Of a stretch of DNA of 64,000 nucleotides, positions 1 through 64,000 are shown piece by piece. The notes under the pieces are model-generated. The model made no database searches. It saw only the letters and a list, made by a program, of their open reading frames with translations, and was not told the origin of the DNA. A program made the translations under genes and the position numbers. Source of the DNA: Halogranum gelatinilyticum (GTDB lineage: Archaea > Halobacteriota > Halobacteria > Halobacteriales > Haloferacaceae); NCBI RefSeq assembly GCF_900103715.1, contig NZ_FNHL01000002.1:248001-312000 (forward strand), given 5' to 3'. The stretch's first letter is position 1. The number at the start of each line of letters is the position of its first letter.

Positions 1-416
1 CGGACCTTCTGGCCGCGCTTGTGACGAACGCCCTTGTAGGAGCTGATCATCTTCATGCGGTTGATGTCGTGGCGGCGTTTCTGTTCGAGGTCGCTTCCGA
101 CTTTGTGGGTGGTCTCCCCGCTGAAGAAGTCCTTCTGGCGGTTAACCATCCACTCCGGGGCGTGGTCTTCGAAGTTCTGGACGACATCGGTGACTGCGTC
201 GATGTCCTCCTGCTCCAGTCGACCGAACGTAGCGTGTCGGTCCACACCCGCGGCGTCGGCAACGATGCGCGCTGTGCGCTTGCCGATACCTTTCATGTCC
301 GTCAGGGACCGCTCGACCGACTTCGTCCCATCGAGGTCTGTCTGCCCGATGCGGACGAAGTAACGGAGGTTGTCCTCCTCCTCGGCTGAGCCGTCCTGTG
401 GTTCTTCTGCACTCAT
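1..416 (-). CDS. rps13: 30S ribosomal protein S13 (3' end beyond window)
   Basis: Small-subunit head protein that contacts the P-site tRNA and the bridge to the large subunit. The visible part reads as a haloarchaeal S13: an acidic N-terminal extension, then the helix-turn region KGIGKRTA typical of S13, and the basic stretch KRRHDINRMK toward the C terminus. The start ATG at 414-416 gives MSAEEPQD. The gene runs off the left edge, so the basic C-terminal tail is missing from view. It follows tRNA-Ser by 20 nt on the same strand, which implies a common transcript. In haloarchaea rps13 normally leads an rps4/rps11/RNA-polymerase-subunit operon; that part would lie to the left and is not seen. 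Confidence 0.97.
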   Translation of the reverse strand, partial: MSAEEPQDGSAEEEDNLRYFVRIGQTDLDGTKSVERSLTDMKGIGKRTARIVADAAGVDRHATFGRLEQEDIDAVTDVVQNFEDHAPEWMVNRQKDFFSGETTHKVGSDLEQKRRHDINRMKMISSYKGVRHKRGQKV

Positions 417-436
417 AGCTGGATGGATTGAGCGAG

Positions 437-521
437 CGTTGCGGCGGGGATTCGAACCCCGGGGGCTTGACGCCACTGAGTTAGCAACCCAGCGCCTTGG
501 GCCAGGCTTGGCTACCGCAAC
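437..521 (-). tRNA. tRNA-Ser (anticodon GCU)
   Basis: Reading the minus strand, an 85-nt cloverleaf is visible. The 7-bp acceptor stem pairs GTTGCGG with CCGCAAC and has a G discriminator, as expected for serine. The anticodon loop TTGCTAA gives anticodon GCU (codons AGC/AGU). There is a long variable arm, as in class II tRNAs, and a T arm with GGTTCGAATCC. No intron is needed and the CCA is not encoded. The 3' end is 20 nt from the rps13 start on the same strand. Confidence 0.96.
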
Positions 522-735
522 ACGCGGTCGGTTATTGTCGCCCTACACGGACTCGGGACCCGACGCCCCTACAGTTGCTGCACTGGATACAATTCGTGGT
601 CACTACTTAAGGGTCACGAAACCTGACCCGGCGTGGTACACTGACACGTGTCGAGAGAGTGCCGCAGCCCCGATGTCGGCCGTGTCTCTCTCGGTTGCAA
701 TACGACTCGAACAGACCGAAAAGCGTGGCCGCCAC

Positions 736-1779
736 CTACCAGTCGGTGTCGACGGCCCGTGTCCGCCCCAGCAGCGTCTCGCCGTAGACGTCGGCGGCCT
801 GCTCGGGAGCCGCCGCGTCGATGGCGCGTGCCGTCCGCACGGTGTTTGCGAACGTCTTGAACGTCGCCTCGTCGACCATCTGGCCGTCGACGGTGACCGC
901 ACCCGTCCCGCTCCCCTTCGCCTCCTGGAAGGCCTCGATGCGGCGGATGTCGCGCTCCAGTTCTTCAACCGACGGCATGTGCAACCGATTGGCCTGGGCG
1001 GTCTGCTTGGGATGCAGCGACCAGCTTCCATCGAGACCGACCCGTGCCTCGCGCTCCACCTGGTCGGCGTAGGCGTCGCCGTTGTAGAACCGCACACCCC
1101 CTCGCTCGCCGAACAGCTGGTCGAACGGGCCGCCGAGCGCGACGAGACCGTTCGCGCTCGCCTCGTTCGAGAGTCGCCACAGGAGGCTCTCCCACGTCGG
1201 TCCCGCCCCGCCGAGTTCCCGGCCACCCAACTCTGCCGTGTAGTCGACCGGGCCGAACACCAGCCCGTGCAGTCGCGACTCACCGCCCCAGCGGGCGATC
1301 TCCCGCAGGTCCGACACGGCTCGCCCGGACTCGACGATGACGCTCAGGCCGACGCTCCCCTCGGGATAGCCGTACTCGCGTTCGGCCTCGCTGATGACCG
1401 CTTCGGCGCGCTGCACGTCCTCGAGGCGGCCGACCTTCGGGACGACCACGCCGTCGACGAACTCGCCCACCTCGCGGACGAGGGTGTGAATCTGCTCCTC
1501 GCCTCGGTCGCGGAACCGCTCGTCGTCGTAGCTCCACTCGACGCGGGGCCAGATCTCACCGACGAAGTCGCTCTCGGGGAGCCGTTCGACGACGTTGTCG
1601 AGTGCCTCGGCTTTCATATCGGGGGCCGTCCCGTCCTCGATGTCGGGGACGAGCCAGTCGGGTTTCTCGAAGCCGGTGGCCGAGAGACCCGAGTCGAGAT
1701 ACTTCGCCGTGTTCTCGCGAGGGACGGCGGCCGGTGCGGTCTGAAACGTGCGGCAGAGCCGCGGGTTGTCTGTCGTCAT
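736..1779 (-). CDS. citE: beta-methylmalyl-CoA lyase (CitE/HpcH family)
   Basis: A 347-residue CitE-like TIM-barrel lyase. In the methylaspartate cycle this family member splits beta-methylmalyl-CoA into glyoxylate and propionyl-CoA. The family pattern is visible: an acidic segment near the N terminus with PDIEDG, the metal/CoA region with VIVESGRAV near residue 160, and LVFGPVDYTAELGG near 190. The ATG at 1779 follows mch by 48 nt, the largest gap in the operon. The assignment to methylmalyl-CoA rather than citryl-CoA or malyl-CoA rests on the operon with glutamate mutase, methylaspartate ammonia-lyase and mesaconyl-CoA hydratase, not on a diagnostic residue. Confidence 0.9.
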   Translation of the reverse strand: MTTDNPRLCRTFQTAPAAVPRENTAKYLDSGLSATGFEKPDWLVPDIEDGTAPDMKAEALDNVVERLPESDFVGEIWPRVEWSYDDERFRDRGEEQIHTLVREVGEFVDGVVVPKVGRLEDVQRAEAVISEAEREYGYPEGSVGLSVIVESGRAVSDLREIARWGGESRLHGLVFGPVDYTAELGGRELGGAGPTWESLLWRLSNEASANGLVALGGPFDQLFGERGGVRFYNGDAYADQVEREARVGLDGSWSLHPKQTAQANRLHMPSVEELERDIRRIEAFQEAKGSGTGAVTVDGQMVDEATFKTFANTVRTARAIDAAAPEQAADVYGETLLGRTRAVDTDW

Positions 1780-1827
1780 GTGTGGTGTCGTGTCTGTGGT
1801 GTCTGTGTGGTGTTCGTCTCCCTGTGT

Positions 1828-2922
1828 TCAGTCCTCGCGCCGCCGAATCCGCGCCGTCCGCGTCCCCGAGTAGACCACCCGGTCGTCACCCGCGACGGCG
1901 TAGTGTTCGAAGGTCACGCGGCCGGTGTCGGCTCCGCTCGCCTCGTCGCTGGCGACGCTCACGTCTCCCGCTTCCGCGTCCGCGTCGACGACGCGAGTGA
2001 ACGCGAACACGGTGTCGCCCGTGGTCACGAAGTCGTGGAACCGCTCGTCCTCGTAGCACACCTCCCGCCACGTCGCTTCGTCGGAGCGGGCGTGGCCCAA
2101 CGCGATAGAGCGAGTGACGTCGCCGTAGACGACCATCTCACCCGAAGGAGAGTCGGCCATCATCTCGGCGTTGTGGTGCTGTCCCGCGGTGTTGAGCGTC
2201 CGCAGCGGTAGGACGGACATGAGCACGTCGTCGACGGTTCGGCCGCGTTCGTGGCGGTAGGCGACGGCGGCGTCTCGTCCCTCTACTCCCTCTAGAGCCT
2301 CACGGAAGTCCTCGAAATACGGGCCCGAAGGAGCGACGAGGTCGATCGGGAGCGAGGGCGTGGGCGACGTCGCCGTCTCCCCACCGTCGGTCGCAACCGC
2401 GTCTCCCGGCTCACGACGGGGCACCATGTTCGTCCGCGTGTAGGAACACAGCGGCTCGTCGGTCGCGACGTCGTAACTCGTGGTCTCCCAGCTCACGATG
2501 CCGTAGGCTGGCCGGGACGACGAGGTCCGTTTGTCCAGTACCCGAGATTCGACACGGAGGTCCGTGCCTGGAGAGACGGCCTCGCGGTGAAAGCGCACGT
2601 CCGTCCGCCCGAGGAAGTAGCCGCCCTTCTCGCTGAGATCTTCGACGCTCGGTCCCATCGTGCAGGCGACGAGGTAATCCGGGTGAATCGGCGGCTCGTC
2701 GAAGCCACGGTCGCGGGCGGCATCGGGCCGCCAGTAGGCCGGGTCGTGGTTGAGCGTCTGGCTGGTCCACAGGTCGTTGCCGTCGCGGGTCAGCCGCAGA
2801 CCGGGCGCGTGTTCGACCGTCTCGCCCTCGGTGAAGTCCTCGAAGTAGCTCCCTTTCTCCAGGGTGTCGGCACGGGCGAGTGCCTCGGGCATCGCTGCCG
2901 TCCAGTCGACGTCGTCAGTCAT
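1828..2922 (-). CDS. mch: mesaconyl-CoA hydratase (double MaoC-like hotdog)
   Basis: A 364-residue protein with two MaoC-like hotdog units, the first around residues 20-170 and the second around 200-360. It hydrates mesaconyl-C1-CoA to beta-methylmalyl-CoA. The first unit has the motif SQTLNHDPAYW near residue 53, which resembles the hydratase active-site segment with its conserved Asn/His/Asp. The ATG at 2922 overlaps the mal stop by 8 bp, so translation is probably coupled. Neighbours on both sides belong to the same pathway, which is the main reason to choose mesaconyl-CoA over another enoyl-CoA substrate. Confidence 0.9.
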   Translation of the reverse strand: MTDDVDWTAAMPEALARADTLEKGSYFEDFTEGETVEHAPGLRLTRDGNDLWTSQTLNHDPAYWRPDAARDRGFDEPPIHPDYLVACTMGPSVEDLSEKGGYFLGRTDVRFHREAVSPGTDLRVESRVLDKRTSSSRPAYGIVSWETTSYDVATDEPLCSYTRTNMVPRREPGDAVATDGGETATSPTPSLPIDLVAPSGPYFEDFREALEGVEGRDAAVAYRHERGRTVDDVLMSVLPLRTLNTAGQHHNAEMMADSPSGEMVVYGDVTRSIALGHARSDEATWREVCYEDERFHDFVTTGDTVFAFTRVVDADAEAGDVSVASDEASGADTGRVTFEHYAVAGDDRVVYSGTRTARIRRRED

Positions 2923-4195
2923 CGGCGGGCACCTCCCGTTCCCCGACAGTCCGCTTCCGACGCGCCACCGTCCGGCGCATCTCGTTGGTCACGAGCATGA
3001 ACCCCTCGTCGAAGCCCATCCCGGGCTTGGCGAGCACCTGTGCCGCCCGCGTCGCGAGCGCGACGTGCGCGCACGTACGTGCGGAGACATCTGTCTCGTT
3101 GCACGTCCCACCGAGATACGCCCGGGTGTCGGTTCCGCGGCAGGTCAGGACGGCCTCGGCACTGCGGTGAATCCCACCCAAGTCGGGCGTCTTCACCTGC
3201 ACCACGTCGGCCGCACCGGCGTCGACGAACGCCTGCACGTCGTCGAACGTGTTGCACCACTCGTCGGCGACGACGTCGACGGCGACACCACCGTCTGCGA
3301 GACCGTCACGCAACTCGGCCATGGCCCGAATCTGTGTCTCCCGGCTCCCCTCGTCCATCGGTCCCTCGACCTGGAGCGGATAGGGCGCGGCCGCCGCACG
3401 CAGGTCGGCGAAGTAGTCGACGACCTCGGCGCGGTCGTAGGGCGGGCCGAAGACTTCTCCAAGAATCCCGTAGACGTCGACGTGGAACCGTGGCTCGTAG
3501 CCGTCGAGCCGAGTCGCACGCTCGGAGAGCCACCCTAGGTAGTCGCGGAGTCGTTCGCCCGACTCGCCGACCTTCTCGACACTGTTGAACAGCCCGTGAG
3601 GGAGCACGGGCACGCCCTTCAGGAGCATCTTCTCGGCGTTGACACGGCGGTCGTCGCCCGACTGCCCGAAGACCGGTATCGGTTCGGTCGCCGGTTCGAC
3701 GTCGTAGGCGTCGGCGAGGACGTCGGCCATCGTCGTCCGCTGACTCGTGGCCGCCGCGTCCAACAACGCCTGGGAGACACCGTAGCGAATCGCCGTATGC
3801 AGTCGGTCACCGCCCTCCCCGGGCGTCATCGCTTCGACCAACTTCGCGTTGGTCAGGAACGCCGTCGCGTCGCGTCCGCGGAGGTTCTCGGCGACCGGTC
3901 CCTCCACTACGGAGCGGTACTCACGCGCCCGGAACAGCGGGTCGCGGCCACCGGCACCCGAATACTGCACCGCACAGCAGTCGCCGGTCGCGATCTCGCC
4001 GGACGAGAGTTCGAGTTCGACCGAGAGTGCCTCGCCGGCCTCGCGGATCCGACGGAAGCCCGGTGTCACCGGGTCGCCCCGGTAGTCGAATCCCTCCTGT
4101 TCGGCCCCGGCTTTGATGGCACGCTGGTCGTCGAAGAAGAATCCCGAGACCGTCGGGACGGCTCGCACCGACTCGATGCGGACGGTCACGTCCAT
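2915..4195 (-). CDS. mal: methylaspartate ammonia-lyase
   Basis: A 426-residue enolase-superfamily enzyme that deaminates L-threo-3-methylaspartate to mesaconate. Family landmarks are in order: the FGQSGDDRR segment near residue 177, and metal ligands in HVDVYG (D240), VEGPMDEG (E278) and VADEWCNT (D311). The base lysine is in QVKTPDLGG (K335). Bacterial homologues are about 413 residues, so this is full length. The chosen ATG at 4195 overlaps the mamB stop by 10 bp. The reading frame stays open far upstream antisense-style over mamB, but only the part from 4195 resembles the family. Confidence 0.95.
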   Translation of the reverse strand: MDVTVRIESVRAVPTVSGFFFDDQRAIKAGAEQEGFDYRGDPVTPGFRRIREAGEALSVELELSSGEIATGDCCAVQYSGAGGRDPLFRAREYRSVVEGPVAENLRGRDATAFLTNAKLVEAMTPGEGGDRLHTAIRYGVSQALLDAAATSQRTTMADVLADAYDVEPATEPIPVFGQSGDDRRVNAEKMLLKGVPVLPHGLFNSVEKVGESGERLRDYLGWLSERATRLDGYEPRFHVDVYGILGEVFGPPYDRAEVVDYFADLRAAAAPYPLQVEGPMDEGSRETQIRAMAELRDGLADGGVAVDVVADEWCNTFDDVQAFVDAGAADVVQVKTPDLGGIHRSAEAVLTCRGTDTRAYLGGTCNETDVSARTCAHVALATRAAQVLAKPGMGFDEGFMLVTNEMRRTVARRKRTVGEREVPADD

Positions 4196-5631
4196 CCCTC
4201 CGTGGAGCCTTTCGGTCGGCCGATGAGTCGGCCGTCGCTGATGGCGTCGACGTCGTCGGCGACCATCCGAAAGGAGCAGTCCCGGCCTTCGGTCTCGGCC
4301 CGCTCGTCCAGCCGATTTCGGTGAACCTCTTTCAGGTCGGCGGAGAGTGCGAGGTCGCCGAACTCCAGAATCCGGACCCGGCCGTCGTCGTCGCGGGCGG
4401 GCAAGACCGCGCCCTTCGCGCTCTCGCTGGGGGCGAAGGGCACGTCGAGTGCCCCGGTCTCGAACGCCCGGAGCGTGCCGTGGGCGACGTCGCCGTCGCC
4501 GAGGTCGAACACCGTGTCGAAGAGCGAGCGGGTGGAGCGTTCGATGAAGGCCTGTTCGTCGTCGATACCGTCGAGCGTCACGTCCTGTTCGATGAGCATA
4601 TCGATGAGCTGTCGTGTGGTTCGCAGTCCGGCGGCGTTGGCCTCCATCGTAGGCACGCCTTGGAACTCCTGGGGCGATTTCGTGATGACCTTGTCCGGCT
4701 TCGCGACCGCAGCGGTCGCCCCGCCGAGACCGATGACGCCGTTCGCGCGAGCCTCGTCCGGCGGGAAGCCGCCCATCCACTCGTGGAAGACGGTGGTGAC
4801 GGCAACGTCGTCCGGGAGATACTCCTCGCCGAGCGCCCGGAGCGCCCGGAGCGCGGCGACGTCCTGCACGAGGTTGCCGACCTGGCCGTAGCCGAGCGTG
4901 AGCGACTTCACACCCTGTGTCGCCGCCAACAACCCTTCGACGACGCCGATGGCGATGGCGATGGAGGGGGGAACGAGCGTCCCGGTCAGCGGGCCGAACG
5001 GTTCGCGGTTGATGCGGACACCGAACTCCGTGTAGAGCCCTGCAAGGCGGTCGACGAACTGCCAGTGTTCGATGGTCTCTCCCAGGTCGCGACGCTTGGT
5101 GTACGGGATGTTGTACGAGATGGGACCGCCCTCGAAGCTCTGGAAGCCGCCAGCGAAGGTGACGAGCGCGAGGAGCCGGGCGTCGGGCGTCCCGTGGCGC
5201 ACTTCGATGGGGCCGGGGACGCGTTCGATGAGCTCGCGACAGCCGTCGACGCCGTGGTTGACGGCGGGGAAGCCGTTGAGCGTGTCCTCGCCGGACTCGC
5301 GGGCCTCGTCCAGTCCCTCCTGTGCCTTCCCGTACTCGTTGTCGCGGGTGTAGGAGTCGATGGTCGTCGGGAGCAGGTCGGCCCCGCCGTCCTCCCAGAG
5401 ATGGGTCAGGAGGTCGACCTGTGGGTCGAGACGTGGCACGCCCGCTCGGGGCTGTAGCAGCGGCCTGTCGGCCGATTCGAGGACGTGCGCGAAGCGTTTC
5501 TCGTCGGGGAGCGTCTCGTGGTAGCCGAGGGCCTCCTCGAAGTCGACAGCCTCGGCTGTCGGCCAGTCTCCACGGAGTCGGTCGGCGATACGGCCGAGTT
5601 CGGACTCCGGGAGGCGTTCGTCCCGAACCAT
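4186..5631 (-). CDS. mamB: methylaspartate (glutamate) mutase, epsilon subunit
   Basis: The catalytic subunit (481 residues) of coenzyme-B12-dependent glutamate mutase, which converts L-glutamate to L-threo-3-methylaspartate together with MamA. A TIM-barrel protein with family segments such as NGFPAVNHG, RHGTPDARLL and GGFQSFEGGPISYNIPYTK. The start ATG at 5629-5631 shares its A with the mamA stop (TGATG), matching the family N terminus; an upstream in-frame ATG would run into mamA and is rejected. Length is close to the bacterial MutE (about 483). Confidence 0.95.
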   Translation of the reverse strand: MVRDERLPESELGRIADRLRGDWPTAEAVDFEEALGYHETLPDEKRFAHVLESADRPLLQPRAGVPRLDPQVDLLTHLWEDGGADLLPTTIDSYTRDNEYGKAQEGLDEARESGEDTLNGFPAVNHGVDGCRELIERVPGPIEVRHGTPDARLLALVTFAGGFQSFEGGPISYNIPYTKRRDLGETIEHWQFVDRLAGLYTEFGVRINREPFGPLTGTLVPPSIAIAIGVVEGLLAATQGVKSLTLGYGQVGNLVQDVAALRALRALGEEYLPDDVAVTTVFHEWMGGFPPDEARANGVIGLGGATAAVAKPDKVITKSPQEFQGVPTMEANAAGLRTTRQLIDMLIEQDVTLDGIDDEQAFIERSTRSLFDTVFDLGDGDVAHGTLRAFETGALDVPFAPSESAKGAVLPARDDDGRVRILEFGDLALSADLKEVHRNRLDERAETEGRDCSFRMVADDVDAISDGRLIGRPKGSTEGWT

Positions 5632-6080
5632 CAGGTGTAGGCGGGGACCGACTCGCGGTCGGTCTCTGTCGTCGAGATGTCGAGGTCGACACGGAGTGCG
5701 TCGATGGCCTCCTGGGGTTCCGTCTCCGAGTCGAAGACGCGGGTGAACCCCATCCGCTCGAAGCGACGGCGGGTCTCGGTCCACTCGTCCTGTCCGACGG
5801 CGAGGTTGCCGCCGATGTAGGTCGGGAGGTCGAGATCAGCCGCCGCGAGCTGCTCGTGGAAGCCGCGGCAGTCCTGCTCGGCGTGGCCGTAGAGCGAGGA
5901 GACCAGTACCGCGTCCGCGTCGTGGGCCGTCGCTGCGTCGACGAACTCCGCTTGGGACGTCTGGACGCCGAGGTTGACAACGTCGAACCCCGCCGCCGAA
6001 AGAGCCTGGTCGAGTATGGTGATTCCGACGACGTGTGCGTCGGAGCCGATCACGCCAAGGATGACTGTTCGCGGCATCAT
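5631..6080 (-). CDS. mamA: methylaspartate (glutamate) mutase, sigma (B12-binding) subunit
   Basis: A 149-residue cobalamin-binding Rossmann-type subunit. The base-off/His-on motif D-x-H-x-x-G is at residues 14-19 (SDAHVVG), followed by an SSLYG loop and a GGNLAVG loop that cradle the nucleotide tail. It pairs with MamB, encoded directly downstream with a one-base overlap. Two adjacent ATGs occur at 6080 and 6077. An in-frame ATG about 90 nt farther upstream would add a basic, tyrosine-rich extension encoded by AT-rich promoter DNA, so it is rejected. First gene of the five-gene minus-strand operon. Confidence 0.95.
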   Translation of the reverse strand: MMPRTVILGVIGSDAHVVGITILDQALSAAGFDVVNLGVQTSQAEFVDAATAHDADAVLVSSLYGHAEQDCRGFHEQLAAADLDLPTYIGGNLAVGQDEWTETRRRFERMGFTRVFDSETEPQEAIDALRVDLDISTTETDRESVPAYT

Positions 6081-6227
6081 CGTGAAGGACCGTGAAGGAA
6101 CAGATAAAGTTAATGATTTATAATGATAATATTCTTTAAGGTGTTTTACCAACCGGTGTGTCATATCCACACAAACTACATGATTAATGGGGTAGATTTT
6201 TCCCTCCTATCCACGACGGCGTAAGCC
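6081..6227. promoter_or_regulatory. divergent promoter region between mamA operon and mct
   Basis: A 147-bp AT-rich spacer in otherwise GC-rich DNA, separating the start codons of mamA (leftward) and mct (rightward). Read toward mamA it contains TTATAAATC and CTTTATC; the latter lies about 27 nt from the mamA ATG, right for a short-leader haloarchaeal transcript. Toward mct no clear TATA element is seen. A shared control region for the two halves of one pathway is an inference from layout. Confidence 0.55.
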
Positions 6228-7472
6228 ATGGCCGCGCTCAGCGACCTTCGGGTGCTCGACCTGACACAGGTGCTCGCCGGACCGTACTGCACGATGCTCC
6301 TCGCGGACCTCGGCGCGGACGTGGTAAAGGTCGAGCGTCCCGGCGGCGACCTCATCCGGTCGAATCCACCGTTCGTCCGTCCTTCGGAAGAGCCTGAGTC
6401 CGACGGCTCGTCGCCGTCGGAGCAGCCCTACGGTGGCTACTTCCAGAGCGTCAACCGCGGCAAGCGCTCCATCGAACTCGACCTCGGCAGCGACGAGGGG
6501 CGCGCGGACTTCCTCTCGCTCGTCGAGGCGGCCGACGTCGTCGTCGAGAACTACCGCGCGGGGACGATGGAGCGGTTCGACCTCGGCTACGAGACGCTCC
6601 GCGAACACAACCCCCAGTTGGTCTACAGCGCGATCCGTGGCTTCGGCGACCCCCGCACGGGCGAGACCCACCGCCAGGGCCAGCCCTCGTTCGACCTCGT
6701 GGCACAGGCACTCGGCGGCGTGATGGAGATAACTGGCGAGGAAGACGGCCCACCGACGAAGGTCGGTCCCGGCATCGGTGACCTGTTCACCGCGACGCTC
6801 AACGCCGTCGGCATCCTCGCCGCAGTCCACCACCGCGACCGGACGGGAGAAGGCCAGTTCGTCGACACCGGGATGTACGACAGCATCGTCAGCCTCTGTG
6901 AGCGGACGGTCTACCAGTACTCCTACACCGGCGACCCGCCGACGCGACAGGGCAACTCCCATCCGACACTCTTCCCCTACGACTCCTTCGAGACGGCCGA
7001 CGGCCACGTCGTCATCGCCGCCTTCGGCGACAACCACTGGGAGGCACTCTGTCGGGCGATGGACCGGCCGGACCTCGCCGCCGACTACCCGGACGCGGCG
7101 AGTCGCCGCCGGAACCGCGAGCCACTGGGCGACGAGATCGCCGACTGGACGGCGAGCCGGACGAGCGACGAGGTCGTCGACGCGCTCGTCGGTGAGGTCC
7201 CCTGCGAACGGGTCCAAAGCGTCGAAGACGTCTTCGCCGACTCGCACATCCGCGACCGCGAGATGCTCGTGGAGGTCGACCAGCCCGGCACGGACGAGCG
7301 GGTGACCATCGCTGGCCAGCCCATCAAGATGACGGCGACGCCCAGCCAACCGGGCCGCCGCGCGCCACTGCTTGACGAACACCACGAGTCCGTGTTCAGC
7401 GATTGGGTGGCACAGCCCTCCGGTAGACGGACCGACACCGCGAGGGACGCAACGGACGCGGCCGACGACTGA
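6228..7472 (+). CDS. mct: succinyl-CoA:mesaconate CoA-transferase (class III, CaiB/BaiF)
   Basis: A 414-residue class III CoA-transferase. In the methylaspartate cycle it moves CoA from succinyl-CoA to mesaconate. Seen: the N-terminal family opening VLDLTQVLAGPYCTMLLADLGADVVKVE, a VEPGG-like PGGD loop, NRGKRSIELDL, and the segment GQPSFDLVAQALGG whose Asp (D156) aligns with the catalytic aspartate. Two oddities: a Ser/Glu/Pro-rich insert at about residues 51-68 and an acidic hydrophilic tail after residue 395. Divergent from mamA. Substrate is inferred from that context. Confidence 0.9.
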   Translation: MAALSDLRVLDLTQVLAGPYCTMLLADLGADVVKVERPGGDLIRSNPPFVRPSEEPESDGSSPSEQPYGGYFQSVNRGKRSIELDLGSDEGRADFLSLVEAADVVVENYRAGTMERFDLGYETLREHNPQLVYSAIRGFGDPRTGETHRQGQPSFDLVAQALGGVMEITGEEDGPPTKVGPGIGDLFTATLNAVGILAAVHHRDRTGEGQFVDTGMYDSIVSLCERTVYQYSYTGDPPTRQGNSHPTLFPYDSFETADGHVVIAAFGDNHWEALCRAMDRPDLAADYPDAASRRRNREPLGDEIADWTASRTSDEVVDALVGEVPCERVQSVEDVFADSHIRDREMLVEVDQPGTDERVTIAGQPIKMTATPSQPGRRAPLLDEHHESVFSDWVAQPSGRRTDTARDATDAADD

Positions 7473-7506
7473 GACGGCCGACGACGGCCACGTGGTCATC
7501 GCCGCC
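7471..7506 (+). repeat. partial duplication of an internal mct segment
   Basis: Right at and after the mct stop, about 36 bp repeat bases 6990-7022 inside mct almost exactly (GAGACGGCCGA, then CGGCCACGT and GTCATCGCCGCC), with a 3-base insertion and a single substitution. The internal copy encodes ETADGHVVIAA. The downstream copy can still be read as DDGHVVIAA but has no gene around it. It looks like a fragment left by a tandem duplication of a CoA-transferase gene. Confidence 0.6.
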
Positions 7507-7586
7507 TGTGGCTGTCGCTGTACCACAGAGAGTAGGTAGGTCCCGCGACACCCAGCTTCTTGGTCCCGACCCCCCTCGTGAGAGCT

Positions 7587-8141
7587 ATGCCCGGTCCAGC
7601 GGTTCTCGAAGGCGAGCGTATCACTCTCAACACCGTCGAGGAGGAGGACCTCGAACTGCTCCGCGACGGCGTCAACGACCCCAGCGTCCGCGTCTCCGCG
7701 GGGCAGGTCCTCCCGAGCAACGGTCTCCAAGAGCGCGAATGGTTCGAGGAGACCAGCACGAGCAAAGACGTCCTGCAGCTGCTCGTCGTCGTCGACGGCG
7801 AGTACGACGACCACGACGACCGCCGTGCTGGCGTCATCGAGTTCGACCCGATCGACCGCGAGACGGGTACCGTCGACGTCGCCTACTGGCTCCGCCCGGC
7901 CTTCCGCCGAAACGGCTACGCCCGCGAGGCACTGGAGTTGATGGTCGACTACGCGTTCGCCCAGCTCCGTATCCACCGTGTCAGCGCGGCCGTCTACGAC
8001 TTCAACGAGGCCTCGATGCGACTCCTCGAATCGATCGGCTTCACCGCCGAGGGCGTCCAGCGGGAGAACGCCTACGTCGACGGCCGCTACTGTGACACGC
8101 ACTACTTCGGACTGCTGGAGGACGAGTGGAACCGCGGGTGA
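7587..8141 (+). CDS. GNAT-family N-acetyltransferase (RimJ/RimL-like)
   Basis: A 184-residue single-domain GNAT protein. The typical order is seen: an N-terminal strand GERITLNTVEEEDLELL, a central strand GTVDVAYWLRPAFRRNGYAREAL that contains the acetyl-CoA pyrophosphate loop (R-x-x-G-Y-A near residue 112), and a C-terminal LLESIGFTAEGVQRE as in RimJ/RimL and ribosomal-protein or small-molecule acetyltransferases. The ATG at 7587 (MPGPAVLEG) fits the family start better than an in-frame GTG 27 nt upstream. The target cannot be told from sequence. It converges with moaA, leaving 3 bp between stops. Confidence 0.85.
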   Translation: MPGPAVLEGERITLNTVEEEDLELLRDGVNDPSVRVSAGQVLPSNGLQEREWFEETSTSKDVLQLLVVVDGEYDDHDDRRAGVIEFDPIDRETGTVDVAYWLRPAFRRNGYAREALELMVDYAFAQLRIHRVSAAVYDFNEASMRLLESIGFTAEGVQRENAYVDGRYCDTHYFGLLEDEWNRG

Positions 8142-8144
8142 CCG

Positions 8145-9110
8145 TCAGGCCTTGACGCCCAGATACTTCTCGTTGAGGACGTACTCGCCGCTGTCGTTCT
8201 GGACGAGATACTCGCCGTAGTAGGGGACCCGGTTGGCGACGACCTCGCGGAACGTCTCGCGGATCTCGGCTTTCGTCATCTCACCCATCGACTTGAGGTC
8301 GTCGTTGCGGTTGAGACAGCCCTTCAGATAACCCTCGTGGGTGACGCGCACTCGGTGGCAGTTCGCACAGAAGGTCTCGTTCTCGACGGGGTCGACGATC
8401 TCGACCATCCCCTCACCGACGTAGTACCGCTTGCGGTCGTGCATATCGCGGGTCTCCACGCGGTCGGCGAGGTCGGCGAGCCAGTCGTGGACGCGTCCGA
8501 TGTCGATGTTCCACTCGGGCTTGCCGGTCAGCTCGGGCATATACTGGATGAGCTGGAGCTGGAGTCCTTCGTTCTCGGCGACGTGGTCGACCATCCCCTC
8601 GACGTAGCCCGCGGTGTGTTTGAAGACGACCATGTTGAGCTTGACCGGCGTCAACCCCGCGTCGACGGCGGCGTGGACGCCCTCGATGACCTTCTCGTAC
8701 GCGCCCGATTTCGTGATCTCGGCGAACGCCTCGCGGTCCAGCGCGTCCTGCGAGACATTGACGCGGTCGAGACCCGCCTCCTTGAGTGCCTCCGCACGGC
8801 CCGGGAGGAAGGTGCCGTTCGTCGTCAGCGAGGTCTCCATCGAGTCGGGCGTCCGGCGGATGATCTCTTCGAGGTCCTGTCGGAGCATCGGTTCGCCGCC
8901 GGTGAACTTCACCTTCTCGACGCCGAACTCCTCGACGACCTCCAGAAAGCGGACGACGTCGTCGGCACTCATCTCACTGTCTTGGGCGTCCATCGGCCCA
9001 CGTGTGTCACCCAGTCCCTCGTTGTGACAGTAGACGCAGTCGAAGTTACACCGGTCGGTGAGAGAGATCCGCACCCCAGAGACCTCGCGACCGAAATCGT
9101 CCTCGAGCAT
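8145..9110 (-). CDS. moaA: GTP 3',8-cyclase (molybdenum cofactor biosynthesis)
   Basis: A 321-residue radical-SAM enzyme for the first step of molybdopterin synthesis. The SAM cluster motif C-x3-C-x2-C is at C21, C25 and C28, preceded by ISLTDR; GGEP follows at 71-74. The C-terminal cluster uses C248, C251 and C265 with the conserved CHRVRVT arginines. The protein ends in GVKA and does not have the terminal Gly-Gly dipeptide of the well-studied bacterial MoaA. The ATG at 9110 has a TATA-like element about 28 nt upstream. Confidence 0.95.
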
Positions 9111-9134
9111 TATACCTATTCTTCGTGGAAGTGT

Positions 9135-9143
9135 TCTTAAATG
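9135..9143 (-). promoter_or_regulatory. TATA-like element of moaA
   Basis: On the minus strand the sequence ATTTAAGAA is centred about 28-30 nt before the moaA ATG at 9110, the spacing of a leaderless or very short-leader haloarchaeal transcript. Confidence 0.5.
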
Positions 9144-9338
9144 AAGCGGCGATTGCCCACTCCCCGTAACCAGAGTCGGTTACGTCTCCAGGGGAACGTT
9201 CGCCCTAACCGTCACAGTTCGTGGTTGCGATGAGACCACCGTGACGCCCCTCCGACGTCTCCGACGCTTCCGACGTCCCGGACGGTTTCCAGGGGTGTCG
9301 GGACTGTCTCGGATTCTCGCTCCCGGAAGGTCTTTTGC

Positions 9339-9358
9339 TCGAAGGGACGACCCTTCGA
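9339..9358 (+). promoter_or_regulatory. perfect 8-bp inverted repeat abutting a start codon
   Basis: TCGAAGGG, a four-base ACGA spacer, and CCCTTCGA form a perfect hairpin or palindrome that ends two bases before the ATG of the eIF2B-family gene at 9361. No Shine-Dalgarno sequence lies between. It could be an operator on DNA or an RNA hairpin that affects initiation; the sequence does not decide. Confidence 0.55.
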
Positions 9359-9360
9359 AT

Positions 9361-10209
9361 ATGATAGACGAGACAATCGAGGAGATCCGAGAGATGCAGA
9401 CGCACTCCTCGTCTGTCGTCGCGGTGAAGGCCACCCGGTCGCTGTCGGCGTTGCTCGACCGTGACTACGCCACCGTCGACGAGTTCGAGCGCGACCTCGA
9501 ACACAACACGGGCGCGCTCCGTCGGGCGAACCCCTCACACGCCTCCCTGCACAACGCGATGCGGGAGGTCGCCCGCAGCGTCGTCGGCCGCGCGGACTCC
9601 GTCGAATCGGCCAAGAAGATCGCGAAGTCGACCATCGCCCGCGTCGTCGAGGACATCGAGACGGGCAAGCGCAAAGCTGCCCGTAACCTCGCGGACACCT
9701 TCGTCGACGGCGAGACCTTCCTCACGCACGATTACTCCTCGACCGTGCTGGAGGGGGTCGAACTCGCCGCGAGCGAGGGCATCCACACGACCGCCTACAT
9801 CACCGAGGCCCGGCCGCGCTACCTCGGCCGGAAGACCGCCCGCACGCTCGCCGAGATCGACCGCGTCGACCCGCATCTGATGGTCGACGGTGCCTCGGGC
9901 ACGTATCTGCCCGAATGCGACCGCGTCGTCATCGGCATGGACTGCATCGTCGATGACACCCTCTACAACCGCGTCGGCACCTTCCCGCTCATCGCCACCG
10001 CCCACCGCCTCGACGTCCCCGTCACCGTCGCCGGAAGCGGCGCGAAGATTATCGAGGACGGCTTCGCCTTCGAGAACGAGTACCGCCCGGCCAGCGAGGT
10101 GCTTCTCGAACCGACCGAGGGTGTCATCATCGAGAACCCCGCCTACGACGCGACCCCGGTCGACCTCATCGACGAGGTCGTCACCGACGACGGCGTCCGC
10201 GAGTTCTGA
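9361..10209 (+). CDS. eIF2B alpha/beta/delta-family protein (aIF2B-type; possible ribose-1,5-bisphosphate isomerase)
   Basis: A 282-residue member of the eIF2B/MtnA/R15P-isomerase superfamily: a helical N-terminal domain to about residue 110, then a Rossmann-like domain. Archaeal members include ribose-1,5-bisphosphate isomerase of nucleotide degradation. The isomerases use a Cys in a THC motif and an Asp in a G-x-D motif. Here the Asp is present (GMDCIVDD, D194) but the other site reads LTHDYSS, with Asp124 where Cys is expected. Isomerase activity is therefore uncertain, and a regulatory aIF2B-like role is possible. The start at 9361 (MIDETIEEIREM) is directly preceded by a hairpin. Confidence 0.8.
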   Translation: MIDETIEEIREMQTHSSSVVAVKATRSLSALLDRDYATVDEFERDLEHNTGALRRANPSHASLHNAMREVARSVVGRADSVESAKKIAKSTIARVVEDIETGKRKAARNLADTFVDGETFLTHDYSSTVLEGVELAASEGIHTTAYITEARPRYLGRKTARTLAEIDRVDPHLMVDGASGTYLPECDRVVIGMDCIVDDTLYNRVGTFPLIATAHRLDVPVTVAGSGAKIIEDGFAFENEYRPASEVLLEPTEGVIIENPAYDATPVDLIDEVVTDDGVREF

Positions 10210-10335
10210 GCCGACACGCCACTCTCGCCGCTCTCGACTCTGTTCTCTCAAAAAACACGTCCCGAAGCTGTTCTGCTGGCTTAGTCCAACGAGACCCACT
10301 CGCCTCGAAGACTGCCTCGCAGGTGTCGCGCTGAC

Positions 10336-11457
10336 CTACGTCAGCGAGACCCACTCACCAGTCTCGTCACTTCGCTCGATGGCGTCCAGCACGCGCTGGA
10401 CCTCGTAGCCGTCCTCGAACGACGGATGGAACTCCGCATCGTCGCGGACGGCCGAGAGGAACTCGTAGTTCTCGTGGACGAAGGTGTGTTCCCAGCCGAT
10501 GACGTGGCCCGGCGGCCACCAGTGCTCCAGATACGGGTCGGACTCGTCGGTGACGAGGATGGTCTCGTAGCCGCGGTGGTCCGCACCCTTGTACTCCAGT
10601 TCGTTCAGCCGTTCGAGCGAGAACTTCAAACTGCCCTCCGAGCCGTGAATCTGGATGGTGTGGTCGTTCTTGTGGCCGTCCGTCACGCGAGAGGCCTCGA
10701 ACGTCCCGATGGCACCGGACTCGTACTCCGCCTGTGCGGTGTAGGCGTCGTCGACGGTGACCGGCCGGGTCTCGTCGCTCCCGGCGACGGGGCGCTCCTC
10801 GACGAACGTTTGAAGTTGTCCCGAGATTCGGTCGATTTCGCCGACTTCGTCGCCGACGAGGAAGCGCGCGAGGTCGATGGTGTGGGCACCGAGGTCGCCG
10901 AGCGCGCCGCTTCCTGCCATCTCCTCGTCGTTGCGCCACGACCACGGAGCCTCGGGGTCGACGAGCCAGTCCTGGAGATAGCGGCCGCGAACCTGGTGAA
11001 TCTCGCCGAGCTTGCCGTCGGCGATGAGGTTCCGCGCGTAGCGGATGGCCGGGACGAAGCGGTAGTTGAACGCACAGCCCGCGACGACGCCCGCGTCGGC
11101 CGCGGCGTCGCGCATCTCTTCGGCCTCGTCCAGGGTGGGTGCGAGCGGCTTCTCACAGAAGACCGGCGTCCCGGCTTCGAGTGCCGCAATCGACGGCTCG
11201 GCGTGGACGTGGTTCGGGCCGAGGTTGTAGAAGACGTCGACCTCGTCGACGACGGCTTCCCAGTCCGTGGAGGTGTGTTCGAAGCCGAACTGCTCGGCCG
11301 CCTCCGCGAGTGCCTCCTCGTCGCGGCCGACGAGCGTGTGGCGGTTCACGTCGGGCGCGTCGTCGAAGAACATCGGCAAGCGGGCCAGCGCGTTCGAGTG
11401 CGCCTTGCCCATGAACCGATAGCCCAGGACGCCGACGTCGAGTGGTTCGTCCGTCAT
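10336..11457 (-). CDS. Gfo/Idh/MocA-family oxidoreductase
   Basis: A 373-residue NAD(P)-dependent sugar or polyol dehydrogenase of the glucose-fructose oxidoreductase/inositol dehydrogenase family. Seen: an N-terminal dinucleotide fold with G-x-x-x-G as VGVLGYRFMGKAH, the conserved E-K-P motif in FCEKPLAPT near residue 100, and the C-terminal substrate domain with DLGAHTIDLARFLVG carrying the family D-x-G-x-H-x-x-D pattern. It is 2 nt downstream of a xylose-isomerase-type TIM-barrel gene, the usual pairing for oxidation and epimerisation of carbohydrate acids or inositols. Substrate unknown; context with the ABC transporter operon suggests a sugar. Confidence 0.88.
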   Translation of the reverse strand: MTDEPLDVGVLGYRFMGKAHSNALARLPMFFDDAPDVNRHTLVGRDEEALAEAAEQFGFEHTSTDWEAVVDEVDVFYNLGPNHVHAEPSIAALEAGTPVFCEKPLAPTLDEAEEMRDAAADAGVVAGCAFNYRFVPAIRYARNLIADGKLGEIHQVRGRYLQDWLVDPEAPWSWRNDEEMAGSGALGDLGAHTIDLARFLVGDEVGEIDRISGQLQTFVEERPVAGSDETRPVTVDDAYTAQAEYESGAIGTFEASRVTDGHKNDHTIQIHGSEGSLKFSLERLNELEYKGADHRGYETILVTDESDPYLEHWWPPGHVIGWEHTFVHENYEFLSAVRDDAEFHPSFEDGYEVQRVLDAIERSDETGEWVSLT

Positions 11458-11459
11458 GG

Positions 11460-12428
11460 TTACTCCGCCCAGTAGGCGTCACCGGGGGTGGTCTCGAAGA
11501 CTGCGCGCTGGAGCAGGTCGACCGCCTTCTCCAGACCCTCCCGCGAGGAGGTCAGCGAGTCCTCGTGTTCGATGCTGAGCGCGCCGTCGTAGCCGACCAT
11601 CCGGAGCGTCGAGACGACGTCCTTCCAGTGTTCCTCGCCGTGGCCGTAGCCGACCGAGCGGAACAGCCACGAGCGGTCGAACTCCTCGGTGTAAGCATCG
11701 GTGTCGAGGACGCCCTTCACGTCGGCGTTGGCGTCGTAGACCTTCGTGTCCTTGGCGTGGAAGTGGTGGATGGCGTCCTGCTCGCCGAGGAAGCGGATGG
11801 CCTTCGTCACGTCGATGTCCTGCCAGTAGAGATGTGAGGGGTCGAAGTTCGCGCCGATACGCTCGTTCGTCGCCTCGCGCAGTTTCGCCATCCCGGTCGG
11901 TTCGTAGACGAGCATGTTCGGGTGCATCTCGATGGCGACGTCGACACCGTGGTCGTCAGCGAACTCGGCGATCTCAGACCAGTAGTCGACGGCGACCTCC
12001 CACTGGTAGTCGTGCGCCTCAGCGTGCTCGGTGGGCCACGGCGCGGTGATCCAGTTCGGCACCTCGTCGTTCGGGCCGCCCGCGGGCAGCCCCGAGAACC
12101 CGGTGACGGTGTTGACGTCGAGTTCGGCGGCGAGTTGGATTGCCTCGCGAAGCTCCGCGTCGGCCTCGGCCGCCGTCTCCTCGTCGGGATGCAGCGGGTT
12201 GTTGTGCGTCGCGAGCGCGCTCACTCGCATCCCGTGTTCGTCGAGGAGTTCCTGTAACTCCGCTTGGGCCTCCTCGTTGCCGAGGTACTGTTCGCGGTCG
12301 AGATGTGCATCTCCGGGGAAGCCGCCGCAGGCGAGTTCGACTGCGTCGACACCGAGACCGGAGAGGTATGTCAATGCGTCTTCGAGCGACTCCCCACCGA
12401 GGGGGACTGTGAGTACTCCGACGTCCAT
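11460..12428 (-). CDS. sugar phosphate isomerase/epimerase-type TIM barrel
   Basis: A 322-residue xylose-isomerase-like (AP endonuclease 2 fold) protein. Metal-binding acidic and histidine residues typical of the fold are visible: DVAIEMHPNM near residue 165, NFDPSHLYW near 193, HHFHAKDT near 220 and LSIEHED near 282. Family members act on keto-sugars or inosose, for example as epimerases or dehydratases. It is the first gene of the pair with the Gfo/Idh/MocA dehydrogenase (2-nt gap). The ATG at 12428 gives MDVGVLTVPL. The exact reaction cannot be assigned. Confidence 0.85.
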   Translation of the reverse strand: MDVGVLTVPLGGESLEDALTYLSGLGVDAVELACGGFPGDAHLDREQYLGNEEAQAELQELLDEHGMRVSALATHNNPLHPDEETAAEADAELREAIQLAAELDVNTVTGFSGLPAGGPNDEVPNWITAPWPTEHAEAHDYQWEVAVDYWSEIAEFADDHGVDVAIEMHPNMLVYEPTGMAKLREATNERIGANFDPSHLYWQDIDVTKAIRFLGEQDAIHHFHAKDTKVYDANADVKGVLDTDAYTEEFDRSWLFRSVGYGHGEEHWKDVVSTLRMVGYDGALSIEHEDSLTSSREGLEKAVDLLQRAVFETTPGDAYWAE

Positions 12429-12484
12429 ACGCGGGGCTACAACTACGCGACGAATAAAAGTTCAGGAGGAACCGATGGTTGCCG

Positions 12485-13594
12485 TCAGGTCGGCGACGCA
12501 CCGCTCGGCGCGCCGCCGCCTCGCTGCGGCCGCTCATCGTCGGCCGCCTCGTCGAGCGGGTCGTCCAGTTCGCCCATCACCGACTCGAAGGCGTCGGTCG
12601 CGGTCAGGAGACCGACGACCTCGCCGTCGCGCATCACGAGCGCGAGTTCCTGACTCTCGGCCTGGAACTGGTCGATAGCGTCGCTGACGCTCGTGTTCGC
12701 CGCGAGCGTCATCGGCGGCGCGGCCAACTCCTCGACGTCGATCTCGCCGTTCGAGAACGCCTCAAAGTGGTTGAACACCGCGGGCATATAGACGATACCG
12801 CGGAAGTCCTCGAAGCCCTCGCCGACGAGAGGGAAGCGGGTGTGAGGGGTCTCGGAGACGACCTCGAGGTTTTCTTCGGGGCTGTTCTCCGTCGACAGCG
12901 CGACGATGTCGTCGCGGTCGACCATCACGCTCTCGACGGACTGGTCGCCGACGCGCAGCGCGTTCATGACCTCCTGACGACGTTCTTCGGGCAGTTCACC
13001 CTCGTCGAGCACGGAGCCGAGTCGCTTGTGAAGGTCCGCGCGGGACTCGATGGCGTCCTGTTCGGCCTCCAGCCACGCGCCGGTCATCTCCACGCCGAAC
13101 AGCTTCAGCGTCCACTTGGCGACGGTGTCGCCGATGGAGATGATGGGCGAGATGAGCTTCGCGAACCAGTAGAGCGGGGTGGCCCCGTACTTACAGACGA
13201 ACTTGGTCCGCTCGACGCCGAGGTAGGTCGGCGTCTGCTCGCCGTGGGTCAGGTGTACGAGGTTGATGATGATGAAGGCGAGAATCCCCCCGGCCCCGAT
13301 GGAGGTGAGTGCCGGGTTCGTCAGATACGGCTCGAACAGCGCGGCCAGCGCGGGCTCGGCGACGATACCGACCGCGATGGACGACGCCGTAATCCCGACC
13401 TGGCAGCTCGTCAGATAGATCTCGAGGTCGTCGGTCATCTCCCACGCCCGACGCAGCCCCGGCGTGTCGAACTCGTCTTCGGAGTACTGTCGGACCCGTG
13501 TCAACGCGAACTCGATGGCGACGAAGAACCCGTTCGCCAGGATGAGCGCGAGCCCGGCGACGAGACGTAGCGACAGCTCTGCGATTTGCATCAC
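12485..13594 (-). CDS. CNNM-domain membrane protein with CBS pair
   Basis: A 369-residue integral membrane protein of the CNNM/CorC (hemolysin C-like) family, linked to divalent cation (Mg/Co) efflux or homeostasis. Seen: about four membrane segments in residues 1-150 (for example LVAGLALILANGFFVAIEFALTR, ending in the family FFVAxEFAL pattern), a cytosolic linker, then a CBS pair at about 205-340 with VMVDRDDIVAL and LALVMRDGEVVGLLTATD. The C-terminal transporter-associated domain of longer homologues is absent; a Ser/Gly/Ala-rich tail replaces it. It interrupts the sugar-metabolism genes without an obvious link to them. Confidence 0.88.
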   Translation of the reverse strand: MMQIAELSLRLVAGLALILANGFFVAIEFALTRVRQYSEDEFDTPGLRRAWEMTDDLEIYLTSCQVGITASSIAVGIVAEPALAALFEPYLTNPALTSIGAGGILAFIIINLVHLTHGEQTPTYLGVERTKFVCKYGATPLYWFAKLISPIISIGDTVAKWTLKLFGVEMTGAWLEAEQDAIESRADLHKRLGSVLDEGELPEERRQEVMNALRVGDQSVESVMVDRDDIVALSTENSPEENLEVVSETPHTRFPLVGEGFEDFRGIVYMPAVFNHFEAFSNGEIDVEELAAPPMTLAANTSVSDAIDQFQAESQELALVMRDGEVVGLLTATDAFESVMGELDDPLDEAADDERPQRGGGAPSGASPT

Positions 13595-13677
13595 TCACGG
13601 CTTCACGTCTCACGCCTAAAAATCGTGTGGCCACAGCGAGGACCGATTCCGGCTCGACGGCCGTTCGGAGTCGGGTC

Positions 13678-14745
13678 CTACTCGTCCAGACGGACGGCGC
13701 GGCCGGTCTCCGAGGACTCGTAGATGGCGTCGATGACGCGTTGGACCGCCAGCCCCTGCTCGACGGTGTTGCGGTCGGGTGCCTCACCGTCTTCGACGGC
13801 CTGGACGAACAGCTTCTGTTCCTCCGCGTGGGTCGTCACCGACCGCGTGTCGACGGTCGTATCGGTGAGATGGTTCGCACCGCCCTGTCCGGACTCGTAG
13901 AGGGTGAGTTCCTGGGCCGCGCGGTCGAAGTTCGCGCCAGCCTCGGTGCCCTGGATGAGGAACTCGTCGTTTGTGGGGCGGTTGACGGCCCACGCGACTT
14001 CGAGCGAGACGGTCGTGCCGTCGGCGGTGCGGAGGAACGCGCTCGCGGAGTCGTCGACGTCGAAGCCCTCCGGGCCGGTGTCTTCGCCCCACATCTCGAC
14101 GAAGGCGTAGTCGTCACGGCCGCCGAACTGCGAGCGGGTGACGCCCGAGACCTCGACGATCTCGGGGAAGTCGAGGAAGTAGAGCGCGAGGTCGATGGCG
14201 TGGACGCCGATGTCGATGAGGGCACCGCCGCCGGAGATCTCCTTGTTCGTGAACCACGAGCCGCGGCCGGGGACGCCGCGGCGACGGACGTAGTTCGCCT
14301 CGACGTGGGTCACGTCGCCGAAGCGGCCCTCGTCCTGGTAGTGCTTGAGGACTTCGACGGGGTTGGCAAAGCGGTTGTTGAAGCCGACCATACAGAAGCC
14401 CTCGGCCTCCTCGGCCGCGGCGGCGATGCGTTCGGCGCTTTCGAGGCTGTGTGCCAGCGGCTTCTCCAGGAGGACGTCGACGCCAGCTTCCAGCGCGGAG
14501 ATCGCGTACTCCTCGTGGAACCGGTTCGGGGTCGTGATGATGACGGCGTCGACGACCTCGTACAGCTCCTCGTCGCTCTCGTAGGCGAGTGCGTCGAACT
14601 CCTCGGTGAACCGCTCGCGGGCCTCTTCGGCGATGTCGACGCCGCCGACGAGGTCGGCGTCGAGGTTCTCGAGCTGGGTGGCGTGGTGGTGGCCGATGTT
14701 CCCAAGCCCGACGATTCCGATGCGTGGGGGACGGTCGTTGCTCAT
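13678..14745 (-). CDS. Gfo/Idh/MocA-family oxidoreductase (second copy type)
   Basis: A 355-residue dehydrogenase with the N-terminal NAD(P) motif IGIVGLGNIGHHH, the EKP motif in LLEKPLAHS near residue 93, and GGALIDIGVHAIDLALYFL as the substrate-binding signature. It is clearly a different branch from the gene at 10336-11457. The ATG at 14745 is followed by MSNDRPPR. It lies between the CNNM gene and the ABC transporter operon on the same strand, so it probably oxidises the imported sugar or polyol; this is inference. Confidence 0.88.
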   Translation of the reverse strand: MSNDRPPRIGIVGLGNIGHHHATQLENLDADLVGGVDIAEEARERFTEEFDALAYESDEELYEVVDAVIITTPNRFHEEYAISALEAGVDVLLEKPLAHSLESAERIAAAAEEAEGFCMVGFNNRFANPVEVLKHYQDEGRFGDVTHVEANYVRRRGVPGRGSWFTNKEISGGGALIDIGVHAIDLALYFLDFPEIVEVSGVTRSQFGGRDDYAFVEMWGEDTGPEGFDVDDSASAFLRTADGTTVSLEVAWAVNRPTNDEFLIQGTEAGANFDRAAQELTLYESGQGGANHLTDTTVDTRSVTTHAEEQKLFVQAVEDGEAPDRNTVEQGLAVQRVIDAIYESSETGRAVRLDE

Positions 14746-14868
14746 CGTGGTGAAGTTTACTCAAAGAATAGTTAAGTTACTCGTTCTCCGCAAGCGGGCG
14801 TGATACCGACAGTAACCCCGCGAAAGCAGGACTCGACGGCCGTGAGAACCGAGAAAACGGTGCGCGCG

Positions 14869-15072
14869 TCAGTAGAGCTGCTGTTCGCGCTCGGAGCGTT
14901 CTTCTTCCTCTTTCTTCTCCTCTTTGAGCTTCCGTCGCCCGCGGAGGAACTGCCGTCCCTTCGGGATGTAGATGGACCGGAGGTCCATCACGAACCGCAC
15001 CACCCCGTAGGCCCACGGCAGGAACAACAGGCTGACGAGCACGATGTACAGCACGCCGGAGTCGGTGACCAT
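14869..15072 (-). CDS. small membrane protein at end of ABC operon
   Basis: 67 residues: one hydrophobic segment (about residues 7-30, YIVLVSLLFLPWAYGVVRFV) followed by a highly charged Lys/Arg/Glu tail. It starts 2 nt after the stop of the ABC ATPase gene, so it belongs to the transporter operon. I do not recognise a family; an accessory or assembly role for the transporter is only suggested by position. Confidence 0.7.
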   Translation of the reverse strand: MVTDSGVLYIVLVSLLFLPWAYGVVRFVMDLRSIYIPKGRQFLRGRRKLKEEKKEEEERSEREQQLY

Positions 15073-15074
15073 CG

Positions 15075-16256
15075 CTAGTCGTCGCTCTCGGCTTCGGTCT
15101 GGGTAGTGCTTTCGGGTGTCGTCGGCTTGACCAGACCGTGCTGGATGGCGTCCCCGTTGTTCGTGTCGAACAGGTGGATCTTGCTGCGGTCGAGGACGAC
15201 CTCGACGTCTTCGTCCTCCGAGATGTCGCTGTCGGGGTCGACGCTCATGAGCAGCTGGCTGTTCGAGGCCGTCTGCGTCATGTTCATATCGGCGTCCTCG
15301 TCGAGCATGAGGTAGATGAAGATCTCGTCACCCATCGGCTCCAGCACGTCGCTGACGGCCGAGATTTCGGCGGTCGGGTGCGAGATGCTCCGACCTTCGT
15401 CGATCGGGAAGACGTCCTCCGGCCGGATGCCGAGCGTGACTTCGTCACCGACGTTGACACCCATCTGTGCGGGGTCGAACTCGATGTCGAAGTTCTTCGA
15501 GGTGAAGCCGCTTTCCGTGACTTCGCCCTCGATGAAGTTCATCGACGGCGAGCCGATGAAGCCCGCGACGAACAGGTTCTTCGGCTCGTTGTAGCAGACC
15601 AGCGGCGGGTCGATCTGCTGGAGCTGCCCGGAGTCGATGACGGCGATACGGTCGCTCATCGTCATCGCCTCCGCCTGGTCGTGCGTGACGTAGATGATGG
15701 TCGTGTCCAGCTCCTTGTGGAGCCGCTGAAGCTCCGTCCGCATATGGACGCGGAGCTTCGCGTCGAGGTTCGCCAGCGGCTCGTCCATCAGGAACACTTC
15801 GGGGTTCCGGACGATGGCGCGGGCGATGGCGACGCGCTGACGCTGTCCACCGGACATCTCGTCGGGCATCCGGTCGAGCATCCCTTCCAGCTGGACGATG
15901 TCCGAGGCCTTCTGGACGCGCCGGTCGATCTCCTCCTTGTCGTAGTCGCGGAGGCGGAGCCCGAAGCTGATGTTGTCGTAGACGTCCATGTGCGGGAACA
16001 GCGCGATGTTCTGGAAGACCATCGCGATGCCGCGGTCCTTCGGCGGAAGGTTGGTCACGTCGTGACCGGCGATGGAGACCTTCCCCTCGGAGGGGATGGT
16101 CAGCCCCGCGATCATCTCCATCGTCGTGGACTTCCCACAGCCGGAAGGTCCGACGAGACAGATGAACTCGCCGTCGTGAATCTCGACGTTCATGTCGTCG
16201 ACTGCCGTTACATCGTCGTACTGCTTGGTTACGTGTTCGAGTTTTACGTCTCCCAT
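15075..16256 (-). CDS. sugar ABC transporter ATP-binding protein (MalK/UgpC type)
   Basis: A 393-residue ATPase: Walker A GPSGCGKST (36-44), signature SGGQ (135-138), Walker B FLMDEP (155-160), switch His192, then a C-terminal TOBE/OB regulatory domain from about 240 as in MalK and UgpC. The ATG at 16256 (MGDVKLEHV) is preferred over an in-frame start 42 nt upstream that would lie inside the permease gene. It follows the permease stop by 4 nt. It powers the two permeases encoded upstream. Confidence 0.94.
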   Translation of the reverse strand: MGDVKLEHVTKQYDDVTAVDDMNVEIHDGEFICLVGPSGCGKSTTMEMIAGLTIPSEGKVSIAGHDVTNLPPKDRGIAMVFQNIALFPHMDVYDNISFGLRLRDYDKEEIDRRVQKASDIVQLEGMLDRMPDEMSGGQRQRVAIARAIVRNPEVFLMDEPLANLDAKLRVHMRTELQRLHKELDTTIIYVTHDQAEAMTMSDRIAVIDSGQLQQIDPPLVCYNEPKNLFVAGFIGSPSMNFIEGEVTESGFTSKNFDIEFDPAQMGVNVGDEVTLGIRPEDVFPIDEGRSISHPTAEISAVSDVLEPMGDEIFIYLMLDEDADMNMTQTASNSQLLMSVDPDSDISEDEDVEVVLDRSKIHLFDTNNGDAIQHGLVKPTTPESTTQTEAESDD

Positions 16257-16260
16257 GGTC

Positions 16261-17226
16261 TTACTCCTTGAGTGCTCCTGCGGTGAGCCCGCTGACAATC
16301 TTCTCCTGTGCGATGATGACGAGGATGGCGACCGGCAGCACCCCCATGATGCTTGCGGCGGCCATCAGATGGTACGGCGTGTCGAACTGCCCCTGCAGGC
16401 CGAGGATGCCGGCCACGATGGGGGCCCAGTTGCCCGCTTCGCCGTTGTTCATCAGGAACGAGAAGAAGAACTCGTTGTAGACGCTGATGAACGTCAGGAC
16501 GCCCGCGGTGGCGACACCGGGTGCCGACAGCGGGATGATGACCCGGAACAGCGCGCCGAGTCGAGTCGTCCCCTCGACACGGGCGGCGTCCTCCAGCCCG
16601 TCGGGGATCTGCCCGTAGAACGTCGTGAGGATGAAGATGGACAGCGGCATGAACAGCGCGCTGAACGGAACCACCATCGACCACGGCGTGTTGAAGATGT
16701 CCGGACTGTTGATGAACAGGCCGGTCCCGGGAATCGCGACTTGCAGCGACCCCGTGAACAGTTCGAACAGCGGGATGAGGAACGCCGCTGGCGGGAAGTA
16801 CGAGATGGCCAGGATACCGAGCATCAACGGTGCCTTTCCGGGGAACCGGAGGCGACCGAAGACGTACCCGGCGAGACTCGCCAAGACGAGCACGATGACC
16901 GTCGTCAGGACACCGAGCACGAAGCTGTTGAACATGAACACGTGGAACGGGACGCGTTCGAACACCGTCACGAACGACATCGGGTTGAAGCCGTTCGGGA
17001 GGAGTCCGACGTTCGACAGCATACTCTGTGGCGTCAGCGCGAGCGCTAACAGCCAGTAGAACGGGAACAGCGTGGTGAACAGGAAGAACACCGTCGCGAC
17101 GTAGAACATCGCGCGGTAGACCCGTTCGGGGTTCTGGATGGAGCGGTCGACCCAGCGGCCGAACGCGCCGCGTTTGAGCGGGCGGTCCTCGCCGATGGAG
17201 GTTCCCTGTCCGGAGTCGGCTGCCAT
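16261..17226 (-). CDS. sugar ABC transporter permease (MalG type)
   Basis: A 321-residue inner-membrane permease with about six transmembrane segments. The EAA loop that docks the ATPase is seen as DAARVEGTTRLGALFRVIIPLSAPG near residue 215. The N terminus is a polar stretch, then YVATVFFLFTTLFPFYWLLAL. The start ATG shares a base with the stop of the preceding permease (TGATG). It forms a heterodimer with the MalF-type partner. Confidence 0.93.
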   Translation of the reverse strand: MAADSGQGTSIGEDRPLKRGAFGRWVDRSIQNPERVYRAMFYVATVFFLFTTLFPFYWLLALALTPQSMLSNVGLLPNGFNPMSFVTVFERVPFHVFMFNSFVLGVLTTVIVLVLASLAGYVFGRLRFPGKAPLMLGILAISYFPPAAFLIPLFELFTGSLQVAIPGTGLFINSPDIFNTPWSMVVPFSALFMPLSIFILTTFYGQIPDGLEDAARVEGTTRLGALFRVIIPLSAPGVATAGVLTFISVYNEFFFSFLMNNGEAGNWAPIVAGILGLQGQFDTPYHLMAAASIMGVLPVAILVIIAQEKIVSGLTAGALKE

Positions 17227-18248
17227 CAGAAGCCACCCCCTTCAGCGTCGGCGAACTTGACGATGTAGACCGAGACGACGATGCCGATGATGGCGGCCGT
17301 CACGAAGGCGACGGTCGCGGCCGTCCCCCACGCGCGCTGACTGAAACTCGAGACGACGAGACACGACAGCGACGGAACCGTCTGACAGCCGGTCGTCGTC
17401 TCGATGATGCCGTAGACACGCATCGCGGCGATGGTGCGGAACAGCATCGCGACGAGGATGGTCGGCAGGATGAGCGGCAGCGTGATCATCTTGAACTGCT
17501 GGAGCTTCGACGCGCCGGACACCCGTGCGACGTCGTAGAGCGAGCGGTCGATGCTCTGCAGTCCGGCGAGGATGAGCAGTGCCATGAACGCCGTCGTCTT
17601 CCAGACGTCGGCCACCGTGATGATGAGCGTCGAGTCGATGGTGTTGACGAGCGGCGTCGTGCCGATGATGCCCAGCGAGTTCAGGATCGAGGGGTTCTGC
17701 GAGGTCCCCACGAGGAACCCGATCCCCGGCTGGAACAGCAGGTAGAAGATCATCCCCTGGATGACGATGGGAACGGCCCACGGGATGATGATGGCGACGC
17801 GGACCCAGCGCCGTCCACGGAAGTCCTGGTCGAGGATGAGCGCCTGCACGAAACCGATGATGGTCTCGAAGAAGACGCTCACGAGGGTGAACACGAGGGT
17901 CACGCCCAGCGCACTGGACATGAGCCCTTCGACGCTCAGCGACGTCGGGAGGAACGGCGCGGGTAGCGCGTACGACTTTTGGTTAGTGATCAGTTCGACG
18001 TAGTTCGTGATCCCGACGAACTCCCCGAGTGGTGCGGCACCGCTGAGTGCGTCCGCGAAGAGCGACATCCGGAATGTCGACAGCAGCGGATACACCGCGA
18101 TAACCAGCAGCAGGAGAATCGCCGGCGTCAGGAGGAAGTACGCGAACTGCGTCTCGCTGAGGCTCTCCATCCAACGGATAGCCGTGACGTATGGACCCGA
18201 GCGAGAGCTGTCACGTAACGCTCCTTGTGATTCCTGTTCTGTGGCCAT
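17226..18248 (-). CDS. sugar ABC transporter permease (MalF type)
   Basis: A 340-residue permease of the CUT1 family, with an N-terminal segment FLLTPAILLLLVIAVYPLL, a periplasmic-side loop of about 60 residues, and the EAA loop YDVARVSGASKLQQFKMITLPLILP near residue 245. The ATG at 18248 (MATEQESQG) is chosen over one 9 nt upstream. It lies 33 nt downstream of the solute-binding-protein gene and overlaps the next permease by one base. Confidence 0.93.
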   Translation of the reverse strand: MATEQESQGALRDSSRSGPYVTAIRWMESLSETQFAYFLLTPAILLLLVIAVYPLLSTFRMSLFADALSGAAPLGEFVGITNYVELITNQKSYALPAPFLPTSLSVEGLMSSALGVTLVFTLVSVFFETIIGFVQALILDQDFRGRRWVRVAIIIPWAVPIVIQGMIFYLLFQPGIGFLVGTSQNPSILNSLGIIGTTPLVNTIDSTLIITVADVWKTTAFMALLILAGLQSIDRSLYDVARVSGASKLQQFKMITLPLILPTILVAMLFRTIAAMRVYGIIETTTGCQTVPSLSCLVVSSFSQRAWGTAATVAFVTAAIIGIVVSVYIVKFADAEGGGF

Positions 18249-18281
18249 TGGTAACAATAATGAAGGTCGAAGGCGAGACGC

Positions 18282-19781
18282 TTAGGCGTTGTCCTCGATT
18301 TCCTGCAGCGTCGACGCCAGTTCTGCCATCGCGTCCTCGGGCGAACTGTCGCCCGCGTACGCGGCGTTCACGCGCTCTGCGACCGGACCGGACTGCTGCG
18401 GCCAGACTTCGGTGACCGGCCGGGGAACCGCGTTCTCACCGGCGACACGCAGCTGCTCGACGTAGCGACCCGTGACGGGGACCTCTGCGGCCTCGTCGGA
18501 GCTGAGCAGCGACGGACGCGGCGGAATCCAGCCCGTGATACCGAACATATTCAGCTGGAAGTCTTCCTGCGTGATGGTCTGGAAGACCTGCAGCGCGGCA
18601 CGCTTCTGCAGGTCGGGCGCGCTCGGGTTCATCGTCAGATGCCAGCCACCGAGGGCGGCGACCGGTCCACCGGTTCCCTCGTACTGGGCTTCGCTGGCCG
18701 GGATGCCGTACGGGATCGGCATGACGCCGAGGTCCTCGCCGAAGGCGTCCTCGGCACCGGCGGCGTTGATCGAGTACGGCCAGTTGCGGTGTGCGACGAC
18801 GTTGCCGTTCATGAACGGTGCGCGCGACGGCTCTTCGGTCCACTGCAGGACGGCCTCGGGCGAGATCTGCTCGTAGCCGTCGAGCGTGTTCTCGGCGTCC
18901 GAGCCGTGGATGAACGAGCGGACCATCCGGATCGATTCGAGGACGGCGTCTTCCTCGATCGTGATCGGGCGGTCGCCGACCGGGCCGAACAGGTTCTCGT
19001 GTTCGCCGAAGAACGCGCCGCCCCACGAGGTCATGAACTCGTTGAAGTCACAGCACGAGAGCCCCTCGTAGATGTCGGCCTGGAACGTGAAGCCGTGTTC
19101 GGTGTCGGTCGCGTCACGAACCTCGGCGACCGCCTGCGAGAACTCCTGCCACTGCATGGACTCTGTCGCCCACGTCTCGAAGTCCGAGTCGCTGTAGCCG
19201 GCCTCGCGGAAGAGGTCCTTGCGGTACTGCATCGTCGGGAAGTCCGGGAACAGCGGAATCCCGAACATATCGCCCGAACCCGGGTTCTTCGCCGTCTCGA
19301 CGGAGGCACCGAAGTACTCCTCTTCGACCGTACTGATGAGGTCGTCCGGGAGCGCCGTCGAGAGGTTCTGCAGCTGCTCGCGCACGATGAACGGAATCGT
19401 CCAGCCACTGTCCATCATGAGCAGGGTCGGCTCTTCGCGACCCGCGCTGAGCCACTGCTGGTACTGCTGCTGGCGGTTGTCCGTCACCTGCGAGCCAGCA
19501 ATGAACTCGACGGTGATGTTCTCCGGTAGCCCGGCGTCGTAAAGGGCCTGCTGTACTGCGTCTGCGTTGTCGGAGAGGCGCGTGTCCGCGGCCCAACGGA
19601 CCGTGACGTCCTCCGTGGGCGCCTCGGTGTCGATCGGCCCGTCACTGCCGCTGCCACCGTCACCACCACTGATACAACCGGCGAGCCCGACGGCCACGCC
19701 CGATGCACCTGCTGCTTGCACGAACCGGCGACGCGAGATACCGTCGCGTCCGCCATCTACGTGTGAGTCACTGTCAACCAT
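18282..19781 (-). CDS. sugar ABC transporter solute-binding lipoprotein (Tat exported)
   Basis: A 499-residue extracytoplasmic solute-binding protein, first gene of the transporter operon. The N terminus has the twin-arginine motif SRRRFVQ near residue 16, a short hydrophobic stretch and the lipobox LAGC, followed by a Ser/Gly/Asp linker; it is thus exported folded and lipid-anchored, as is usual in haloarchaea. The mature part resembles the MalE-type cluster (TMQYRKDLFREAGY, later a FMNGNVVAHRNWPY segment). Ligand not identifiable. It has a TATA element about 30 nt before the ATG and an inverted repeat upstream of it. Confidence 0.92.
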   Translation of the reverse strand: MVDSDSHVDGGRDGISRRRFVQAAGASGVAVGLAGCISGGDGGSGSDGPIDTEAPTEDVTVRWAADTRLSDNADAVQQALYDAGLPENITVEFIAGSQVTDNRQQQYQQWLSAGREEPTLLMMDSGWTIPFIVREQLQNLSTALPDDLISTVEEEYFGASVETAKNPGSGDMFGIPLFPDFPTMQYRKDLFREAGYSDSDFETWATESMQWQEFSQAVAEVRDATDTEHGFTFQADIYEGLSCCDFNEFMTSWGGAFFGEHENLFGPVGDRPITIEEDAVLESIRMVRSFIHGSDAENTLDGYEQISPEAVLQWTEEPSRAPFMNGNVVAHRNWPYSINAAGAEDAFGEDLGVMPIPYGIPASEAQYEGTGGPVAALGGWHLTMNPSAPDLQKRAALQVFQTITQEDFQLNMFGITGWIPPRPSLLSSDEAAEVPVTGRYVEQLRVAGENAVPRPVTEVWPQQSGPVAERVNAAYAGDSSPEDAMAELASTLQEIEDNA

Positions 19782-19805
19782 TACAGTTGGAAAGTATGGA
19801 CAGGA

Positions 19806-19853
19806 CTTATTTAAACGTTCGGGAAGAATTACTACCTCTGTTGTAGTGAATTC
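19806..19853 (-). promoter_or_regulatory. promoter and candidate TrmB-type operator of the sugar ABC operon
   Basis: On the minus strand TTTAAATAAG (19806-19815) is a good haloarchaeal TATA box 25-34 nt before the ATG at 19781. Just upstream of the adjoining BRE position is an inverted repeat: ACTAC (19831-19835), a 7-base spacer, and GTAGT (19843-19847), extended by GAATT on both sides with a one-base offset. Known haloarchaeal TrmB sites are short inverted repeats with a 7-8-base spacer. The TrmB-family gene at 20985-22037 is the natural candidate protein. A site upstream of BRE/TATA is usual for activation. Confidence 0.6.
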
Positions 19854-20025
19854 GCTGTCAGATATATGCCGCTCACGTCTTGCGGTTAGTCCCCAGAGCT
19901 AAGGTATTTTCGCTCTCTTGGGCGATCTCTTACGAAGTTATGAAAGTGTTCTGTAAGTAATTTCCGGCCGTGGCTGTCGGCTCGTGGTCACAACTCTCAA
20001 GCCACCCCGCCCGTGAGACAGTCCT

Positions 20026-20946
20026 ATGTCACTCTTCGAGACGCTCCGCAAGCCGGAGCACACGGGCGACGCCCGATGTTGGCCCTGTACCGCCGTCAAC
20101 AGCGCGTTCGTCCTCGGTCTCGCCGGGGTCGTCGGCCGTCGCTGGAAGCCCGCGGGTGTGGCCGTCCTCCTCTTCGGCGCGGCCGCCATCGCACTCCGCG
20201 GCTACGTCGTCCCCTACACACCACAGTTCGCTCCCCGACTGGTCGAACCGCTGCCGGTCGACTTCAAGACCGACGAACCGCGCTCGGACTCGTTCTCGAC
20301 GGTCACCGTCGAGCGCGCGGGCGACGGGGAGACGGTCGACGAGACCGACGAGACTGATGAGACTGACGCCGAGGAGGCTGACACCGCTGACGACGAACCG
20401 GAGACACCGCCGGACTCCGACTCGCTGACGGCACTCGACGCCGACGGCGCGCAGGTGATGGGCGCGCTCTTGGAAGCGGGAATCATCGTCGACGACGGCG
20501 AGATGGTCGTGCCGACGGACGAGTTCGTCGAGGCGTGGGAGTCGACGATGGCCGAACTCCGCGGGCTGGACGACGCGGCGTTCGCCGCCGCGGTCGCCGA
20601 CGCCGCACCTTTCGAGGCCGAGGGTGCGGTCGACGACGGCTGGGTCGTCGTCGAGGGCCAGGGGCAGGCGGTCCATCTCACGCGCGCCATCGCCATCGCC
20701 GAGACCGCAGCCATCCGGGTGATGGCCGACCACGACGTGCCCGAGTCGGTTCGCGTCGACGCGGCCCAGCCGCTCCGGATGTTCCTCGAACACTGTCCGA
20801 AGTGTGGTGGCGTCGTCGAGGAGACGACGACCGCCGCCTGCTGTGGCGGGTCGAAAGGTGCCTACGGCGGCGTCGTCTACGACGTACTCGCCTGTAGCGA
20901 GTGTGAGACCATCGTCTACGAGTTCGACGAGACAGTCGAAGACTGA
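20026..20946 (+). CDS. membrane-anchored protein with C-terminal zinc-ribbon-like domain
   Basis: 306 residues; no characterised family recognised. Seen: a CWPC pair near residue 18, one or two hydrophobic segments at about 25-60, a long acidic linker (repeated ETDET-like units near 105-130), then a globular region and a C-terminal cysteine-rich module (HCPKCGG near residue 263, a CC pair, and CSECE near 295) that looks like a four-Cys zinc site. It stands alone between the ABC operon and the TrmB-family gene, on the opposite strand to both. It ends 38 nt from the regulator stop. Confidence 0.78.
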   Translation: MSLFETLRKPEHTGDARCWPCTAVNSAFVLGLAGVVGRRWKPAGVAVLLFGAAAIALRGYVVPYTPQFAPRLVEPLPVDFKTDEPRSDSFSTVTVERAGDGETVDETDETDETDAEEADTADDEPETPPDSDSLTALDADGAQVMGALLEAGIIVDDGEMVVPTDEFVEAWESTMAELRGLDDAAFAAAVADAAPFEAEGAVDDGWVVVEGQGQAVHLTRAIAIAETAAIRVMADHDVPESVRVDAAQPLRMFLEHCPKCGGVVEETTTAACCGGSKGAYGGVVYDVLACSECETIVYEFDETVED

Positions 20947-20984
20947 CCGGCCGAGAGCGGCCGGACGGCCGAAAACGAGTTCTG

Positions 20985-22037
20985 CTATTCCAAGCCCGGC
21001 GGCGCCTCGCGCGCCAGCCGCAGTTCCTGCGCTTCGATGTCTTCGAGCGCCGCGACCAGCCCACCGACTTCGAGACGGCCGTCTTCGGTCTCGATGATCA
21101 TCGAGGCGACCTCCTCGGTGTCGACGAACGAGACCTCGACGACCTTCCCCTCGACGACGATGGCGTTGCCCGTCTCGACGTCGCGGCCCTGGACGGTCGC
21201 GTAGAACTCCCCGCCCATCTCCTCGATGTCCTTGACGGCTCGGCGGATAGAGGCGTAGCGCCGCGGGAAGGGGTGGTGCATCCCGTCGGCCGCGAGCGTC
21301 TCGGCGGTCGTCCACAGGACGGTCCCGAAGAAGCCGCTGACGAGGAAGCCCAGTGCCGAACGGTTGAAGATGACGCCGTAGCGGTCCTGGTCGTCGCGCA
21401 GCGCGTCCTGTGTCGCGTAGACCGAGTACTCGCCGTCGGCGACGGCCAGCACCGGCGTCGTAATCCCTCGCCGCGCACGGGCGATGGTACAGACTTCGAG
21501 ATAGTCGAACTCCGCCGGGTCCGGCGCGCGGCTCGCGGGCGTGACGAGCAGGTCGATGCTGACGCCGTCGTCGATGGCGGCCGAGAGATCCTCGTAGAAC
21601 CGCCGCAGGAGGTCCGGCGTCAGCGACAGGACGAGTTCGTATTCGGCGGTGTCGATGACGTCTTCGAGATACCGCAGGATGGTCGAGCGGGACTTGACGA
21701 GCGAGACGGCCTCGGTGTCTCGCGCGGGCGCAGTGTACCGTGCACCGAGTTCCTCGACGAGTTCCGTCAGCGACGACTGGATGTTGCCGAAGGCGTCCTC
21801 GGGGTTGACGGCGACGATCTTCATCGGCCGCGACTCGCGGAGCTCGACCAGTCCGCGGTCCGAGAGGCTTCGAACCGTGTCGTACACCCGCGGCTGTGGG
21901 ATCTCTGTCCTGTCTGCGATCTCGCTCGCAGTGAGTTCGCCGTGTTCGAGGACGGCGAGATATGCGTCGATTTCGTACTCGCCGAGGTTGAAGCGCTCCC
22001 CGACGCGCTCCATGTTGACTCGGAGGTCGTCTACCAT
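20985..22037 (-). CDS. TrmB-family transcriptional regulator
   Basis: A 350-residue sugar-responsive regulator: a winged HTH at residues 16-70 ([29 protein letters not shown] region) and a long C-terminal sugar-binding/regulatory domain of the TrmB type. In haloarchaea such proteins bind short inverted repeats near the promoters of sugar transport and metabolism genes, and sugar releases them. It lies one gene away from the ABC transporter operon, whose promoter carries an inverted repeat. The ligand is unknown. Confidence 0.9.
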
Positions 22038-22228
22038 GGTTCACCCACTGTGGTCCCACCTTAAGGAATTTACTAAAAACCGAGTAGCACAGATTTCCGA
22101 AACCCTGTGGTATATCACGGTCGTTCGACTCGCACCGGCTCCGGTCCGGGCGTTCTCCGGATTGGACGGTGTGTGACACGCCCCCTGAGAGGACAACGCT
22201 TTTTCACCGACACGGAGAGGGCTATGCA

Positions 22229-23455
22229 ATGACAACTGGCTGGCGGCGACTGCTCGACCGTCTCCTCGCACAGGCAGGGACGTCGACACCGGGCCAGACC
22301 GGCACGGACTCCGGCACAGCGACGCCGACTCCCGCGCCAAGCCCCACACCGACGAGCGGTCCCCCGACGCCCGAACCGGCCGGTGGTATCTTCGATCTCC
22401 TCCCCGTGCTTCCGGCGACGCCGACGCTCCAGATCCTCGTGGTCATCTTCGTCGCGCTCGTCGGTGCCTCCCTCTCGAAGTACGTCGTCCGGCTGCTCGG
22501 TCGGCCCATCGCCAAGCGGTTCCATCGCCAGAGCGTCGCCCAGACCGTCCTCCGGGGCGTCCGTGTCGGGACGGTCCTCGTCTTCACGGTGTTAGGAATG
22601 ACGCTCGCCGGTCTCGAGATCGGCAACATCGTCCTCTCGGTGACGGTCTTCTCGGCCGTCCTCGGTATCGTGCTCGCACCCATCGTCGGCAGCGTCATCA
22701 ACGGGCTGTTCGTCCTCGCCGACCAGCCCTACGAGATCGGCGACATGATCGAACTCGACGACGGCAAGCGCGGCTTCGTCGAGGACATCACGCTGCGGTA
22801 CACCAAGATGATCACCCTTGACAACACCTTCCTCGTCATCGCGAACTCCTCGATCCGCGAGCGCGACGTGACGAACTTCTCCGCCGAGGACGAGCGGACC
22901 CGCCTGACGCTCGACGTGCTCGTCACCTACGAGAGCGACATCCCCGGCTCGCGGGACCTCATCGAGCGCGCCGCCCGCCAGTGCGACGACGTCATCGAGG
23001 GCGGTCCCGACATCCGCATCGGGAGTGCCCGCTATCCGGCGACGCCGCGGGCCTACATCCAGAGCTACGCCGACCACGGCGTGCTCATCCGACTCCGCTA
23101 CTGGGCACAGAAACCGTACAAGATCGGCACCGTCCGCTCGAACGTCCAGACCAAGCTGTGGGCTCTCGTCGAGGAGACAGACGTCGACATCGAGTTCGCC
23201 TACCCGCACCAGCATCTCATCTTCGACGAGACGAGCGGCGAAGCACAGGTCGCGGTCAGACACGGTACCGCCCCGCCCAGCGAAGAAGGAGACGTCGACG
23301 CCGCGGCGACCGGAGACGGCGTCCCCGAGGGCGAGACGCTCGAAGATGGAGGCAGCGCGCCCGACGTCGATGCCGTCGATACCACCGATGTCGACACCTC
23401 GGACGCTGACGCCTCCAACGGCGACGCATCCAAAACCCCCGACGAGTCGATGTAG
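22229..23455 (+). CDS. MscS-family mechanosensitive channel
   Basis: 408 residues. The N terminus is a Pro/Thr/Ser-rich extracytoplasmic linker (about 18-50, repeated PTP). Then come transmembrane helices at about 66-86 and 110-130, and the pore-lining TM3 near 133-165 with the Gly/Ala-rich SAVLGIVLAPIVGSVINGLF. The beta domain follows (ADQPYEIGDMIELDD), then the cytosolic vestibule. An acidic tail of about 75 residues extends past the MscS core. Released osmolytes protect against hypo-osmotic shock. The ATG at 22229 is preferred to a start 60 nt upstream that would add a non-membrane, promoter-derived extension. Confidence 0.9.
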   Translation: MTTGWRRLLDRLLAQAGTSTPGQTGTDSGTATPTPAPSPTPTSGPPTPEPAGGIFDLLPVLPATPTLQILVVIFVALVGASLSKYVVRLLGRPIAKRFHRQSVAQTVLRGVRVGTVLVFTVLGMTLAGLEIGNIVLSVTVFSAVLGIVLAPIVGSVINGLFVLADQPYEIGDMIELDDGKRGFVEDITLRYTKMITLDNTFLVIANSSIRERDVTNFSAEDERTRLTLDVLVTYESDIPGSRDLIERAARQCDDVIEGGPDIRIGSARYPATPRAYIQSYADHGVLIRLRYWAQKPYKIGTVRSNVQTKLWALVEETDVDIEFAYPHQHLIFDETSGEAQVAVRHGTAPPSEEGDVDAAATGDGVPEGETLEDGGSAPDVDAVDTTDVDTSDADASNGDASKTPDESM

Positions 23456-23478
23456 CCGACGTAGCCGGCGGCCGCCGC

Positions 23479-23883
23479 TCAGCTCGCCCGTACCGTGATG
23501 ACGGTACAGTCCAGTTTCTCGCGGAGGAACGACTCGATGTCCGGGTCGTCGAGGAACCGACGGAGGGTCCGTCGCCAGCGGCCTGCCTGTTTCGAGCCGA
23601 TGACGACCACGTCGGCCCCTTCGGCGGCCACCTCTTCCAGAATCGTCTCCTCGACGAGAAAGCCCCGACGGACGACGTACCGCGTCCGGGGGACCTGTCC
23701 GAACTCCCGCTCGACCGCGCGTTTCAGCTCTGTCCGCGTCACCCCGTCGCTGTCCTGATAGAGGTTGACGTGCAGGACAGTCAGTTCGGCATCGCGGTCT
23801 TCGGCGACCTCGATGGCCTCCGCGAGCGTCGCTCGCGAGTGGCTGGTCAGGGGGTAGCGGACGGGAACCACGACCAGTGTCAT
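23479..23883 (-). CDS. universal stress protein (UspA domain)
   Basis: 134 residues, a single UspA alpha/beta domain. Seen: an N-terminal strand VVVPVRYPL, an ELTVLHVNLY strand, and VVIGSKQAGRWRRTLRRFL near residue 97, where ATP-binding Usps have G-x2-G-x9-G-S/T. The glycine pattern is only partly kept, so ATP binding is doubtful. It converges with the MscS gene (23-nt gap). Confidence 0.85.
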   Translation of the reverse strand: MTLVVVPVRYPLTSHSRATLAEAIEVAEDRDAELTVLHVNLYQDSDGVTRTELKRAVEREFGQVPRTRYVVRRGFLVEETILEEVAAEGADVVVIGSKQAGRWRRTLRRFLDDPDIESFLREKLDCTVITVRAS

Positions 23884-23999
23884 TGCCAGAACCCACTCGC
23901 CTCGGCGGTGTCAACCTTACCCTTTGGGCGAAAGAGTGCGGGTGGCTGTCGTGCGATTCGGTGACTCGCTGGCGGCCGTCCGGCCCGCCAGCCCACGGC

Positions 24000-25409
24000 T
24001 CACTCCGTCTGACTCGCCGACGTCGCCGTCGTCGCCGACCCCGCGGCCGACGACCGTCGCTCGATACGGCCCTCGACGGCCGAGTCGATGCCGAACTCAC
24101 GGGCGTAGTCCGCGAGCACGTCGTGTTGAATCCCGAACTCGCCCGCGCGGTGACGTTCCTCGATGGCCGGGAACTCGTGGTCCGAGTGGAGCAGATACTC
24201 CGCCATCGCCACCGTGTACAGTCGCTCGGGGTCGACGGGTTCGCCCCCGACGGTCGCCTCGAGAAGTTCCGCGGCGTCGTCGTCCCAAACGATCCGCGCG
24301 CCACTGACGTGGCCGTGCCACCAGCCGTCCTCGCCGAAGTCGACGACGGCCGAGGACATCTGTCGGAAGGCGTCGAGCAACTCCGCGCCCGTCACCTCGG
24401 CGACGGCGACGGGTTCCTCGAAGGGGACGACGCTCACGAGGTCGGCGATGGTCACGTCGCCCGCGAGCGGCGGACCCGCACGCAGGCCGCCGCTGTTCTG
24501 GAGCGCGACGTCCGAGTCGGCCGCCCACCGGTAGGCGTCGGCGACGAAGTTGCCGACGCGACACTCGCCGCCGTGGACCACGTCGGCGTCGCGCGGAATC
24601 GGCTCGTCGACCGTCGCGACCACCTCGTCCAGCCCGGCCGCCGCGACGCGGGCACGGAGGGCGTCGGCCAACTCGGGCGTCTCCGGTCCCTGCGTCGCAT
24701 CGTGGCGTTCGACGCGCGCGCCGTCGGCGTCCAGCGTGACTTCGAGGACGACCTCGCCGTTGACGCCGGGGCGAGTCAGGAGCGTGTCGTTAACGTACTC
24801 CGCGCGCTCGCTGTGGACGTGGCCGCCGAGGATAACGTCGACGTCGACCCGCTCGGCCAGTTCGTCGTCGCCCCCGCCGAGATGGGAGAGCGCGACGACG
24901 TAGTCGACGCCTTCGGCACGGAGGTCGGCGACGGCCGACTCGGCGGCCTCGTAGGGGTCCGAGAGGGTCAACTCGGCCGCACTCGGGTTCAGCGAGTCGG
25001 TCGCGGGGTCGGTGACGCCGAAGAAGCCGACGCGTGCGCCGTCGACCTGTTCGACGGTCCACGGGACGACGCCCTCGGCCGCGCCGAAGGGTTCGCCGTC
25101 CTCGTCGAAGACGTTCGCGCTCACCCAGGTCTGGGGGGCGTCGGCGAGGAGCGTCCGGGTCTCGTCGGGACCGTAGTCGAAGTCGTGGTTGCCGAAGGTC
25201 GCGAGGTCGGCGTCGACGGCGCGGAAGAAGTCCAGTGCCTGGTGGCCCTTCGCGACCATCGCGACGACGCCCGGCGAGGTGTTGTCGCCGGTGCCGACGA
25301 CGAGCGCGTCGTCGCCGTCCAGCTCAGTGATGGTCCCGGCGAGGCGGCCCGCACGCTCGGGGTCGTCGTAGACGTTCTCGATGTCCGAATAGTGGAGAAA
25401 CCGCGGCAT
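24000..25409 (-). CDS. 5'-nucleotidase / UshA-like metallophosphoesterase, no signal peptide
   Basis: 469 residues with the two domains of the 5'-nucleotidase family: an N-terminal calcineurin-like phosphoesterase (HYSDIEN, GTGDNTSP at 39-46, GNHDFDYG at 73-80, GGHVHS near 203) and a C-terminal substrate domain (GNFVADAYRW, ALQNSGGLRAG). The first metal motif is D-I-E-N instead of the common D-x-H-G. There is no export signal, so it likely acts in the cytosol, possibly on nucleotides or cyclic nucleotides. The ATG at 25409 (MPRFLHYSDI) starts at the first beta strand; an in-frame upstream start adds 9 unlike residues. Confidence 0.88.
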   Translation of the reverse strand: MPRFLHYSDIENVYDDPERAGRLAGTITELDGDDALVVGTGDNTSPGVVAMVAKGHQALDFFRAVDADLATFGNHDFDYGPDETRTLLADAPQTWVSANVFDEDGEPFGAAEGVVPWTVEQVDGARVGFFGVTDPATDSLNPSAAELTLSDPYEAAESAVADLRAEGVDYVVALSHLGGGDDELAERVDVDVILGGHVHSERAEYVNDTLLTRPGVNGEVVLEVTLDADGARVERHDATQGPETPELADALRARVAAAGLDEVVATVDEPIPRDADVVHGGECRVGNFVADAYRWAADSDVALQNSGGLRAGPPLAGDVTIADLVSVVPFEEPVAVAEVTGAELLDAFRQMSSAVVDFGEDGWWHGHVSGARIVWDDDAAELLEATVGGEPVDPERLYTVAMAEYLLHSDHEFPAIEERHRAGEFGIQHDVLADYAREFGIDSAVEGRIERRSSAAGSATTATSASQTE

Positions 25410-25514
25410 TACCCGAGGTGACGCTTCCGACGACAAGAAGCCGTCGGGATGCGGCTCGGGATACGGTCGGCGACGCAGCCTCCGTCGCAGCGTCGCTGGC
25501 GTCCGGTTCGTCGG

Positions 25515-25724
25515 TTAGCCCTGTGGCTCTTCGAGCTGGAAGGCCACCTCGACCTCCGCCTGATACTCTCGTGTGTCGACCGTGGCGATTTCGACACCCA
25601 GCTCTTTCACCTCGATCCAGTGGACGTTGTCGAGGGTGTTCTGTGCGCGGTCGATCGCGTCGTCGACGGCGTCGTCGAAACTCTCGTCACTGCGGCCGAT
25701 GAGGGTGATCTTCTTGTATACCAT
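25515..25724 (-). CDS. dodecin (flavin-storage protein)
   Basis: 69 residues, the size of archaeal dodecin, which forms a hollow dodecamer binding riboflavin or FMN. Family features: the opening [20 protein letters not shown], the central [15 protein letters not shown] with the flavin-stacking Trp (W36), and the closing strand [14 protein letters not shown] stand-alone gene between the nucleotidase gene and the membrane-protein pair. Confidence 0.93.
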
Positions 25725-25820
25725 CCACCCTCCTGTTCACTCGGCTAGATGAAAAAGACCGTCCCTAATGATACCACGTGACGCACTCTCCGACTGCCGC
25801 CGACGGTTCGCGCTCCCGCC

Positions 25821-26636
25821 TCAGTCCCCCGTCCCGTCGAGCCGCGCGGTCACCGCTCCGGCGACGTCCGTCAGGTGGGCCGTCCCCCAGACCGCGACGA
25901 TGACGCCGCCGACGATGTCGAAGATGAGGTCGGTCATCGTGTCTTCCAGTCCGTACTGCGTCAGGACGGCGTCGTTGCCCGTGATGTCGGCCGCGCCGCC
26001 GATGGCGAACTCGATGACCTCCCAGAAGACGCCGAAGGCGACGACAAAGAGGAGGATGAAGACGAACATGAACCGCGGGGGGAGCCGGACGGCCTCGGTG
26101 TGTTCGTCGATGCCGCGGGCGACCGTGTAGCCGATGGCGGCGACGACGCTGGCCGACAGCGCGTGGGTGACGCTGTCCCACCACGCGAGCGACGTGTAGA
26201 ACGACTGGTCGGTCCCCGGCACGCCGACGGTGCCGAGCGCGTGGAGGAAGACGGCCGAGGAGATCCACAGCGTCAGCCCCGGATTCATCGGGACGTGGTA
26301 GTCGCGTTCGAGTATCGCGGGCAGGTAGGTGATGGCGAGTGCGACGGCCGTATTGACGATGATGCCGAGGTCGCCGCGTTCGAGACCGATGAACAGCAGC
26401 CCGACGAGCGTCAGCTGCATCGCTCGCGCGAGCCACCGCTGGGTCCGTTCGTCGAGGTCGACGAGCGAGCGGAAGCGGGCGAGTGCCGCCGACGCCGGGG
26501 CGTCCGCCGTCTCACCCATCTCACCCGCTTTCGGGCCTGACTCCACGTCGGACGAGGCGTCTGCCCCCACGTTGGACGAGGCGGCCGACCCGCCGTCGGA
26601 GGCTCTCTCGCCCCCGGAGCCTGCGTCGGAACTCAC
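25821..26636 (-). CDS. multi-pass membrane protein (DUF2238/YjdF-like)
   Basis: 271 residues: a Ser/Gly/Asp-rich N-terminal 55 residues, then about six hydrophobic segments. The motif WDSVTHALSASVVAAIGY and the later WEVIEFAIGG with DTMTDLIFDIVGG are typical of the YjdF/DUF2238 membrane family, where conserved Asp, His and Glu lie in the membrane. Function unknown. Start is GTG, overlapping the upstream gene stop as GTGA, so the two are probably coupled. Confidence 0.75.
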   Translation of the reverse strand: MSSDAGSGGERASDGGSAASSNVGADASSDVESGPKAGEMGETADAPASAALARFRSLVDLDERTQRWLARAMQLTLVGLLFIGLERGDLGIIVNTAVALAITYLPAILERDYHVPMNPGLTLWISSAVFLHALGTVGVPGTDQSFYTSLAWWDSVTHALSASVVAAIGYTVARGIDEHTEAVRLPPRFMFVFILLFVVAFGVFWEVIEFAIGGAADITGNDAVLTQYGLEDTMTDLIFDIVGGVIVAVWGTAHLTDVAGAVTARLDGTGD

Positions 26637-27277
26637 GTCTGCACCTCCTCGACGAGCGCGGCTTCGCGGTCACGCTGCCTGCGGAAGTAGAACTCGAAGA
26701 GCAGCCCCGCGCCGAGCCCGGCGGCCGTCGCGGCGACGAAGTCCCACATGAGTCTCGTCTCGGCGGTCGTCGTCTCACCGACCCGTTCGGCGAAGAAGGC
26801 GGTCCCGAGATAGATATCCGAAAGCCACTGGGCGACCGCCCAGACGCCCGCAGCGGCCATCGTCGCGATGACGACGAACAGGACGGCGAAGGAGTAGTTC
26901 ATCTTCACCGGGGTGAACACGTCGAGTTCGACGGCGATGATGAGCGCGACCGCTGCGACGGCGAGATAGGTCGTCACCCGTCCGGTGAGAGTGATTCCGC
27001 CGACGCGCTGGCCGGTGATGAGTACACGGGCGAGCATCGGCAGCGACGCCAGGGCGACGACCTCCCACGGCAGCATCGCCAGCGGGTCACGGGAGACGAC
27101 GGCGGGCACGACGACGAGCGCGGCGACGACGATGGTGAACCCGGCCCAGAGCAGGTCGCCGGTGAACAGCCCGGCACCGGCGACGAGGGTGAGAAACCCC
27201 ACGAGTAGCCAGCCGATGACGGCGTTCGTCTGTCGGCGTTCGACGACGTCTCGGAGGCCGGAGCGCGACATACCCAT
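26633..27277 (-). CDS. multi-pass membrane protein, coupled to the DUF2238-like gene
   Basis: 214 residues with about five or six hydrophobic segments (for example WLLVGFLTLVAGAGLFTG, WAGFTIVVAALVVVPAVV, TYLAVAAVALIIAVELDVF). It overlaps the following gene by four bases and has similar architecture in its C-terminal half, so a two-component membrane complex is plausible. Start is ATG at 27277 or two codons in at 27271. No characterised family recognised. Confidence 0.72.
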   Translation of the reverse strand: MGMSRSGLRDVVERRQTNAVIGWLLVGFLTLVAGAGLFTGDLLWAGFTIVVAALVVVPAVVSRDPLAMLPWEVVALASLPMLARVLITGQRVGGITLTGRVTTYLAVAAVALIIAVELDVFTPVKMNYSFAVLFVVIATMAAAGVWAVAQWLSDIYLGTAFFAERVGETTTAETRLMWDFVAATAAGLGAGLLFEFYFRRQRDREAALVEEVQT

Positions 27278-27321
27278 CCGTAGGTGGGGTGTGGTGCAAA
27301 ACGTTTCGGCCTCGGAACCGC

Positions 27322-28344
27322 TCAGGCGACGAGATAGAGGACGGAGTACGCGAGCCACGCGAGCGTGACCGCGGCCAGTCCGGTCAGGGCGGCCGAGTAG
27401 CGGTCGGGCAGCTCGAACGCCGCGAACCGGCCGACTACCGGGGACCCGGTCAGGACGGCGGACGCTCCGTCGGCTCCGGTCCGCCCGCGCCGGTTCATCC
27501 GCGGCGTCGCGCCGATTGCCCCGACCGCGAGCACGGTGAAGACGAAGGGATACGAGAGGTCGAGCGTCGGTGCCGGGATGACGAGCAGGCTGGCGGCGTA
27601 GCCGACGCCGAGTGCCGCCCGCGGGTCGACGACGGTCCGAAGCGACCGGCCGGTGAGCCACAGTGCGACGAGCGCGGCCGCCCAGACCGTCGCGAGTTCG
27701 AGACCGAACGCCGAGAGGAGATGGAGCGTCGCGGCCTCGTGGAGCGTGACGCGCTCGGCGACGAGCGTCACCTCGAACGGGTAGAGCATCGCTGGCGGCT
27801 CGCCGGTGAAGAGGTCGCCGAAGGGGTGGGAGGCGACGCCGACGAGTGCCGCGCTCGCAACCGTCTTCGCGTCGAGGTCGGTCCGGTCGGCCGCCGCGAC
27901 GGCGACCGCGAGCGAGACGAGAACGAACAGTCCCATGACGCTCGCGCCCAGCACGCCACTGACCGCGCCCGCGACGGCGACGAGTGCGGTCGCGACGACG
28001 AGACCGGCGGCCCCTGCGGGCCGTGCGCCAGCCCCACCTTCAGCCCGTCGCCAGCTGGTGACGAGTCCGACGGCGACGCTGACGACGACGGCGACGACGA
28101 GCGAGTGGGTGACCGCCCGGTGGACGAGGTTGCCAGTCTGCCAGAAGACGCCCGCCAACGCCAGCGCGTCGGTCACGCTCGCGGTGGCGACGCCGACGAG
28201 CGCGTAGGCGATGTCGACGTCGGGCGCGGCGGCGAACAGCCCGGCGACGATACCGACCGTGAGCGCGCGCTCGCGCGGCCACCCGCGAAACGCGGCGACG
28301 CTCGCGACGAGCGCGAACGCGAGGAGAGCGTGACCGATAAACAC
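27322..28344 (-). CDS. YdjM/DUF457-type membrane-bound metal-dependent hydrolase
   Basis: 340 residues, about eight membrane segments, very Ala/Val rich. The conserved histidines and aspartates of the family are visible: FIGHALLAF (H5), AAAPDVDIAYAL (D42, D44), LVHRAVTHS (H75, H80) and GVASHPFGDLFTG near 172. Family members are predicted membrane hydrolases; biological substrates are unknown. Not overlapping neighbours; the start is ATG at 28344. Confidence 0.82.
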   Translation of the reverse strand: MFIGHALLAFALVASVAAFRGWPRERALTVGIVAGLFAAAPDVDIAYALVGVATASVTDALALAGVFWQTGNLVHRAVTHSLVVAVVVSVAVGLVTSWRRAEGGAGARPAGAAGLVVATALVAVAGAVSGVLGASVMGLFVLVSLAVAVAAADRTDLDAKTVASAALVGVASHPFGDLFTGEPPAMLYPFEVTLVAERVTLHEAATLHLLSAFGLELATVWAAALVALWLTGRSLRTVVDPRAALGVGYAASLLVIPAPTLDLSYPFVFTVLAVGAIGATPRMNRRGRTGADGASAVLTGSPVVGRFAAFELPDRYSAALTGLAAVTLAWLAYSVLYLVA

Positions 28345-28390
28345 GGCCAGTCGTTCGCTCGCTGGAGAGATAAGCCGCTCGGAAGATGTG

Positions 28391-28993
28391 CTAGCTAGTC
28401 ACACTCGCGTCGGTCTCGGCGTTTCCGGCGTTTTCGGCGTTTTCGACGTTCTCTGCCGGTGGTCCCATCTTCCGCCACTTCTTCTCGATCTCGGCGTTGC
28501 CACGGACGACCGTGTCGCCGTCGACTGCGAGTCGGGTCTTGCGGAGTTCGATGGTCTCGACGACGCCCGTGGTGTCGCCCGCCTGCACCTGGTCGCCGGG
28601 GTTGAAGTCGGGGTCCTTGAGCAGATAGACGCCCGCGACGGCGTCGGCGATCATGCCCGACGTGGCGTAGGAGATGCCGAGTGCGATGAAGCCCGCGGCG
28701 GTCCCGAGGGAGGCGGCGATGCTCTCCAGACCGACGATGGAGAGAAACGACAGGCCGACGCCGAACCAGAGGAAGACGGCGACGATGGTCGTGATGAACT
28801 GTCGGTAGGCTGGGGCCTCCCCGGGGAGCGTCCGCGAGAGGGCGACTTTGAGCGCAAACAGGATACCCTTGACCGCGATGGCGGCCACGAACAGGAAGAC
28901 GAGTCCCGAGATGATTGCGGGGAGCGCGGCTCGGAAGTTGGCGGCGAACTCGGCGAGTGCCTGTGTGACGATGTCGAGTTGGAGTACGGCCAT
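28391..28993 (-). CDS. small MscS-family ion channel
   Basis: 200 residues. Three hydrophobic segments (about 24-45, 65-85 and 90-120) and the pore/beta-domain signature SLGTAAGFIALGISYATSGMIADAVAGVYLL followed by DFNPGDQVQAGDTTGVVETIELR, the MscS beta-domain pattern. It lacks the large C-terminal vestibule found in the MscS gene at 22229; the tail is a short Glu/Asn/Ala repeat (ENVENAENAGNAE). Either a minimal channel or a truncated relative. Confidence 0.82.
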   Translation of the reverse strand: MAVLQLDIVTQALAEFAANFRAALPAIISGLVFLFVAAIAVKGILFALKVALSRTLPGEAPAYRQFITTIVAVFLWFGVGLSFLSIVGLESIAASLGTAAGFIALGISYATSGMIADAVAGVYLLKDPDFNPGDQVQAGDTTGVVETIELRKTRLAVDGDTVVRGNAEIEKKWRKMGPPAENVENAENAGNAETDASVTS

Positions 28994-29044
28994 GGCTCTC
29001 CGGTCGGCTGGTGGGGTGAAAAAGTCGGTGGGCTGTCAGCCCGG

Positions 29045-29368
29045 TCAGGCCGGGACGGTCGCGTTGTCGAGGACCTCGTAGCCGCCGTGGTTGTCGACCT
29101 CGATGACCGCCCAGTCGTACGGCGGCTTGACGTCGAGTAGTCGCTCACGAAGCTCCCCTGCATAGCCGTCCCACGTGACGAAACAGCGCAATCGCGGCTC
29201 GCCGTCGCCGCCGTCTGTGCGGATACATTCGGTCTCCGCATCCGTTCCGGTCATCGCGGTTACGTGGACGGTGCGCCACTTGCGCTCCGCCGTGAGTTCC
29301 GTCCCCTCGCCGGAGACGACGTAGCCGAGACGGGTGAATATCTCCCGCGCTTGCTCGACTGGTGGCAT
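29045..29368 (-). CDS. conserved haloarchaeal small protein, unknown function
   Basis: 107 residues, soluble, with an alternating strand pattern and two cysteines (ETECIR, RLRCFV). The start at 29368 (MPPVEQAREIFTRLGY) is chosen over an in-frame start 15 nt upstream. The N terminus (VEQAREIFTRLGYVVSGEGTEL) looks like a small alpha/beta fold seen in several haloarchaeal proteins of unknown role. No operon partner. Confidence 0.68.
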   Translation of the reverse strand: MPPVEQAREIFTRLGYVVSGEGTELTAERKWRTVHVTAMTGTDAETECIRTDGGDGEPRLRCFVTWDGYAGELRERLLDVKPPYDWAVIEVDNHGGYEVLDNATVPA

Positions 29369-29476
29369 GGTAACAGGGGCCATGTAAATGATTATTGTTC
29401 ACCACCCATGATAAATCTTGGCACGGGCGTCATCGACAACTTGAAGCCCTCTGGCGCGAGAATCGCCTGACTCGGC

Positions 29477-29722
29477 CTACTCGTGGGCGGCGTCCCACTC
29501 GTCGGGTTTGCGGATGTTGCCACACTGGTTGCAGGCGATGCGGCCCATCGTGTCCATCGCGTTGTCGAACGTGTCGCAGTTGCTACAGTAGAACCCCCAG
29601 CGGTTGTCGGCGTCGTCGGAGACGTAGACGACGAAGAACGGCCCTTCCGAGCCGCGGAGTCCCTCGCTTCGGCTGACGTAGACCTGCTCGCCGTCGGGCG
29701 TCGTAGATGCTTCGAGTGTCAC
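29477..29722 (-). CDS. small zinc-ribbon protein (DUF5816-like)
   Basis: 81 residues starting at a GTG (29722). Four cysteines in two C-x-x-C knuckles, CSNCD and CNQCGN, make a zinc ribbon; flanking motifs DTFDNAMDTMGRI and RKPDEWDAAHE match what I recall of a haloarchaeal zinc-ribbon family (DUF5816). The frame is open far upstream but without family resemblance. Function unknown; such miniproteins often act in regulation. Confidence 0.75.
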   Translation of the reverse strand: MTLEASTTPDGEQVYVSRSEGLRGSEGPFFVVYVSDDADNRWGFYCSNCDTFDNAMDTMGRIACNQCGNIRKPDEWDAAHE

Positions 29723-29765
29723 GACGACCAGTACGTTACGGTGGCTTTTGAACTTGGTTCCTCCG

Positions 29766-30248
29766 TCAGAGGATGACAGCGTCGGTCGAACAGTAGGACT
29801 GCGTGAACTCAACGAAGTACGCCGCTCCTTCGACGTTCTCGTTTGCTGAGAGCGCGATGAGCAGCCGTTCCGGTGGGTGGTCGCCGCCCGTACAGTCGGG
29901 GAGGAAGTGGTAGTGTGCCTGGTCGATGTGGCGGCCACTAGTGTCTCTGGCTGCGACGCGAACCAGATACGGCCGGCTGGGGACGGCGTTCTCGTCGCTG
30001 ACTCTCCCGGACTCCTCGTCGCGTCCCGGCAGCTCGTACCACTCGTTCAGGACTCTCGCCTCGCTTCGCTCGTTCCCATCCGCCCTGAGTAGTTCGACAT
30101 GGAACTCAACCGGGTTCGGGTAGCGGTTGATTAGGTCAAGGGTCAGGTCGGGCCGTCGCGCGAACTGCCAGTCGGTACAGCCCGCGAGTGCCGTCGCCGC
30201 CGCTACGCTCCCGAGTCCGAGAACGTCGCGTCGTGAGTGGAGGGCCAT
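29766..30248 (-). CDS. Tat-exported lipoprotein, unknown function
   Basis: 160 residues. The N-terminal SRRDVLGLGSVAAATALAGC is a twin-arginine signal with a lipobox ending at about residue 24. The mature part has strands such as LTLDLINRYPNPVEFHVELL and RPYLVRVAARDTSG, plausibly an immunoglobulin-like sandwich, and two further cysteines near the C terminus (PDCTGG, SYCST). No recognised domain. Confidence 0.75.
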   Translation of the reverse strand: MALHSRRDVLGLGSVAAATALAGCTDWQFARRPDLTLDLINRYPNPVEFHVELLRADGNERSEARVLNEWYELPGRDEESGRVSDENAVPSRPYLVRVAARDTSGRHIDQAHYHFLPDCTGGDHPPERLLIALSANENVEGAAYFVEFTQSYCSTDAVIL

Positions 30249-30284
30249 ACGCCCACCTACGGAGCCGACGAAAAGAACCTTGCT

Positions 30285-30650
30285 CTACGTCCGGAACGAC
30301 TCGCCGCAGCCGCACTCGCTCTCGACGTTGGGGTTCTCGACGTGGAAGCCCTTGGCCTGCAGGCCGCTCTCGTAGTCGAGCGTCGAGCCGCCGATGTACT
30401 TCATGCTCGCGGGGTCGACGAAGACCCGGAGACCGTGGAAGTCGGTGACCGTATCGTCGTCTTCCGGTTCGTTGTCGAAGCGCATCCCGTAGGAGAGACC
30501 CGCACAGCCGCCCTGCTGGACGAACAGCCGCAGCCCGGCGACGTCCGTGTCCATCCCCTCGCTGTTCAGAAGCGAGAGGGCCTCGTCGGCCGCCGCTGGT
30601 GTGACCGTGATGGGCGCGCGCGCGCTCCCCTCGGCGGTTTCCGTGCTCAT
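30285..30650 (-). CDS. A-type iron-sulfur carrier (HesB/IscA/SufA family)
   Basis: 121 residues. The three ligand cysteines of the family are present: C49 in QQGGCAGLSYGM, and C113 and C115 in SECGCGESF near the end. An N-terminal Thr/Glu/Ala stretch precedes the fold. It delivers Fe-S clusters to apo-proteins. ATG at 30650 chosen (MSTETAEG); two in-frame ATGs lie just upstream. Not next to suf genes in this window. Confidence 0.92.
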   Translation of the reverse strand: MSTETAEGSARAPITVTPAAADEALSLLNSEGMDTDVAGLRLFVQQGGCAGLSYGMRFDNEPEDDDTVTDFHGLRVFVDPASMKYIGGSTLDYESGLQAKGFHVENPNVESECGCGESFRT

Positions 30651-30719
30651 AGCCATCATTACTTGGTCCGACGTGTTAACCCTGACGCTGGGGTAGGGGT
30701 TCGCCGGTTCGCCCCCCGC

Positions 30720-31505
30720 TCACCGCCGTGCGACGACGAGCACCGCGCCCTCGTCGGCCGCGTCGTGTTCGACGACGACGTCGCCGAAGCCAGCCGCCGC
30801 GAGCGCGTCACGGAGTTCGACGAGGGTGAACGTCCGAACCGGCAGTCGCTCGCTCGCGGTCGCCTGTCGGTCGCCCGCGACGTCGGTGACGCGGTAGTCG
30901 GTGTCGACGCGAACGCCGGGGAGGTCGGGCGCGGGGACGACGTCGACGGCGCGTTCGAGCCGGTAGCCACCGCCCGTGAACACGTCGACGCCCGGCTCCT
31001 CGACCGCGACGGGGTCGACGACCGCGTCGAAGACGAACACGCCCTCCGGCTGCAGCCGGTCGTAGACCGTCTCGAAGGCGGCCGCGAGGTCGTCGTCGGT
31101 CAGCAGGTGGGCGGTGACGTACTCGACGGCGACGACGACGTCGAAACGCTCGTCGAGGTCGCAGTCGGTCACGTCGCCCTCGACGAGGGCGGCGTGGCGG
31201 GCGCGTCGCTCGGCGAACGCCAGGAGTTCGGGCCGACGGTCGAGGCCGACGACGTGCGGGAAGCGGGCTTCGAGCAGGGGGAGGAGACCGCCGACGCCGC
31301 AGCCCACCTCCAGGACCGTCTCGGCCGTCTCGGGGACGTGCGGCGCGAGCGCGCGGAACTTGTTGTCGTAGTGCTCTTCGAGGTCGGCCATCAGCCGGTC
31401 GTACAGCGGCGCGAGCGTCGTATACAGCGAGTGCTCGCTCTCCGGCTCCGAGAGGACCGACTCACAGGCGTCGGCGAACGTCGGCGTCGACTGGCTGCGG
31501 TTCAC
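30720..31505 (-). CDS. SAM-dependent methyltransferase coupled to hisD
   Basis: 261 residues, class I methyltransferase: motif I VLEVGCGVGGLLPLL near residue 64, VVGLDRRPELL, a GDVTDCDL segment and VVVAVEYVTAHLL. Start is GTG at 31505, overlapping the hisD stop by four bases (GTGA), so translation depends on hisD. Substrate unknown; the coupling may only reflect a compact genome. Confidence 0.85.
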   Translation of the reverse strand: MNRSQSTPTFADACESVLSEPESEHSLYTTLAPLYDRLMADLEEHYDNKFRALAPHVPETAETVLEVGCGVGGLLPLLEARFPHVVGLDRRPELLAFAERRARHAALVEGDVTDCDLDERFDVVVAVEYVTAHLLTDDDLAAAFETVYDRLQPEGVFVFDAVVDPVAVEEPGVDVFTGGGYRLERAVDVVPAPDLPGVRVDTDYRVTDVAGDRQATASERLPVRTFTLVELRDALAAAGFGDVVVEHDAADEGAVLVVARR

Positions 31506-32818
31506 TCGTCGGCGTCGTCGCCTGCTTCGGTCGTCCCGTCGGTCGCCTCGCCGTCGAACCGCTTGCGGACGCTCGCGGCGTGGGCCTCCAGCCCCTCGGC
31601 CTCGGCGAGCGTCGTGACCGTCTCGGCGAGACCGTCGAGTCCCTCGCGGTCGAGTCGCTGGACCGTCGTCGACCGGAGGAAGCTGTCCACGGAGAGCCCG
31701 CCGTAGAGCCGCGCGCCGCCGTTCGTCGGCAACACGTGGTTCGTGCCGGAGGCGTAGTCGCCCGCCGCGACAGGAGTATATGGTCCGAGAAAGACGCTAC
31801 CCGCGTTGGAGATGCGGTCGAGCAGCTCCTCGTCGTCGCGCGCCTGAATCGTCAGATGTTCGGCGGCGTACTCCTCGGCGAAGAGGACGGCCTCGGACAT
31901 CGAGCGGGCGAGGAAGACGCCGCTGGCGTCGTTGTCGAGCGCGTCGGCGATGATGTCGGCGCGTTCACGCTCGGCGGCCTGCTTGTCGACCTCGTCGGCG
32001 ATGGCCTCCGCCGTTGCCTCGTCGTCAGTGACGGCGACGACCGAAGCGTTCGGGTCGTGTTCGGCCTGTGCGACGAGGTCCGCAGCGACGAAGGCGGGGT
32101 CGGCGGTGTCGTCGGCGACGACCATGACCTCGCTCGGGCCGGCGAGGAAGTCGATCTCGACGTCGCCGCGGACTTCGGCCTTCGCGGCCGTGACCCACTT
32201 GTTGCCCGGCCCGACGACCTTCTGGACGGCCTTGACCGTCTCCGTGCCGTAGGCGAGCGCCGAGATGGCCTGCGCGCCGCCGATGCTGTAGACGACGTCC
32301 GCGTCGGCGACGTGGATGGCCGCGAGCGTCACGGGGTTGATCTCGTCGGCCGGCGGTGTCGCGACGGCGACGTGGTCGACGCCAGCCACCTTCGCCGGGA
32401 CGACGCCCATCAGGACGCTGGAGGGGTAGGCGGCGGTCCCGCCGGGGGCGTAGACGCCGACGCGGTCCAGCGGCCGGTAGCGACGGCCCAGCTCGCGGCC
32501 GTCGAAGTCCTCGCGCCAGTCGTCGGGGACCTGTCGCTCGTGGAACTCGCGGATGTTCTCGGCCGCGGTCTCGATGGCTTCGCGAACCCCCTCGTCGATC
32601 TCGTCGTAGGCGCGTTCGGCCGCGTCGGTGATGTCGAGGTTGCCGACCTCGACGCCGTCGAACTCGCGGCAGAACTCCCGGACGGCCACGTCGCCCTCCG
32701 TCTCGACGCGGTCGACGATGTCGCGGACGTCACCCCGGACCGCCTCGATGCCGGCGTCGCGCTCGAAGAGGGCGGCGCGCTCGTCCGGCCCGAGGTCGGC
32801 GATGTCGCGTACGTTCAT
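31502..32818 (-). CDS. hisD: histidinol dehydrogenase
   Basis: 438 residues, zinc enzyme for the last two steps of histidine synthesis (histidinol to histidine with two NAD+). Family blocks in order: VGVYAPGGTAAYPSSVLM (about 120-137), SIGGAQAISALAYGTE (178-193), VVGPGNKWVTAAK (201-213), IDFLAGPSE (222-230), DLVAQAEHDP with zinc ligands Q251 and H254, YAAEHLTIQ, and DYASGTNHVLPT near residue 355. The ATG at 32818 fits the family start (MNVRDIADL). An upstream open frame is not part of the gene. The rest of the his genes are not in the window. Confidence 0.97.
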   Translation of the reverse strand: MNVRDIADLGPDERAALFERDAGIEAVRGDVRDIVDRVETEGDVAVREFCREFDGVEVGNLDITDAAERAYDEIDEGVREAIETAAENIREFHERQVPDDWREDFDGRELGRRYRPLDRVGVYAPGGTAAYPSSVLMGVVPAKVAGVDHVAVATPPADEINPVTLAAIHVADADVVYSIGGAQAISALAYGTETVKAVQKVVGPGNKWVTAAKAEVRGDVEIDFLAGPSEVMVVADDTADPAFVAADLVAQAEHDPNASVVAVTDDEATAEAIADEVDKQAAERERADIIADALDNDASGVFLARSMSEAVLFAEEYAAEHLTIQARDDEELLDRISNAGSVFLGPYTPVAAGDYASGTNHVLPTNGGARLYGGLSVDSFLRSTTVQRLDREGLDGLAETVTTLAEAEGLEAHAASVRKRFDGEATDGTTEAGDDADE

Positions 32819-32914
32819 GGCTCGACGTTCGGGAGGGGCCTGAAAAACGGTTTCCATAGCGTGGCTGGCTCTCTCGGAGCACGACTCATGTACTGTCACG
32901 ACGTCTAGTACGCT

Positions 32915-33496
32915 ATGAGCCGTGCGGCATCCCACGGGCCGAACCAGGCCGTCAGTGCCCTCTCTGAGAGACTCGGCGACCTCCTCGCACTCGGTGACGA
33001 CGCGTTCGTCGAGCGCGGGCCAGCCCTCCTGCAAGCCGCCATCCGCGACCCCACGTTCTTCGACGGCGTCGCGACCGACCCGGCCCCGGCGGACAGCTAC
33101 ACCCGCCGGAAGGTCGTCGGCGACCCCGGCAGCCACGTCGTCCGTTTCATGGAGTGGCCACCGGGCTACAGCCTCCTGCCGCACGAACACCACGGCCGTC
33201 CCTGTTTTGAGGTCCTCGTCGACGGCTTGCTCGTCGTCGTCGACATGGTTGCCCACGAAGCCGGTCACGACGAGTACGAACTCCGCATCCTCGACTCACA
33301 CGTCCTCCACCCGGGCGACGCGGCGGTCGTCGACCCCCGCGTCAACGACATCCACGCCGTCTACAGCCCCGTCAGGAGTCGGTCGCTGCACGTCTATCCC
33401 GACGACGCGGCCTTCGCTGTCGGCTACTGTCTCGGCGACAACGACCGGTACACGCGGACTCGCTTCGAGTTGGACCGCGACTCCTCGCGGCCCTGA
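32915..33496 (+). CDS. cysteine-dioxygenase-like cupin
   Basis: 193 residues, cupin fold. The thiol dioxygenase iron ligands are visible: H90 and H92 in LLPHEHHGRP and H147 in NDIHAVYSP, with YTRRKVVGDPGSHVVRFMEWPPG preceding. Cysteine dioxygenases oxidise cysteine to cysteine sulfinate. Whether the substrate here is cysteine or a related thiol is uncertain. Divergent from hisD with a 96-bp spacer. Confidence 0.82.
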   Translation: MSRAASHGPNQAVSALSERLGDLLALGDDAFVERGPALLQAAIRDPTFFDGVATDPAPADSYTRRKVVGDPGSHVVRFMEWPPGYSLLPHEHHGRPCFEVLVDGLLVVVDMVAHEAGHDEYELRILDSHVLHPGDAAVVDPRVNDIHAVYSPVRSRSLHVYPDDAAFAVGYCLGDNDRYTRTRFELDRDSSRP

Positions 33497-33505
33497 TGGG
33501 CACTC

Positions 33506-34186
33506 TCAGGACTCGTCGCGAGTGTCGTCGCCAGCGACGCCAGAGATGCCAGCAACGCCACCGACCAACCGGTCTATCGCCGCAATCTCGTCGTCGTTGA
33601 TGCTGTGGCCGAGTCCGTCGTAGACGCGGTCGGTCACGTCGGCACCGAGTCGCCGGAACGTCGCTGCCGACCCTCGGATTCGGTCGGCGTCGACGTGCGG
33701 GTCGTCCGCGCCACAGCCGAGGAAGACGGGCGTGCCGTCGAGGTCGCCGCCGTGGTCGCCGCCCGCGTCGGGACCGAACAGGCTCCCCGCGAGGACTGCG
33801 AGGCCGCCGTATCGCCGTGGCTGACTGGCGACGTACTCCGCCGCTATCGACCCACCCTGTGAGAAGCCGACAAAGACGACCCGCTCGGGTGGGATACCTG
33901 CGTCCGCGGCCACGTCAACCGCGCGGTTGACGAGCGCGAGTGCCGAGGAGAGCCACGGCTCCTTGTTCTCTCGGGGTTCCTCAAGCGGCCCCGGATACCA
34001 CGCGCGACCGGCCGCTTCCGGGGCGATAGCGAGCACGCCGCGGTGGTGGAACTCGTCGGTCAGCCGGAGGAAGTTCCGTGGACTGTCGCCGCGGCCGTGG
34101 AGCATGACGACGGCCGCGTCGGCGACGGCCAGCGGCGCGCCCGCCGTCTCGATGGGCTGGTCGGCATGAGGTCCCTCCGCGGCCAT
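33506..34186 (-). CDS. alpha/beta hydrolase (phospholipase/carboxylesterase family)
   Basis: 226 residues. Nucleophile motif GFSQGGSIA (near residue 108), oxyanion segment VVMLHGRGDSPRNFLRL, acid VFLGCGADDPHVD and His in GLGHSINDDE. The layout matches YpfH/LysP-type carboxylesterases. Start ATG overlaps the stop of the upstream VOC gene as TAATG, so the pair forms an operon. Confidence 0.87.
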   Translation of the reverse strand: MAAEGPHADQPIETAGAPLAVADAAVVMLHGRGDSPRNFLRLTDEFHHRGVLAIAPEAAGRAWYPGPLEEPRENKEPWLSSALALVNRAVDVAADAGIPPERVVFVGFSQGGSIAAEYVASQPRRYGGLAVLAGSLFGPDAGGDHGGDLDGTPVFLGCGADDPHVDADRIRGSAATFRRLGADVTDRVYDGLGHSINDDEIAAIDRLVGGVAGISGVAGDDTRDES

Positions 34187-35169
34187 TATTCGCTCTCACC
34201 CGGCGCGGAGAGCGGCGGCAGCTGTCCCTCGATCATCCCTCTGTCCTGCTCCAGCCACGGCGGCAGGACGAGCGACTCGCCCGGTACCGGCGCGTCGACG
34301 GCGACGCCCTCGCGCTCCGTCGCCAGCTCGAACAGGACGCCGCCGGGTTCCCGAACGTACAGCGAGTGCATGAACTGGCGGTCCTTGACGCGCGAGACGT
34401 CGAAGTCGCGCTCCTCCAGCAGCTCGCGCCACTCGTGAAGCGTGTCCTCGTCCTCGACGCCGAAGGCCACGTGGTGAATCGACCCCGCACCCTCCCGGCC
34501 GAAGGAGGCGTCGCCCGTCAGGATGTCGACGGTCGAGCGGCGGCCGCCGGGGAGTCGGTAGCGGACGCGCTCGTCGTTCTCGCCGACGAGGTCGAAGCCG
34601 AAGGTGTCGAGCAGGCTCGCGGTGACGTAGGGACTCCGCGACTGGAGCGAGACGCCACGGACGCCCCGAATCGCGCGGTCGACCGGGACCGGACCGGCCT
34701 CGTAGGGTAGGTCTTGGGACGGCCCAGTCACCAGTTCCACCTGCATCCCGTCGGGGTCCGTGAAGGGGACGACGGTCTCTGCTCGCGGCTGGTCGTCGCT
34801 CGCTTCTCTCGAAGCACCTTGCGCCTCACTGCCGAACCTCGTGGTCAGCTCGCCCACCTCGACGTCGTGGCTCCGCAGCCGTTCGACCCAGTATTCGACG
34901 GCGTGCTCGGGAATCGCCAGCTGCGTCGTGTGGATACCGGGGCTGCCGAGGCGGCCTTCGACCTCCCGTGGATACGCGAAGAACGTCAGCACGGACCCCG
35001 GCGAGCCGTCGGCGTCGCCGAAGTAGAGATGGTAGTTGAACTGGTCCTCGAAGTTGACGGTGCGCCGGACGAACCGAAGCCCCAAGACGTCGGTGTAGAA
35101 GTCGACGACTCGCTGGGGGTCGCTGGCGATGGCGGAGACGTGGTGGACGCCGGAGACGTCGGTCAGCAT
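34186..35169 (-). CDS. VOC-family ring-cleaving dioxygenase-like protein
   Basis: 327 residues with two glyoxalase/VOC modules per half. Metal-ligand-bearing patterns: GVHHVSAIASDPQRVVDFYTDVLGL at the N terminus, GIHTTQLAIPE, SIHHVAFGVEDEDTLHEW and GGVLFELATE. Resembles PcpA/MhqO-type hydroquinone or ring-cleaving dioxygenases, which with an esterase partner detoxify quinones; an esterase gene overlaps it here. A paralogue lies at 44795-45784. Confidence 0.85.
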   Translation of the reverse strand: MLTDVSGVHHVSAIASDPQRVVDFYTDVLGLRFVRRTVNFEDQFNYHLYFGDADGSPGSVLTFFAYPREVEGRLGSPGIHTTQLAIPEHAVEYWVERLRSHDVEVGELTTRFGSEAQGASREASDDQPRAETVVPFTDPDGMQVELVTGPSQDLPYEAGPVPVDRAIRGVRGVSLQSRSPYVTASLLDTFGFDLVGENDERVRYRLPGGRRSTVDILTGDASFGREGAGSIHHVAFGVEDEDTLHEWRELLEERDFDVSRVKDRQFMHSLYVREPGGVLFELATEREGVAVDAPVPGESLVLPPWLEQDRGMIEGQLPPLSAPGESE

Positions 35170-35281
35170 TGACTGATTGGTTGTCGCCGCAGCGATTTAA
35201 CACCCCAACTGACACGAGCGTAACCGGCTGGGGTGGGGGTAACTGCCGCGTTTATCGGTCCGCCGTGTGTAGTCGAGGGTG

Positions 35282-35896
35282 ATGAGCGACAACCCAGTCA
35301 CCGCCGACCTGCCCGACAGCCCCTTCCACACCACCGGCACCGACCACATGACCATCTGGGGAAGCAACGAGGAGGACACGGTCGCCTTCTACCGCGACCT
35401 GCTCGGGATGCCGCTCGTGCTCCGCCAGCCGAACCTCGACGACCCCTCCCAGACGCATCTGTTCTTCGACACCGGCGACGGCCGCATCGTGACGTTCTTC
35501 GTCAGCGACGACCGCCCCTCGAACCGCCGCGGCCAGCGCGGTCAGGTCGGCTCGGTCCACCATCTCTGTTTCAGCGTCGACCCCGAGCGCTTCGGCGAGA
35601 TGGTCGAGGCCATCGAGGAGGACGGCCGCGGCTACAACATCTTCGACCGCGGTATCTTCTTCTCGCTGTACACGCAGGACAACAACGGTCTCGTCATCGA
35701 GCTGTCGACGGACAAGTACGACATCCCCGACGAGCGCCGTGGTGAAGTCCTCGCCAAGACCCAGGAGATTCGCGAGGAGGCCGGTGCGGACTACGCGAAG
35801 GACGAGCACATGAAGGCCGCACTCGACGAACTCGGCATGGATTCGACGGCCCACGACCTGCCCGACGCGGCCTCGGGTGTCGGCGGCCTGTCGTAA
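35282..35896 (+). CDS. VOC-family (glyoxalase-fold) protein
   Basis: 204 residues, one VOC pair: TTGTDHMTIWGSNEEDTVAFYRDLLGMPLVLRQ, SVHHLCFSVDPERFGEMVEAI and NNGLVIELSTDKYD, with the H/E metal ligands expected for the fold. The C-terminal 50 residues are a charged helix (RREEAGADYAKDEHMKAAL region). Divergent from the ring-cleaving dioxygenase-like gene across a 112-bp spacer. Chemistry unknown. ATG at 35282; a GTG immediately before it is equally possible. Confidence 0.83.
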   Translation: MSDNPVTADLPDSPFHTTGTDHMTIWGSNEEDTVAFYRDLLGMPLVLRQPNLDDPSQTHLFFDTGDGRIVTFFVSDDRPSNRRGQRGQVGSVHHLCFSVDPERFGEMVEAIEEDGRGYNIFDRGIFFSLYTQDNNGLVIELSTDKYDIPDERRGEVLAKTQEIREEAGADYAKDEHMKAALDELGMDSTAHDLPDAASGVGGLS

Positions 35897-35973
35897 GCCC
35901 CACCAGCCTCACACCGCTCCCGCTCCCGCGAACCCGACGCGCGGCTTTTCTCCCCAGACAGCCTACGACAGTC

Positions 35974-36420
35974 GTGACCACAGCTATCGAAACGACGGTC
36001 GCCGCCTGGCCCGGCGTCGCCGTCGACGACCACCGGTTCGGCGGCCGCGAGTTCACCCTCGCGGGCCGCGAGTTCGGCCATCTCCACGGCAGCCGGCAGG
36101 CCGACATCCCCTTCCCGAAGCGCGTCCGCGACGTCGTCGTCGCCGCGGGCCTCACCTCGAAACACCATCTCTACCCCGACTCGGGCTGGGTGACGAAGTA
36201 TCTCGAGCGCGGCGACGACGAGACCGCCGTCGACCTCCTGCGGCTCAACTATCTCTATCAGGTCGCCGCACTCCAACGGCGCGAGACGGTCGACGAGGCC
36301 ATCGTCGCTATCGACGTCGCCGCGGAACTCGACGCGATGGCCCTGCCCGACGGACTCCGTGAGCTGTTTCCGCTCGACTCGTCTACGGGGTCAGGGTCGG
36401 GCGCGGCCGCGGAAGGGTAG
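35974..36420 (+). CDS. luciferase-like/DUF5519 domain protein
   Basis: 148 residues, GTG start. Motifs FTLAGREFGHLHGSRQADIPFPKRVRDVVVAAG and HHLYPDSGWVTKYL match small proteins annotated as luciferase domain (DUF5519), with conserved His and Gly. Function in archaea is unknown. A Ser/Gly/Ala tail ends the protein. It converges with the alpha/beta hydrolase gene. Confidence 0.72.
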   Translation: MTTAIETTVAAWPGVAVDDHRFGGREFTLAGREFGHLHGSRQADIPFPKRVRDVVVAAGLTSKHHLYPDSGWVTKYLERGDDETAVDLLRLNYLYQVAALQRRETVDEAIVAIDVAAELDAMALPDGLRELFPLDSSTGSGSGAAAEG

Positions 36421-36429
36421 TCCCGCTCC

Positions 36430-37308
36430 TCACTCGGTCGCGTAGCGGTCGAGTACGGGTTCGCGACTCCGGAGCAACGTGCCGAGGTGGTCAGCCTCGG
36501 GGAAGGTCGTCGTCTGGGCCGCCGGCAGTCGCCGTCCGAGCGCCGCCGCGTCGCCGCCGACGTTCGTGTCCGCGCCGCCGTACCACAGTCGGGCGGGACC
36601 GTCGACATCGCCGAGCGAGACGTCCCAGTCGTCGGCGAGGAGCCGCGTCTCCCGCACGAACCCCTGTCGGTGGGTCTCGAGCGCCTCGACGAAGTCCCGT
36701 GCGACGAGGGCGGCGACCTCGTCGGCGACGCTGTCGGGGTCTGCGGCGTACTGCGAGACGACGAGCGACGGCGACGCCCGGGCGGCGACCAACGCCTGTA
36801 CTCGCAGTAGCCCACCCAACAGCCGCGGCGTCGTCGTGGCCAGTCGTTCGAAGAGTCGAACCGGTGCGGGCGTCGTCGTCCGCGCGTCCGGCGGGAGCGC
36901 GCCCGCGACGACGTCGACGGCGGTGACGAGGTCGTCACGTGTCGCCGCGGCCGCCAGCGCGTGCGGGCCGCCACCGGAGAACCCCACGAGTCCGGCCGTG
37001 TCGACGCCCGCGTCGGACAGAACGGCGGCGACGACGTGGCCGGTGTCGGCCAGCGTCCGGTCGGGCCACGGCGGCGACCCGCCGTACCCCGGTCTGTCGG
37101 GCGCGAGCACGCGGACGCCGCGGTCCCGTGCGGCCTCGTGGAACAGCGCGCCGAGCAGTCGCGACCCCGGCGTGCCGTGGAGGAAGACGACCGGGTCGCC
37201 GTCCGGAGCACCGTACTCGGCGTAGGTGACGGCCTGACCGTCGACGACGGCGCGCCCGTCGCACACGTCTGCGGCGTGGGAGTCGAGGGGAGCGTCGGTG
37301 AGAGCCAT
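36430..37308 (-). CDS. alpha/beta hydrolase
   Basis: 292 residues. HGTPGSR oxyanion loop near residue 44, RVLAPDRPGYGGSPPW, nucleophile GFSGGGPHALA near 108 and the C-terminal FPEADHLGTLL carrying the catalytic His. A general esterase, lipase or dehalogenase-like fold; substrate unknown. The ATG at 37308 gives MALTDAPLD; a very long open frame upstream is the antisense of the next gene and is not coding. Confidence 0.85.
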   Translation of the reverse strand: MALTDAPLDSHAADVCDGRAVVDGQAVTYAEYGAPDGDPVVFLHGTPGSRLLGALFHEAARDRGVRVLAPDRPGYGGSPPWPDRTLADTGHVVAAVLSDAGVDTAGLVGFSGGGPHALAAAATRDDLVTAVDVVAGALPPDARTTTPAPVRLFERLATTTPRLLGGLLRVQALVAARASPSLVVSQYAADPDSVADEVAALVARDFVEALETHRQGFVRETRLLADDWDVSLGDVDGPARLWYGGADTNVGGDAAALGRRLPAAQTTTFPEADHLGTLLRSREPVLDRYATE

Positions 37309-37392
37309 CGTCTGTTTCTTCTCGCGCCCGAGTGGAGGCCGTGATGCCGAACTCGTGCGGCTTTTTATATACTTCGTCGGTAGCCACTCGGC

Positions 37393-38046
37393 ATGAAGCG
37401 CGTCGCGTTCCGGGTGAGCTATCCACCGACCGCCGCCCATCCGATTCACCGTCGACTCGCAGACACGGACGAGGTCTCCCGTATGGAACTGCTCGTCTGG
37501 GGACCCACCGCAGAGGTCACGACCCTCTCGTGGTACGATGCCGAGCCGGCGACGGTCCGGGAACTCCTGACGGCCGTCGAGACGGCTGTCGCGTCGAGCA
37601 CCGTCGCCGGCGATGGCGGGACCTACGCCTTCCTCCACCAGTCCGAGTACGAACTCGACGCGGACGTGCTCGACCTCGTCGCTCGCTCCGGTGTCGTCTT
37701 TCTCCCGCCGGTGGTCTTTCTCGACGACGGCGACGCCGTGTTCGAGGCAGTCGGCGAGCAGGCCGAACTGAGCCGGCTCTACGCCGACCTCGGGGATCTG
37801 CTCGACACCCGTATCGAACGTGTCTCGGAGTTCCGCAAGCCGTCGTCGCCGGCGCGGCTCACCGACCGCCAGCAGGCCGCGCTCGCTGCCGCCGAGGCCC
37901 TCGGTTACTACGACGTCCCGCGAACCGGGAGCGTGAGCGACGTCGCCGCCGAACTCGACTGCGCGCGGAGTACGGCCGGCGAACTCCTGCGGAAGGCTGA
38001 GGCAGCCGTCGTGCGGGAACAGCTCCACCGCGGCGGTGAGCGGTGA
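37393..38046 (+). CDS. bat-type HTH regulator (HTH_10)
   Basis: 217 residues. The N-terminal strand pattern (MKRVAFRVSYPP) and the C-terminal helix-turn-helix LTDRQQAALAAAEALGYYDVPRTGSVSDVAAELDC are characteristic of bacterioopsin-activator-type regulators of haloarchaea. The middle portion is a sensor-like domain without a known ligand. It is divergent from the alpha/beta hydrolase gene, with an AT-rich spacer containing TTTTTATATAC near 37360. Confidence 0.85.
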   Translation: MKRVAFRVSYPPTAAHPIHRRLADTDEVSRMELLVWGPTAEVTTLSWYDAEPATVRELLTAVETAVASSTVAGDGGTYAFLHQSEYELDADVLDLVARSGVVFLPPVVFLDDGDAVFEAVGEQAELSRLYADLGDLLDTRIERVSEFRKPSSPARLTDRQQAALAAAEALGYYDVPRTGSVSDVAAELDCARSTAGELLRKAEAAVVREQLHRGGER

Positions 38047-38144
38047 CGCCACAGCCTGCGGACGGTGCGGCGACCGGGCCGACGGTTCTCGCCCGGTGGG
38101 GGCCGGCGTACCGGTTTATCGGCACTCGTGACGTACTCTCGTGT

Positions 38145-38396
38145 ATGGTCCAAACACAGATGGAAGGGGCCACCGTGCCCCGACAGCTCTGGCCGCTCGG
38201 CTTCCTCGGCTTCCTCGCCGCGATGGGCTTTCAGGCGTTCCAGTCGGGCGACCCGCTCTCGCTGTTCTGGTTCGCCTTCGCCGGCTTCTTCTCCTTCTTC
38301 GGCTACCGCTGGGCGTCGCTGAAGTATCTCGGACTGCTCGGGGTCGTCGGCCTACTCGTCGCGGTCCTCGGTGTGCTCGGTATCGTCTCGGTCTGA
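38145..38396 (+). CDS. small membrane protein (DUF3796-like)
   Basis: 83 residues: about three hydrophobic helices rich in Phe and Gly (FLGFLAAMGFQAFQSGDPLSLFWFAFAGFFSFFGYRW, then LGLLGVVGLLVAVLGVLGIV). The pattern resembles DUF3796 proteins. ATG at 38145; the frame is open upstream but not hydrophobic there. Function unknown. Confidence 0.7.
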   Translation: MVQTQMEGATVPRQLWPLGFLGFLAAMGFQAFQSGDPLSLFWFAFAGFFSFFGYRWASLKYLGLLGVVGLLVAVLGVLGIVSV

Positions 38397-38418
38397 ACCG
38401 GAATCACTTCGCCCGCGG

Positions 38419-39138
38419 TCACTCGGGGAACCGAAACGCGAGGCTGTACATCCGGCCGACGTCCTCTGAGCCGATTTCTCGCTGGAGCCGGTCAGCCTCG
38501 GCTGCCAGCGACGCACCGAGGTCGCCCGAGACCTGCGACGCGAACGACCGCGCGACGTTCGCGTGAGCCTCGACGTGCCCCGCGGTCCACGGTACTGGCT
38601 CCAGCAGCGTCCGCTCGCGGTCGAACGTCCAGCCCGCACCGACGGCCGTCCGCCGTACCGACGTGGCGGGGTAGAACGTCAACGCTGACTCGCCGCGCGC
38701 TAGTTCGCTCGCTGCGTTCTCCAGGGCGAAGAGGTCGCGGACGGCCGCTTCGGCGGGAAGCGGGTCGTAGTCGTCGACGACGAGCCGGCAGCCGGGGGCG
38801 GCGACCCGCGTCAGCTCGCTGACGACCGTGTCGAGCGCGGCGGGGGTGAGCACGTTGAGCAGGCCGTGGGCGGTGACGACGTCGACCGAGTCGGCCGCGA
38901 GCGGCAGGGCACGGAGGTCTGATTCGAGGACCGCTGCCCGCCCGGGGTGGTCGTCGGCGACGCGCTCGCGGACGGTCGCGGCGTGGTCGGCGTCGTTGGT
39001 GACGGCGTAGACGCGCTCGGCTCCCGCCGCGAGCAACCCGGCAGTGGTGTTGCCGACGCCCGCACCGGCCTCAAGACAGACCGCACCCTCGACCGGCTGG
39101 TCTGCGAGCGCGGCCGAGACGGTCGTGGGGACGTCCAT
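38419..39138 (-). CDS. SAM-dependent methyltransferase
   Basis: 239 residues, class I: motif I CLEAGAGVGNTTAGLLAAGA near residue 21, AVTNDADHA, ALPLAADSVDVVTAHGLLNVLTP and VDDYDPLP. Substrate unknown. It starts 13 nt after the stop of the aldo/keto reductase gene on the same strand, so the two may be co-transcribed. Confidence 0.82.
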   Translation of the reverse strand: MDVPTTVSAALADQPVEGAVCLEAGAGVGNTTAGLLAAGAERVYAVTNDADHAATVRERVADDHPGRAAVLESDLRALPLAADSVDVVTAHGLLNVLTPAALDTVVSELTRVAAPGCRLVVDDYDPLPAEAAVRDLFALENAASELARGESALTFYPATSVRRTAVGAGWTFDRERTLLEPVPWTAGHVEAHANVARSFASQVSGDLGASLAAEADRLQREIGSEDVGRMYSLAFRFPE

Positions 39139-39151
39139 TTGAGGGAACGAC

Positions 39152-40036
39152 TCAGTGGTGCAGCTGTTCGGGTACGGGGCTGTCGTCGTGCCGAAGCCGC
39201 TCGACGAGCGACCGCTGGGCCTCGTCGGTCATGCCGTCGTACTGGGTCGCGGCGTGCAGCACCATCGACACCAGCTTCGGGTCGCCCATGCTGACGACGC
39301 TCGTCAGTCCTTGCGAAGCCGCGAAGTCGAACCGCTCTGTGATCTCGTCGGGCGTGTCGACCGGTTCGTACCAGTTGGCGTACGGCCGGTCGGCCTCCGG
39401 AAGCTCGTCGGTCGAGGGCCACGGCCCGCGCGCGAAGGCTTTGATTCCCAGCGTGCCGATGCCCTCCTCCGCTGCGCGTTCGAGGACGGCGTCGTAGGCG
39501 TGGTCCTCGTCGTCCTTGCCGACGACGACGGGGTTGAGCGGGAACATCAGGCTGTCGAGGTCGTCGATGCGGTCGATGGCGTCGAGGATGAGCTGGGGGT
39601 TGCCGTGGCTCGTCAGGCCGATGTGGCTGATGGTGCCCTCCGCCTTGGCCTCGCGGATGGTCTCCAGCGCGCCGCCCTCGGCCGTGATGGTGTCCAGTTC
39701 GTGTTCGTACTCCAGGCCGTGAATCTGATAGAGGTCGATGTGGTCGACGCCCAGCCGATTGAGCGACTGGTCCATCTTCCGGCGCGCACCCTCGGCGTCG
39801 CGCTCTTGGGTCTTGCAGCCGAGGAAGATGTCCTCTCGGTGCTGACGGAGTTTCGGGCCGAGTTTCAACTCGGCGTCGCCGTACATCGGGGCGACGTCGA
39901 AGTGGTTGACCCCGCGGTCGAGCATCAACTCGACCATCTGGTTTGCGCCCTCCTGGTCGAGCCAGTTGAGCGCGATTGCCCCGAAGGTCATGATGGTGCT
40001 GTCGTGACCGGTGTCGCCGAGCGGGCGTGTCTGCAT
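39152..40036 (-). CDS. aldo/keto reductase
   Basis: 294 residues. Family features: RPLGDTGHDSTIMTFGAIAL, the catalytic region NHFDVAPMYGDAELKLG (Asp, Tyr), K73-like in LGCKTQER, and IDLYQIHG with the conserved His. NADPH-dependent reduction of aldehydes or ketones; substrate unknown. ATG at 40036 (MQTRPLGDTG) matches the family; an in-frame start 27 nt upstream is rejected. Confidence 0.9.
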   Translation of the reverse strand: MQTRPLGDTGHDSTIMTFGAIALNWLDQEGANQMVELMLDRGVNHFDVAPMYGDAELKLGPKLRQHREDIFLGCKTQERDAEGARRKMDQSLNRLGVDHIDLYQIHGLEYEHELDTITAEGGALETIREAKAEGTISHIGLTSHGNPQLILDAIDRIDDLDSLMFPLNPVVVGKDDEDHAYDAVLERAAEEGIGTLGIKAFARGPWPSTDELPEADRPYANWYEPVDTPDEITERFDFAASQGLTSVVSMGDPKLVSMVLHAATQYDGMTDEAQRSLVERLRHDDSPVPEQLHH

Positions 40037-40251
40037 ATTCGGACACTCACGGTCGGTCCACAAAAGCGTGCGTCTCGGTGGCGGTCTCGCCGGTGCTTGC
40101 TCGTCCCGACGGCGTCGCCGACGATGCGAACGACAGCGTCGCCGACGGACGTCCTGATCGCGTCGCCGACACCGGCGGCTCCCGAGTCGTCCACTACGCC
40201 TGACCGCACCGACACCTCAATCTATTTAGTTGGCCATAGCCAACTTCGCGT

Positions 40252-41019
40252 ATGCGAGAGTTCGCCTTCACCATCGAGTACGAGAAGGGGGCCGACCCCC
40301 TGATGGACGTCTTCATCGACAACCCCGACCTCCACGCGCGGACGATGAACACCCACGTCTCGCCGACGAGTATGTGGCGCATCGACCGGATCGCCGGACC
40401 CGAGACCGCCCTGAAAGAACTCGACGAGATCTACACCGCGCCCGAACACTGCAACGAGTGTATCGGCTCGCGACACTGCCACACCGACTGGGAACACGAG
40501 ATTCTGGAGTCGTCGCCGTCGCGCCGGACGGTCTACACCTACCGACCCTCACCGGGCGACTGTTACTCGATTCCCCAACTCGCCTGTATGTATCTCGGCG
40601 AGGGCTACATCCCGACGGCGGAACGCCGGGAGAACCGCTACGAGTGGCGGATTCTGATGCGCGACGACGGCGACGCGGGCGGGCTCCACGACGCGCTCAG
40701 CGAGGAACTCCGCGACGGACTCTCCCTGAGCTTCCGGCAGATCGGCGGCCCGTCGTACTGGGCCGAAGAGGCCGTCTCGCTGGCGGAGCTGCCGTACGAG
40801 CAGCGCGAGGCAATCGAGACAGCGGTCCGGATGGGCTACTACCAGACGCCCCGCGGGACGTCGATGTCGGAGGTCGCCGACGCGCTCGGTGTGCCGCGCT
40901 CGACGCTCCAGTACCGCCTCCAGCAGGCCGAATCGTGGATCATCGGCAACTTCGTCTCACAGTCGGTCGCCGACATCGGCGAGGACCGCTCGGGGCCTCC
41001 GATGGCGACGGAAGTCTGA
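40252..41019 (+). CDS. bat-type HTH regulator with Cys-rich sensor segment
   Basis: 255 residues: N-terminal MREFAFTIEYEKGADPLMD, a Cys/His cluster CNECIGSRHCHTDW near residues 64-77, and the C-terminal bat-type HTH LPYEQREAIETAVRMGYYQTPRGTSMSEVADALGV. The cysteine cluster suggests redox, metal or Fe-S sensing. It converges with the tfb gene (13-nt gap). Targets unknown. Confidence 0.87.
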   Translation: MREFAFTIEYEKGADPLMDVFIDNPDLHARTMNTHVSPTSMWRIDRIAGPETALKELDEIYTAPEHCNECIGSRHCHTDWEHEILESSPSRRTVYTYRPSPGDCYSIPQLACMYLGEGYIPTAERRENRYEWRILMRDDGDAGGLHDALSEELRDGLSLSFRQIGGPSYWAEEAVSLAELPYEQREAIETAVRMGYYQTPRGTSMSEVADALGVPRSTLQYRLQQAESWIIGNFVSQSVADIGEDRSGPPMATEV

Positions 41020-41032
41020 GAAAGAGGGTTGT

Positions 41033-42043
41033 TTACGCCGCGAGGTTCGCCTTCGCGTCGTCGAGGTCGGCCTGGTCGGCCGCGTCGAACAGTTCGCGGT
41101 AGCGGTTTCTGATGGTGACTTCGCTGATGTCGGTCACGTCGCTGACTGCCGCTTGCGTCAGCTCCTCGTTGGCGAGGAGACCACCGGCGTAGATGGCGGC
41201 CGCGGCGAGACCGACCGGCGATTTCCCGCTGTGGACGCCCTGTTCCTTCGCGTTCTGGAGGAGCACGTGTGCGTAGCTCTCGACGTCGCCGTCGACGTCG
41301 AGGTCGCTGACGAACCGCGGGAGATACTGCTCGGGGTCCGCGGGCTGGACCTCCAGTTTGAGTTCGCGCACGACGTAGCGGTAGGTCCGACTGACCTCGT
41401 CCTTGTCGACGCGCGAGACGCGGCGGACCTCGTCGAGGCTCCGCGGAACGCCCGCCTGTCGGGCGGCCGCGTAGAGCGAGGCGGTGGCGACGCCCTCGAT
41501 GGAGCGGCCGGGGAGGAGGTTCTCGGCGAGTGCGCGGCGGTAGACGACCGAGGCCGTCTCGCGGACGTTCTTCGGCAGACCGAGCGCGCTGCCCATCCGC
41601 TCGATCTCGCCGAGTGCCTGCTTGAGGTTCCGTTCTTTGGAATCCCGCGTGCGGAACCGCTCGTTCCACGTCCGCAGGCGTTGCATCTTCTTCCGCTGGC
41701 GGCCCGACAGCGAGTTGCCGTAGGCGTCTTTGTTCTGCCAGCCGATGTTGGTCGACAGCCCGTCGTCGTGCATCAGTTTCGTCGTCGGCGCGCCCACGCG
41801 GGACTTCGCGTCGCGCTCCGCGCTGTCGAACGCGCGCCACTCCGGCCCGTGGTCGAGCTGGTTCTCGCGGACGACCTCGCCGGTCTCGGGGTCGACCCAC
41901 TCGCCGTGGCGTTCGTCGTAGACGAGATCCTCGTCCGTCGACTGCCGCTCGGCGTCGGCGTCAGCCTGCTGACGCGCGTCCTCCGTCGTCGATTCGGTCT
42001 CGTCGGCTGCGGACCGCAACCGTGCCCGTGTTGCATTCGACAT
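41033..42043 (-). CDS. tfb: transcription initiation factor TFB lacking the zinc ribbon
   Basis: 336 residues. Two cyclin-fold repeats (about 137-215 and 231-320) with the DNA- and TBP-binding core SIEGVATASLYAAARQAG and SPVGLAAAAIYAGGLL, preceded by the linker GPEWRAFDSAERDAKSRVGAP at 66-86. The N-terminal region that normally holds four cysteines of the zinc ribbon is replaced by a Glu/Asp/Gln-rich stretch and YDERHGEWVDPETGEVV. The whole protein has no cysteine. The ribbon recruits RNA polymerase, so this paralogue must do so differently or act as a specialised factor. ATG at 42043. Confidence 0.93.
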   Translation of the reverse strand: MSNATRARLRSAADETESTTEDARQQADADAERQSTDEDLVYDERHGEWVDPETGEVVRENQLDHGPEWRAFDSAERDAKSRVGAPTTKLMHDDGLSTNIGWQNKDAYGNSLSGRQRKKMQRLRTWNERFRTRDSKERNLKQALGEIERMGSALGLPKNVRETASVVYRRALAENLLPGRSIEGVATASLYAAARQAGVPRSLDEVRRVSRVDKDEVSRTYRYVVRELKLEVQPADPEQYLPRFVSDLDVDGDVESYAHVLLQNAKEQGVHSGKSPVGLAAAAIYAGGLLANEELTQAAVSDVTDISEVTIRNRYRELFDAADQADLDDAKANLAA

Positions 42044-42122
42044 TTGAGTACCTCTTCGTAGACGCTCCTCTCTATTGGGTACTCGGTTGGCATATGACGA
42101 ACGGAAGTCGCGTCGCCTGCGC

Positions 42123-42755
42123 TCACTCGGCCGTGACGACGATGTCGTCGAGGTAGTGTGTCGCGTCGGCCTCCCAGACCACCGAGACGCCGACGGCGAG
42201 AAACAGCGACTCCGGCGTCGACTCCGGCTCCCACTCGAAGCTGTACTCGCGCCATCCCTCGGCGAGATGCAACGGTTCCCGAAGCCCGCCGAAGGGTGCC
42301 TCGGGGACCGCCGTCGAGTTCGCCCCTGGGTCGGGGAAGTCCCCCTCCGCGGTCGGTTCGGTCGGCCCGAGGTAGGCGACGAGGTTTCGCAGGGTGTTGA
42401 AACTCTCCGACTCGCTCCACGCCTGCAGCGAGACGCTGAACGACGTTGCCTCGCCGGGGTCGAGTTCCGTCGAGACCCACGCCGTCCCGTCGTCGTGGTC
42501 GCCCTCGGTGAACAGTTCGAGACTCCAGTCGCCCGTCGCCGCCTGCGTCCGGCTCCGTTCGATCTCCCACTCGAAGGCCGACAGCGGCTCCTCCGGTCCG
42601 ATGTGGGCGTGGGAGTCCCAGCTGTCCAGTTCCGACTCGAACCCCTCGCTCAGGAGCGAGTCGCGCGTCGGCGCGCCGACACAGCCCGCGAGGCCACCGA
42701 GTGTCACTACCGCGCCCGACCGAAGGACGTCCCGTCGGCTCCGTCGTCGTGTCAT
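42123..42755 (-). CDS. Tat-exported lipoprotein with a beta-sandwich-like mature domain
   Basis: 210 residues. SRRDVLRSGAVVTLGGLAGC is a twin-arginine signal and lipobox. The mature part (GFESELDSWDSHAHIGPEEP, STELDPGEATSFSVSLQAWS, YLDDIVVTAE) resembles a carbohydrate-binding-like sandwich. No catalytic motif. ATG at 42755 (MTRRRSRRD) is preferred over one seven codons upstream. Confidence 0.72.
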   Translation of the reverse strand: MTRRRSRRDVLRSGAVVTLGGLAGCVGAPTRDSLLSEGFESELDSWDSHAHIGPEEPLSAFEWEIERSRTQAATGDWSLELFTEGDHDDGTAWVSTELDPGEATSFSVSLQAWSESESFNTLRNLVAYLGPTEPTAEGDFPDPGANSTAVPEAPFGGLREPLHLAEGWREYSFEWEPESTPESLFLAVGVSVVWEADATHYLDDIVVTAE

Positions 42756-42842
42756 ACCCCAGTAGTGATTGCCCATGAACCTAACCGTTGGGCCGACATC
42801 GAAGGTCCGCGACTCGCGAGGTATGGGTCGCCCTGCGACCAG

Positions 42843-43082
42843 CTACCAGCGGTGGCCGCCGATGTCGACGACGGCACCACAGTTGGCACACTCCGTCACC
42901 TGGAGTGGGTCCGAGAGCGAATGGTTCGTCACGACGTCGTCGACGTCCGTGGGCGCGCCGCACCGCGTGCAGGTGTGGGCGTGTCTCGATTCCGATTCCG
43001 GTTTCGGTTTCGGTTTCGATGTTGGTCTCTGGTCTCTTGTTTCCCGTGTTGGTCTCTTCTGGCTCGTTCTCTGTGTTGGCAC
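42843..43082 (-). CDS. small zinc-ribbon protein with Lys-Pro/Glu-Ser repeat linker
   Basis: 79 residues. Two C-x-x-C pairs, CTRCG and CANCG, form a zinc ribbon in the C-terminal half, ending DIGGHRW. The N-terminal half is basic with a KPKPKPESES stretch encoded by a 6-bp tandem repeat. The only possible start before the first cysteine is GTG at 43082. Function unknown. Convincing as a gene, but the start and expression are uncertain. Confidence 0.6.
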   Translation of the reverse strand: MPTQRTSQKRPTRETRDQRPTSKPKPKPESESRHAHTCTRCGAPTDVDDVVTNHSLSDPLQVTECANCGAVVDIGGHRW

Positions 43083-43201
43083 TAGTTCTCTACTACGCTA
43101 GTCTCTATCTCACACGATATAGCTGCCTCAAACTGTCTGTCGAACGTCCGCTCCGGCAGAGAAGTAAATCAATCGCGTGCGGGAGGCTAGTTCGGATTCG
43201 G

Positions 43202-44629
43202 TTACTTCGCGCGCAGTTCCGCTTCGGCCTCGACCTCTTCCGTCGAGACGGCCGGGACGACGGTGGTCGGCGGCGTCTCTGCGACCGGTTGGGCTGGCGG
43301 TTCCGTCGCCCGCGTCCCGCCAGAGAGCACGCGGAGCGAGCCGACCAGCAGCGCGCCGAGGAGGACCAGCCCGCCCGCGACGCTGAAGGCGGCAAGGTAG
43401 CCGAAACTCGCCGCCCAGCCGCCGAGGACGCTGCCGATGCCGCCCGCGACGGCTCCGAGTGCTGTGTGGAGACCGAGCACTTCCCCGCGGACGCTGGCCG
43501 GTGCGAGTCGGGTGACGATGGCCGTCCCGACGACGGCGATGACCGCCCACGTCACGCCGATTCCGGCGAGGACGACGCCAGCCGTCACGAGACCCACCGA
43601 CACCGCGCCGACGGCCGTCGCGAGCACCACGGCCGGAAACAGGACGCCTCGCAGTGTGAGCGCGCCGGACTGCAGCAGCCGGACGTCGTACGTCGACGCG
43701 AGCCGCCCGGCACGTTCGTACAGGGCGGCGGAGGCGACGCTGGAGACGAGATACAGCCCGAAGACCTCTCCGGAGCCGAACGACGCCTCCGTGAAGAACA
43801 GGGGCAGCGGTGCCCAGAAGGCCGCGAAGCCGACGAAGAAGAGCGTCGCCGCGGCGAAGTAGGTCACCAGTGCCGCGTCGAACCGCCCGGCGAGCTTTCG
43901 GGGATGGATGTTCCGCGTCGTCCAGTACAGCCGGTTCGGCGAGAAGGCGAACGTCGCCCCCTTGACGCCGCCGCGAGAACTCGCCAGGAGCCGGGCGATG
44001 CGACGGACGCGGTGCTCGCTCGTGACGTGGTTCTCGGGCGCGGGCCGCGGCAGCGACCGTGCGGCTCCGAGCGCGCTCAGCGCGGCACAGCCCGCGAGCA
44101 GCCAGAAGAGCGTCTGCGTCACGAGCGTCACGTCGACCGCCGGTCCGGCCGTGGCGGCTCCCACGACGAGCGGGCCGACGAAGGGCCAGACCGTCCCGAG
44201 GACGAGGCCGCCGGCCCAGCCGTAGCCCTGGAACTTGTTCAACCGGCCGATGCGCGCGCTCCACGCCGACTCGGGGGCGTCGTCGACGACGAGCATGGTC
44301 AACACCGGTGCAACGGACGACACGACGAGCCACAGCGCCGCGTTGGCGACGATGACCGCCGTGATGTTCGAGAGGAAGGGAATCGCGGTGAGCGCGAGGG
44401 CGACGCCGACGAGCGTCACCAACACCAGCGGTCGGCGTTGGCTGACGCGGTTCGCGAGCCGGCCGAAGACGATCGCGCCTGGCGCGGCGATGACGGCGGC
44501 CGTCGCAGCCAGAATTCCGAGCTGTACGGGTGTCGCACCCAGTTGGACGATGTAGAGCGGGACGAGCAGCGACGCCCCACCGAAAGCGACGGAGCCGAGT
44601 CCCCACGCGTAGAGCCACCGTTCTGTCAT
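43202..44629 (-). CDS. MFS transporter
   Basis: 475 residues with about 12 hydrophobic segments and the conserved MFS loop FGRLANRVSQRRPLV between TM2 and TM3. A long cytosolic loop in the middle (about 195-235) and a hydrophilic C-terminal tail with PVAETPPTTVVPAV. Likely drug or metabolite efflux; substrate unknown. Confidence 0.88.
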   Translation of the reverse strand: MTERWLYAWGLGSVAFGGASLLVPLYIVQLGATPVQLGILAATAAVIAAPGAIVFGRLANRVSQRRPLVLVTLVGVALALTAIPFLSNITAVIVANAALWLVVSSVAPVLTMLVVDDAPESAWSARIGRLNKFQGYGWAGGLVLGTVWPFVGPLVVGAATAGPAVDVTLVTQTLFWLLAGCAALSALGAARSLPRPAPENHVTSEHRVRRIARLLASSRGGVKGATFAFSPNRLYWTTRNIHPRKLAGRFDAALVTYFAAATLFFVGFAAFWAPLPLFFTEASFGSGEVFGLYLVSSVASAALYERAGRLASTYDVRLLQSGALTLRGVLFPAVVLATAVGAVSVGLVTAGVVLAGIGVTWAVIAVVGTAIVTRLAPASVRGEVLGLHTALGAVAGGIGSVLGGWAASFGYLAAFSVAGGLVLLGALLVGSLRVLSGGTRATEPPAQPVAETPPTTVVPAVSTEEVEAEAELRAK

Positions 44630-44794
44630 CAGTGGCTGTCGACGTGGAATCGACTAAGTGTTACCGACAGTCGTTCCCAGCGATACGACCAGCTTGTCCG
44701 CGCTGGATTCATGTCGTCACGCCAGACGCTGCCATGGCCCGGTAACACTCACGTCAGCGGTAATTGAAGTCGCTCCAGCACCTACCGTTAGGTA

Positions 44795-45784
44795 ATGGCA
44801 ACCCCTACACCGACACCGGGTATCCACCACGTGACCTGCATCGCGGGCGACCCCCAGCGCAACATGGACTTCTGGGTGGAGACGCTCGGTCTCCGACTCG
44901 TCAAACGCTCCATCAACCAGGACGACCCCGGCACGTACCACTTCTTCTTCGCGGACGCCGAGGGCACCCCAGGGACGAGTATGACGTTCTTCCCGTGGGA
45001 GGACCTGCCGCAGGGGAAGGTCGGCTCCGGGCAGGTCTCGCGGACGGCCTTCCGCGTCCCCGAGGGAAGCCTCGACTACTGGGAGGACCGCTTCGACGAG
45101 TACGACGTCGACTACGACGCGAGAGTGGAGCGCTTCGGCGAGACCGTCCTGCCCTTCCGCGACCCCGACGGTCTCCCAATCGAACTCGTCGAAGTCGAGA
45201 TTCCCGACGACGAGCCGACGGTTCCGTGGACGGAGTTCGTTCCTGAAGAGTCCGCCATCCGCGGTTTCCACTCGGTGACGCTCTGGCTCGCCGACCCCCA
45301 CCCGACGCAGGACCTCCTGCGCACGATGGGTCTCGAAGAGGTCGGTACCGAACAGGCGCAGGGTGACACCCCCGGCGACGAGCGGACCCGCTTCGCCGCC
45401 AGCGGCTCGGTCGGCAAGTACGTCGACGTGCTGCCGACCATCCAGGGCGGCCGACAGGGCCACGGGACGGTCCACCACGTCGCCTTCCAGACGCCGACCG
45501 ACGAGGACCAAGCCGAGATGCGGAAGGCCGTCCGCGGGCAGGGGCTGAATCCGACGAACCAGATCAACCGCCACTGGTTCCGCTCGGTCTACTTCCGTGA
45601 GTTCGGTGGGGTCCTGTTCGAGCTTGCGACGAGTGAGCCGGGCTACGACAGCGACGAACCGCTCGACTCGCTCGGCGAACGGCTCGTCCTCCCCGGTAAG
45701 TTCGAGGGGCGGCGCGAGGAGATCGAAGCCGGATTGCCGGACGTGACGGTGCCGCGGGCCGAGTCGGTCGAAGCGGACGACTGA
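44795..45784 (+). CDS. VOC-family ring-cleaving dioxygenase-like protein
   Basis: 329 residues, same architecture as the gene at 34186-35169 (GIHHVTCIAGDPQRNMDFWVETLGLRLVKRSIN, VHHVAFQTPTDEDQAEM, GGVLFELATSEPGYDSDEPLDSLGERLVLP). The C-terminal EPLxxLGExLxLP block is typical of MhqO/LinE-type enzymes acting on hydroquinones. A paralogue and not a local duplication, given many differences. Confidence 0.87.
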   Translation: MATPTPTPGIHHVTCIAGDPQRNMDFWVETLGLRLVKRSINQDDPGTYHFFFADAEGTPGTSMTFFPWEDLPQGKVGSGQVSRTAFRVPEGSLDYWEDRFDEYDVDYDARVERFGETVLPFRDPDGLPIELVEVEIPDDEPTVPWTEFVPEESAIRGFHSVTLWLADPHPTQDLLRTMGLEEVGTEQAQGDTPGDERTRFAASGSVGKYVDVLPTIQGGRQGHGTVHHVAFQTPTDEDQAEMRKAVRGQGLNPTNQINRHWFRSVYFREFGGVLFELATSEPGYDSDEPLDSLGERLVLPGKFEGRREEIEAGLPDVTVPRAESVEADD

Positions 45785-45790
45785 GCCGAC

Positions 45791-46990
45791 TCAGTACGGC
45801 GGTAACGGCACCGCGCCACCGTGTTCACGGGTCGTGACCTCGTCGGCGAGGTCGCGCATGAACGGGTGGACGGTGTTGGCCATGAACATCACCGGCTGGT
45901 CCGTCGCGAGCAGCGCGTCGAGCACGTCGCTTGCGTCCGTTTCGTCCGTGTCGTGCTCCGTCGCCGGGACGTCGACGCGACGGGCGAAGACCCTGGTGTA
46001 CGCGCCGCCGACGTGGACGCGGTCGATGAGGTCGCGGTCGGCCAGGATGTTGATGTAGCGGACGAACGACGCCGTCCGCCCCCGACGGTCCCGGCGGAGG
46101 AAGACGAACGGACAGACGGGTTCCGCACCGTCGCCCTCACCGGCGAGTTGGCGGCGGAACAGCTCGGTGCTCTCGATCTCGTTGACCTTTGCGGCGTTGA
46201 ACACGCGGCCACCGGGGAGCGTCGTCCACTCCGGTTGAATCGCATCGAGCATCTCTCGGAGTTCGGTGTCCGGAACCCGCTCCTCGTCGAGATAGTCGAG
46301 GACGTGGTTCAGCGCGTGGACCGTCTCCGCACCGGTCAGATGGCGGTGGCCCTCCGGGACGTCGACCTGTTCGATGGTCCCGCCGCGGGCTTCGATCTCT
46401 TCGCGGAGATAGTCGTGGATGACGGGATGTTGCTCGCCGCTGATGACGTGACAGCCCTTCGGCACCGACCGAGCGAACGAGCGAGCGATGGTCTGTCGAC
46501 GCTTGCCCAGCGTGTCGTTGTGGTCCTGTCGGACGTTACAGATGAGCACCACGTCGGGCTTGAGGAACTGCTCGTTGACCATCCGCATCGTGTACTCGGT
46601 GATGGCCTGATTCTCCATGACGATGCTGTCGTCGGGCGCGGTGTTCGCCAGCTGGGGGACGAACTGCCTGATCAGGTTCAGGTTCTCGTACAGCGTCACC
46701 CGCGGCCCTCGCCGCTGGATGGGAATCATGCGACCGTTGTAGTAGGAGGTCGGATGGTCGCCGGTGATCTTCGTGTACGTGTCGTGGCCCCGCTCCGCGA
46801 GCAGTTCGCCCAGCCGCTTTGCGGTCGATGACTTGCCGCGGATGCCCGAGACGCTGATGCGGAAGTCCGCCTCCGCGAGCAGGTCGCGGTGGTGGTCCCC
46901 CCGCCCGAAGAAGGCCCGAATCCGGTCGAGCAGTCCCGTCCCACTCAGCTCCGTCCCGCCGTACGAGAGATGGTGTTCGAACGGTCTCAT
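45791..46990 (-). CDS. pgsB: poly-gamma-glutamate synthase subunit PgsB/CapB
   Basis: 399 residues, Mur-ligase-like amide ligase that polymerises glutamate. The P-loop is SVSGIRGKSSTAKR (49-58, G-x-x-G-K-S-S). Family segments include the ITGDHPTSYYNGRMIPIQRRGP, EYTMRMVNEQFLKPDVVLICNVRQDHND and FVFLRRDRRGRT motifs. The ATG overlaps the pgsC-like stop by one base (TGATG). The PgsA/CapA exporter and the CapD hydrolase genes are not visible in this window. Confidence 0.93.
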   Translation of the reverse strand: MRPFEHHLSYGGTELSGTGLLDRIRAFFGRGDHHRDLLAEADFRISVSGIRGKSSTAKRLGELLAERGHDTYTKITGDHPTSYYNGRMIPIQRRGPRVTLYENLNLIRQFVPQLANTAPDDSIVMENQAITEYTMRMVNEQFLKPDVVLICNVRQDHNDTLGKRRQTIARSFARSVPKGCHVISGEQHPVIHDYLREEIEARGGTIEQVDVPEGHRHLTGAETVHALNHVLDYLDEERVPDTELREMLDAIQPEWTTLPGGRVFNAAKVNEIESTELFRRQLAGEGDGAEPVCPFVFLRRDRRGRTASFVRYINILADRDLIDRVHVGGAYTRVFARRVDVPATEHDTDETDASDVLDALLATDQPVMFMANTVHPFMRDLADEVTTREHGGAVPLPPY

Positions 46991-48162
46991 CAGCCGTCAC
47001 CTCCCGAGAGAACGGACGCCGAAAACACGTCTTCGTCGGCCGGTTCGGGGATGCGCAAGCTGTACGCCACCAGCAGGCAGACAGCGACGACAAGCGCGCC
47101 ACCGACGAGATGCCAGACCGTCAGCTCCTGGATGAGACCGCGACGGAACGGGTCGACGACCGTCCGGACTAAGAGGAGCATGCCGACGAACACCCCGAGG
47201 GCGAGAAACGGCTGGATGCGGCGCTCACGGGGCGGCGTCGTGTGGACGGCGTAGGCGTCGACACCGGCGATGACGCCGACGAACAGTGCCGACATCCCTC
47301 TGACGACGGGGAGCTGCATCGCGAACGCCAGCGCGGCCAGCGAGCCGACGCCGCAGCCGAGACTGATGAGCACCCGACCGTACAGCAACGTCGTGTGGTG
47401 AATCGCCCAGACAGCCACGAGCGACACGAGAAACGAGAGCACGAACAGGATAAGCAGCCAGTAGCTGACGAGCGCGAACAACGCGAGCAACGCCATCGAG
47501 ATGATGCCGATACGGATGCCGAACCCGCGGCGGACGAGTTCCGAGAGCATCATCCCGACCGTCATCAGTGCCACGATAGTGGTCTTGATTTCGACGTTCG
47601 GCGCGAGATAGCCGTCGACGACTGCGCCCCTGAGGACGGCGACGTCGGCCGTCCTGGCGAACAGCACGAGCGGCGTCAGGTCGCCGATTGCGCGGGCGGT
47701 CCACGGCGAGATGACGAGACCACCGAGCAGGATCAGTCCGAGCACCAGCGCGGCCGTGTAGAGCAGGTCCTGGCGGCGGTATTCGGGTTTCGTCTGGCTC
47801 ACGTTGTACGCAGCGAGTCCCGGCAGGATACTCCCGAGCAGGAGGACGGAGTTGGTGTCGACGATGGCTGGCACGAATGTCCTGAGGGCGAGATAGCCAG
47901 CCACCGGCAGGAGTGCCCCGGCCGCGAGGGCGACGATGAACTCGTCGCGCCCGTAGACCAGGGTCCGTTCTTTCGCCTGCCAGAGCACGAGATAGGCGAC
48001 GGCGGTGCTGACGAGGAAGACCGGGAGCGTGGTGAAGTCTTTGAGCGCGTACACCACGATTGTCGGGACGAGAATCGCCCCGCCGAGTCGGAGCCCTTTG
48101 GTCTGGGTCACGGCAGCCGTCAGAAAGAATCCGAGTGCCGAGAGGATGATTGCGACGATCAC
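46990..48162 (-). CDS. pgsC: double-length PgsC/CapC-like membrane protein
   Basis: 390 residues, GTG start. PgsC is normally about 149 residues with four or five membrane segments. Here there are about 10-12 segments, and two PgsC-like halves can be seen: GLRLGGAILVPTIVVYAL with ALKDFTTLPVFLVSTAVAYL at about 24-70, and GFGIRIGIISMALLALFALVSY near 220, followed by a similar strand order. It pairs with PgsB, encoded right behind it. A tandem duplication fused in one protein is the simplest reading. A TATA-like TTAAATATAG lies about 30 nt before the start. Confidence 0.88.
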   Translation of the reverse strand: MIVAIILSALGFFLTAAVTQTKGLRLGGAILVPTIVVYALKDFTTLPVFLVSTAVAYLVLWQAKERTLVYGRDEFIVALAAGALLPVAGYLALRTFVPAIVDTNSVLLLGSILPGLAAYNVSQTKPEYRRQDLLYTAALVLGLILLGGLVISPWTARAIGDLTPLVLFARTADVAVLRGAVVDGYLAPNVEIKTTIVALMTVGMMLSELVRRGFGIRIGIISMALLALFALVSYWLLILFVLSFLVSLVAVWAIHHTTLLYGRVLISLGCGVGSLAALAFAMQLPVVRGMSALFVGVIAGVDAYAVHTTPPRERRIQPFLALGVFVGMLLLVRTVVDPFRRGLIQELTVWHLVGGALVVAVCLLVAYSLRIPEPADEDVFSASVLSGGDG

Positions 48163-48347
48163 GGGGCGATGGGCGAACAGTTATCGTCACTATATTTAAC
48201 TTTGACCCGTCGGTGACGCTACAGTTCTCGGTTTGACGCCCGTTCTGTCGTCTCTGTGGCGACAGTCAACTCCCTGGTACGTCCGGCCGTCGGGGGTCGT
48301 TCTCGCCGTCGCCTGCCGCGCCGATATTGGATGCAATCACAAGTACC

Positions 48348-49502
48348 ATGCCGTCCGCCGACACAGTGCAGAATACTCAGGTGGCATCCGTGACCAAGAA
48401 ACGCGAATACAGAGACGACTATCGCGAAAAGACACTGTACATCCCCGGCCCGACCGAGGTCCGCGAGGACGTCATCGAGGAGATGGCCCAGCCGATGTTC
48501 GGCCACCGGATGGACCGGATGACGGACCTCTATACGACCATCGTCGAGGACACGAAGGAGTTCCTCGGCACCGAGCACAACCTCGAAATCCTCACGGCCT
48601 CTGGTACCGAATTCTGGGAGGCTGCGACGCTCAACCTCGTCGACGAGAACATCCTCGTCACGACCTGCGGCAGCTTCTCCGAACGCTTCGCCAACGTCGC
48701 CGACCGACTTGGCAAGAACGTCGACCGGCTCGAATACGAGTGGGGCGAGGCGGTCAAACCCGAAGACGTCCGACAGTATCTCGACGAGAGCGACAAACAC
48801 TACGACGTCGTCGGCTGCGTGATGAACGAGAGTTCGACCGGCGTCCGCAACCCCATCGAGGAGATCGGCGACGTCGTCGCGGAGTATCCGGACACCTACT
48901 TCGTCGTCGACGCGGTCTCCTCGCTCGGCGGCGACTACGTCGACATCGACGAGCACAACATCGACGTCATCTTCGCCTCCACGCAGAAGGCCTTCGCCAT
49001 GCCGCCGGGACTGGCGGTCTGTGCCGTCTCCGACGCCGCCTACGAGCGTGAGGTCGCAAAGGACCAGGCGTCGTGGTACGGCGGCTTCCAGCGCGCGTTC
49101 GACTACTACGACCGCAAGGGCCAGACCCATTCGACGCCCGCCATCCCGGTCATGCTCGCCTACCGCAAGCAGATGAAGTATATGCTGGAGGAGGGCCACA
49201 AGGCCCGCAGCCAGCGTCACGCCGAGATGGCCGAGTACACCCGCGAGTGGGCCTACGAACACTTCGATATGTTCCCCGAGGAGGGCTACGAGTCGCAAAC
49301 TGTGGCCTGCATCGAGAACACCCAAGGCATCGACGTCGCCGCGACCATCGAGGAGGTCTCCGAGACGTACGACTTCGCCTTCTCGAACGGCTACGGCTCA
49401 CAGCTCGGCGAGCAGACGTTCCGTATCGGCCATATGGGCGAACACACTGTCGAGTCCATCGAGGAACTGACCGACGCCATCGAAGACGTCGCCGGGCTGT
49501 AA
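48348..49502 (+). CDS. class V aminotransferase (alanine-glyoxylate/serine-pyruvate type)
   Basis: 384 residues (370 if the GTG at 48390 is used). PLP-enzyme landmarks: YIPGPTEVREDVIEEMAQPMFGHR at the N-terminal end, TASGTEFWEAA, VVDAVSSLGG, and the Schiff-base lysine in FASTQKAFAMPPGLAV. Catalyses transfer between alanine or serine and glyoxylate or pyruvate. Glyoxylate is produced by the methylaspartate cycle, but this gene is far from it. Start uncertain: ATG 48348, or GTG 48390 with a GGTGG segment just before it. Confidence 0.9.
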   Translation: MPSADTVQNTQVASVTKKREYRDDYREKTLYIPGPTEVREDVIEEMAQPMFGHRMDRMTDLYTTIVEDTKEFLGTEHNLEILTASGTEFWEAATLNLVDENILVTTCGSFSERFANVADRLGKNVDRLEYEWGEAVKPEDVRQYLDESDKHYDVVGCVMNESSTGVRNPIEEIGDVVAEYPDTYFVVDAVSSLGGDYVDIDEHNIDVIFASTQKAFAMPPGLAVCAVSDAAYEREVAKDQASWYGGFQRAFDYYDRKGQTHSTPAIPVMLAYRKQMKYMLEEGHKARSQRHAEMAEYTREWAYEHFDMFPEEGYESQTVACIENTQGIDVAATIEEVSETYDFAFSNGYGSQLGEQTFRIGHMGEHTVESIEELTDAIEDVAGL

Positions 49503-49524
49503 CTGCGCTCGGAGACCGACGCAG

Positions 49525-49875
49525 TCACTCCGCGTCGACGTCCTCGTCCCCGTCCATCCACTTCTCGCCCCACGCATGGATCTCATCGAACGCCGCGTGG
49601 AGTTCCGACCCCTTCTGCGTGAGCGAGTAGTAGACCGCGACCGGACTGCCGTCGGCGACGCGGCGGTCGACGTAGCCCGTCTCTTCCAGGTCTTCGAGGA
49701 CGCGCGAGAGCGTCTGTGAGTTCGCGTCCGTCGCGCGCTTCAGTTCGTTGAACCGGAGGTCACCCTCGCGGAGGACGTGAATCACCGTCATCCGCCAGCG
49801 CGAGCCGATCTCTTCGAGCGTCTTGACCACCGGACAGTCGCCGTACTTCGCCGCGAGGTCGCCTTCTGATGACAT
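49525..49875 (-). CDS. HxlR-family winged-helix regulator
   Basis: 116 residues. Typical HxlR sequence: CPVVKTLEEIGSRWRMTVIHVLREGDLRFNELKRA, then SQTLSRVLEDLEETGYVDRR and a wing with VAVYYSLTQKGSEL. The conserved N-terminal Cys (C14 in GDCPVV) is a redox sensor in some homologues. Divergent from the NAD(P)-binding gene at 50003, a common arrangement for a regulator controlling a reductase. Confidence 0.92.
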   Translation of the reverse strand: MSSEGDLAAKYGDCPVVKTLEEIGSRWRMTVIHVLREGDLRFNELKRATDANSQTLSRVLEDLEETGYVDRRVADGSPVAVYYSLTQKGSELHAAFDEIHAWGEKWMDGDEDVDAE

Positions 49876-50002
49876 CGGTGTTACCTGGTCAAGTCGACGT
49901 TCGCTGAGCTATATGAAGGTCACGCACCAATACCTGGTGTGAAGAGATGACCGCTCACCCGCGGTGGGTCGGCGGTGACTTTCGACCACCCCAACAGACA
50001 CC

Positions 50003-50641
50003 ATGAAGGTACTCCTACTCGGCGCAAGCGGACGCATCGGACGACGAATCACGACCGAACTGCTCGACCGCGGCCACGCGGTGACGGGCGTCTCCCGAAG
50101 CGGCGACGTCGACGGAATCGACGACCCGGACTTCGAGACCGTCGCTGGCGACGCCACCGACGCGGGCGACGTCGCCGAACTCGCGGCGGGTCACGACGCG
50201 GTCGCCTCCGCGCTCGGTCCCTCCGAAGACGAAGATGTCGCGGCTCTCGTCGAGATGGCCGAGGCCGTCGTCGAGGGCGTCCGCGAGGCGGGCGTCGACC
50301 GGCTCGTCTGGACCGGCGGCGCGGGCATCCTCGAAGTCGCGCCCGGCGTCCAGCTCGTCGACACCGAGGACTTCCCCGACGAGTGGGAGCCGGTCGCCCG
50401 CGCGGCCATCGAGGCCTACGACGTCATCAGTGCGGCCGAGGACATCGAATGGACCTACCTCGCGCCCCCGGCGTTCATCGAACCCGGCGAGCGCACGGGC
50501 GAGTACCGGACCGCAGAAGGCGAACTCGTCGCCGACGACGAGGGCGAGAGCCGCATCTCGATGGAGGACTTCGCCGTCGCCTTTGCCGACGTGCTCGAAG
50601 ACGGCACGGCAGTCCACACACAGCTCGGCGTCGGCTACTGA
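50003..50641 (+). CDS. NAD(P)-binding oxidoreductase of the atypical SDR (NmrA-like) type
   Basis: 212 residues. N-terminal Rossmann motif LLGASGRIGRRITTELLDRGH (G-x-x-G-x-x-G) and AGDATDAGDVAELAAGHDAV. Resembles the YwnB/YesF-type NAD(P)H-dependent reductases controlled by HxlR proteins. Catalysis is uncertain because no clear YxxxK is seen. Start ATG at 50003. Confidence 0.87.
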   Translation: MKVLLLGASGRIGRRITTELLDRGHAVTGVSRSGDVDGIDDPDFETVAGDATDAGDVAELAAGHDAVASALGPSEDEDVAALVEMAEAVVEGVREAGVDRLVWTGGAGILEVAPGVQLVDTEDFPDEWEPVARAAIEAYDVISAAEDIEWTYLAPPAFIEPGERTGEYRTAEGELVADDEGESRISMEDFAVAFADVLEDGTAVHTQLGVGY

Positions 50642-50778
50642 CTCCGTCGGCCAACCACCGCGCCGACGACATCGACGACACTGGCGACACTGACAACATC
50701 ACCGACACCGACGACTATTCCCCACCTCGTGGCGTTTCTCCGGAGAGACTCCCTCGATAGCCTCCACGCTTCACACTC

Positions 50779-51627
50779 ATGACTCACTCCCCAGCCGTCC
50801 CTGACACCGCACGCATCGGCCGCACCGCCCTGACCGTCAGCGACCTCGACGAGACGGTCGCGTTCTACCGCGACGTCGTCGGTCTCACGGTCCAGACACA
50901 CGACGACGACGCGGCGACGCTCGGCGTCGACGGGACGCCGCTGCTCGTCCTGCGCCGGGACGCCGAGGCAGCGCCCAGAGACCGCGACGGAGCGGGGCTG
51001 TTCCACAACGCGTTCCTGTTTCCCTCGCGCGCCGCGCTCGGTGCCGCGCTCGACCGCGTGCGAGAGCACTGGCGGCTGAGCGGTGCCTCGGACCACTACG
51101 TGAGCGAGGCACTCTACACCAGCGACCCCGAGGGCAACGGGGTCGAACTCTACTGGGACAAACCGCGCGAGGAGTGGCCCCGCAACGACGACGGGACGGC
51201 CGACATCGGGACGATACCGCTCGACATCGGCGAGGTCGCGGCCGCCTCCGACGGGTCGGCGAGCGCGCCCGCCGGGACGACGGTCGGCCACGTCCATCTG
51301 GAAACCACCTCGCTGGACGCGGCGCGCGACTTCTACACCGAGACGCTGGGCTTCGGCGTCCAGACCGAACTGCCCTCGGCACTGTTTCTCGCCGCGGGCG
51401 ACTACCACCACCATCTCGGTCTCAACGTCTGGAACGGCCGGTCGAAGCCGGTCGGCGGCCGCGGTCTCGCGTGGTTCGAGGTGATCGTTCCGGACGACGA
51501 GACACTCGCGACGACGCGACGGAGACTCGCCGAGGCGGGGGCCGAGGTGACGGACCGCGGCGACGCCGAAGACGGCTTCGAACTCGCCGACCCGGACGGT
51601 ATCACAATTCGGTTCCGCGCCGACTAG
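50779..51627 (+). CDS. VOC-family catechol 2,3-dioxygenase-like protein (CatE type)
   Basis: 282 residues with two VOC modules: IGRTALTVSDLDETVAFYRDVVGLTVQ, HYVSEALYTSDPEGNGVELYWD, then TVGHVHLETTSLDAARDFYTETLGF and DYHHHLGLNVWNG with metal-binding His. Matches the CatE/YfiE group of catechol-2,3-dioxygenase-like proteins. It ends just before a 16-bp tandem repeat. Confidence 0.87.
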   Translation: MTHSPAVPDTARIGRTALTVSDLDETVAFYRDVVGLTVQTHDDDAATLGVDGTPLLVLRRDAEAAPRDRDGAGLFHNAFLFPSRAALGAALDRVREHWRLSGASDHYVSEALYTSDPEGNGVELYWDKPREEWPRNDDGTADIGTIPLDIGEVAAASDGSASAPAGTTVGHVHLETTSLDAARDFYTETLGFGVQTELPSALFLAAGDYHHHLGLNVWNGRSKPVGGRGLAWFEVIVPDDETLATTRRRLAEAGAEVTDRGDAEDGFELADPDGITIRFRAD

Positions 51628-51639
51628 ACGCGCTTTTGC

Positions 51640-51703
51640 ACCGGCTGCCATCTGTATCGCCTGCTATTCGCATCAGCTGCCATTTTCATCGGCTGCCATT
51701 CGG
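51640..51703 (+). repeat. 16-bp tandem repeat, four copies
   Basis: Four imperfect 16-bp units in a row, ACCGGCTGCCATCTGT, ATCGCCTGCTATTCGC, ATCAGCTGCCATTTTC and ATCGGCTGCCATTCGG, sharing the core GCTGCCATT. It lies between the CatE-like gene and the SDR fragment. No coding signal. A slippage or recombination product. Confidence 0.75.
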
Positions 51704-51799
51704 CCTCCAAAGGGCTATGTTGCATTCCTCTGCTCGTCGGACGCCTCGTACATCACCGGCCACACGGTCCCCGTCGACGGCGGGCAGGCGGCCGACTGA
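51701..51799 (+). pseudogene. C-terminal fragment of a short-chain dehydrogenase
   Basis: In frame and ending at a TGA (51797-51799), this reads GYVAFLCSSDASYITGHT followed by VPVDGGQAAD, the near-universal C-terminal signature of SDR enzymes (AFLxSDDASYITGxTxxVDGG). Nothing upstream belongs to an SDR: the frame enters the 16-bp repeat region. So this is the last about 30 codons of a deleted gene. Confidence 0.78.
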
Positions 51800-51875
51800 C
51801 GGCGACTGCCCGCAGTCGCTGACGAGAGAATCGCGCGACTTATCGGCGACGCCAGCAATTTTCAGACACGCGACA

Positions 51876-53468
51876 GTGGCCACCGAGACATCCGACGACG
51901 TTCCGACCGACGACAGTTCTGCCGAGGAGATCCCCGACGACGAACGCGACGCACTGTTGACCATCGGCCACGGTGCAGTCGTCACCTCCGGCGGACAGTC
52001 CCTCCAGCGGGCACTGACGACGGCGACCGAGTACGTGCTCGCACAGGGGTTCGGTCCCGTCGTCTACGGCGTCTACGCCTTCGCCTGGCGCGTCACCCAG
52101 CTGTTGTTCCGGCTCGTCAACCTCGGGTCGGTCGCGACGCTCCAGCGGTATCTCTCCGCGTACGACGGCGACCCGGACCGACAGGGTCGCGTCGTGGGAC
52201 TGGCGTATCTGACGACGCTGGTCGTCGGCGTCGCCATCGCCGGTGGCTTGCTGCTCACCAGCGGCTGGCTCAACGACGCGACGGTCGCACACCCCGACTT
52301 TCCGCCGACGATACAGCTCTTTGCGGCACTGGTCGTCCTCGTCGGCGTGGTGCGGATTCACGCCGGTGTCCTCCGGGCGGTGCAGTCGGCCCGCGGCGAG
52401 GTACTGTTCAACCGCGTGCTCCGCCCGGTGGTCAAACTGGCCGTCGCCGTGGGGGCGACGGTGCTGGGCTATTCGGTCGTCGGCGTCGCTGGCGGGTTCG
52501 TCGCCGGGATGGCCGTGCTCGCAGTCGTGGGCTTTCCGATGGTCATCGCAGCGAGCGACATCCGCCCGACGCTCGCCGGTGCGCGCTCGGAGGCACGGCG
52601 GTTCTACAACCACTCGGGACCCATCGCCCTGAGCAGTCTCGGGAAGGTGTTTCAGAACCGCGTGGACGTGCTGCTCGTCGGCTTCCTGTTGACCGCGAAG
52701 GCCGCAGGTGTCTACAACGTCGTGCTCGTCCTCGTCTCGCTGGCGTGGATTCCGCTCCTCTCGTTCAATATGCTTCTCCCGCCGGTCGCATCGGAACTGT
52801 ACGCCAACGACGAGATGGAGACGCTCGATGCGGTCTACACGGCGGTGACGCGGCTCATCGTCACCTGTGTCGTCCCGATTCTCGTGGTGCTGGTCGTCTA
52901 CGGCCGGGCGATCCTCTCCGTCTTCGGCCCGACCTTTACGACCGGCTACCTCCCGCTCGTGGTCTATCTCGGCGGGGTGCTCGTCGGCAGTGCCGTCGGC
53001 GCGACGGGCTGGCTGCTCATGATGACCGACCACCAGTACGCCCGGATGGTGCTCGACTGGCTCCTTGCCGTCCTGAACACGCTTCTCACCTTCGCGTTCG
53101 TCAGCGCGTTCGGTCTGCCCGGCGCGGCACTCGGCACGGCCATCGCCATCGCGGTGCAGAACGGTATCCAGGTCGGTCTCCTGCGGCATTTCGAGGGGCT
53201 GTGGCCCTTCGACGCGACGTTCTTCAAACCGCTCGCGGCGGGTGCTGCTGCGACTGGGGTCATGCTGCTCGTCCGTGAGACGCTGCGCGGTGTCGAGGCG
53301 GTCGCCGTCGGACTCGTCGTGGGTGCCGTGACGTACGTCGGGACGCTCGTCGTCCTCGGCGTCAACGACCGCGACCGGCTCGTGGTGACGGCCCTCGCCG
53401 CCCGATACCGTCGAGCGATACGGGCAGCGCTCGGCGACTCGCGCTCAAGCGAGTCTCGCAACGGATAG
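51876..53468 (+). CDS. polysaccharide biosynthesis/flippase protein (MATE-like superfamily)
   Basis: 530 residues with about 13-14 hydrophobic segments. The N-terminal acidic stretch is followed by a family-like segment SGGQSLQRALTTATEYVLAQGFGPVVYGVYAFAWR. Resembles Wzx-type O-antigen and AglR flippases that move lipid-linked glycans across the membrane. GTG at 51876 gives an acidic soluble N terminus; the frame is open far upstream but non-homologous there. Context lacks glycosyltransferases in this window. Confidence 0.85.
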   Translation: MATETSDDVPTDDSSAEEIPDDERDALLTIGHGAVVTSGGQSLQRALTTATEYVLAQGFGPVVYGVYAFAWRVTQLLFRLVNLGSVATLQRYLSAYDGDPDRQGRVVGLAYLTTLVVGVAIAGGLLLTSGWLNDATVAHPDFPPTIQLFAALVVLVGVVRIHAGVLRAVQSARGEVLFNRVLRPVVKLAVAVGATVLGYSVVGVAGGFVAGMAVLAVVGFPMVIAASDIRPTLAGARSEARRFYNHSGPIALSSLGKVFQNRVDVLLVGFLLTAKAAGVYNVVLVLVSLAWIPLLSFNMLLPPVASELYANDEMETLDAVYTAVTRLIVTCVVPILVVLVVYGRAILSVFGPTFTTGYLPLVVYLGGVLVGSAVGATGWLLMMTDHQYARMVLDWLLAVLNTLLTFAFVSAFGLPGAALGTAIAIAVQNGIQVGLLRHFEGLWPFDATFFKPLAAGAAATGVMLLVRETLRGVEAVAVGLVVGAVTYVGTLVVLGVNDRDRLVVTALAARYRRAIRAALGDSRSSESRNG

Positions 53469-53551
53469 GACGGCCGCACGGCGGACAGTGTTTCCCATGC
53501 TTCCCGTTCGGCTGTCTCGCTTATTCCCTCAGGCAGCGTAGATACAGGGAC

Positions 53552-54070
53552 ATGACTGGGATTTTCCGAGAACGGATGGCTGCGGAGATGGACGACGGCT
53601 TCGTGATCTACATCAACGGGATGCGGCTCAACAAGCTCCGCGCGCTTCCACACTGGCTTATTGCGAACTGGAAGGTCGCGAAGATGTTCAAGCAACTGGA
53701 GGCGGACCCGGACAGCGGCTTCCTCGGCTACACCCCGATATTCCTCGGGTTCCGCAAGGGGGCGGCGATGCAGTACTGGCGCTCGCTGGAGGATCTCCAA
53801 CGGTTCGCGACAGACCCTGACGGCCCGCATATCCCGGCGTGGAAGTGGTACAACGAGGAGGCCGACCCGGACGGTGGGCTCGGGTTCTGGGCGGAACTCT
53901 ACGTCGTCGACGGCGACTCCTTCGAGACCTTCTTCCGGAACGTCCCGCCCATCGGCATCGGGAAGTTCGCCAAGATGGTCCCGATGCGGGACCATAAGCG
54001 ACGACTCGGACTCTCTCCGGACGGGAGCACTGAGCGTGCAACGGCTCCGAGCGAATCCGTCGAGAGGTAG
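53552..54070 (+). CDS. DUF4188-family protein
   Basis: 172 residues. Family-like FRERMAAEMDDGFVIYINGMRLNKLRALPHWL near the N terminus and AMQYWRSLEDLQRFATDPDGPHIPAWKWYN, which resemble DUF4188 monooxygenase-like proteins. A Lys/Arg-rich C terminus. Substrate unknown. Confidence 0.78.
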   Translation: MTGIFRERMAAEMDDGFVIYINGMRLNKLRALPHWLIANWKVAKMFKQLEADPDSGFLGYTPIFLGFRKGAAMQYWRSLEDLQRFATDPDGPHIPAWKWYNEEADPDGGLGFWAELYVVDGDSFETFFRNVPPIGIGKFAKMVPMRDHKRRLGLSPDGSTERATAPSESVER

Positions 54071-54151
54071 ACCCGTACCGCTCTTTGGAACCTGCTTCGG
54101 GAGTAGGAATTCAGACAGTACGCGTCATGCAGAGATGAATCTGGTAGTAGA

Positions 54152-54173
54152 CAGAACTGTTGCCCGGAACACT
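54152..54173 (+). repeat. direct repeat copy 1 (core CTGTTGCCCGGAACACT)
   Basis: A 22-bp sequence that recurs exactly at 57957-57978 and as its 17-bp core at 54965-54981, all in the same orientation. It lies between the DUF4188 gene and the winged-helix gene. It marks the left edge of the toxin-antitoxin segment. Confidence 0.8.
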
Positions 54174-54250
54174 GGAGATTGGTAAACTGCTAGGCGCGAC
54201 TACAGAGGTACGGCAGTACACTGATTACGTCGGCACACGAATCTCAGACC

Positions 54251-54628
54251 ATGCCCGTGAGTATCGATGACTTCGAGTCTGGAGACCTTCCACAGGGACC
54301 GAGCGTTCCAGAACAGGTAGTCGTCTATCTCCATACACATCGTGACCAAGCGTTCACTCGCTCGGAGATTGCCAGTGCTATCGGTGAACGCCCGAACACT
54401 GTTGGAACTGCCCTGTCACGGTTGAAGCAGCGTCAGCTGGTCCGGCACAAGGGCGAATACTGGGCGATTACGGACGACGAAGAGAGAATCACGGCCGCGT
54501 ACGATTTACACACCGTTAGCAGCCGACTCGACGACGAAGACGACGGGATCGACGTCGACGAGTGGGAGACGACCGCACCGGAGACGCCCCATCCGAGCGA
54601 GCACCACGAAAGCGAGGACACGACGTAG
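54251..54628 (+). CDS. winged-helix DNA-binding protein, likely antitoxin of the PemK-like gene
   Basis: 125 residues. A MarR/winged-helix pattern at about 20-75 (QVVVYLHTHRDQAFTRSEIASAIGERPNTVGTALSRLKQRQLV) followed by a strand and an acidic C-terminal tail ending in HPSEHHESEDTT. Its TAG stop is directly followed, in the same frame, by PemK-like coding sequence. The pair is a recognisable haloarchaeal toxin-antitoxin arrangement in which the HTH protein represses and neutralises. Lies between direct-repeat copies 1 and 2. Confidence 0.82.
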   Translation: MPVSIDDFESGDLPQGPSVPEQVVVYLHTHRDQAFTRSEIASAIGERPNTVGTALSRLKQRQLVRHKGEYWAITDDEERITAAYDLHTVSSRLDDEDDGIDVDEWETTAPETPHPSEHHESEDTT

Positions 54629-54958
54629 ATACAACCAGAGCGTGGTGACGTCGTTCGAAGCGCGGATCCATTCAAACTCGGCGACGACCGGCAGCGACCC
54701 TGGCTCATCGTGAGCAACGACACTCATCCGTTCGACGGTGAACAGTACATCGCTGTCGCCATCTCGACGAAAGAGTACTCCGACTCGATTGCACTCGCTG
54801 ACGAACGCTGGGGGGTCGGTGGTGTTCCTCTGCAGTCGTTCGTCTCACCGTGGGCTGTTCATTCGCCTCGACGCGAGGACTTCGTCGCGTGGCAAGGTCG
54901 CGTGACGGGCTCGTTCGTCGACCGCGGCGCAGAAGCAGTAGAGACGTATCTCCGATAG
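54629..54958 (+). pseudogene. PemK/MazF-like toxin without a start codon
   Basis: The frame right after the winged-helix stop reads ERGDVVRSADPFKLGDD, then RPWLIVSNDTHPFDGEQYI, then FVSPWAVHSPRREDF, ending at TAG (54956-54958). This matches haloarchaeal PemK/MazF-family endoribonuclease toxins over their whole length. But the codon after the upstream TAG is ATA, where homologues would have an ATG, and no ATG, GTG, TTG or CTG start occurs before GTG at 54710, which would remove the first beta strand. So the toxin is probably disabled by a start-codon change, or uses AUA; sequencing error is a third option. Confidence 0.75.
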
Positions 54959-54964
54959 TCTGAG

Positions 54965-54981
54965 CTGTTGCCCGGAACACT
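54965..54981 (+). repeat. direct repeat copy 2
   Basis: The 17-bp core CTGTTGCCCGGAACACT again, 6 bp after the PemK-like stop. The bases right after copies 1 and 2 also show weak similarity (for example around CTAG), which suggests longer related units. Confidence 0.8.
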
Positions 54982-55303
54982 ATCAATCGACATACTACTA
55001 GTAGATTCTGGAGAAGTCGAAGTCCGCCATCCCAGATACTGACCGCAGAATTTGACGCACCTATGCGCTGGCGTTCCTGACAACCTCGACCCAATCTAGT
55101 TTTGAGAACCGCGACCTGGATTCAGCAGTGTCTACACGACCACTCAAAAGTCCATCTGGATACGTGTGGCCGATTCAGAGGAGGTATACACCACAGCATT
55201 CAGCCATTTGACATCCGTTGACTCGCTCTCGATGGGCGACCGGTCGAGTCGGCCGGTCCGGTCAGGAGTGACGACGGACCCCTCGACGGCCAGCACTCGC
55301 CGG
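54982..55303. other. non-coding stretch between toxin module and Usp gene
   Basis: 322 bp with no convincing gene. Short open frames here have no start/codon pattern or family resemblance; one on the minus strand is an antisense extension over the Usp gene. The base composition is less GC-rich than the neighbours. It may be the remnant of a deleted element next to repeat copy 2. Confidence 0.5.
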
Positions 55304-55726
55304 TTACCGGATGAGGGTGACTGGAACCGGAATCCGATCGACGACGCGTTCGGCGACGCTTCCGACGAAGAACCGCTCGAGGAAATCACGGCTGTGACTC
55401 CCGAGAACGACGTGGTCGACGTCGTGATCGTCGACGTAGTCGAGGATCTCCTGCCACGGTCGGCCCTGTTCGATCGCCGTCGTCAGCGGCGCGTCGAACT
55501 CCGCAGCGACCGCCTCAGCCTCCTCAAGCATCGCTTCGCCCTCCTTCTTGCGCTGCTCGTAAATCTCGCCGAGTTTCACACCCACGTACTTTTCGGGCTG
55601 GTACGTAACGCTCGTGTCGACGACGAACAGCGCCGTCACCTCCGCCTCCGGGAAGCGCTCGTAGGCGAACCGGAGGGCCTGGATTGCGAGCTTCGAACCG
55701 TCGAACGGAACCAGAACTTTGGTCAT
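55304..55726 (-). CDS. universal stress protein (UspA domain)
   Basis: 140 residues. KVLVPFDGSKLAIQALRFAYERFP opens the fold, and the ATP-binding loop is VVLGSHSRDFLERFFVGSVAERVV near residue 108, close to the canonical G-x2-G-x9-G-S pattern with the second Gly replaced by Ser. Divergent from nhaC; its own TATA-like TTTAA lies about 25 nt upstream (near 55750-55756 read on the minus strand). Usp-transporter pairs are common in haloarchaea, where Usp may regulate the transporter. Confidence 0.9.
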   Translation of the reverse strand: MTKVLVPFDGSKLAIQALRFAYERFPEAEVTALFVVDTSVTYQPEKYVGVKLGEIYEQRKKEGEAMLEEAEAVAAEFDAPLTTAIEQGRPWQEILDYVDDHDVDHVVLGSHSRDFLERFFVGSVAERVVDRIPVPVTLIR

Positions 55727-55762
55727 GGCCTACCCTCGAGAGCCAGCGCATTAAATTCGGGC

Positions 55763-55820
55763 TCGACTGTTGGATGGTATTTATATAACTGTTCGACTGT
55801 TGGATGGCCTTTATATAATC
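55763..55820 (+). promoter_or_regulatory. tandemly duplicated nhaC promoter
   Basis: Two 28-bp copies, 30 bp apart, each with TCGACTGTTGGATGG then TTTATATAA (TATA boxes at 55780-55788 and 55810-55818). They differ at 2 positions before the TATA box and 2 after. The second TATA box lies about 22-30 nt before the nhaC ATG at 55840, matching a leaderless transcript; the first would give a 5' leader of about 30 nt. TCGACTGTTGGATGG upstream of each TATA box could be a repeated regulator site or BRE. Confidence 0.72.
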
Positions 55821-55839
55821 TTGTGTAGTATGTGCACAT

Positions 55840-57450
55840 ATGACAGAGTTTGGGGCACTATCGCTCATCCCGCCGTTGCTGGCCATCGTTCTCGCGATCG
55901 CCACTCGAAAAGCGGTCCTCTCGCTGTTCGTCGGCGTCTGGGCCGGGGGTGTCATCCTCACCGGTGGTGTCGGGCTTGGACAGACGTTCGACTGGATCGC
56001 GGCAGCAGTCGGTGAGAGCGTCTTTCACGCCCAGATAATCATCTTCACGTTGTTGCTCGGGTCGTCTGTCGCGATGATCTGGCGGCTGGGTGGCTCGCAC
56101 GCTGTCCGGGACTTCGCGCTCGAACGCATCGACACGAAACGCAAGGCCGGCGTCGCGGCGTGGATACTCGGGGTCGTGCTGTTCTTCGACGACTACGCGA
56201 ACACGGCCGTCGTCGGGAGTACGATGAAAGACGTCTCGGACCATCTGCACATCTCACGGGAGAAACTCTCGTACCTGGTGGACTCGACCGCCGCGCCGGT
56301 CGCGACGCTGGCGATTTCCTCGTGGGTCGCGTTCCAGCTGTCGATGATCGAGTCGGGCTACGAGGCGACGAACCTGGCCGAGAGTGAGATTCCCGACTCC
56401 TTCGGGATCTTCTTGCAGTCGATCCCCTACAACATGTACGCTATTTTGGCCATCGTAATGGTCGGTATCGTCGTGCTCACCCAGCGGGACTTCGGCGAGA
56501 TGCTCACCGCCGAACACCGCGCCGCCAGAACCGGCAAGGTGACCCGCGACGACGCCCGACCGATGCAGGACGTCGAATCCGAACTCGGGACGCCGAACAT
56601 CGACGACCCACGGCTAATCTCGTTCTTCTTGCCCATCGTCGTGCTCATCTCCGTCACTATCGGTTCGGCATTGTACACCGGCTACGAACCGGGGGCGTCG
56701 CTGTACGATATGGTCACGGGTGCCGACTACGCGGTGGCGTTAATATTCGGCTCCTTCGCGATGGTCGTCTCGACCTACGTGCTCGGATACGTGTACAACC
56801 TGCTATCGCTGGGCGAGAGCGTCGACACGACCATCGACGGGTTTGGCATCATGTTGACAGCAGTGACGATTCTGGTCCTCGCGTGGAGCATCGGCAACGT
56901 CGTCGCGCCGGTCGAGGACGGCGGACTGGGCACGGGCGCGTACATCTCGACTCTCGTCGGACAGTTCCTCTCGCCCGAGATCCTGCCCGTCGCGGTGCTG
57001 ATTACGGCCGCGTTCATCGCCTTCTCCACGGGGAGTTCTTGGGGGACCATGGCCATCGTCACCCCGATCGCCGTTCCGGTGGCCTGGGACCTCACCGGTA
57101 GCCACACCATGGTCGCGGCCATCGTCGGAATGGTGTTCTCGGGGGCCATCTTCGGCGACCACTCCTCCCCTATCTCCGACACGACAGTGCTGTCGTCGAC
57201 GTTCACCGGTGCCGACCTCATCGACCACGTCCGTACGCAGTTCTACTACGCAGCGACGGTCGTCCTCGTGGCGATCGTGCTGATGCTCGTGTGGGGGTAC
57301 ACCCGTATCACGCCGTTCGTCCTGCTCGCGGTCGGCGGCGTCTCCCTGGTCGGACTCGTCTACGGCCTCTCGGAGTTCGACGCGAACCGCCGCGGAATCG
57401 ACCCGAAGTCGACCGACGAACCTCCAGAGGCCGCACCTACCGACGACTGA
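55840..57450 (+). CDS. nhaC: Na+/H+ antiporter of the NhaC family
   Basis: 536 residues with about 12 membrane segments. NhaC features: GVWAGGVILTGG, FFDDYANTAVVGSTMKDVSDHL with the conserved Asp pair, and near the end FSTGSSWGTMAIVTPIAVPVAW and FGDHSSPISDTTVLSSTF. Exchanges sodium, or organic acid plus sodium, for protons. Expressed from a duplicated promoter and divergent from a Usp gene. Hydrophilic C-terminal tail. Confidence 0.92.
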   Translation: MTEFGALSLIPPLLAIVLAIATRKAVLSLFVGVWAGGVILTGGVGLGQTFDWIAAAVGESVFHAQIIIFTLLLGSSVAMIWRLGGSHAVRDFALERIDTKRKAGVAAWILGVVLFFDDYANTAVVGSTMKDVSDHLHISREKLSYLVDSTAAPVATLAISSWVAFQLSMIESGYEATNLAESEIPDSFGIFLQSIPYNMYAILAIVMVGIVVLTQRDFGEMLTAEHRAARTGKVTRDDARPMQDVESELGTPNIDDPRLISFFLPIVVLISVTIGSALYTGYEPGASLYDMVTGADYAVALIFGSFAMVVSTYVLGYVYNLLSLGESVDTTIDGFGIMLTAVTILVLAWSIGNVVAPVEDGGLGTGAYISTLVGQFLSPEILPVAVLITAAFIAFSTGSSWGTMAIVTPIAVPVAWDLTGSHTMVAAIVGMVFSGAIFGDHSSPISDTTVLSSTFTGADLIDHVRTQFYYAATVVLVAIVLMLVWGYTRITPFVLLAVGGVSLVGLVYGLSEFDANRRGIDPKSTDEPPEAAPTDD

Positions 57451-57956
57451 TTCGGGCGCCCCCTGACGAGTGACCGTGGGGTCGCACCCCGGGTGGGGCC
57501 GCCCCGACCGTTGAATCCGCACGGACACCGGTGGCCTTGTCGACATGGCGTGGGGACCGAATCCCCCCGTCCACGGGTCGTGTTTAGTTAAGCGTCAAAA
57601 ATGAGGCGAGGTGATTTGTTGGTGCCTATGCCAGAAATCCGCCGCCTCGTCGGTCATCGCGACGGGATTGGTTTGGAGTGACTGACTCACGGGCGTATCA
57701 CACGCACTTGCGAGTCCACCAATACGCGTTCTGCGAGTTCCCGCTGTCGTAGTTCTCTTCGCGCGGATGGTCGGTCTCTTCGCTGTCAACCGGATGTTCA
57801 TCCGGGTCTGCATCATCAGGAGAACGGTGGACGTCCTCGACGAACCTGTGCTGACCCGGAACGTCGACGGCTTCGAGCGTCTCGGTGTCGCCGTCGAGAC
57901 GTACTGAACCCATCACTTAATTCGTGTAACCGGAGAGCAGCAACCGCTCGTCGAAT
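57451..57956. other. gene-poor region after nhaC
   Basis: 506 bp. Begins with GC-rich inverted repeats (GGGG-CCCC stems at 57478-57504, GGGGCCGCCCC) that may terminate nhaC. Then a more AT-rich stretch near 57580-57620 and only short open frames; the one on the minus strand at 57698-57913 is listed separately. No transposase or integrase recognised. Possibly a degenerate mobile segment, ending at repeat copy 3. Confidence 0.5.
57698..57913 (-). CDS. possible small acidic protein, low support
   Basis: 71 residues from ATG at 57913, very acidic (SPDDADPDEHPVDSEETDHP) and without a known domain; the composition fits a haloarchaeal protein. No TATA element or ribosome site is obvious and the region is otherwise gene-poor, so it may be spurious or part of a degraded gene. 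Confidence 0.3.
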   Translation of the reverse strand: MGSVRLDGDTETLEAVDVPGQHRFVEDVHRSPDDADPDEHPVDSEETDHPREENYDSGNSQNAYWWTRKCV

Positions 57957-57978
57957 CAGAACTGTTGCCCGGAACACT
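57957..57978 (+). repeat. direct repeat copy 3
   Basis: The same 22 bp as copy 1 (core CTGTTGCCCGGAACACT at 57962-57978), same orientation, 3.8 kb from copy 1. Confidence 0.8.
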
Positions 57979-58382
57979 AACGGCCGGTCTCATCCCGATG
58001 GCAGCATGCCGAGTCAACCGGGAAACCCTCGTGCCGGGCACTCGTCTCTTTGGGGCGGACGGAGTCCTGTCCGTCGTCGTCGCCGACGTCGGATGGCCAC
58101 TCAGTACGTGGCCCTGGAATGTCGCACACCCGGGTTCGCCGCGCGGTCATCGCTTCCAAGGTGGAAGAACTCGGGCGGGGACTAAAGGTGTGCAGTCGAG
58201 GGTAGACGACGACCCCACAAACGTGTTCCGTTCGACGTGTCGGCGTCGACTGCGTCGTCGGCAACGGCGACGTGCTCAGATCCAATGTCGTCGGTGTGAC
58301 CTCTCTCGACAGTCTCGGCAGATACTGCCGCCCCACCCGGAATCCAAACCGCCTTAAGCTATTGTCACCCTATCGCATAGCA
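57979..58382. other. non-coding stretch before asd
   Basis: 404 bp without a convincing gene. Overlapping frames on both strands lack any family resemblance. The last 40 bp before asd hold AT-rich runs (CTTAAGC, TATCGCATAG) that would fit its promoter; the asd ATG is at 58383. Confidence 0.5.
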
Positions 58383-59417
58383 ATGTCAGTACGAGTCGGA
58401 ATCCTCGGTGCAACCGGTGCAGTCGGCCAGCGATTCATCCAGCTTCTCGACGGCCACCCGACGTTCGAACTCGCGGCGGTCACCGCCAGCGAGTCCAGCG
58501 CGGGCAAGAGCTACCGCGAGGCGGCCAAGTGGCGCGTCGGCACCCCCATCCCGGACGACGTCGCCGAGATGGAAGTCCAGCCCACGGCGGCCGACGCCCT
58601 CGACGACGACCTCGACCTCATCTTCTCCTCGCTCCCGTCGGGCGTCGCCGCCGACGTCGAACCGGACTTCGCCGAGGCGGGCTACGTCGTCTCCTCGAAC
58701 TCCTCGAACGACCGGATGGCCGAGGACGTGCCGCTCACCATCCCCGAGATCAACGCCGACCACCTCGGTCTCATCGAGGTCCAGCGCGACGAGCGCGGCT
58801 GGGACGGCGCGCTCATCAAGAACCCGAACTGCTCGACCATCACGATGGTCCCGACGCTCGCCGCGCTCGACGAGTTCGGCCTCGACCGCGTCCACGTCAC
58901 GACCCTCCAGGCCGTCTCCGGCGCGGGCTACGACGGCGTCACCTCGATGGAGATCATCGACAACGCCATCCCGCACATCGGCGGCGAAGAGGAGAAGATG
59001 GAGTCCGAATCCCGCAAGCTGCTCGGCTCCTTCGACGGCGCGGAACTGAGCCTCCACGGTGCCGAAGTCAACGCTTCATGTAATCGGATCCCGACGCTCG
59101 ACGGCCACCTCGAATCCGTCTTCGCGGACCTCGCCGACGACCCCAGCGTCGACGAGGTCGCCGAGGCGATGGAAGCGTTCCCCGGTATCGACCTCCCGAG
59201 CGCGCCCGAACAGCTGATTCACGTCTTCGACGACCCGATGCGCCCGCAGCCGCGGCTCGACCGCAACCTCGAAGGCGGCATGGCCGTCGCCGCCGGCGGC
59301 ATCCAGTCGACGGCGAACGGTATCAAGTACAACTGCCTCGCGCACAACACGATTCGCGGCGCGGCCGGTGCCTCGGTGCTGAACGGCGAACTGCTCGTCG
59401 AAGAAGGCTGGGTCTAA
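58383..59417 (+). CDS. asd: aspartate-semialdehyde dehydrogenase
   Basis: 344 residues, archaeal/fungal type. NADP motif [13 protein letters not shown] at the N terminus, SSNSSNDRM, and the catalytic cysteine in [22 protein letters not shown] is a further family block, and the C-terminal domain includes [14 protein letters not shown]. Reduces aspartyl phosphate to aspartate semialdehyde, leading to lysine, threonine and methionine. ATG at 58383 chosen because it starts the Rossmann strand. Confidence 0.96.
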
Positions 59418-59426
59418 GGGACGACC

Positions 59427-59513
59427 TTTTGCTCTGCGGGCTGGCTTCGCCAGCCCTCGGCAAAAGCTCGATCAAAAGCACTCCTCCTTCTCTTCGGACG
59501 GCTTCGCCGTCCT
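59427..59513 (+). terminator. two TTC-loop hairpins after asd
   Basis: First hairpin: GGGCTGGC, loop TTC, GCCAGCCC (59439-59457), extended by CTTTTGC on one side and GCAAAAG on the other. Second: GGACGGC, loop TTC, GCCGTCC (59497-59513). Both lie within 100 bp of the asd stop and carry the same GGC-TTC-GCC tip. Termination or RNA stabilisation is likely; they could equally be small repeats. Confidence 0.6.
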
Positions 59514-59672
59514 CCGTTCAGTCGTCGGCCCACTCGCTCACTCCGTTCGCTCGTGGTACAATACCTGTGTCTTCAGAAGCGGTTTGACTGGGTGTCGTTC
59601 TCAGAACGGAAACGAGAATCTCTGTCTACTGTTGTATTACTGTGGACGTGCTGAACACAGGGCGCGAATCGA

Positions 59673-60122
59673 CTATCCGCCTAGCACCATCACAAACTGA
59701 AGAGCGAACCCAATAGCTAACACGCCAATCCCGAGACGACGAATATACCGGGCCTCCCAATCTTTCACAGTGGCCGAGAATTCCTTCCGACGAAGAGGTG
59801 AATCACGGTATTCTACTCCATCTGGAATGCTAATGGTGTATCTCTGCCGACCAATTCGATTTGACCGAATGTCTCCGTTTACGTCTCTTTCCAGATGCTG
59901 TTCCAGGATGTCACAGATCTCTTCGTGCGCTTTATCCCCCTTCCGAAGCCAGACCTCACCACCGCCTTCTTTGGTCGTCATCTCTCGTCTCACCCTCTCT
60001 ACGTGCTTGATCCGAGGACAATACCGGGAGAACTCTTGACGCCGGTTAGGTAAGTCAGCAATAACGAGGATGAACGCTCCGAGAATATCGATTGCCAACC
60101 CGGCAGCCGTAATCAGAGACAT
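59673..60122 (-). CDS. two-helix membrane protein, unknown function
   Basis: 149 residues. Hydrophobic N-terminal helix (ITAAGLAIDILGAFILVIADL) and a C-terminal one (LGIGVLAIGFALQFVMVLGG), with a soluble charged middle of about 95 residues rich in Arg and Glu (CPRIKHVERVRREM, HEEICDILEQHLERD). Base composition is less GC-rich than surrounding genes, a sign of recent transfer. No recognised domain. Confidence 0.65.
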   Translation of the reverse strand: MSLITAAGLAIDILGAFILVIADLPNRRQEFSRYCPRIKHVERVRREMTTKEGGGEVWLRKGDKAHEEICDILEQHLERDVNGDIRSNRIGRQRYTISIPDGVEYRDSPLRRKEFSATVKDWEARYIRRLGIGVLAIGFALQFVMVLGG

Positions 60123-60251
60123 ACTGAATTTCTATCACTCATCGAAAATAGTGGTTAGCCAATCAATCTACTTCGTTGGGGATCACGCCGGAAGATTGGT
60201 CAAATTTTAATCCCGTATGAATCATGTGAATAGTACCCCGAGTTGAACCTC

Positions 60252-60542
60252 ATGACCTCCATACTGAATCGGACTGTGTTTCACGAACCGTCCGGACGTC
60301 CCAATACGGTGGCACTGTTCGCCGGGTCACTACTCTCTCTGAGCAGCTACGTCTACTACTGGTCGCTCGGTGCGTCACCGTCGGTTACTGCACTGGCCGT
60401 CGCAGTCGGCTTTGCCCTCTCCGGGGTCGCCGAATCCCTGCCGAAACGGCGACGGCGCGTCGCCGGTGTCTTTCGTGTCGCCTTGCTGACTCTACTGTTC
60501 GGTCTGTTGGCGACGACGATATTCTCTCCTGAGGTCATCTGA
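60252..60542 (+). CDS. small membrane protein, unknown function
   Basis: 96 residues from ATG at 60252 with three hydrophobic stretches (TVALFAGSLLSLSSYVYYW, VTALAVAVGFALSGVA, VALLTLLFGLLATTIF). An in-frame TTG 9 nt upstream is possible. Upstream of the tetrad-repeat gene on the same strand with a 135-bp gap. Not recognised. Confidence 0.6.
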   Translation: MTSILNRTVFHEPSGRPNTVALFAGSLLSLSSYVYYWSLGASPSVTALAVAVGFALSGVAESLPKRRRRVAGVFRVALLTLLFGLLATTIFSPEVI

Positions 60543-60594
60543 CAGACACGCTCGGCGAACAGTGGTCTTTGCCAAATTACTTGAGCGAGCGCAG

Positions 60595-60602
60595 TTTATA
60601 AT
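60595..60602 (+). promoter_or_regulatory. TATA-like element of the tetrad-repeat/PiT operon
   Basis: TTTATAAT, the best TATA match in the spacer, 76 nt before the chosen GTG start, which would give a leader of about 50 nt. Confidence 0.5.
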
Positions 60603-60677
60603 CCGTATGAGTTTTTTCACAGTTATTGAGTCCCGGTCCGTTCTTTGCAGGCAGATGGCCTTCGACCTGGGTGGGTC

Positions 60678-61691
60678 GTGAACCCGAGTCGCGTCGACTC
60701 CATCGTCGACTTGACCTACGGGCTGTTGATCGCGATTTCGGTCGGGCTGATCGTCGTCGCCGGAAACGCCATCGGGCTGGCGTTCGGGTTCGGGGTGCTG
60801 GTCTCCTACGTCCTCCATGTCGTCTGGAAGATGGCCCGGTTCGACCCGAACTGGATGACGACGGCCGTCAAGGAGACTGTCGAGGAGACCGTCAACGAGA
60901 CCGTCGAAAAGACGGTTGGTGAGACGGTGGAGAAGACGGTCGACGAGAAAGTCGGAGAGACGGTGGAGAAAACCGTCGGCGAGACGGTAGAGAAGACAGT
61001 CGACGAGAAGGTCGGCGAGACGGTCGAAAAGACTGTCGGCGAGACAGTCGAGAAAACGGTCGGAGAGACGGTGGAGAAAACCGTCGGCGAGACGGTAGAG
61101 AAGACAGTCGACGAGAAGGTCGGCGAGACGGTGGAGAAAACCGTCGGCGAGACCGTCGAAGAGACGGTAGAGAAGACAGTCGACGAAAAGGTTGGAGAGA
61201 CAGTCGAGAAAACGGTCGGCGAAACTGTCGAAGAGACGGTGGAGAAGACAGTTGACGAGAAGGTCGGCGAAACGGTGGAGAAAACAGTCGGCGAGACTGT
61301 CGAGAAGACCGTCGGAGAGACGGTGGAGAAGACTGTCGACGAGAAGGTCGGCGAGACGGTGGAGAAGACAGTTGGCGAGACGGTGGAGAAGACCGTCGAA
61401 GAGAAGGTCGGCGAGACGGTGGAGAAGACTGTCGAAGAGAAGGTCGACGAGACGGTGGAGAAGACTGTGGGAGAAAAAGTCGACGAGACTGTCGAGAAGA
61501 CCGTCGAAGAGAAGGTCGACGAAACGGTCGAGCGGACCCTGGAAGAACAGAAAGCGGCCGAGCGTGCGGACGGTGACGCGGACGAGGCTGCCGACGACGA
61601 AGCCAAAGACAACGAGGCCGACGACGACGAGACCGAGGACAACGAAGCCAAAGACAACGGAACCGACGACGACGAGACTGAGGATCGATGA
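60678..61691 (+). CDS. membrane-anchored V-x-x-[TK] tetrad-repeat protein, partner of PiT
   Basis: 337 residues from GTG at 60678. Two closely spaced membrane helices (about 10-32 and 33-52: YGLLIAISVGLIVVAGNAIG and GLAFGFGVLVSYVLHVVW), then from residue 64 an unbroken run of 56 tetrads such as VGET, VEKT, VDEK and VEEK (bases 60867-61538), and an acidic Glu/Asp/Ala tail. Codons differ between tetrads, so the run is old. Valine every four residues in a predicted helix would make a slowly rotating hydrophobic stripe. No family recognised. The TGA stop overlaps the pit ATG (ATGA). Confidence 0.85.
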   Translation: MNPSRVDSIVDLTYGLLIAISVGLIVVAGNAIGLAFGFGVLVSYVLHVVWKMARFDPNWMTTAVKETVEETVNETVEKTVGETVEKTVDEKVGETVEKTVGETVEKTVDEKVGETVEKTVGETVEKTVGETVEKTVGETVEKTVDEKVGETVEKTVGETVEETVEKTVDEKVGETVEKTVGETVEETVEKTVDEKVGETVEKTVGETVEKTVGETVEKTVDEKVGETVEKTVGETVEKTVEEKVGETVEKTVEEKVDETVEKTVGEKVDETVEKTVEEKVDETVERTLEEQKAAERADGDADEAADDEAKDNEADDDETEDNEAKDNGTDDDETEDR

Positions 61692-62866
61692 GCAGCGTAC
61701 TCCTCGTCGCTGGCGTCGTCGTCGCGATGTTCGTCGCCTACAACATCGGCGGCTCGACCACGGGACCGGCGTTCGGGCCTGCCGTCGGTGCCGACGCGAT
61801 CTCGAAGCCCGTCGCCGCGGGGCTGATGGGTGTGTTCTTCTTCATCGGTGCCTGGACGCTCGGGCGAAACGTGGTGACGAAACTCGGCAGTGAACTGGTC
61901 GTCGACACCGGGGTCTTCACGCTCGAAGCTTCCATCGCGGTGCTCTTCTTCATCGGCATCGCCCTGTTGGTCGGCAACGTCTTCGGCGTCCCGGCCTCGA
62001 CCTCGATGACCGCGGTGGGTGCGATCGCCGGTCTCGGGCTGGCCGGTGGCGTGCTGGACTTCGCTGTGATGGGAGAGATCGTCGTCTGGTGGGTCGTCTC
62101 GCCCATCATCGGCTTTTGGGTCTCGCTGATCATCGGCCGGTACTTCTACGCTCGGCTGAACGAGATGGTCGCGATGGAGCGGAGTACGGGCCCGCTGTTC
62201 GACATCGACCGCTCGGGGCTGATTCCCATCCCGCGGGTCCACCGGACGACCAACCGCCGGGAGCTGGGCGGGACCTTCACGGTCGTCGCCATCGGCTGTC
62301 TGATGGCCTTCTCCTCGGGCACTTCGAACATCGCCAACGCGGTCGCACCGCTGGTCGGCAGCGGCGAACTGGCGATGAACCCGGCCATCATCTTCGGCGG
62401 CGTCGCCGTCACCATCGGCGCGTTCACCATCGCCCGACGAACCCTGGAGACGATGGGCAGCGACATCACGGAACTCCCCCTGACTGCCGCCATCGTCGTC
62501 GCGTCGGTCTCCTCGACGCTGGTGGTCTTCCTCTCGGCACTCGGCATCCCCGCGAGCTTCGTCATCATCGCGACGATGTCGATTGTCGGGCTGGGCTGGG
62601 GCCGTGCGACCCGACCGCTGACCGCGCCCGAAGTCGTCACCGGCGACGGCGGCGCACGGGTCACGGTCGACGCGCTGGCGGCCGACGAGGAGGGTGAACC
62701 GCTCCCCCCGATCGGTGCCGAGGACGTCGACGACATCCCCAGTCCGGGGGCACTGTTCAACCCCGTGACGACCGCCCGCGTCGTCCTGATGCAGAACGTC
62801 GTGCCTGCCATCGCGACGGTTGGCTCCTATCTCGCCTTCCGGTTCGTCCCGATCTTCGGGTTCTGA
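61688..62866 (+). CDS. pit: inorganic phosphate transporter, PiT family
   Basis: 392 residues with about 10 membrane helices. PiT halves each hold a GxxxG/STTGP-like signature: AYNIGGSTTGPAFG near residue 18 and MAFSSGTSNIANAVAPLVGSG near 206, plus ASTSMTAVGAIAG. Na+- or H+-coupled phosphate uptake. Translation is coupled to the tetrad-repeat gene by a 4-bp overlap. Many PiT genes sit next to a DUF47 PhoU-like gene; here the repeat protein holds that place. Confidence 0.93.
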   Translation: MSSVLLVAGVVVAMFVAYNIGGSTTGPAFGPAVGADAISKPVAAGLMGVFFFIGAWTLGRNVVTKLGSELVVDTGVFTLEASIAVLFFIGIALLVGNVFGVPASTSMTAVGAIAGLGLAGGVLDFAVMGEIVVWWVVSPIIGFWVSLIIGRYFYARLNEMVAMERSTGPLFDIDRSGLIPIPRVHRTTNRRELGGTFTVVAIGCLMAFSSGTSNIANAVAPLVGSGELAMNPAIIFGGVAVTIGAFTIARRTLETMGSDITELPLTAAIVVASVSSTLVVFLSALGIPASFVIIATMSIVGLGWGRATRPLTAPEVVTGDGGARVTVDALAADEEGEPLPPIGAEDVDDIPSPGALFNPVTTARVVLMQNVVPAIATVGSYLAFRFVPIFGF

Positions 62867-62940
62867 GCCGAGGCGACCCGCCTCACTCGGTGGCCGACGG
62901 ACCCCCACAGCTTTCTGTCCGACTCCACCAACCACCAGCC

Positions 62941-63651
62941 ATGAGACGTGCGCGTATCCAGACCCCCGAGGGACCACGTGAAGGCGAATACCGCGACGGC
63001 GTCGTCGTCACCGACGATGGCGAGTACGTCGTCGGCGACGACGGCCCGCTGCTCGCGCCGTGTGAGCCGTCGGCACTCTACTGCGTCGGCCGGAACTACG
63101 CGGCCACGTTGGAACAGATGGAGTACGAGCGGCCGGAGGAACCGGACTTCTTCATCAAGCCTCCCGCATCCGTTATCGCCCACGAGGAACCAATCCCGTA
63201 CCCCGAGTTCACCGAGGAACTCACCTACGCGGGCGAGCTGGTCGCCGTCATCGACGACACCTGCCACGACTTCTCGCCGGAGGAGGCTCCCGACCATATC
63301 CGTGGCTACACGATAATGAACGACGTCGACGCGCTGGACCAACAGGGCCGCACGGCCAGAAAGGCGTTCGACGGCTCGGCTCCGCTCGGCCCGTGGCTGG
63401 AGACGGACCTCGACCCGCGAAGCATCGATATGCACACCGACGTCAGCGGCGAGCGTCGCCAAGAGGCCAACACCGAGTTGATGCTGTTCGGCCCGTACGA
63501 GGTCGTCTCGTATCTCTCGAAGCGCTTTACCTTTCGGCCGGGCGACGCCATCGCGTTCGGTAGTCCGGCGAATCCGGGCACCGTCGAACCCGGCGACGTG
63601 ATCGAGATTACCTACGATGGAGTCGGGACGTTGCGGAACGAAGTCGTCTAG
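62941..63651 (+). CDS. fumarylacetoacetate hydrolase-family protein
   Basis: 236 residues, FAH fold. Family blocks: YCVGRNYAATLEQM, DFFIKPPASVIAHEEPIPYPEF, the metal-ligand region LTYAGELVAVIDD and DALDQQGRTARKAFDGSAPLGPWLETD. Acts on 2-oxo-acid enol or acylpyruvate-type substrates; exact one unknown. ATG at 62941 (MRRARIQTPEG); 17 codons upstream lack family character. Confidence 0.9.
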   Translation: MRRARIQTPEGPREGEYRDGVVVTDDGEYVVGDDGPLLAPCEPSALYCVGRNYAATLEQMEYERPEEPDFFIKPPASVIAHEEPIPYPEFTEELTYAGELVAVIDDTCHDFSPEEAPDHIRGYTIMNDVDALDQQGRTARKAFDGSAPLGPWLETDLDPRSIDMHTDVSGERRQEANTELMLFGPYEVVSYLSKRFTFRPGDAIAFGSPANPGTVEPGDVIEITYDGVGTLRNEVV

Positions 63652-63656
63652 TTCTC

Positions 63657-64000
63657 TTAGTTTACCTGGTTCTCCAGGTCCTCATAGCTCCCCGTCTCCT
63701 CGACCTGTTCGACGTTGCGCGCGAGGATGTCGGCGAGCCGTTCCCAGTAGTTCGGGGTGTGTCCGGCGTTGTGCGGCGTGATGAGCACGTTGTCGAAGGT
63801 CCAGAGGTCGTGGTCCGAGGGGAGCGGTTCGGGGTCGGTGACGTCGAGTGCGGCACCCCGGATGGCGTTGCCCTTGAGCGCGGAGACGAGGTCGTCGGTG
63901 TCGACGATGGGACCGCGGCCGATGTTGACGAGGACGCTCTCGGGCTTCATCGTCTTGAACGCGTTCGCGTCGAACATCCCCTCCGTCGCGTCGGTCAGGG
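63657..64000 (-). CDS. D-2-hydroxyacid dehydrogenase (5' end beyond window)
   Basis: The last 114 residues of a NAD-dependent 2-hydroxyacid dehydrogenase: FKTMKPESVLVNIGRGPIVDTDDLVSAL, the DVTDPEPLPSDHDLW segment with the catalytic Glu, and ITPHNAGHTPNYW with the catalytic His. The N-terminal part lies to the right of the window. Converges with the FAH gene, 5 bp between stops. Confidence 0.9.
   Translation of the reverse strand, partial: LTDATEGMFDANAFKTMKPESVLVNIGRGPIVDTDDLVSALKGNAIRGAALDVTDPEPLPSDHDLWTFDNVLITPHNAGHTPNYWERLADILARNVEQVEETGSYEDLENQVN

Follow-up and report, generated by a model that had tools for sequence, protein, structure and literature searches.

A pair of co-directional genes in Halogranum gelatinilyticum raises the question of what a membrane protein with valine at almost every fourth residue through 57 consecutive repeats is doing beside a permease labelled at first as a phosphate transporter. 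The pair lies at positions 60678-62866 of the window, that is, the 64,000-nt stretch of contig NZ_FNHL01000002.1 (positions 248,001 to 312,000) that was analysed, and this span covers the tetrad gene and the permease gene together. The tetrad gene (60678-61691, plus strand) starts with GTG and encodes a product of 337 aa. It begins with a two-helix membrane hairpin containing the segment HxxWKMxRFDPxWMT (residues 1-63; 60678-60866), recognized by its conserved columns and by helices in an AF2 model. This is followed by the tetrad array V-[EGD]-[EK]-[TK] (residues 64-291; 60867-61550), in which the translation shows 57 unbroken tetrads with 56 Val and one Leu at position 1, E, G or D at position 2, E or K at position 3 and T or K at position 4, the commonest units being VEKT (20), VGET (17) and VDEK (6). 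At the DNA level the array is a tandem repeat that matches at just 69-73%. The remaining 46 residues (292-337; 61551-61688) form an acidic tail, which is highly variable among relatives and modelled with low confidence, and is probably disordered; the net charge of the final 50 residues is −21. The stop codon of the tetrad gene shares ATGA with the start of the permease gene (61688-62866, plus strand; gap −4). The ORF translation thus agrees with the anatomy given in a preliminary description of this locus, namely a two-helix anchor, Val at every fourth site, an acidic tail and a stop overlapping the permease start. A 723-aa minus-strand ORF (60806-62977) spans both genes and looks like a high-GC shadow frame.

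The preliminary description had called for a search of haloarchaea for similar tetrad proteins and their neighbours, and this search found the family to be widespread and a permease to be commonly adjacent. Matches to the hairpin query were obtained in 127 of the 171 genomes of the window genome's family, while a hairpin profile matched in 266 of 393 haloarchaeal genomes and in 70 of the 87 genera of the order. In 110 relatives, the hairpin columns D, D, G, F, G, H, W, K, M, R, P, W and M were invariant, giving the consensus D-x3-D-x2-YG ... AFGxG ... HxxWKMxRFDPxWMT. Outside the order, a profile search of a phylum sample of 247 found no hairpin, and no phage record was found to encode it. The hairpin belonged to no family of Pfam or NCBIfam, the best Pfam match for the hairpin alone being VirB3 at E 0.084, below cut-off, and it had no match among PDB sequences. 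Those plasmid records that carry an annotation for the tetrad protein call it a ‘hypothetical protein’, and full-text searches directed at the motifs, at tetrad proteins of haloarchaea and at coiled coils with tetrads returned no published description. The tetrad protein is therefore a previously undescribed haloarchaeal family and not an oddity of one genome.

Matches of the repeat itself in Pfam, NCBIfam and PDB were set aside as compositional. DUF445 and other helical low-complexity models matched the repeat region weakly; DUF445 (PF04286) scored 31.2 bits against a gathering score of 33.8, in the repeat region only and with the hairpin unmatched, and was rejected as composition-driven. CdrL (PF24252 middle region) reached 28.8 bits for the whole protein against a gathering score of 27, with no single stretch passing and with the match lying at residues 71-125, within the repeat, and is probably compositional as well. 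All NCBIfam matches of the full-length protein were below their cut-offs, and no PhoU-type domain was matched by Pfam up to E 0.1. DUF47/PhoU-like Pit accessories are likewise encoded by small genes adjoining a PiT-family permease, but they are soluble PhoU-like proteins that have no membrane hairpin.

Weak hits of the family search led to a second family, whose hairpin is a different one (TQFHIELVYG ... AAFEGGLVxGYLLRIWEKMSIYER) and precedes tetrads including VEEQ, VDER and VAEE; this family also has lag-4 periodicity and has no match in Pfam. The profiles of the two families aligned with an hhalign probability of 90% (E 1.5e-6), and a hairpin-only profile of the first family matched a gene of the second (G178). 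This suggests that the two families are remotely related; searches outside the order returned no match for either of them.

To describe the repeat beyond the window protein, the spacing of hydrophobic residues was compared in 167 non-identical relatives. Hydrophobic pairs occurred at lag 4 in 89% of cases compared with 21% in shuffled sequences, which shows that the register did not arise by chance, while only 5-9% were found at lags 3, 7 and 11. The misfit of the repeat to heptads and hendecads, pointed out at the outset, is thus borne out, with a period of 4.0. Coiled-coil periodicities are limited to about 3.33 to 3.9, the most extreme known being 3.8, and 4.0 falls outside the accessible range (PMC4786415, Hartmann et al.); because the period of the arm exceeds the limit of about 3.9, the arm is not an ordinary coiled coil. 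It resembles the right-handed coiled coils (hendecad 3.67, pentadecad 3.75, YadA 3.8) in that a repeat above 3.63 gives a right-handed stripe, but differs from them in having a period of exactly 4.0 in up to 60-odd units. At 100 degrees per residue, the Val stripe drifts by 40 degrees per tetrad and completes a full circle per 36 residues. Over 224 residues, the hydrophobic moment came to 0.53 at 90 degrees but 0.03 at 100 degrees, and over 36 residues to 0.53 and 0.04, respectively. A long straight membrane-surface helix with one greasy face was rejected, since the 100-degree moment vanishes over 36 residues.

The AF2 model of the window protein contained hairpin helices at residues 3-28 and 30-54 and long helices that reach residue 301, beyond which the tail is unstructured; pLDDT values were 77-84 over residues 11-50 and mostly below 50 from residue 306. 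Mean pLDDT was 61.5 for this protein and 66.0 for the Halobacterium salinarum homologue, which has the same plan, and pTM was about 0.3, a modest confidence at which the modelled fold of the arm is tentative; Foldseek of the H. salinarum model against the PDB found nothing significant. By the positive-inside rule (R5; K51, R54), both ends of the hairpin would be cytosolic. Sequences rich in Val, Thr and Gly have a low helix propensity. The arm might be a disordered polyampholyte with no defined fold, serving as an entropic bristle or solubility brush by crowding the cytosolic face or by preventing aggregation of the hairpin and permease in 4 M KCl, as the acidic, low-complexity, Gly-rich units, the low pLDDT in mid-array and the freely varying length would allow. 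Such a brush, however, needs no exact Val register, yet two families and 167 distinct sequences retain one and avoid lags 3, 7 and 11, and AF2 calls helix throughout the arm, so that we regard this reading as doubtful, though still to be reckoned with. Also tentative is a bolder proposal, in which the array would be a true structure of exactly four residues per repeat, for example helices wrapped with a strong right-handed twist or an overwound superhelix that KCl at molar concentration stabilises, and would act as a length-adjustable cytosolic scaffold assembling a new two-component class of anion permease.

In order to evaluate the linkage to the permease, neighbours were tallied by tblastn with the permease rather than from picked ORFs, because ORF picking misses the true frames in high-GC loci. 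Among 80 named loci, the permease lay 3′ on the same strand in 42 and divergently upstream in 18, and it adjoined the hairpin gene in 32 of the 40 scorable named groups, the other 8 being without linkage. Arithmetic from four PHO4 genes in 3.8 Mb puts chance adjacency at well under 1%. In H. salinarum (L185), the homologue is encoded 33 bp upstream of its permease. In the window genome's own family, 44 loci were co-directional, 14 divergent and 41 unlinked, and many of the unlinked ones fall in one genus (g21, including Halorubrum species). The permease tree contained a 100/100 clade of 57 rows, with 26 co-directional and 18 divergent partners, which takes in nearly all linked permeases except a Natrialbaceae clade. 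On this tree the arrangement switches several times (least forced 5), and the linkage has therefore outlived rearrangement. The proposed coupling to a PHO4-family permease is thus conserved across genera and through changes of gene order. Absence beside pit in relatives had been named in advance as counting against the coupling; in most genera the permease is adjacent, whereas the tetrad gene lies away from any permease in Halorubrum, Halobellus, Halohasta and some Natrinema. Hairpin genomes without linkage still encode a permease at 64-72% identity elsewhere, while in genomes without a hairpin the best permease is mostly 50-63% identical, with exceptions in G170 (67%), G205 (65%) and G021, where permeases of 62-67% occur without a detected hairpin. 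The three other PHO4 genes of the window genome have no hairpin-tetrad neighbour.

The second family adjoins a PHO4 permease in 15 of 22 loci, usually just downstream of it, and the permeases beside it belong to two different clades; loci L203 (3811-4407), L213, L214 and L224, for instance, lie mostly directly downstream of other PHO4 permeases. The most forceful argument for cooperation between hairpin and permease is that two remotely related families adjoin one type of transporter in opposite gene orders, and it is strongly suggested by the gene neighbourhoods that the tetrad gene and the permease work together. The tetrad protein could alternatively be a general membrane or curvature scaffold, with the permease a frequent neighbour by inherited gene order and not a partner. 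This would account for the unlinked genes of Halorubrum and others and for the recurrence nearby of genes for the universal stress protein (Usp) and of further genes in Natrialbaceae. We nevertheless find it improbable, given that the permease neighbours the hairpin gene in most groups, co-directionally as well as divergently, while the genes that come next in recurrence are mostly restricted to one family, that the second family is independently linked to PHO4 permeases, and that presence of the hairpin tracks one permease clade.

In Natrialbaceae the permease is clustered with a Usp gene and with a tetrad gene or two, and here Usp genes lie between a pair of permeases and the tetrad genes. 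Genes for Usp are repeatedly found next to PHO4 permeases of haloarchaea, as at L192 (6963-7391), L147 (6706-7134), L183 (8134-8559) and L198 (8500-9021). In Haloterrigena sp. H1, two divergent tetrad genes (L183, 5067-5537 on the minus and 5989-6468 on the plus strand) sit within a single cluster that comprises three permeases and two Usp genes.

What the permease carries was then judged from its signatures. The window permease matched Pfam PHO4 (PF01384) with 142.8 bits (1.7e-41) against a cut-off of 33.7, and its sole curated NCBIfam match was CysP (NF053884; 159 bits, 1.4e-46), below the equivalog cut-off of 400. A remote match to the Thermotoga phosphate transporter (PiT) 6l85 (9.3e-14) aligned SIGANDVANS with NIGGSTTGPA and SHGANDVANA with SSGTSNIANA. 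In the two signatures of the window permease, NIGGSTTGPAFG and SSGTSNIANAVAP, the GANDVANA aspartates are replaced by T and N, and they are absent in every aligned relative. Three residues on which Pi transport critically depends in PiT2 (PMC3126765), D28, D506 and H502, correspond to T, N and S in the window permease. B. subtilis CysP has Gly and Asn in place of the signature aspartates, and CysP-type members that have lost these are not regarded as phosphate transporters (PMC5840216). The CysP sulfate permease, the best curated model for the neighbour, thus likewise lacks the signature aspartates, with Gly/Asn in B. subtilis CysP and Thr/Asn in the window permease. Because the aspartates are lost and the pattern is close to the Gly/Asn of CysP, the phosphate label given to this locus at first is unsupported; the permease is probably not a phosphate importer, and sulfate or another oxyanion is the more likely substrate. 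Sulfur-assimilation genes were not observed as recurrent neighbours of the permease, and the cited literature reports no hairpin-tetrad partner of CysP. All four PHO4-family proteins of the window genome (L197, L198, L199 and 61688-62866) are without the GANDVANA aspartates and do not resemble classical PiT phosphate importers.

It could be argued from this last observation that loss of the aspartates is the haloarchaeal norm, in which case the permease would be a true phosphate symporter and the small protein a phosphate-uptake subunit, as the PF01384 match and the remote similarity to 6l85 would permit. However, three residues critical in PiT2 are replaced and the closest curated model, though far below its cut-off, is CysP, and the symporter reading appears quite unlikely.

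Whether the array is under selection was assessed at the codon level. In the 56 Val codons of the window array, bases 1 and 2 are invariant, while 34% of the third bases differ from the commonest one; if rates were equal, the probability that none of the 112 first and second sites changed would be about 7e-21. The array is therefore old enough for its silent sites to have been scrambled, yet it is held at the coding level. The same register is found across the order in divergent repeats (VEKT, VTEE, VSKE and VAEE). Species with identical hairpins have arm lengths tens of residues apart, such as 253/291, 205/169 and 309/253 residues, although the shortest arms may include assembly errors. Free variation in length together with a fixed register points to selection on the register, with copy number tolerated, and these comparisons thus indicate that selection holds the 4.0-residue register and not the array length. 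The preliminary description had read the synonymous variation as a sign that the run is maintained, which holds for the register but not for the length; it had also taken a repeat number varying freely between strains as evidence against itself, and the number does vary freely between close species. That the array is a neutral DNA repeat produced by slippage, with function only in the hairpin of a small membrane protein, would fit the copy-number changes between sister species and the apparent frameshifts in two arrays, but is very improbable in view of the fixed Val codons and of a register shared by divergent tetrads.

Some arrays (L083, L077) end in apparently out-of-frame tetrad sequence, reflecting a frameshift or an assembly error, and runs of N, that is, assembly gaps, occur in the arrays of L015, L026, L130 and L149. 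In several genera (L029, L040, L048, L061 and L115), an extra conserved motif, approximately VNxRVDRRPR, follows or interrupts the tetrads; it is missing from the window protein and may be a docking segment.

Taken together, we favour, with a probability of roughly 55%, the reading that the gene pair encodes a membrane module of haloarchaea, made up of a CysP-like anion permease of the PHO4 superfamily and of the small protein as its accessory subunit, which bears a length-tolerant cytosolic arm. The hairpin would be embedded in the membrane with its two ends on the inside, and at the cytosolic face the invariant HxxWKMxRFDPxWM segment would contact the permease. The tetrad region would extend from there as a long, mostly helical, acidic cytosolic arm, round which the hydrophobic stripe would wind right-handed, if the helix is straight, with one turn per about 36 residues. 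Since the stripe winds round the helix, no one side would be greasy along the full arm length, while each piece of 10-20 residues would be amphipathic. Such an arm could present a repetitive, length-tolerant and multivalent surface that associates with itself or rests against the membrane or the permease, and that clusters, stabilises or modulates the permease. Of the accessory or scaffold system for phosphate transport envisaged in the preliminary description, the coupling to a PHO4 permease is supported by gene linkage, while phosphate is disfavoured by the lost aspartates.

These findings bring to light an undescribed protein family that is present in about two thirds of the sampled haloarchaeal genomes and is tied to a single clade of anion permeases, which are probably mislabelled as phosphate transporters. 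They also raise the structural question of what is formed by a valine every 4.0 residues, a period that coiled-coil theory excludes.
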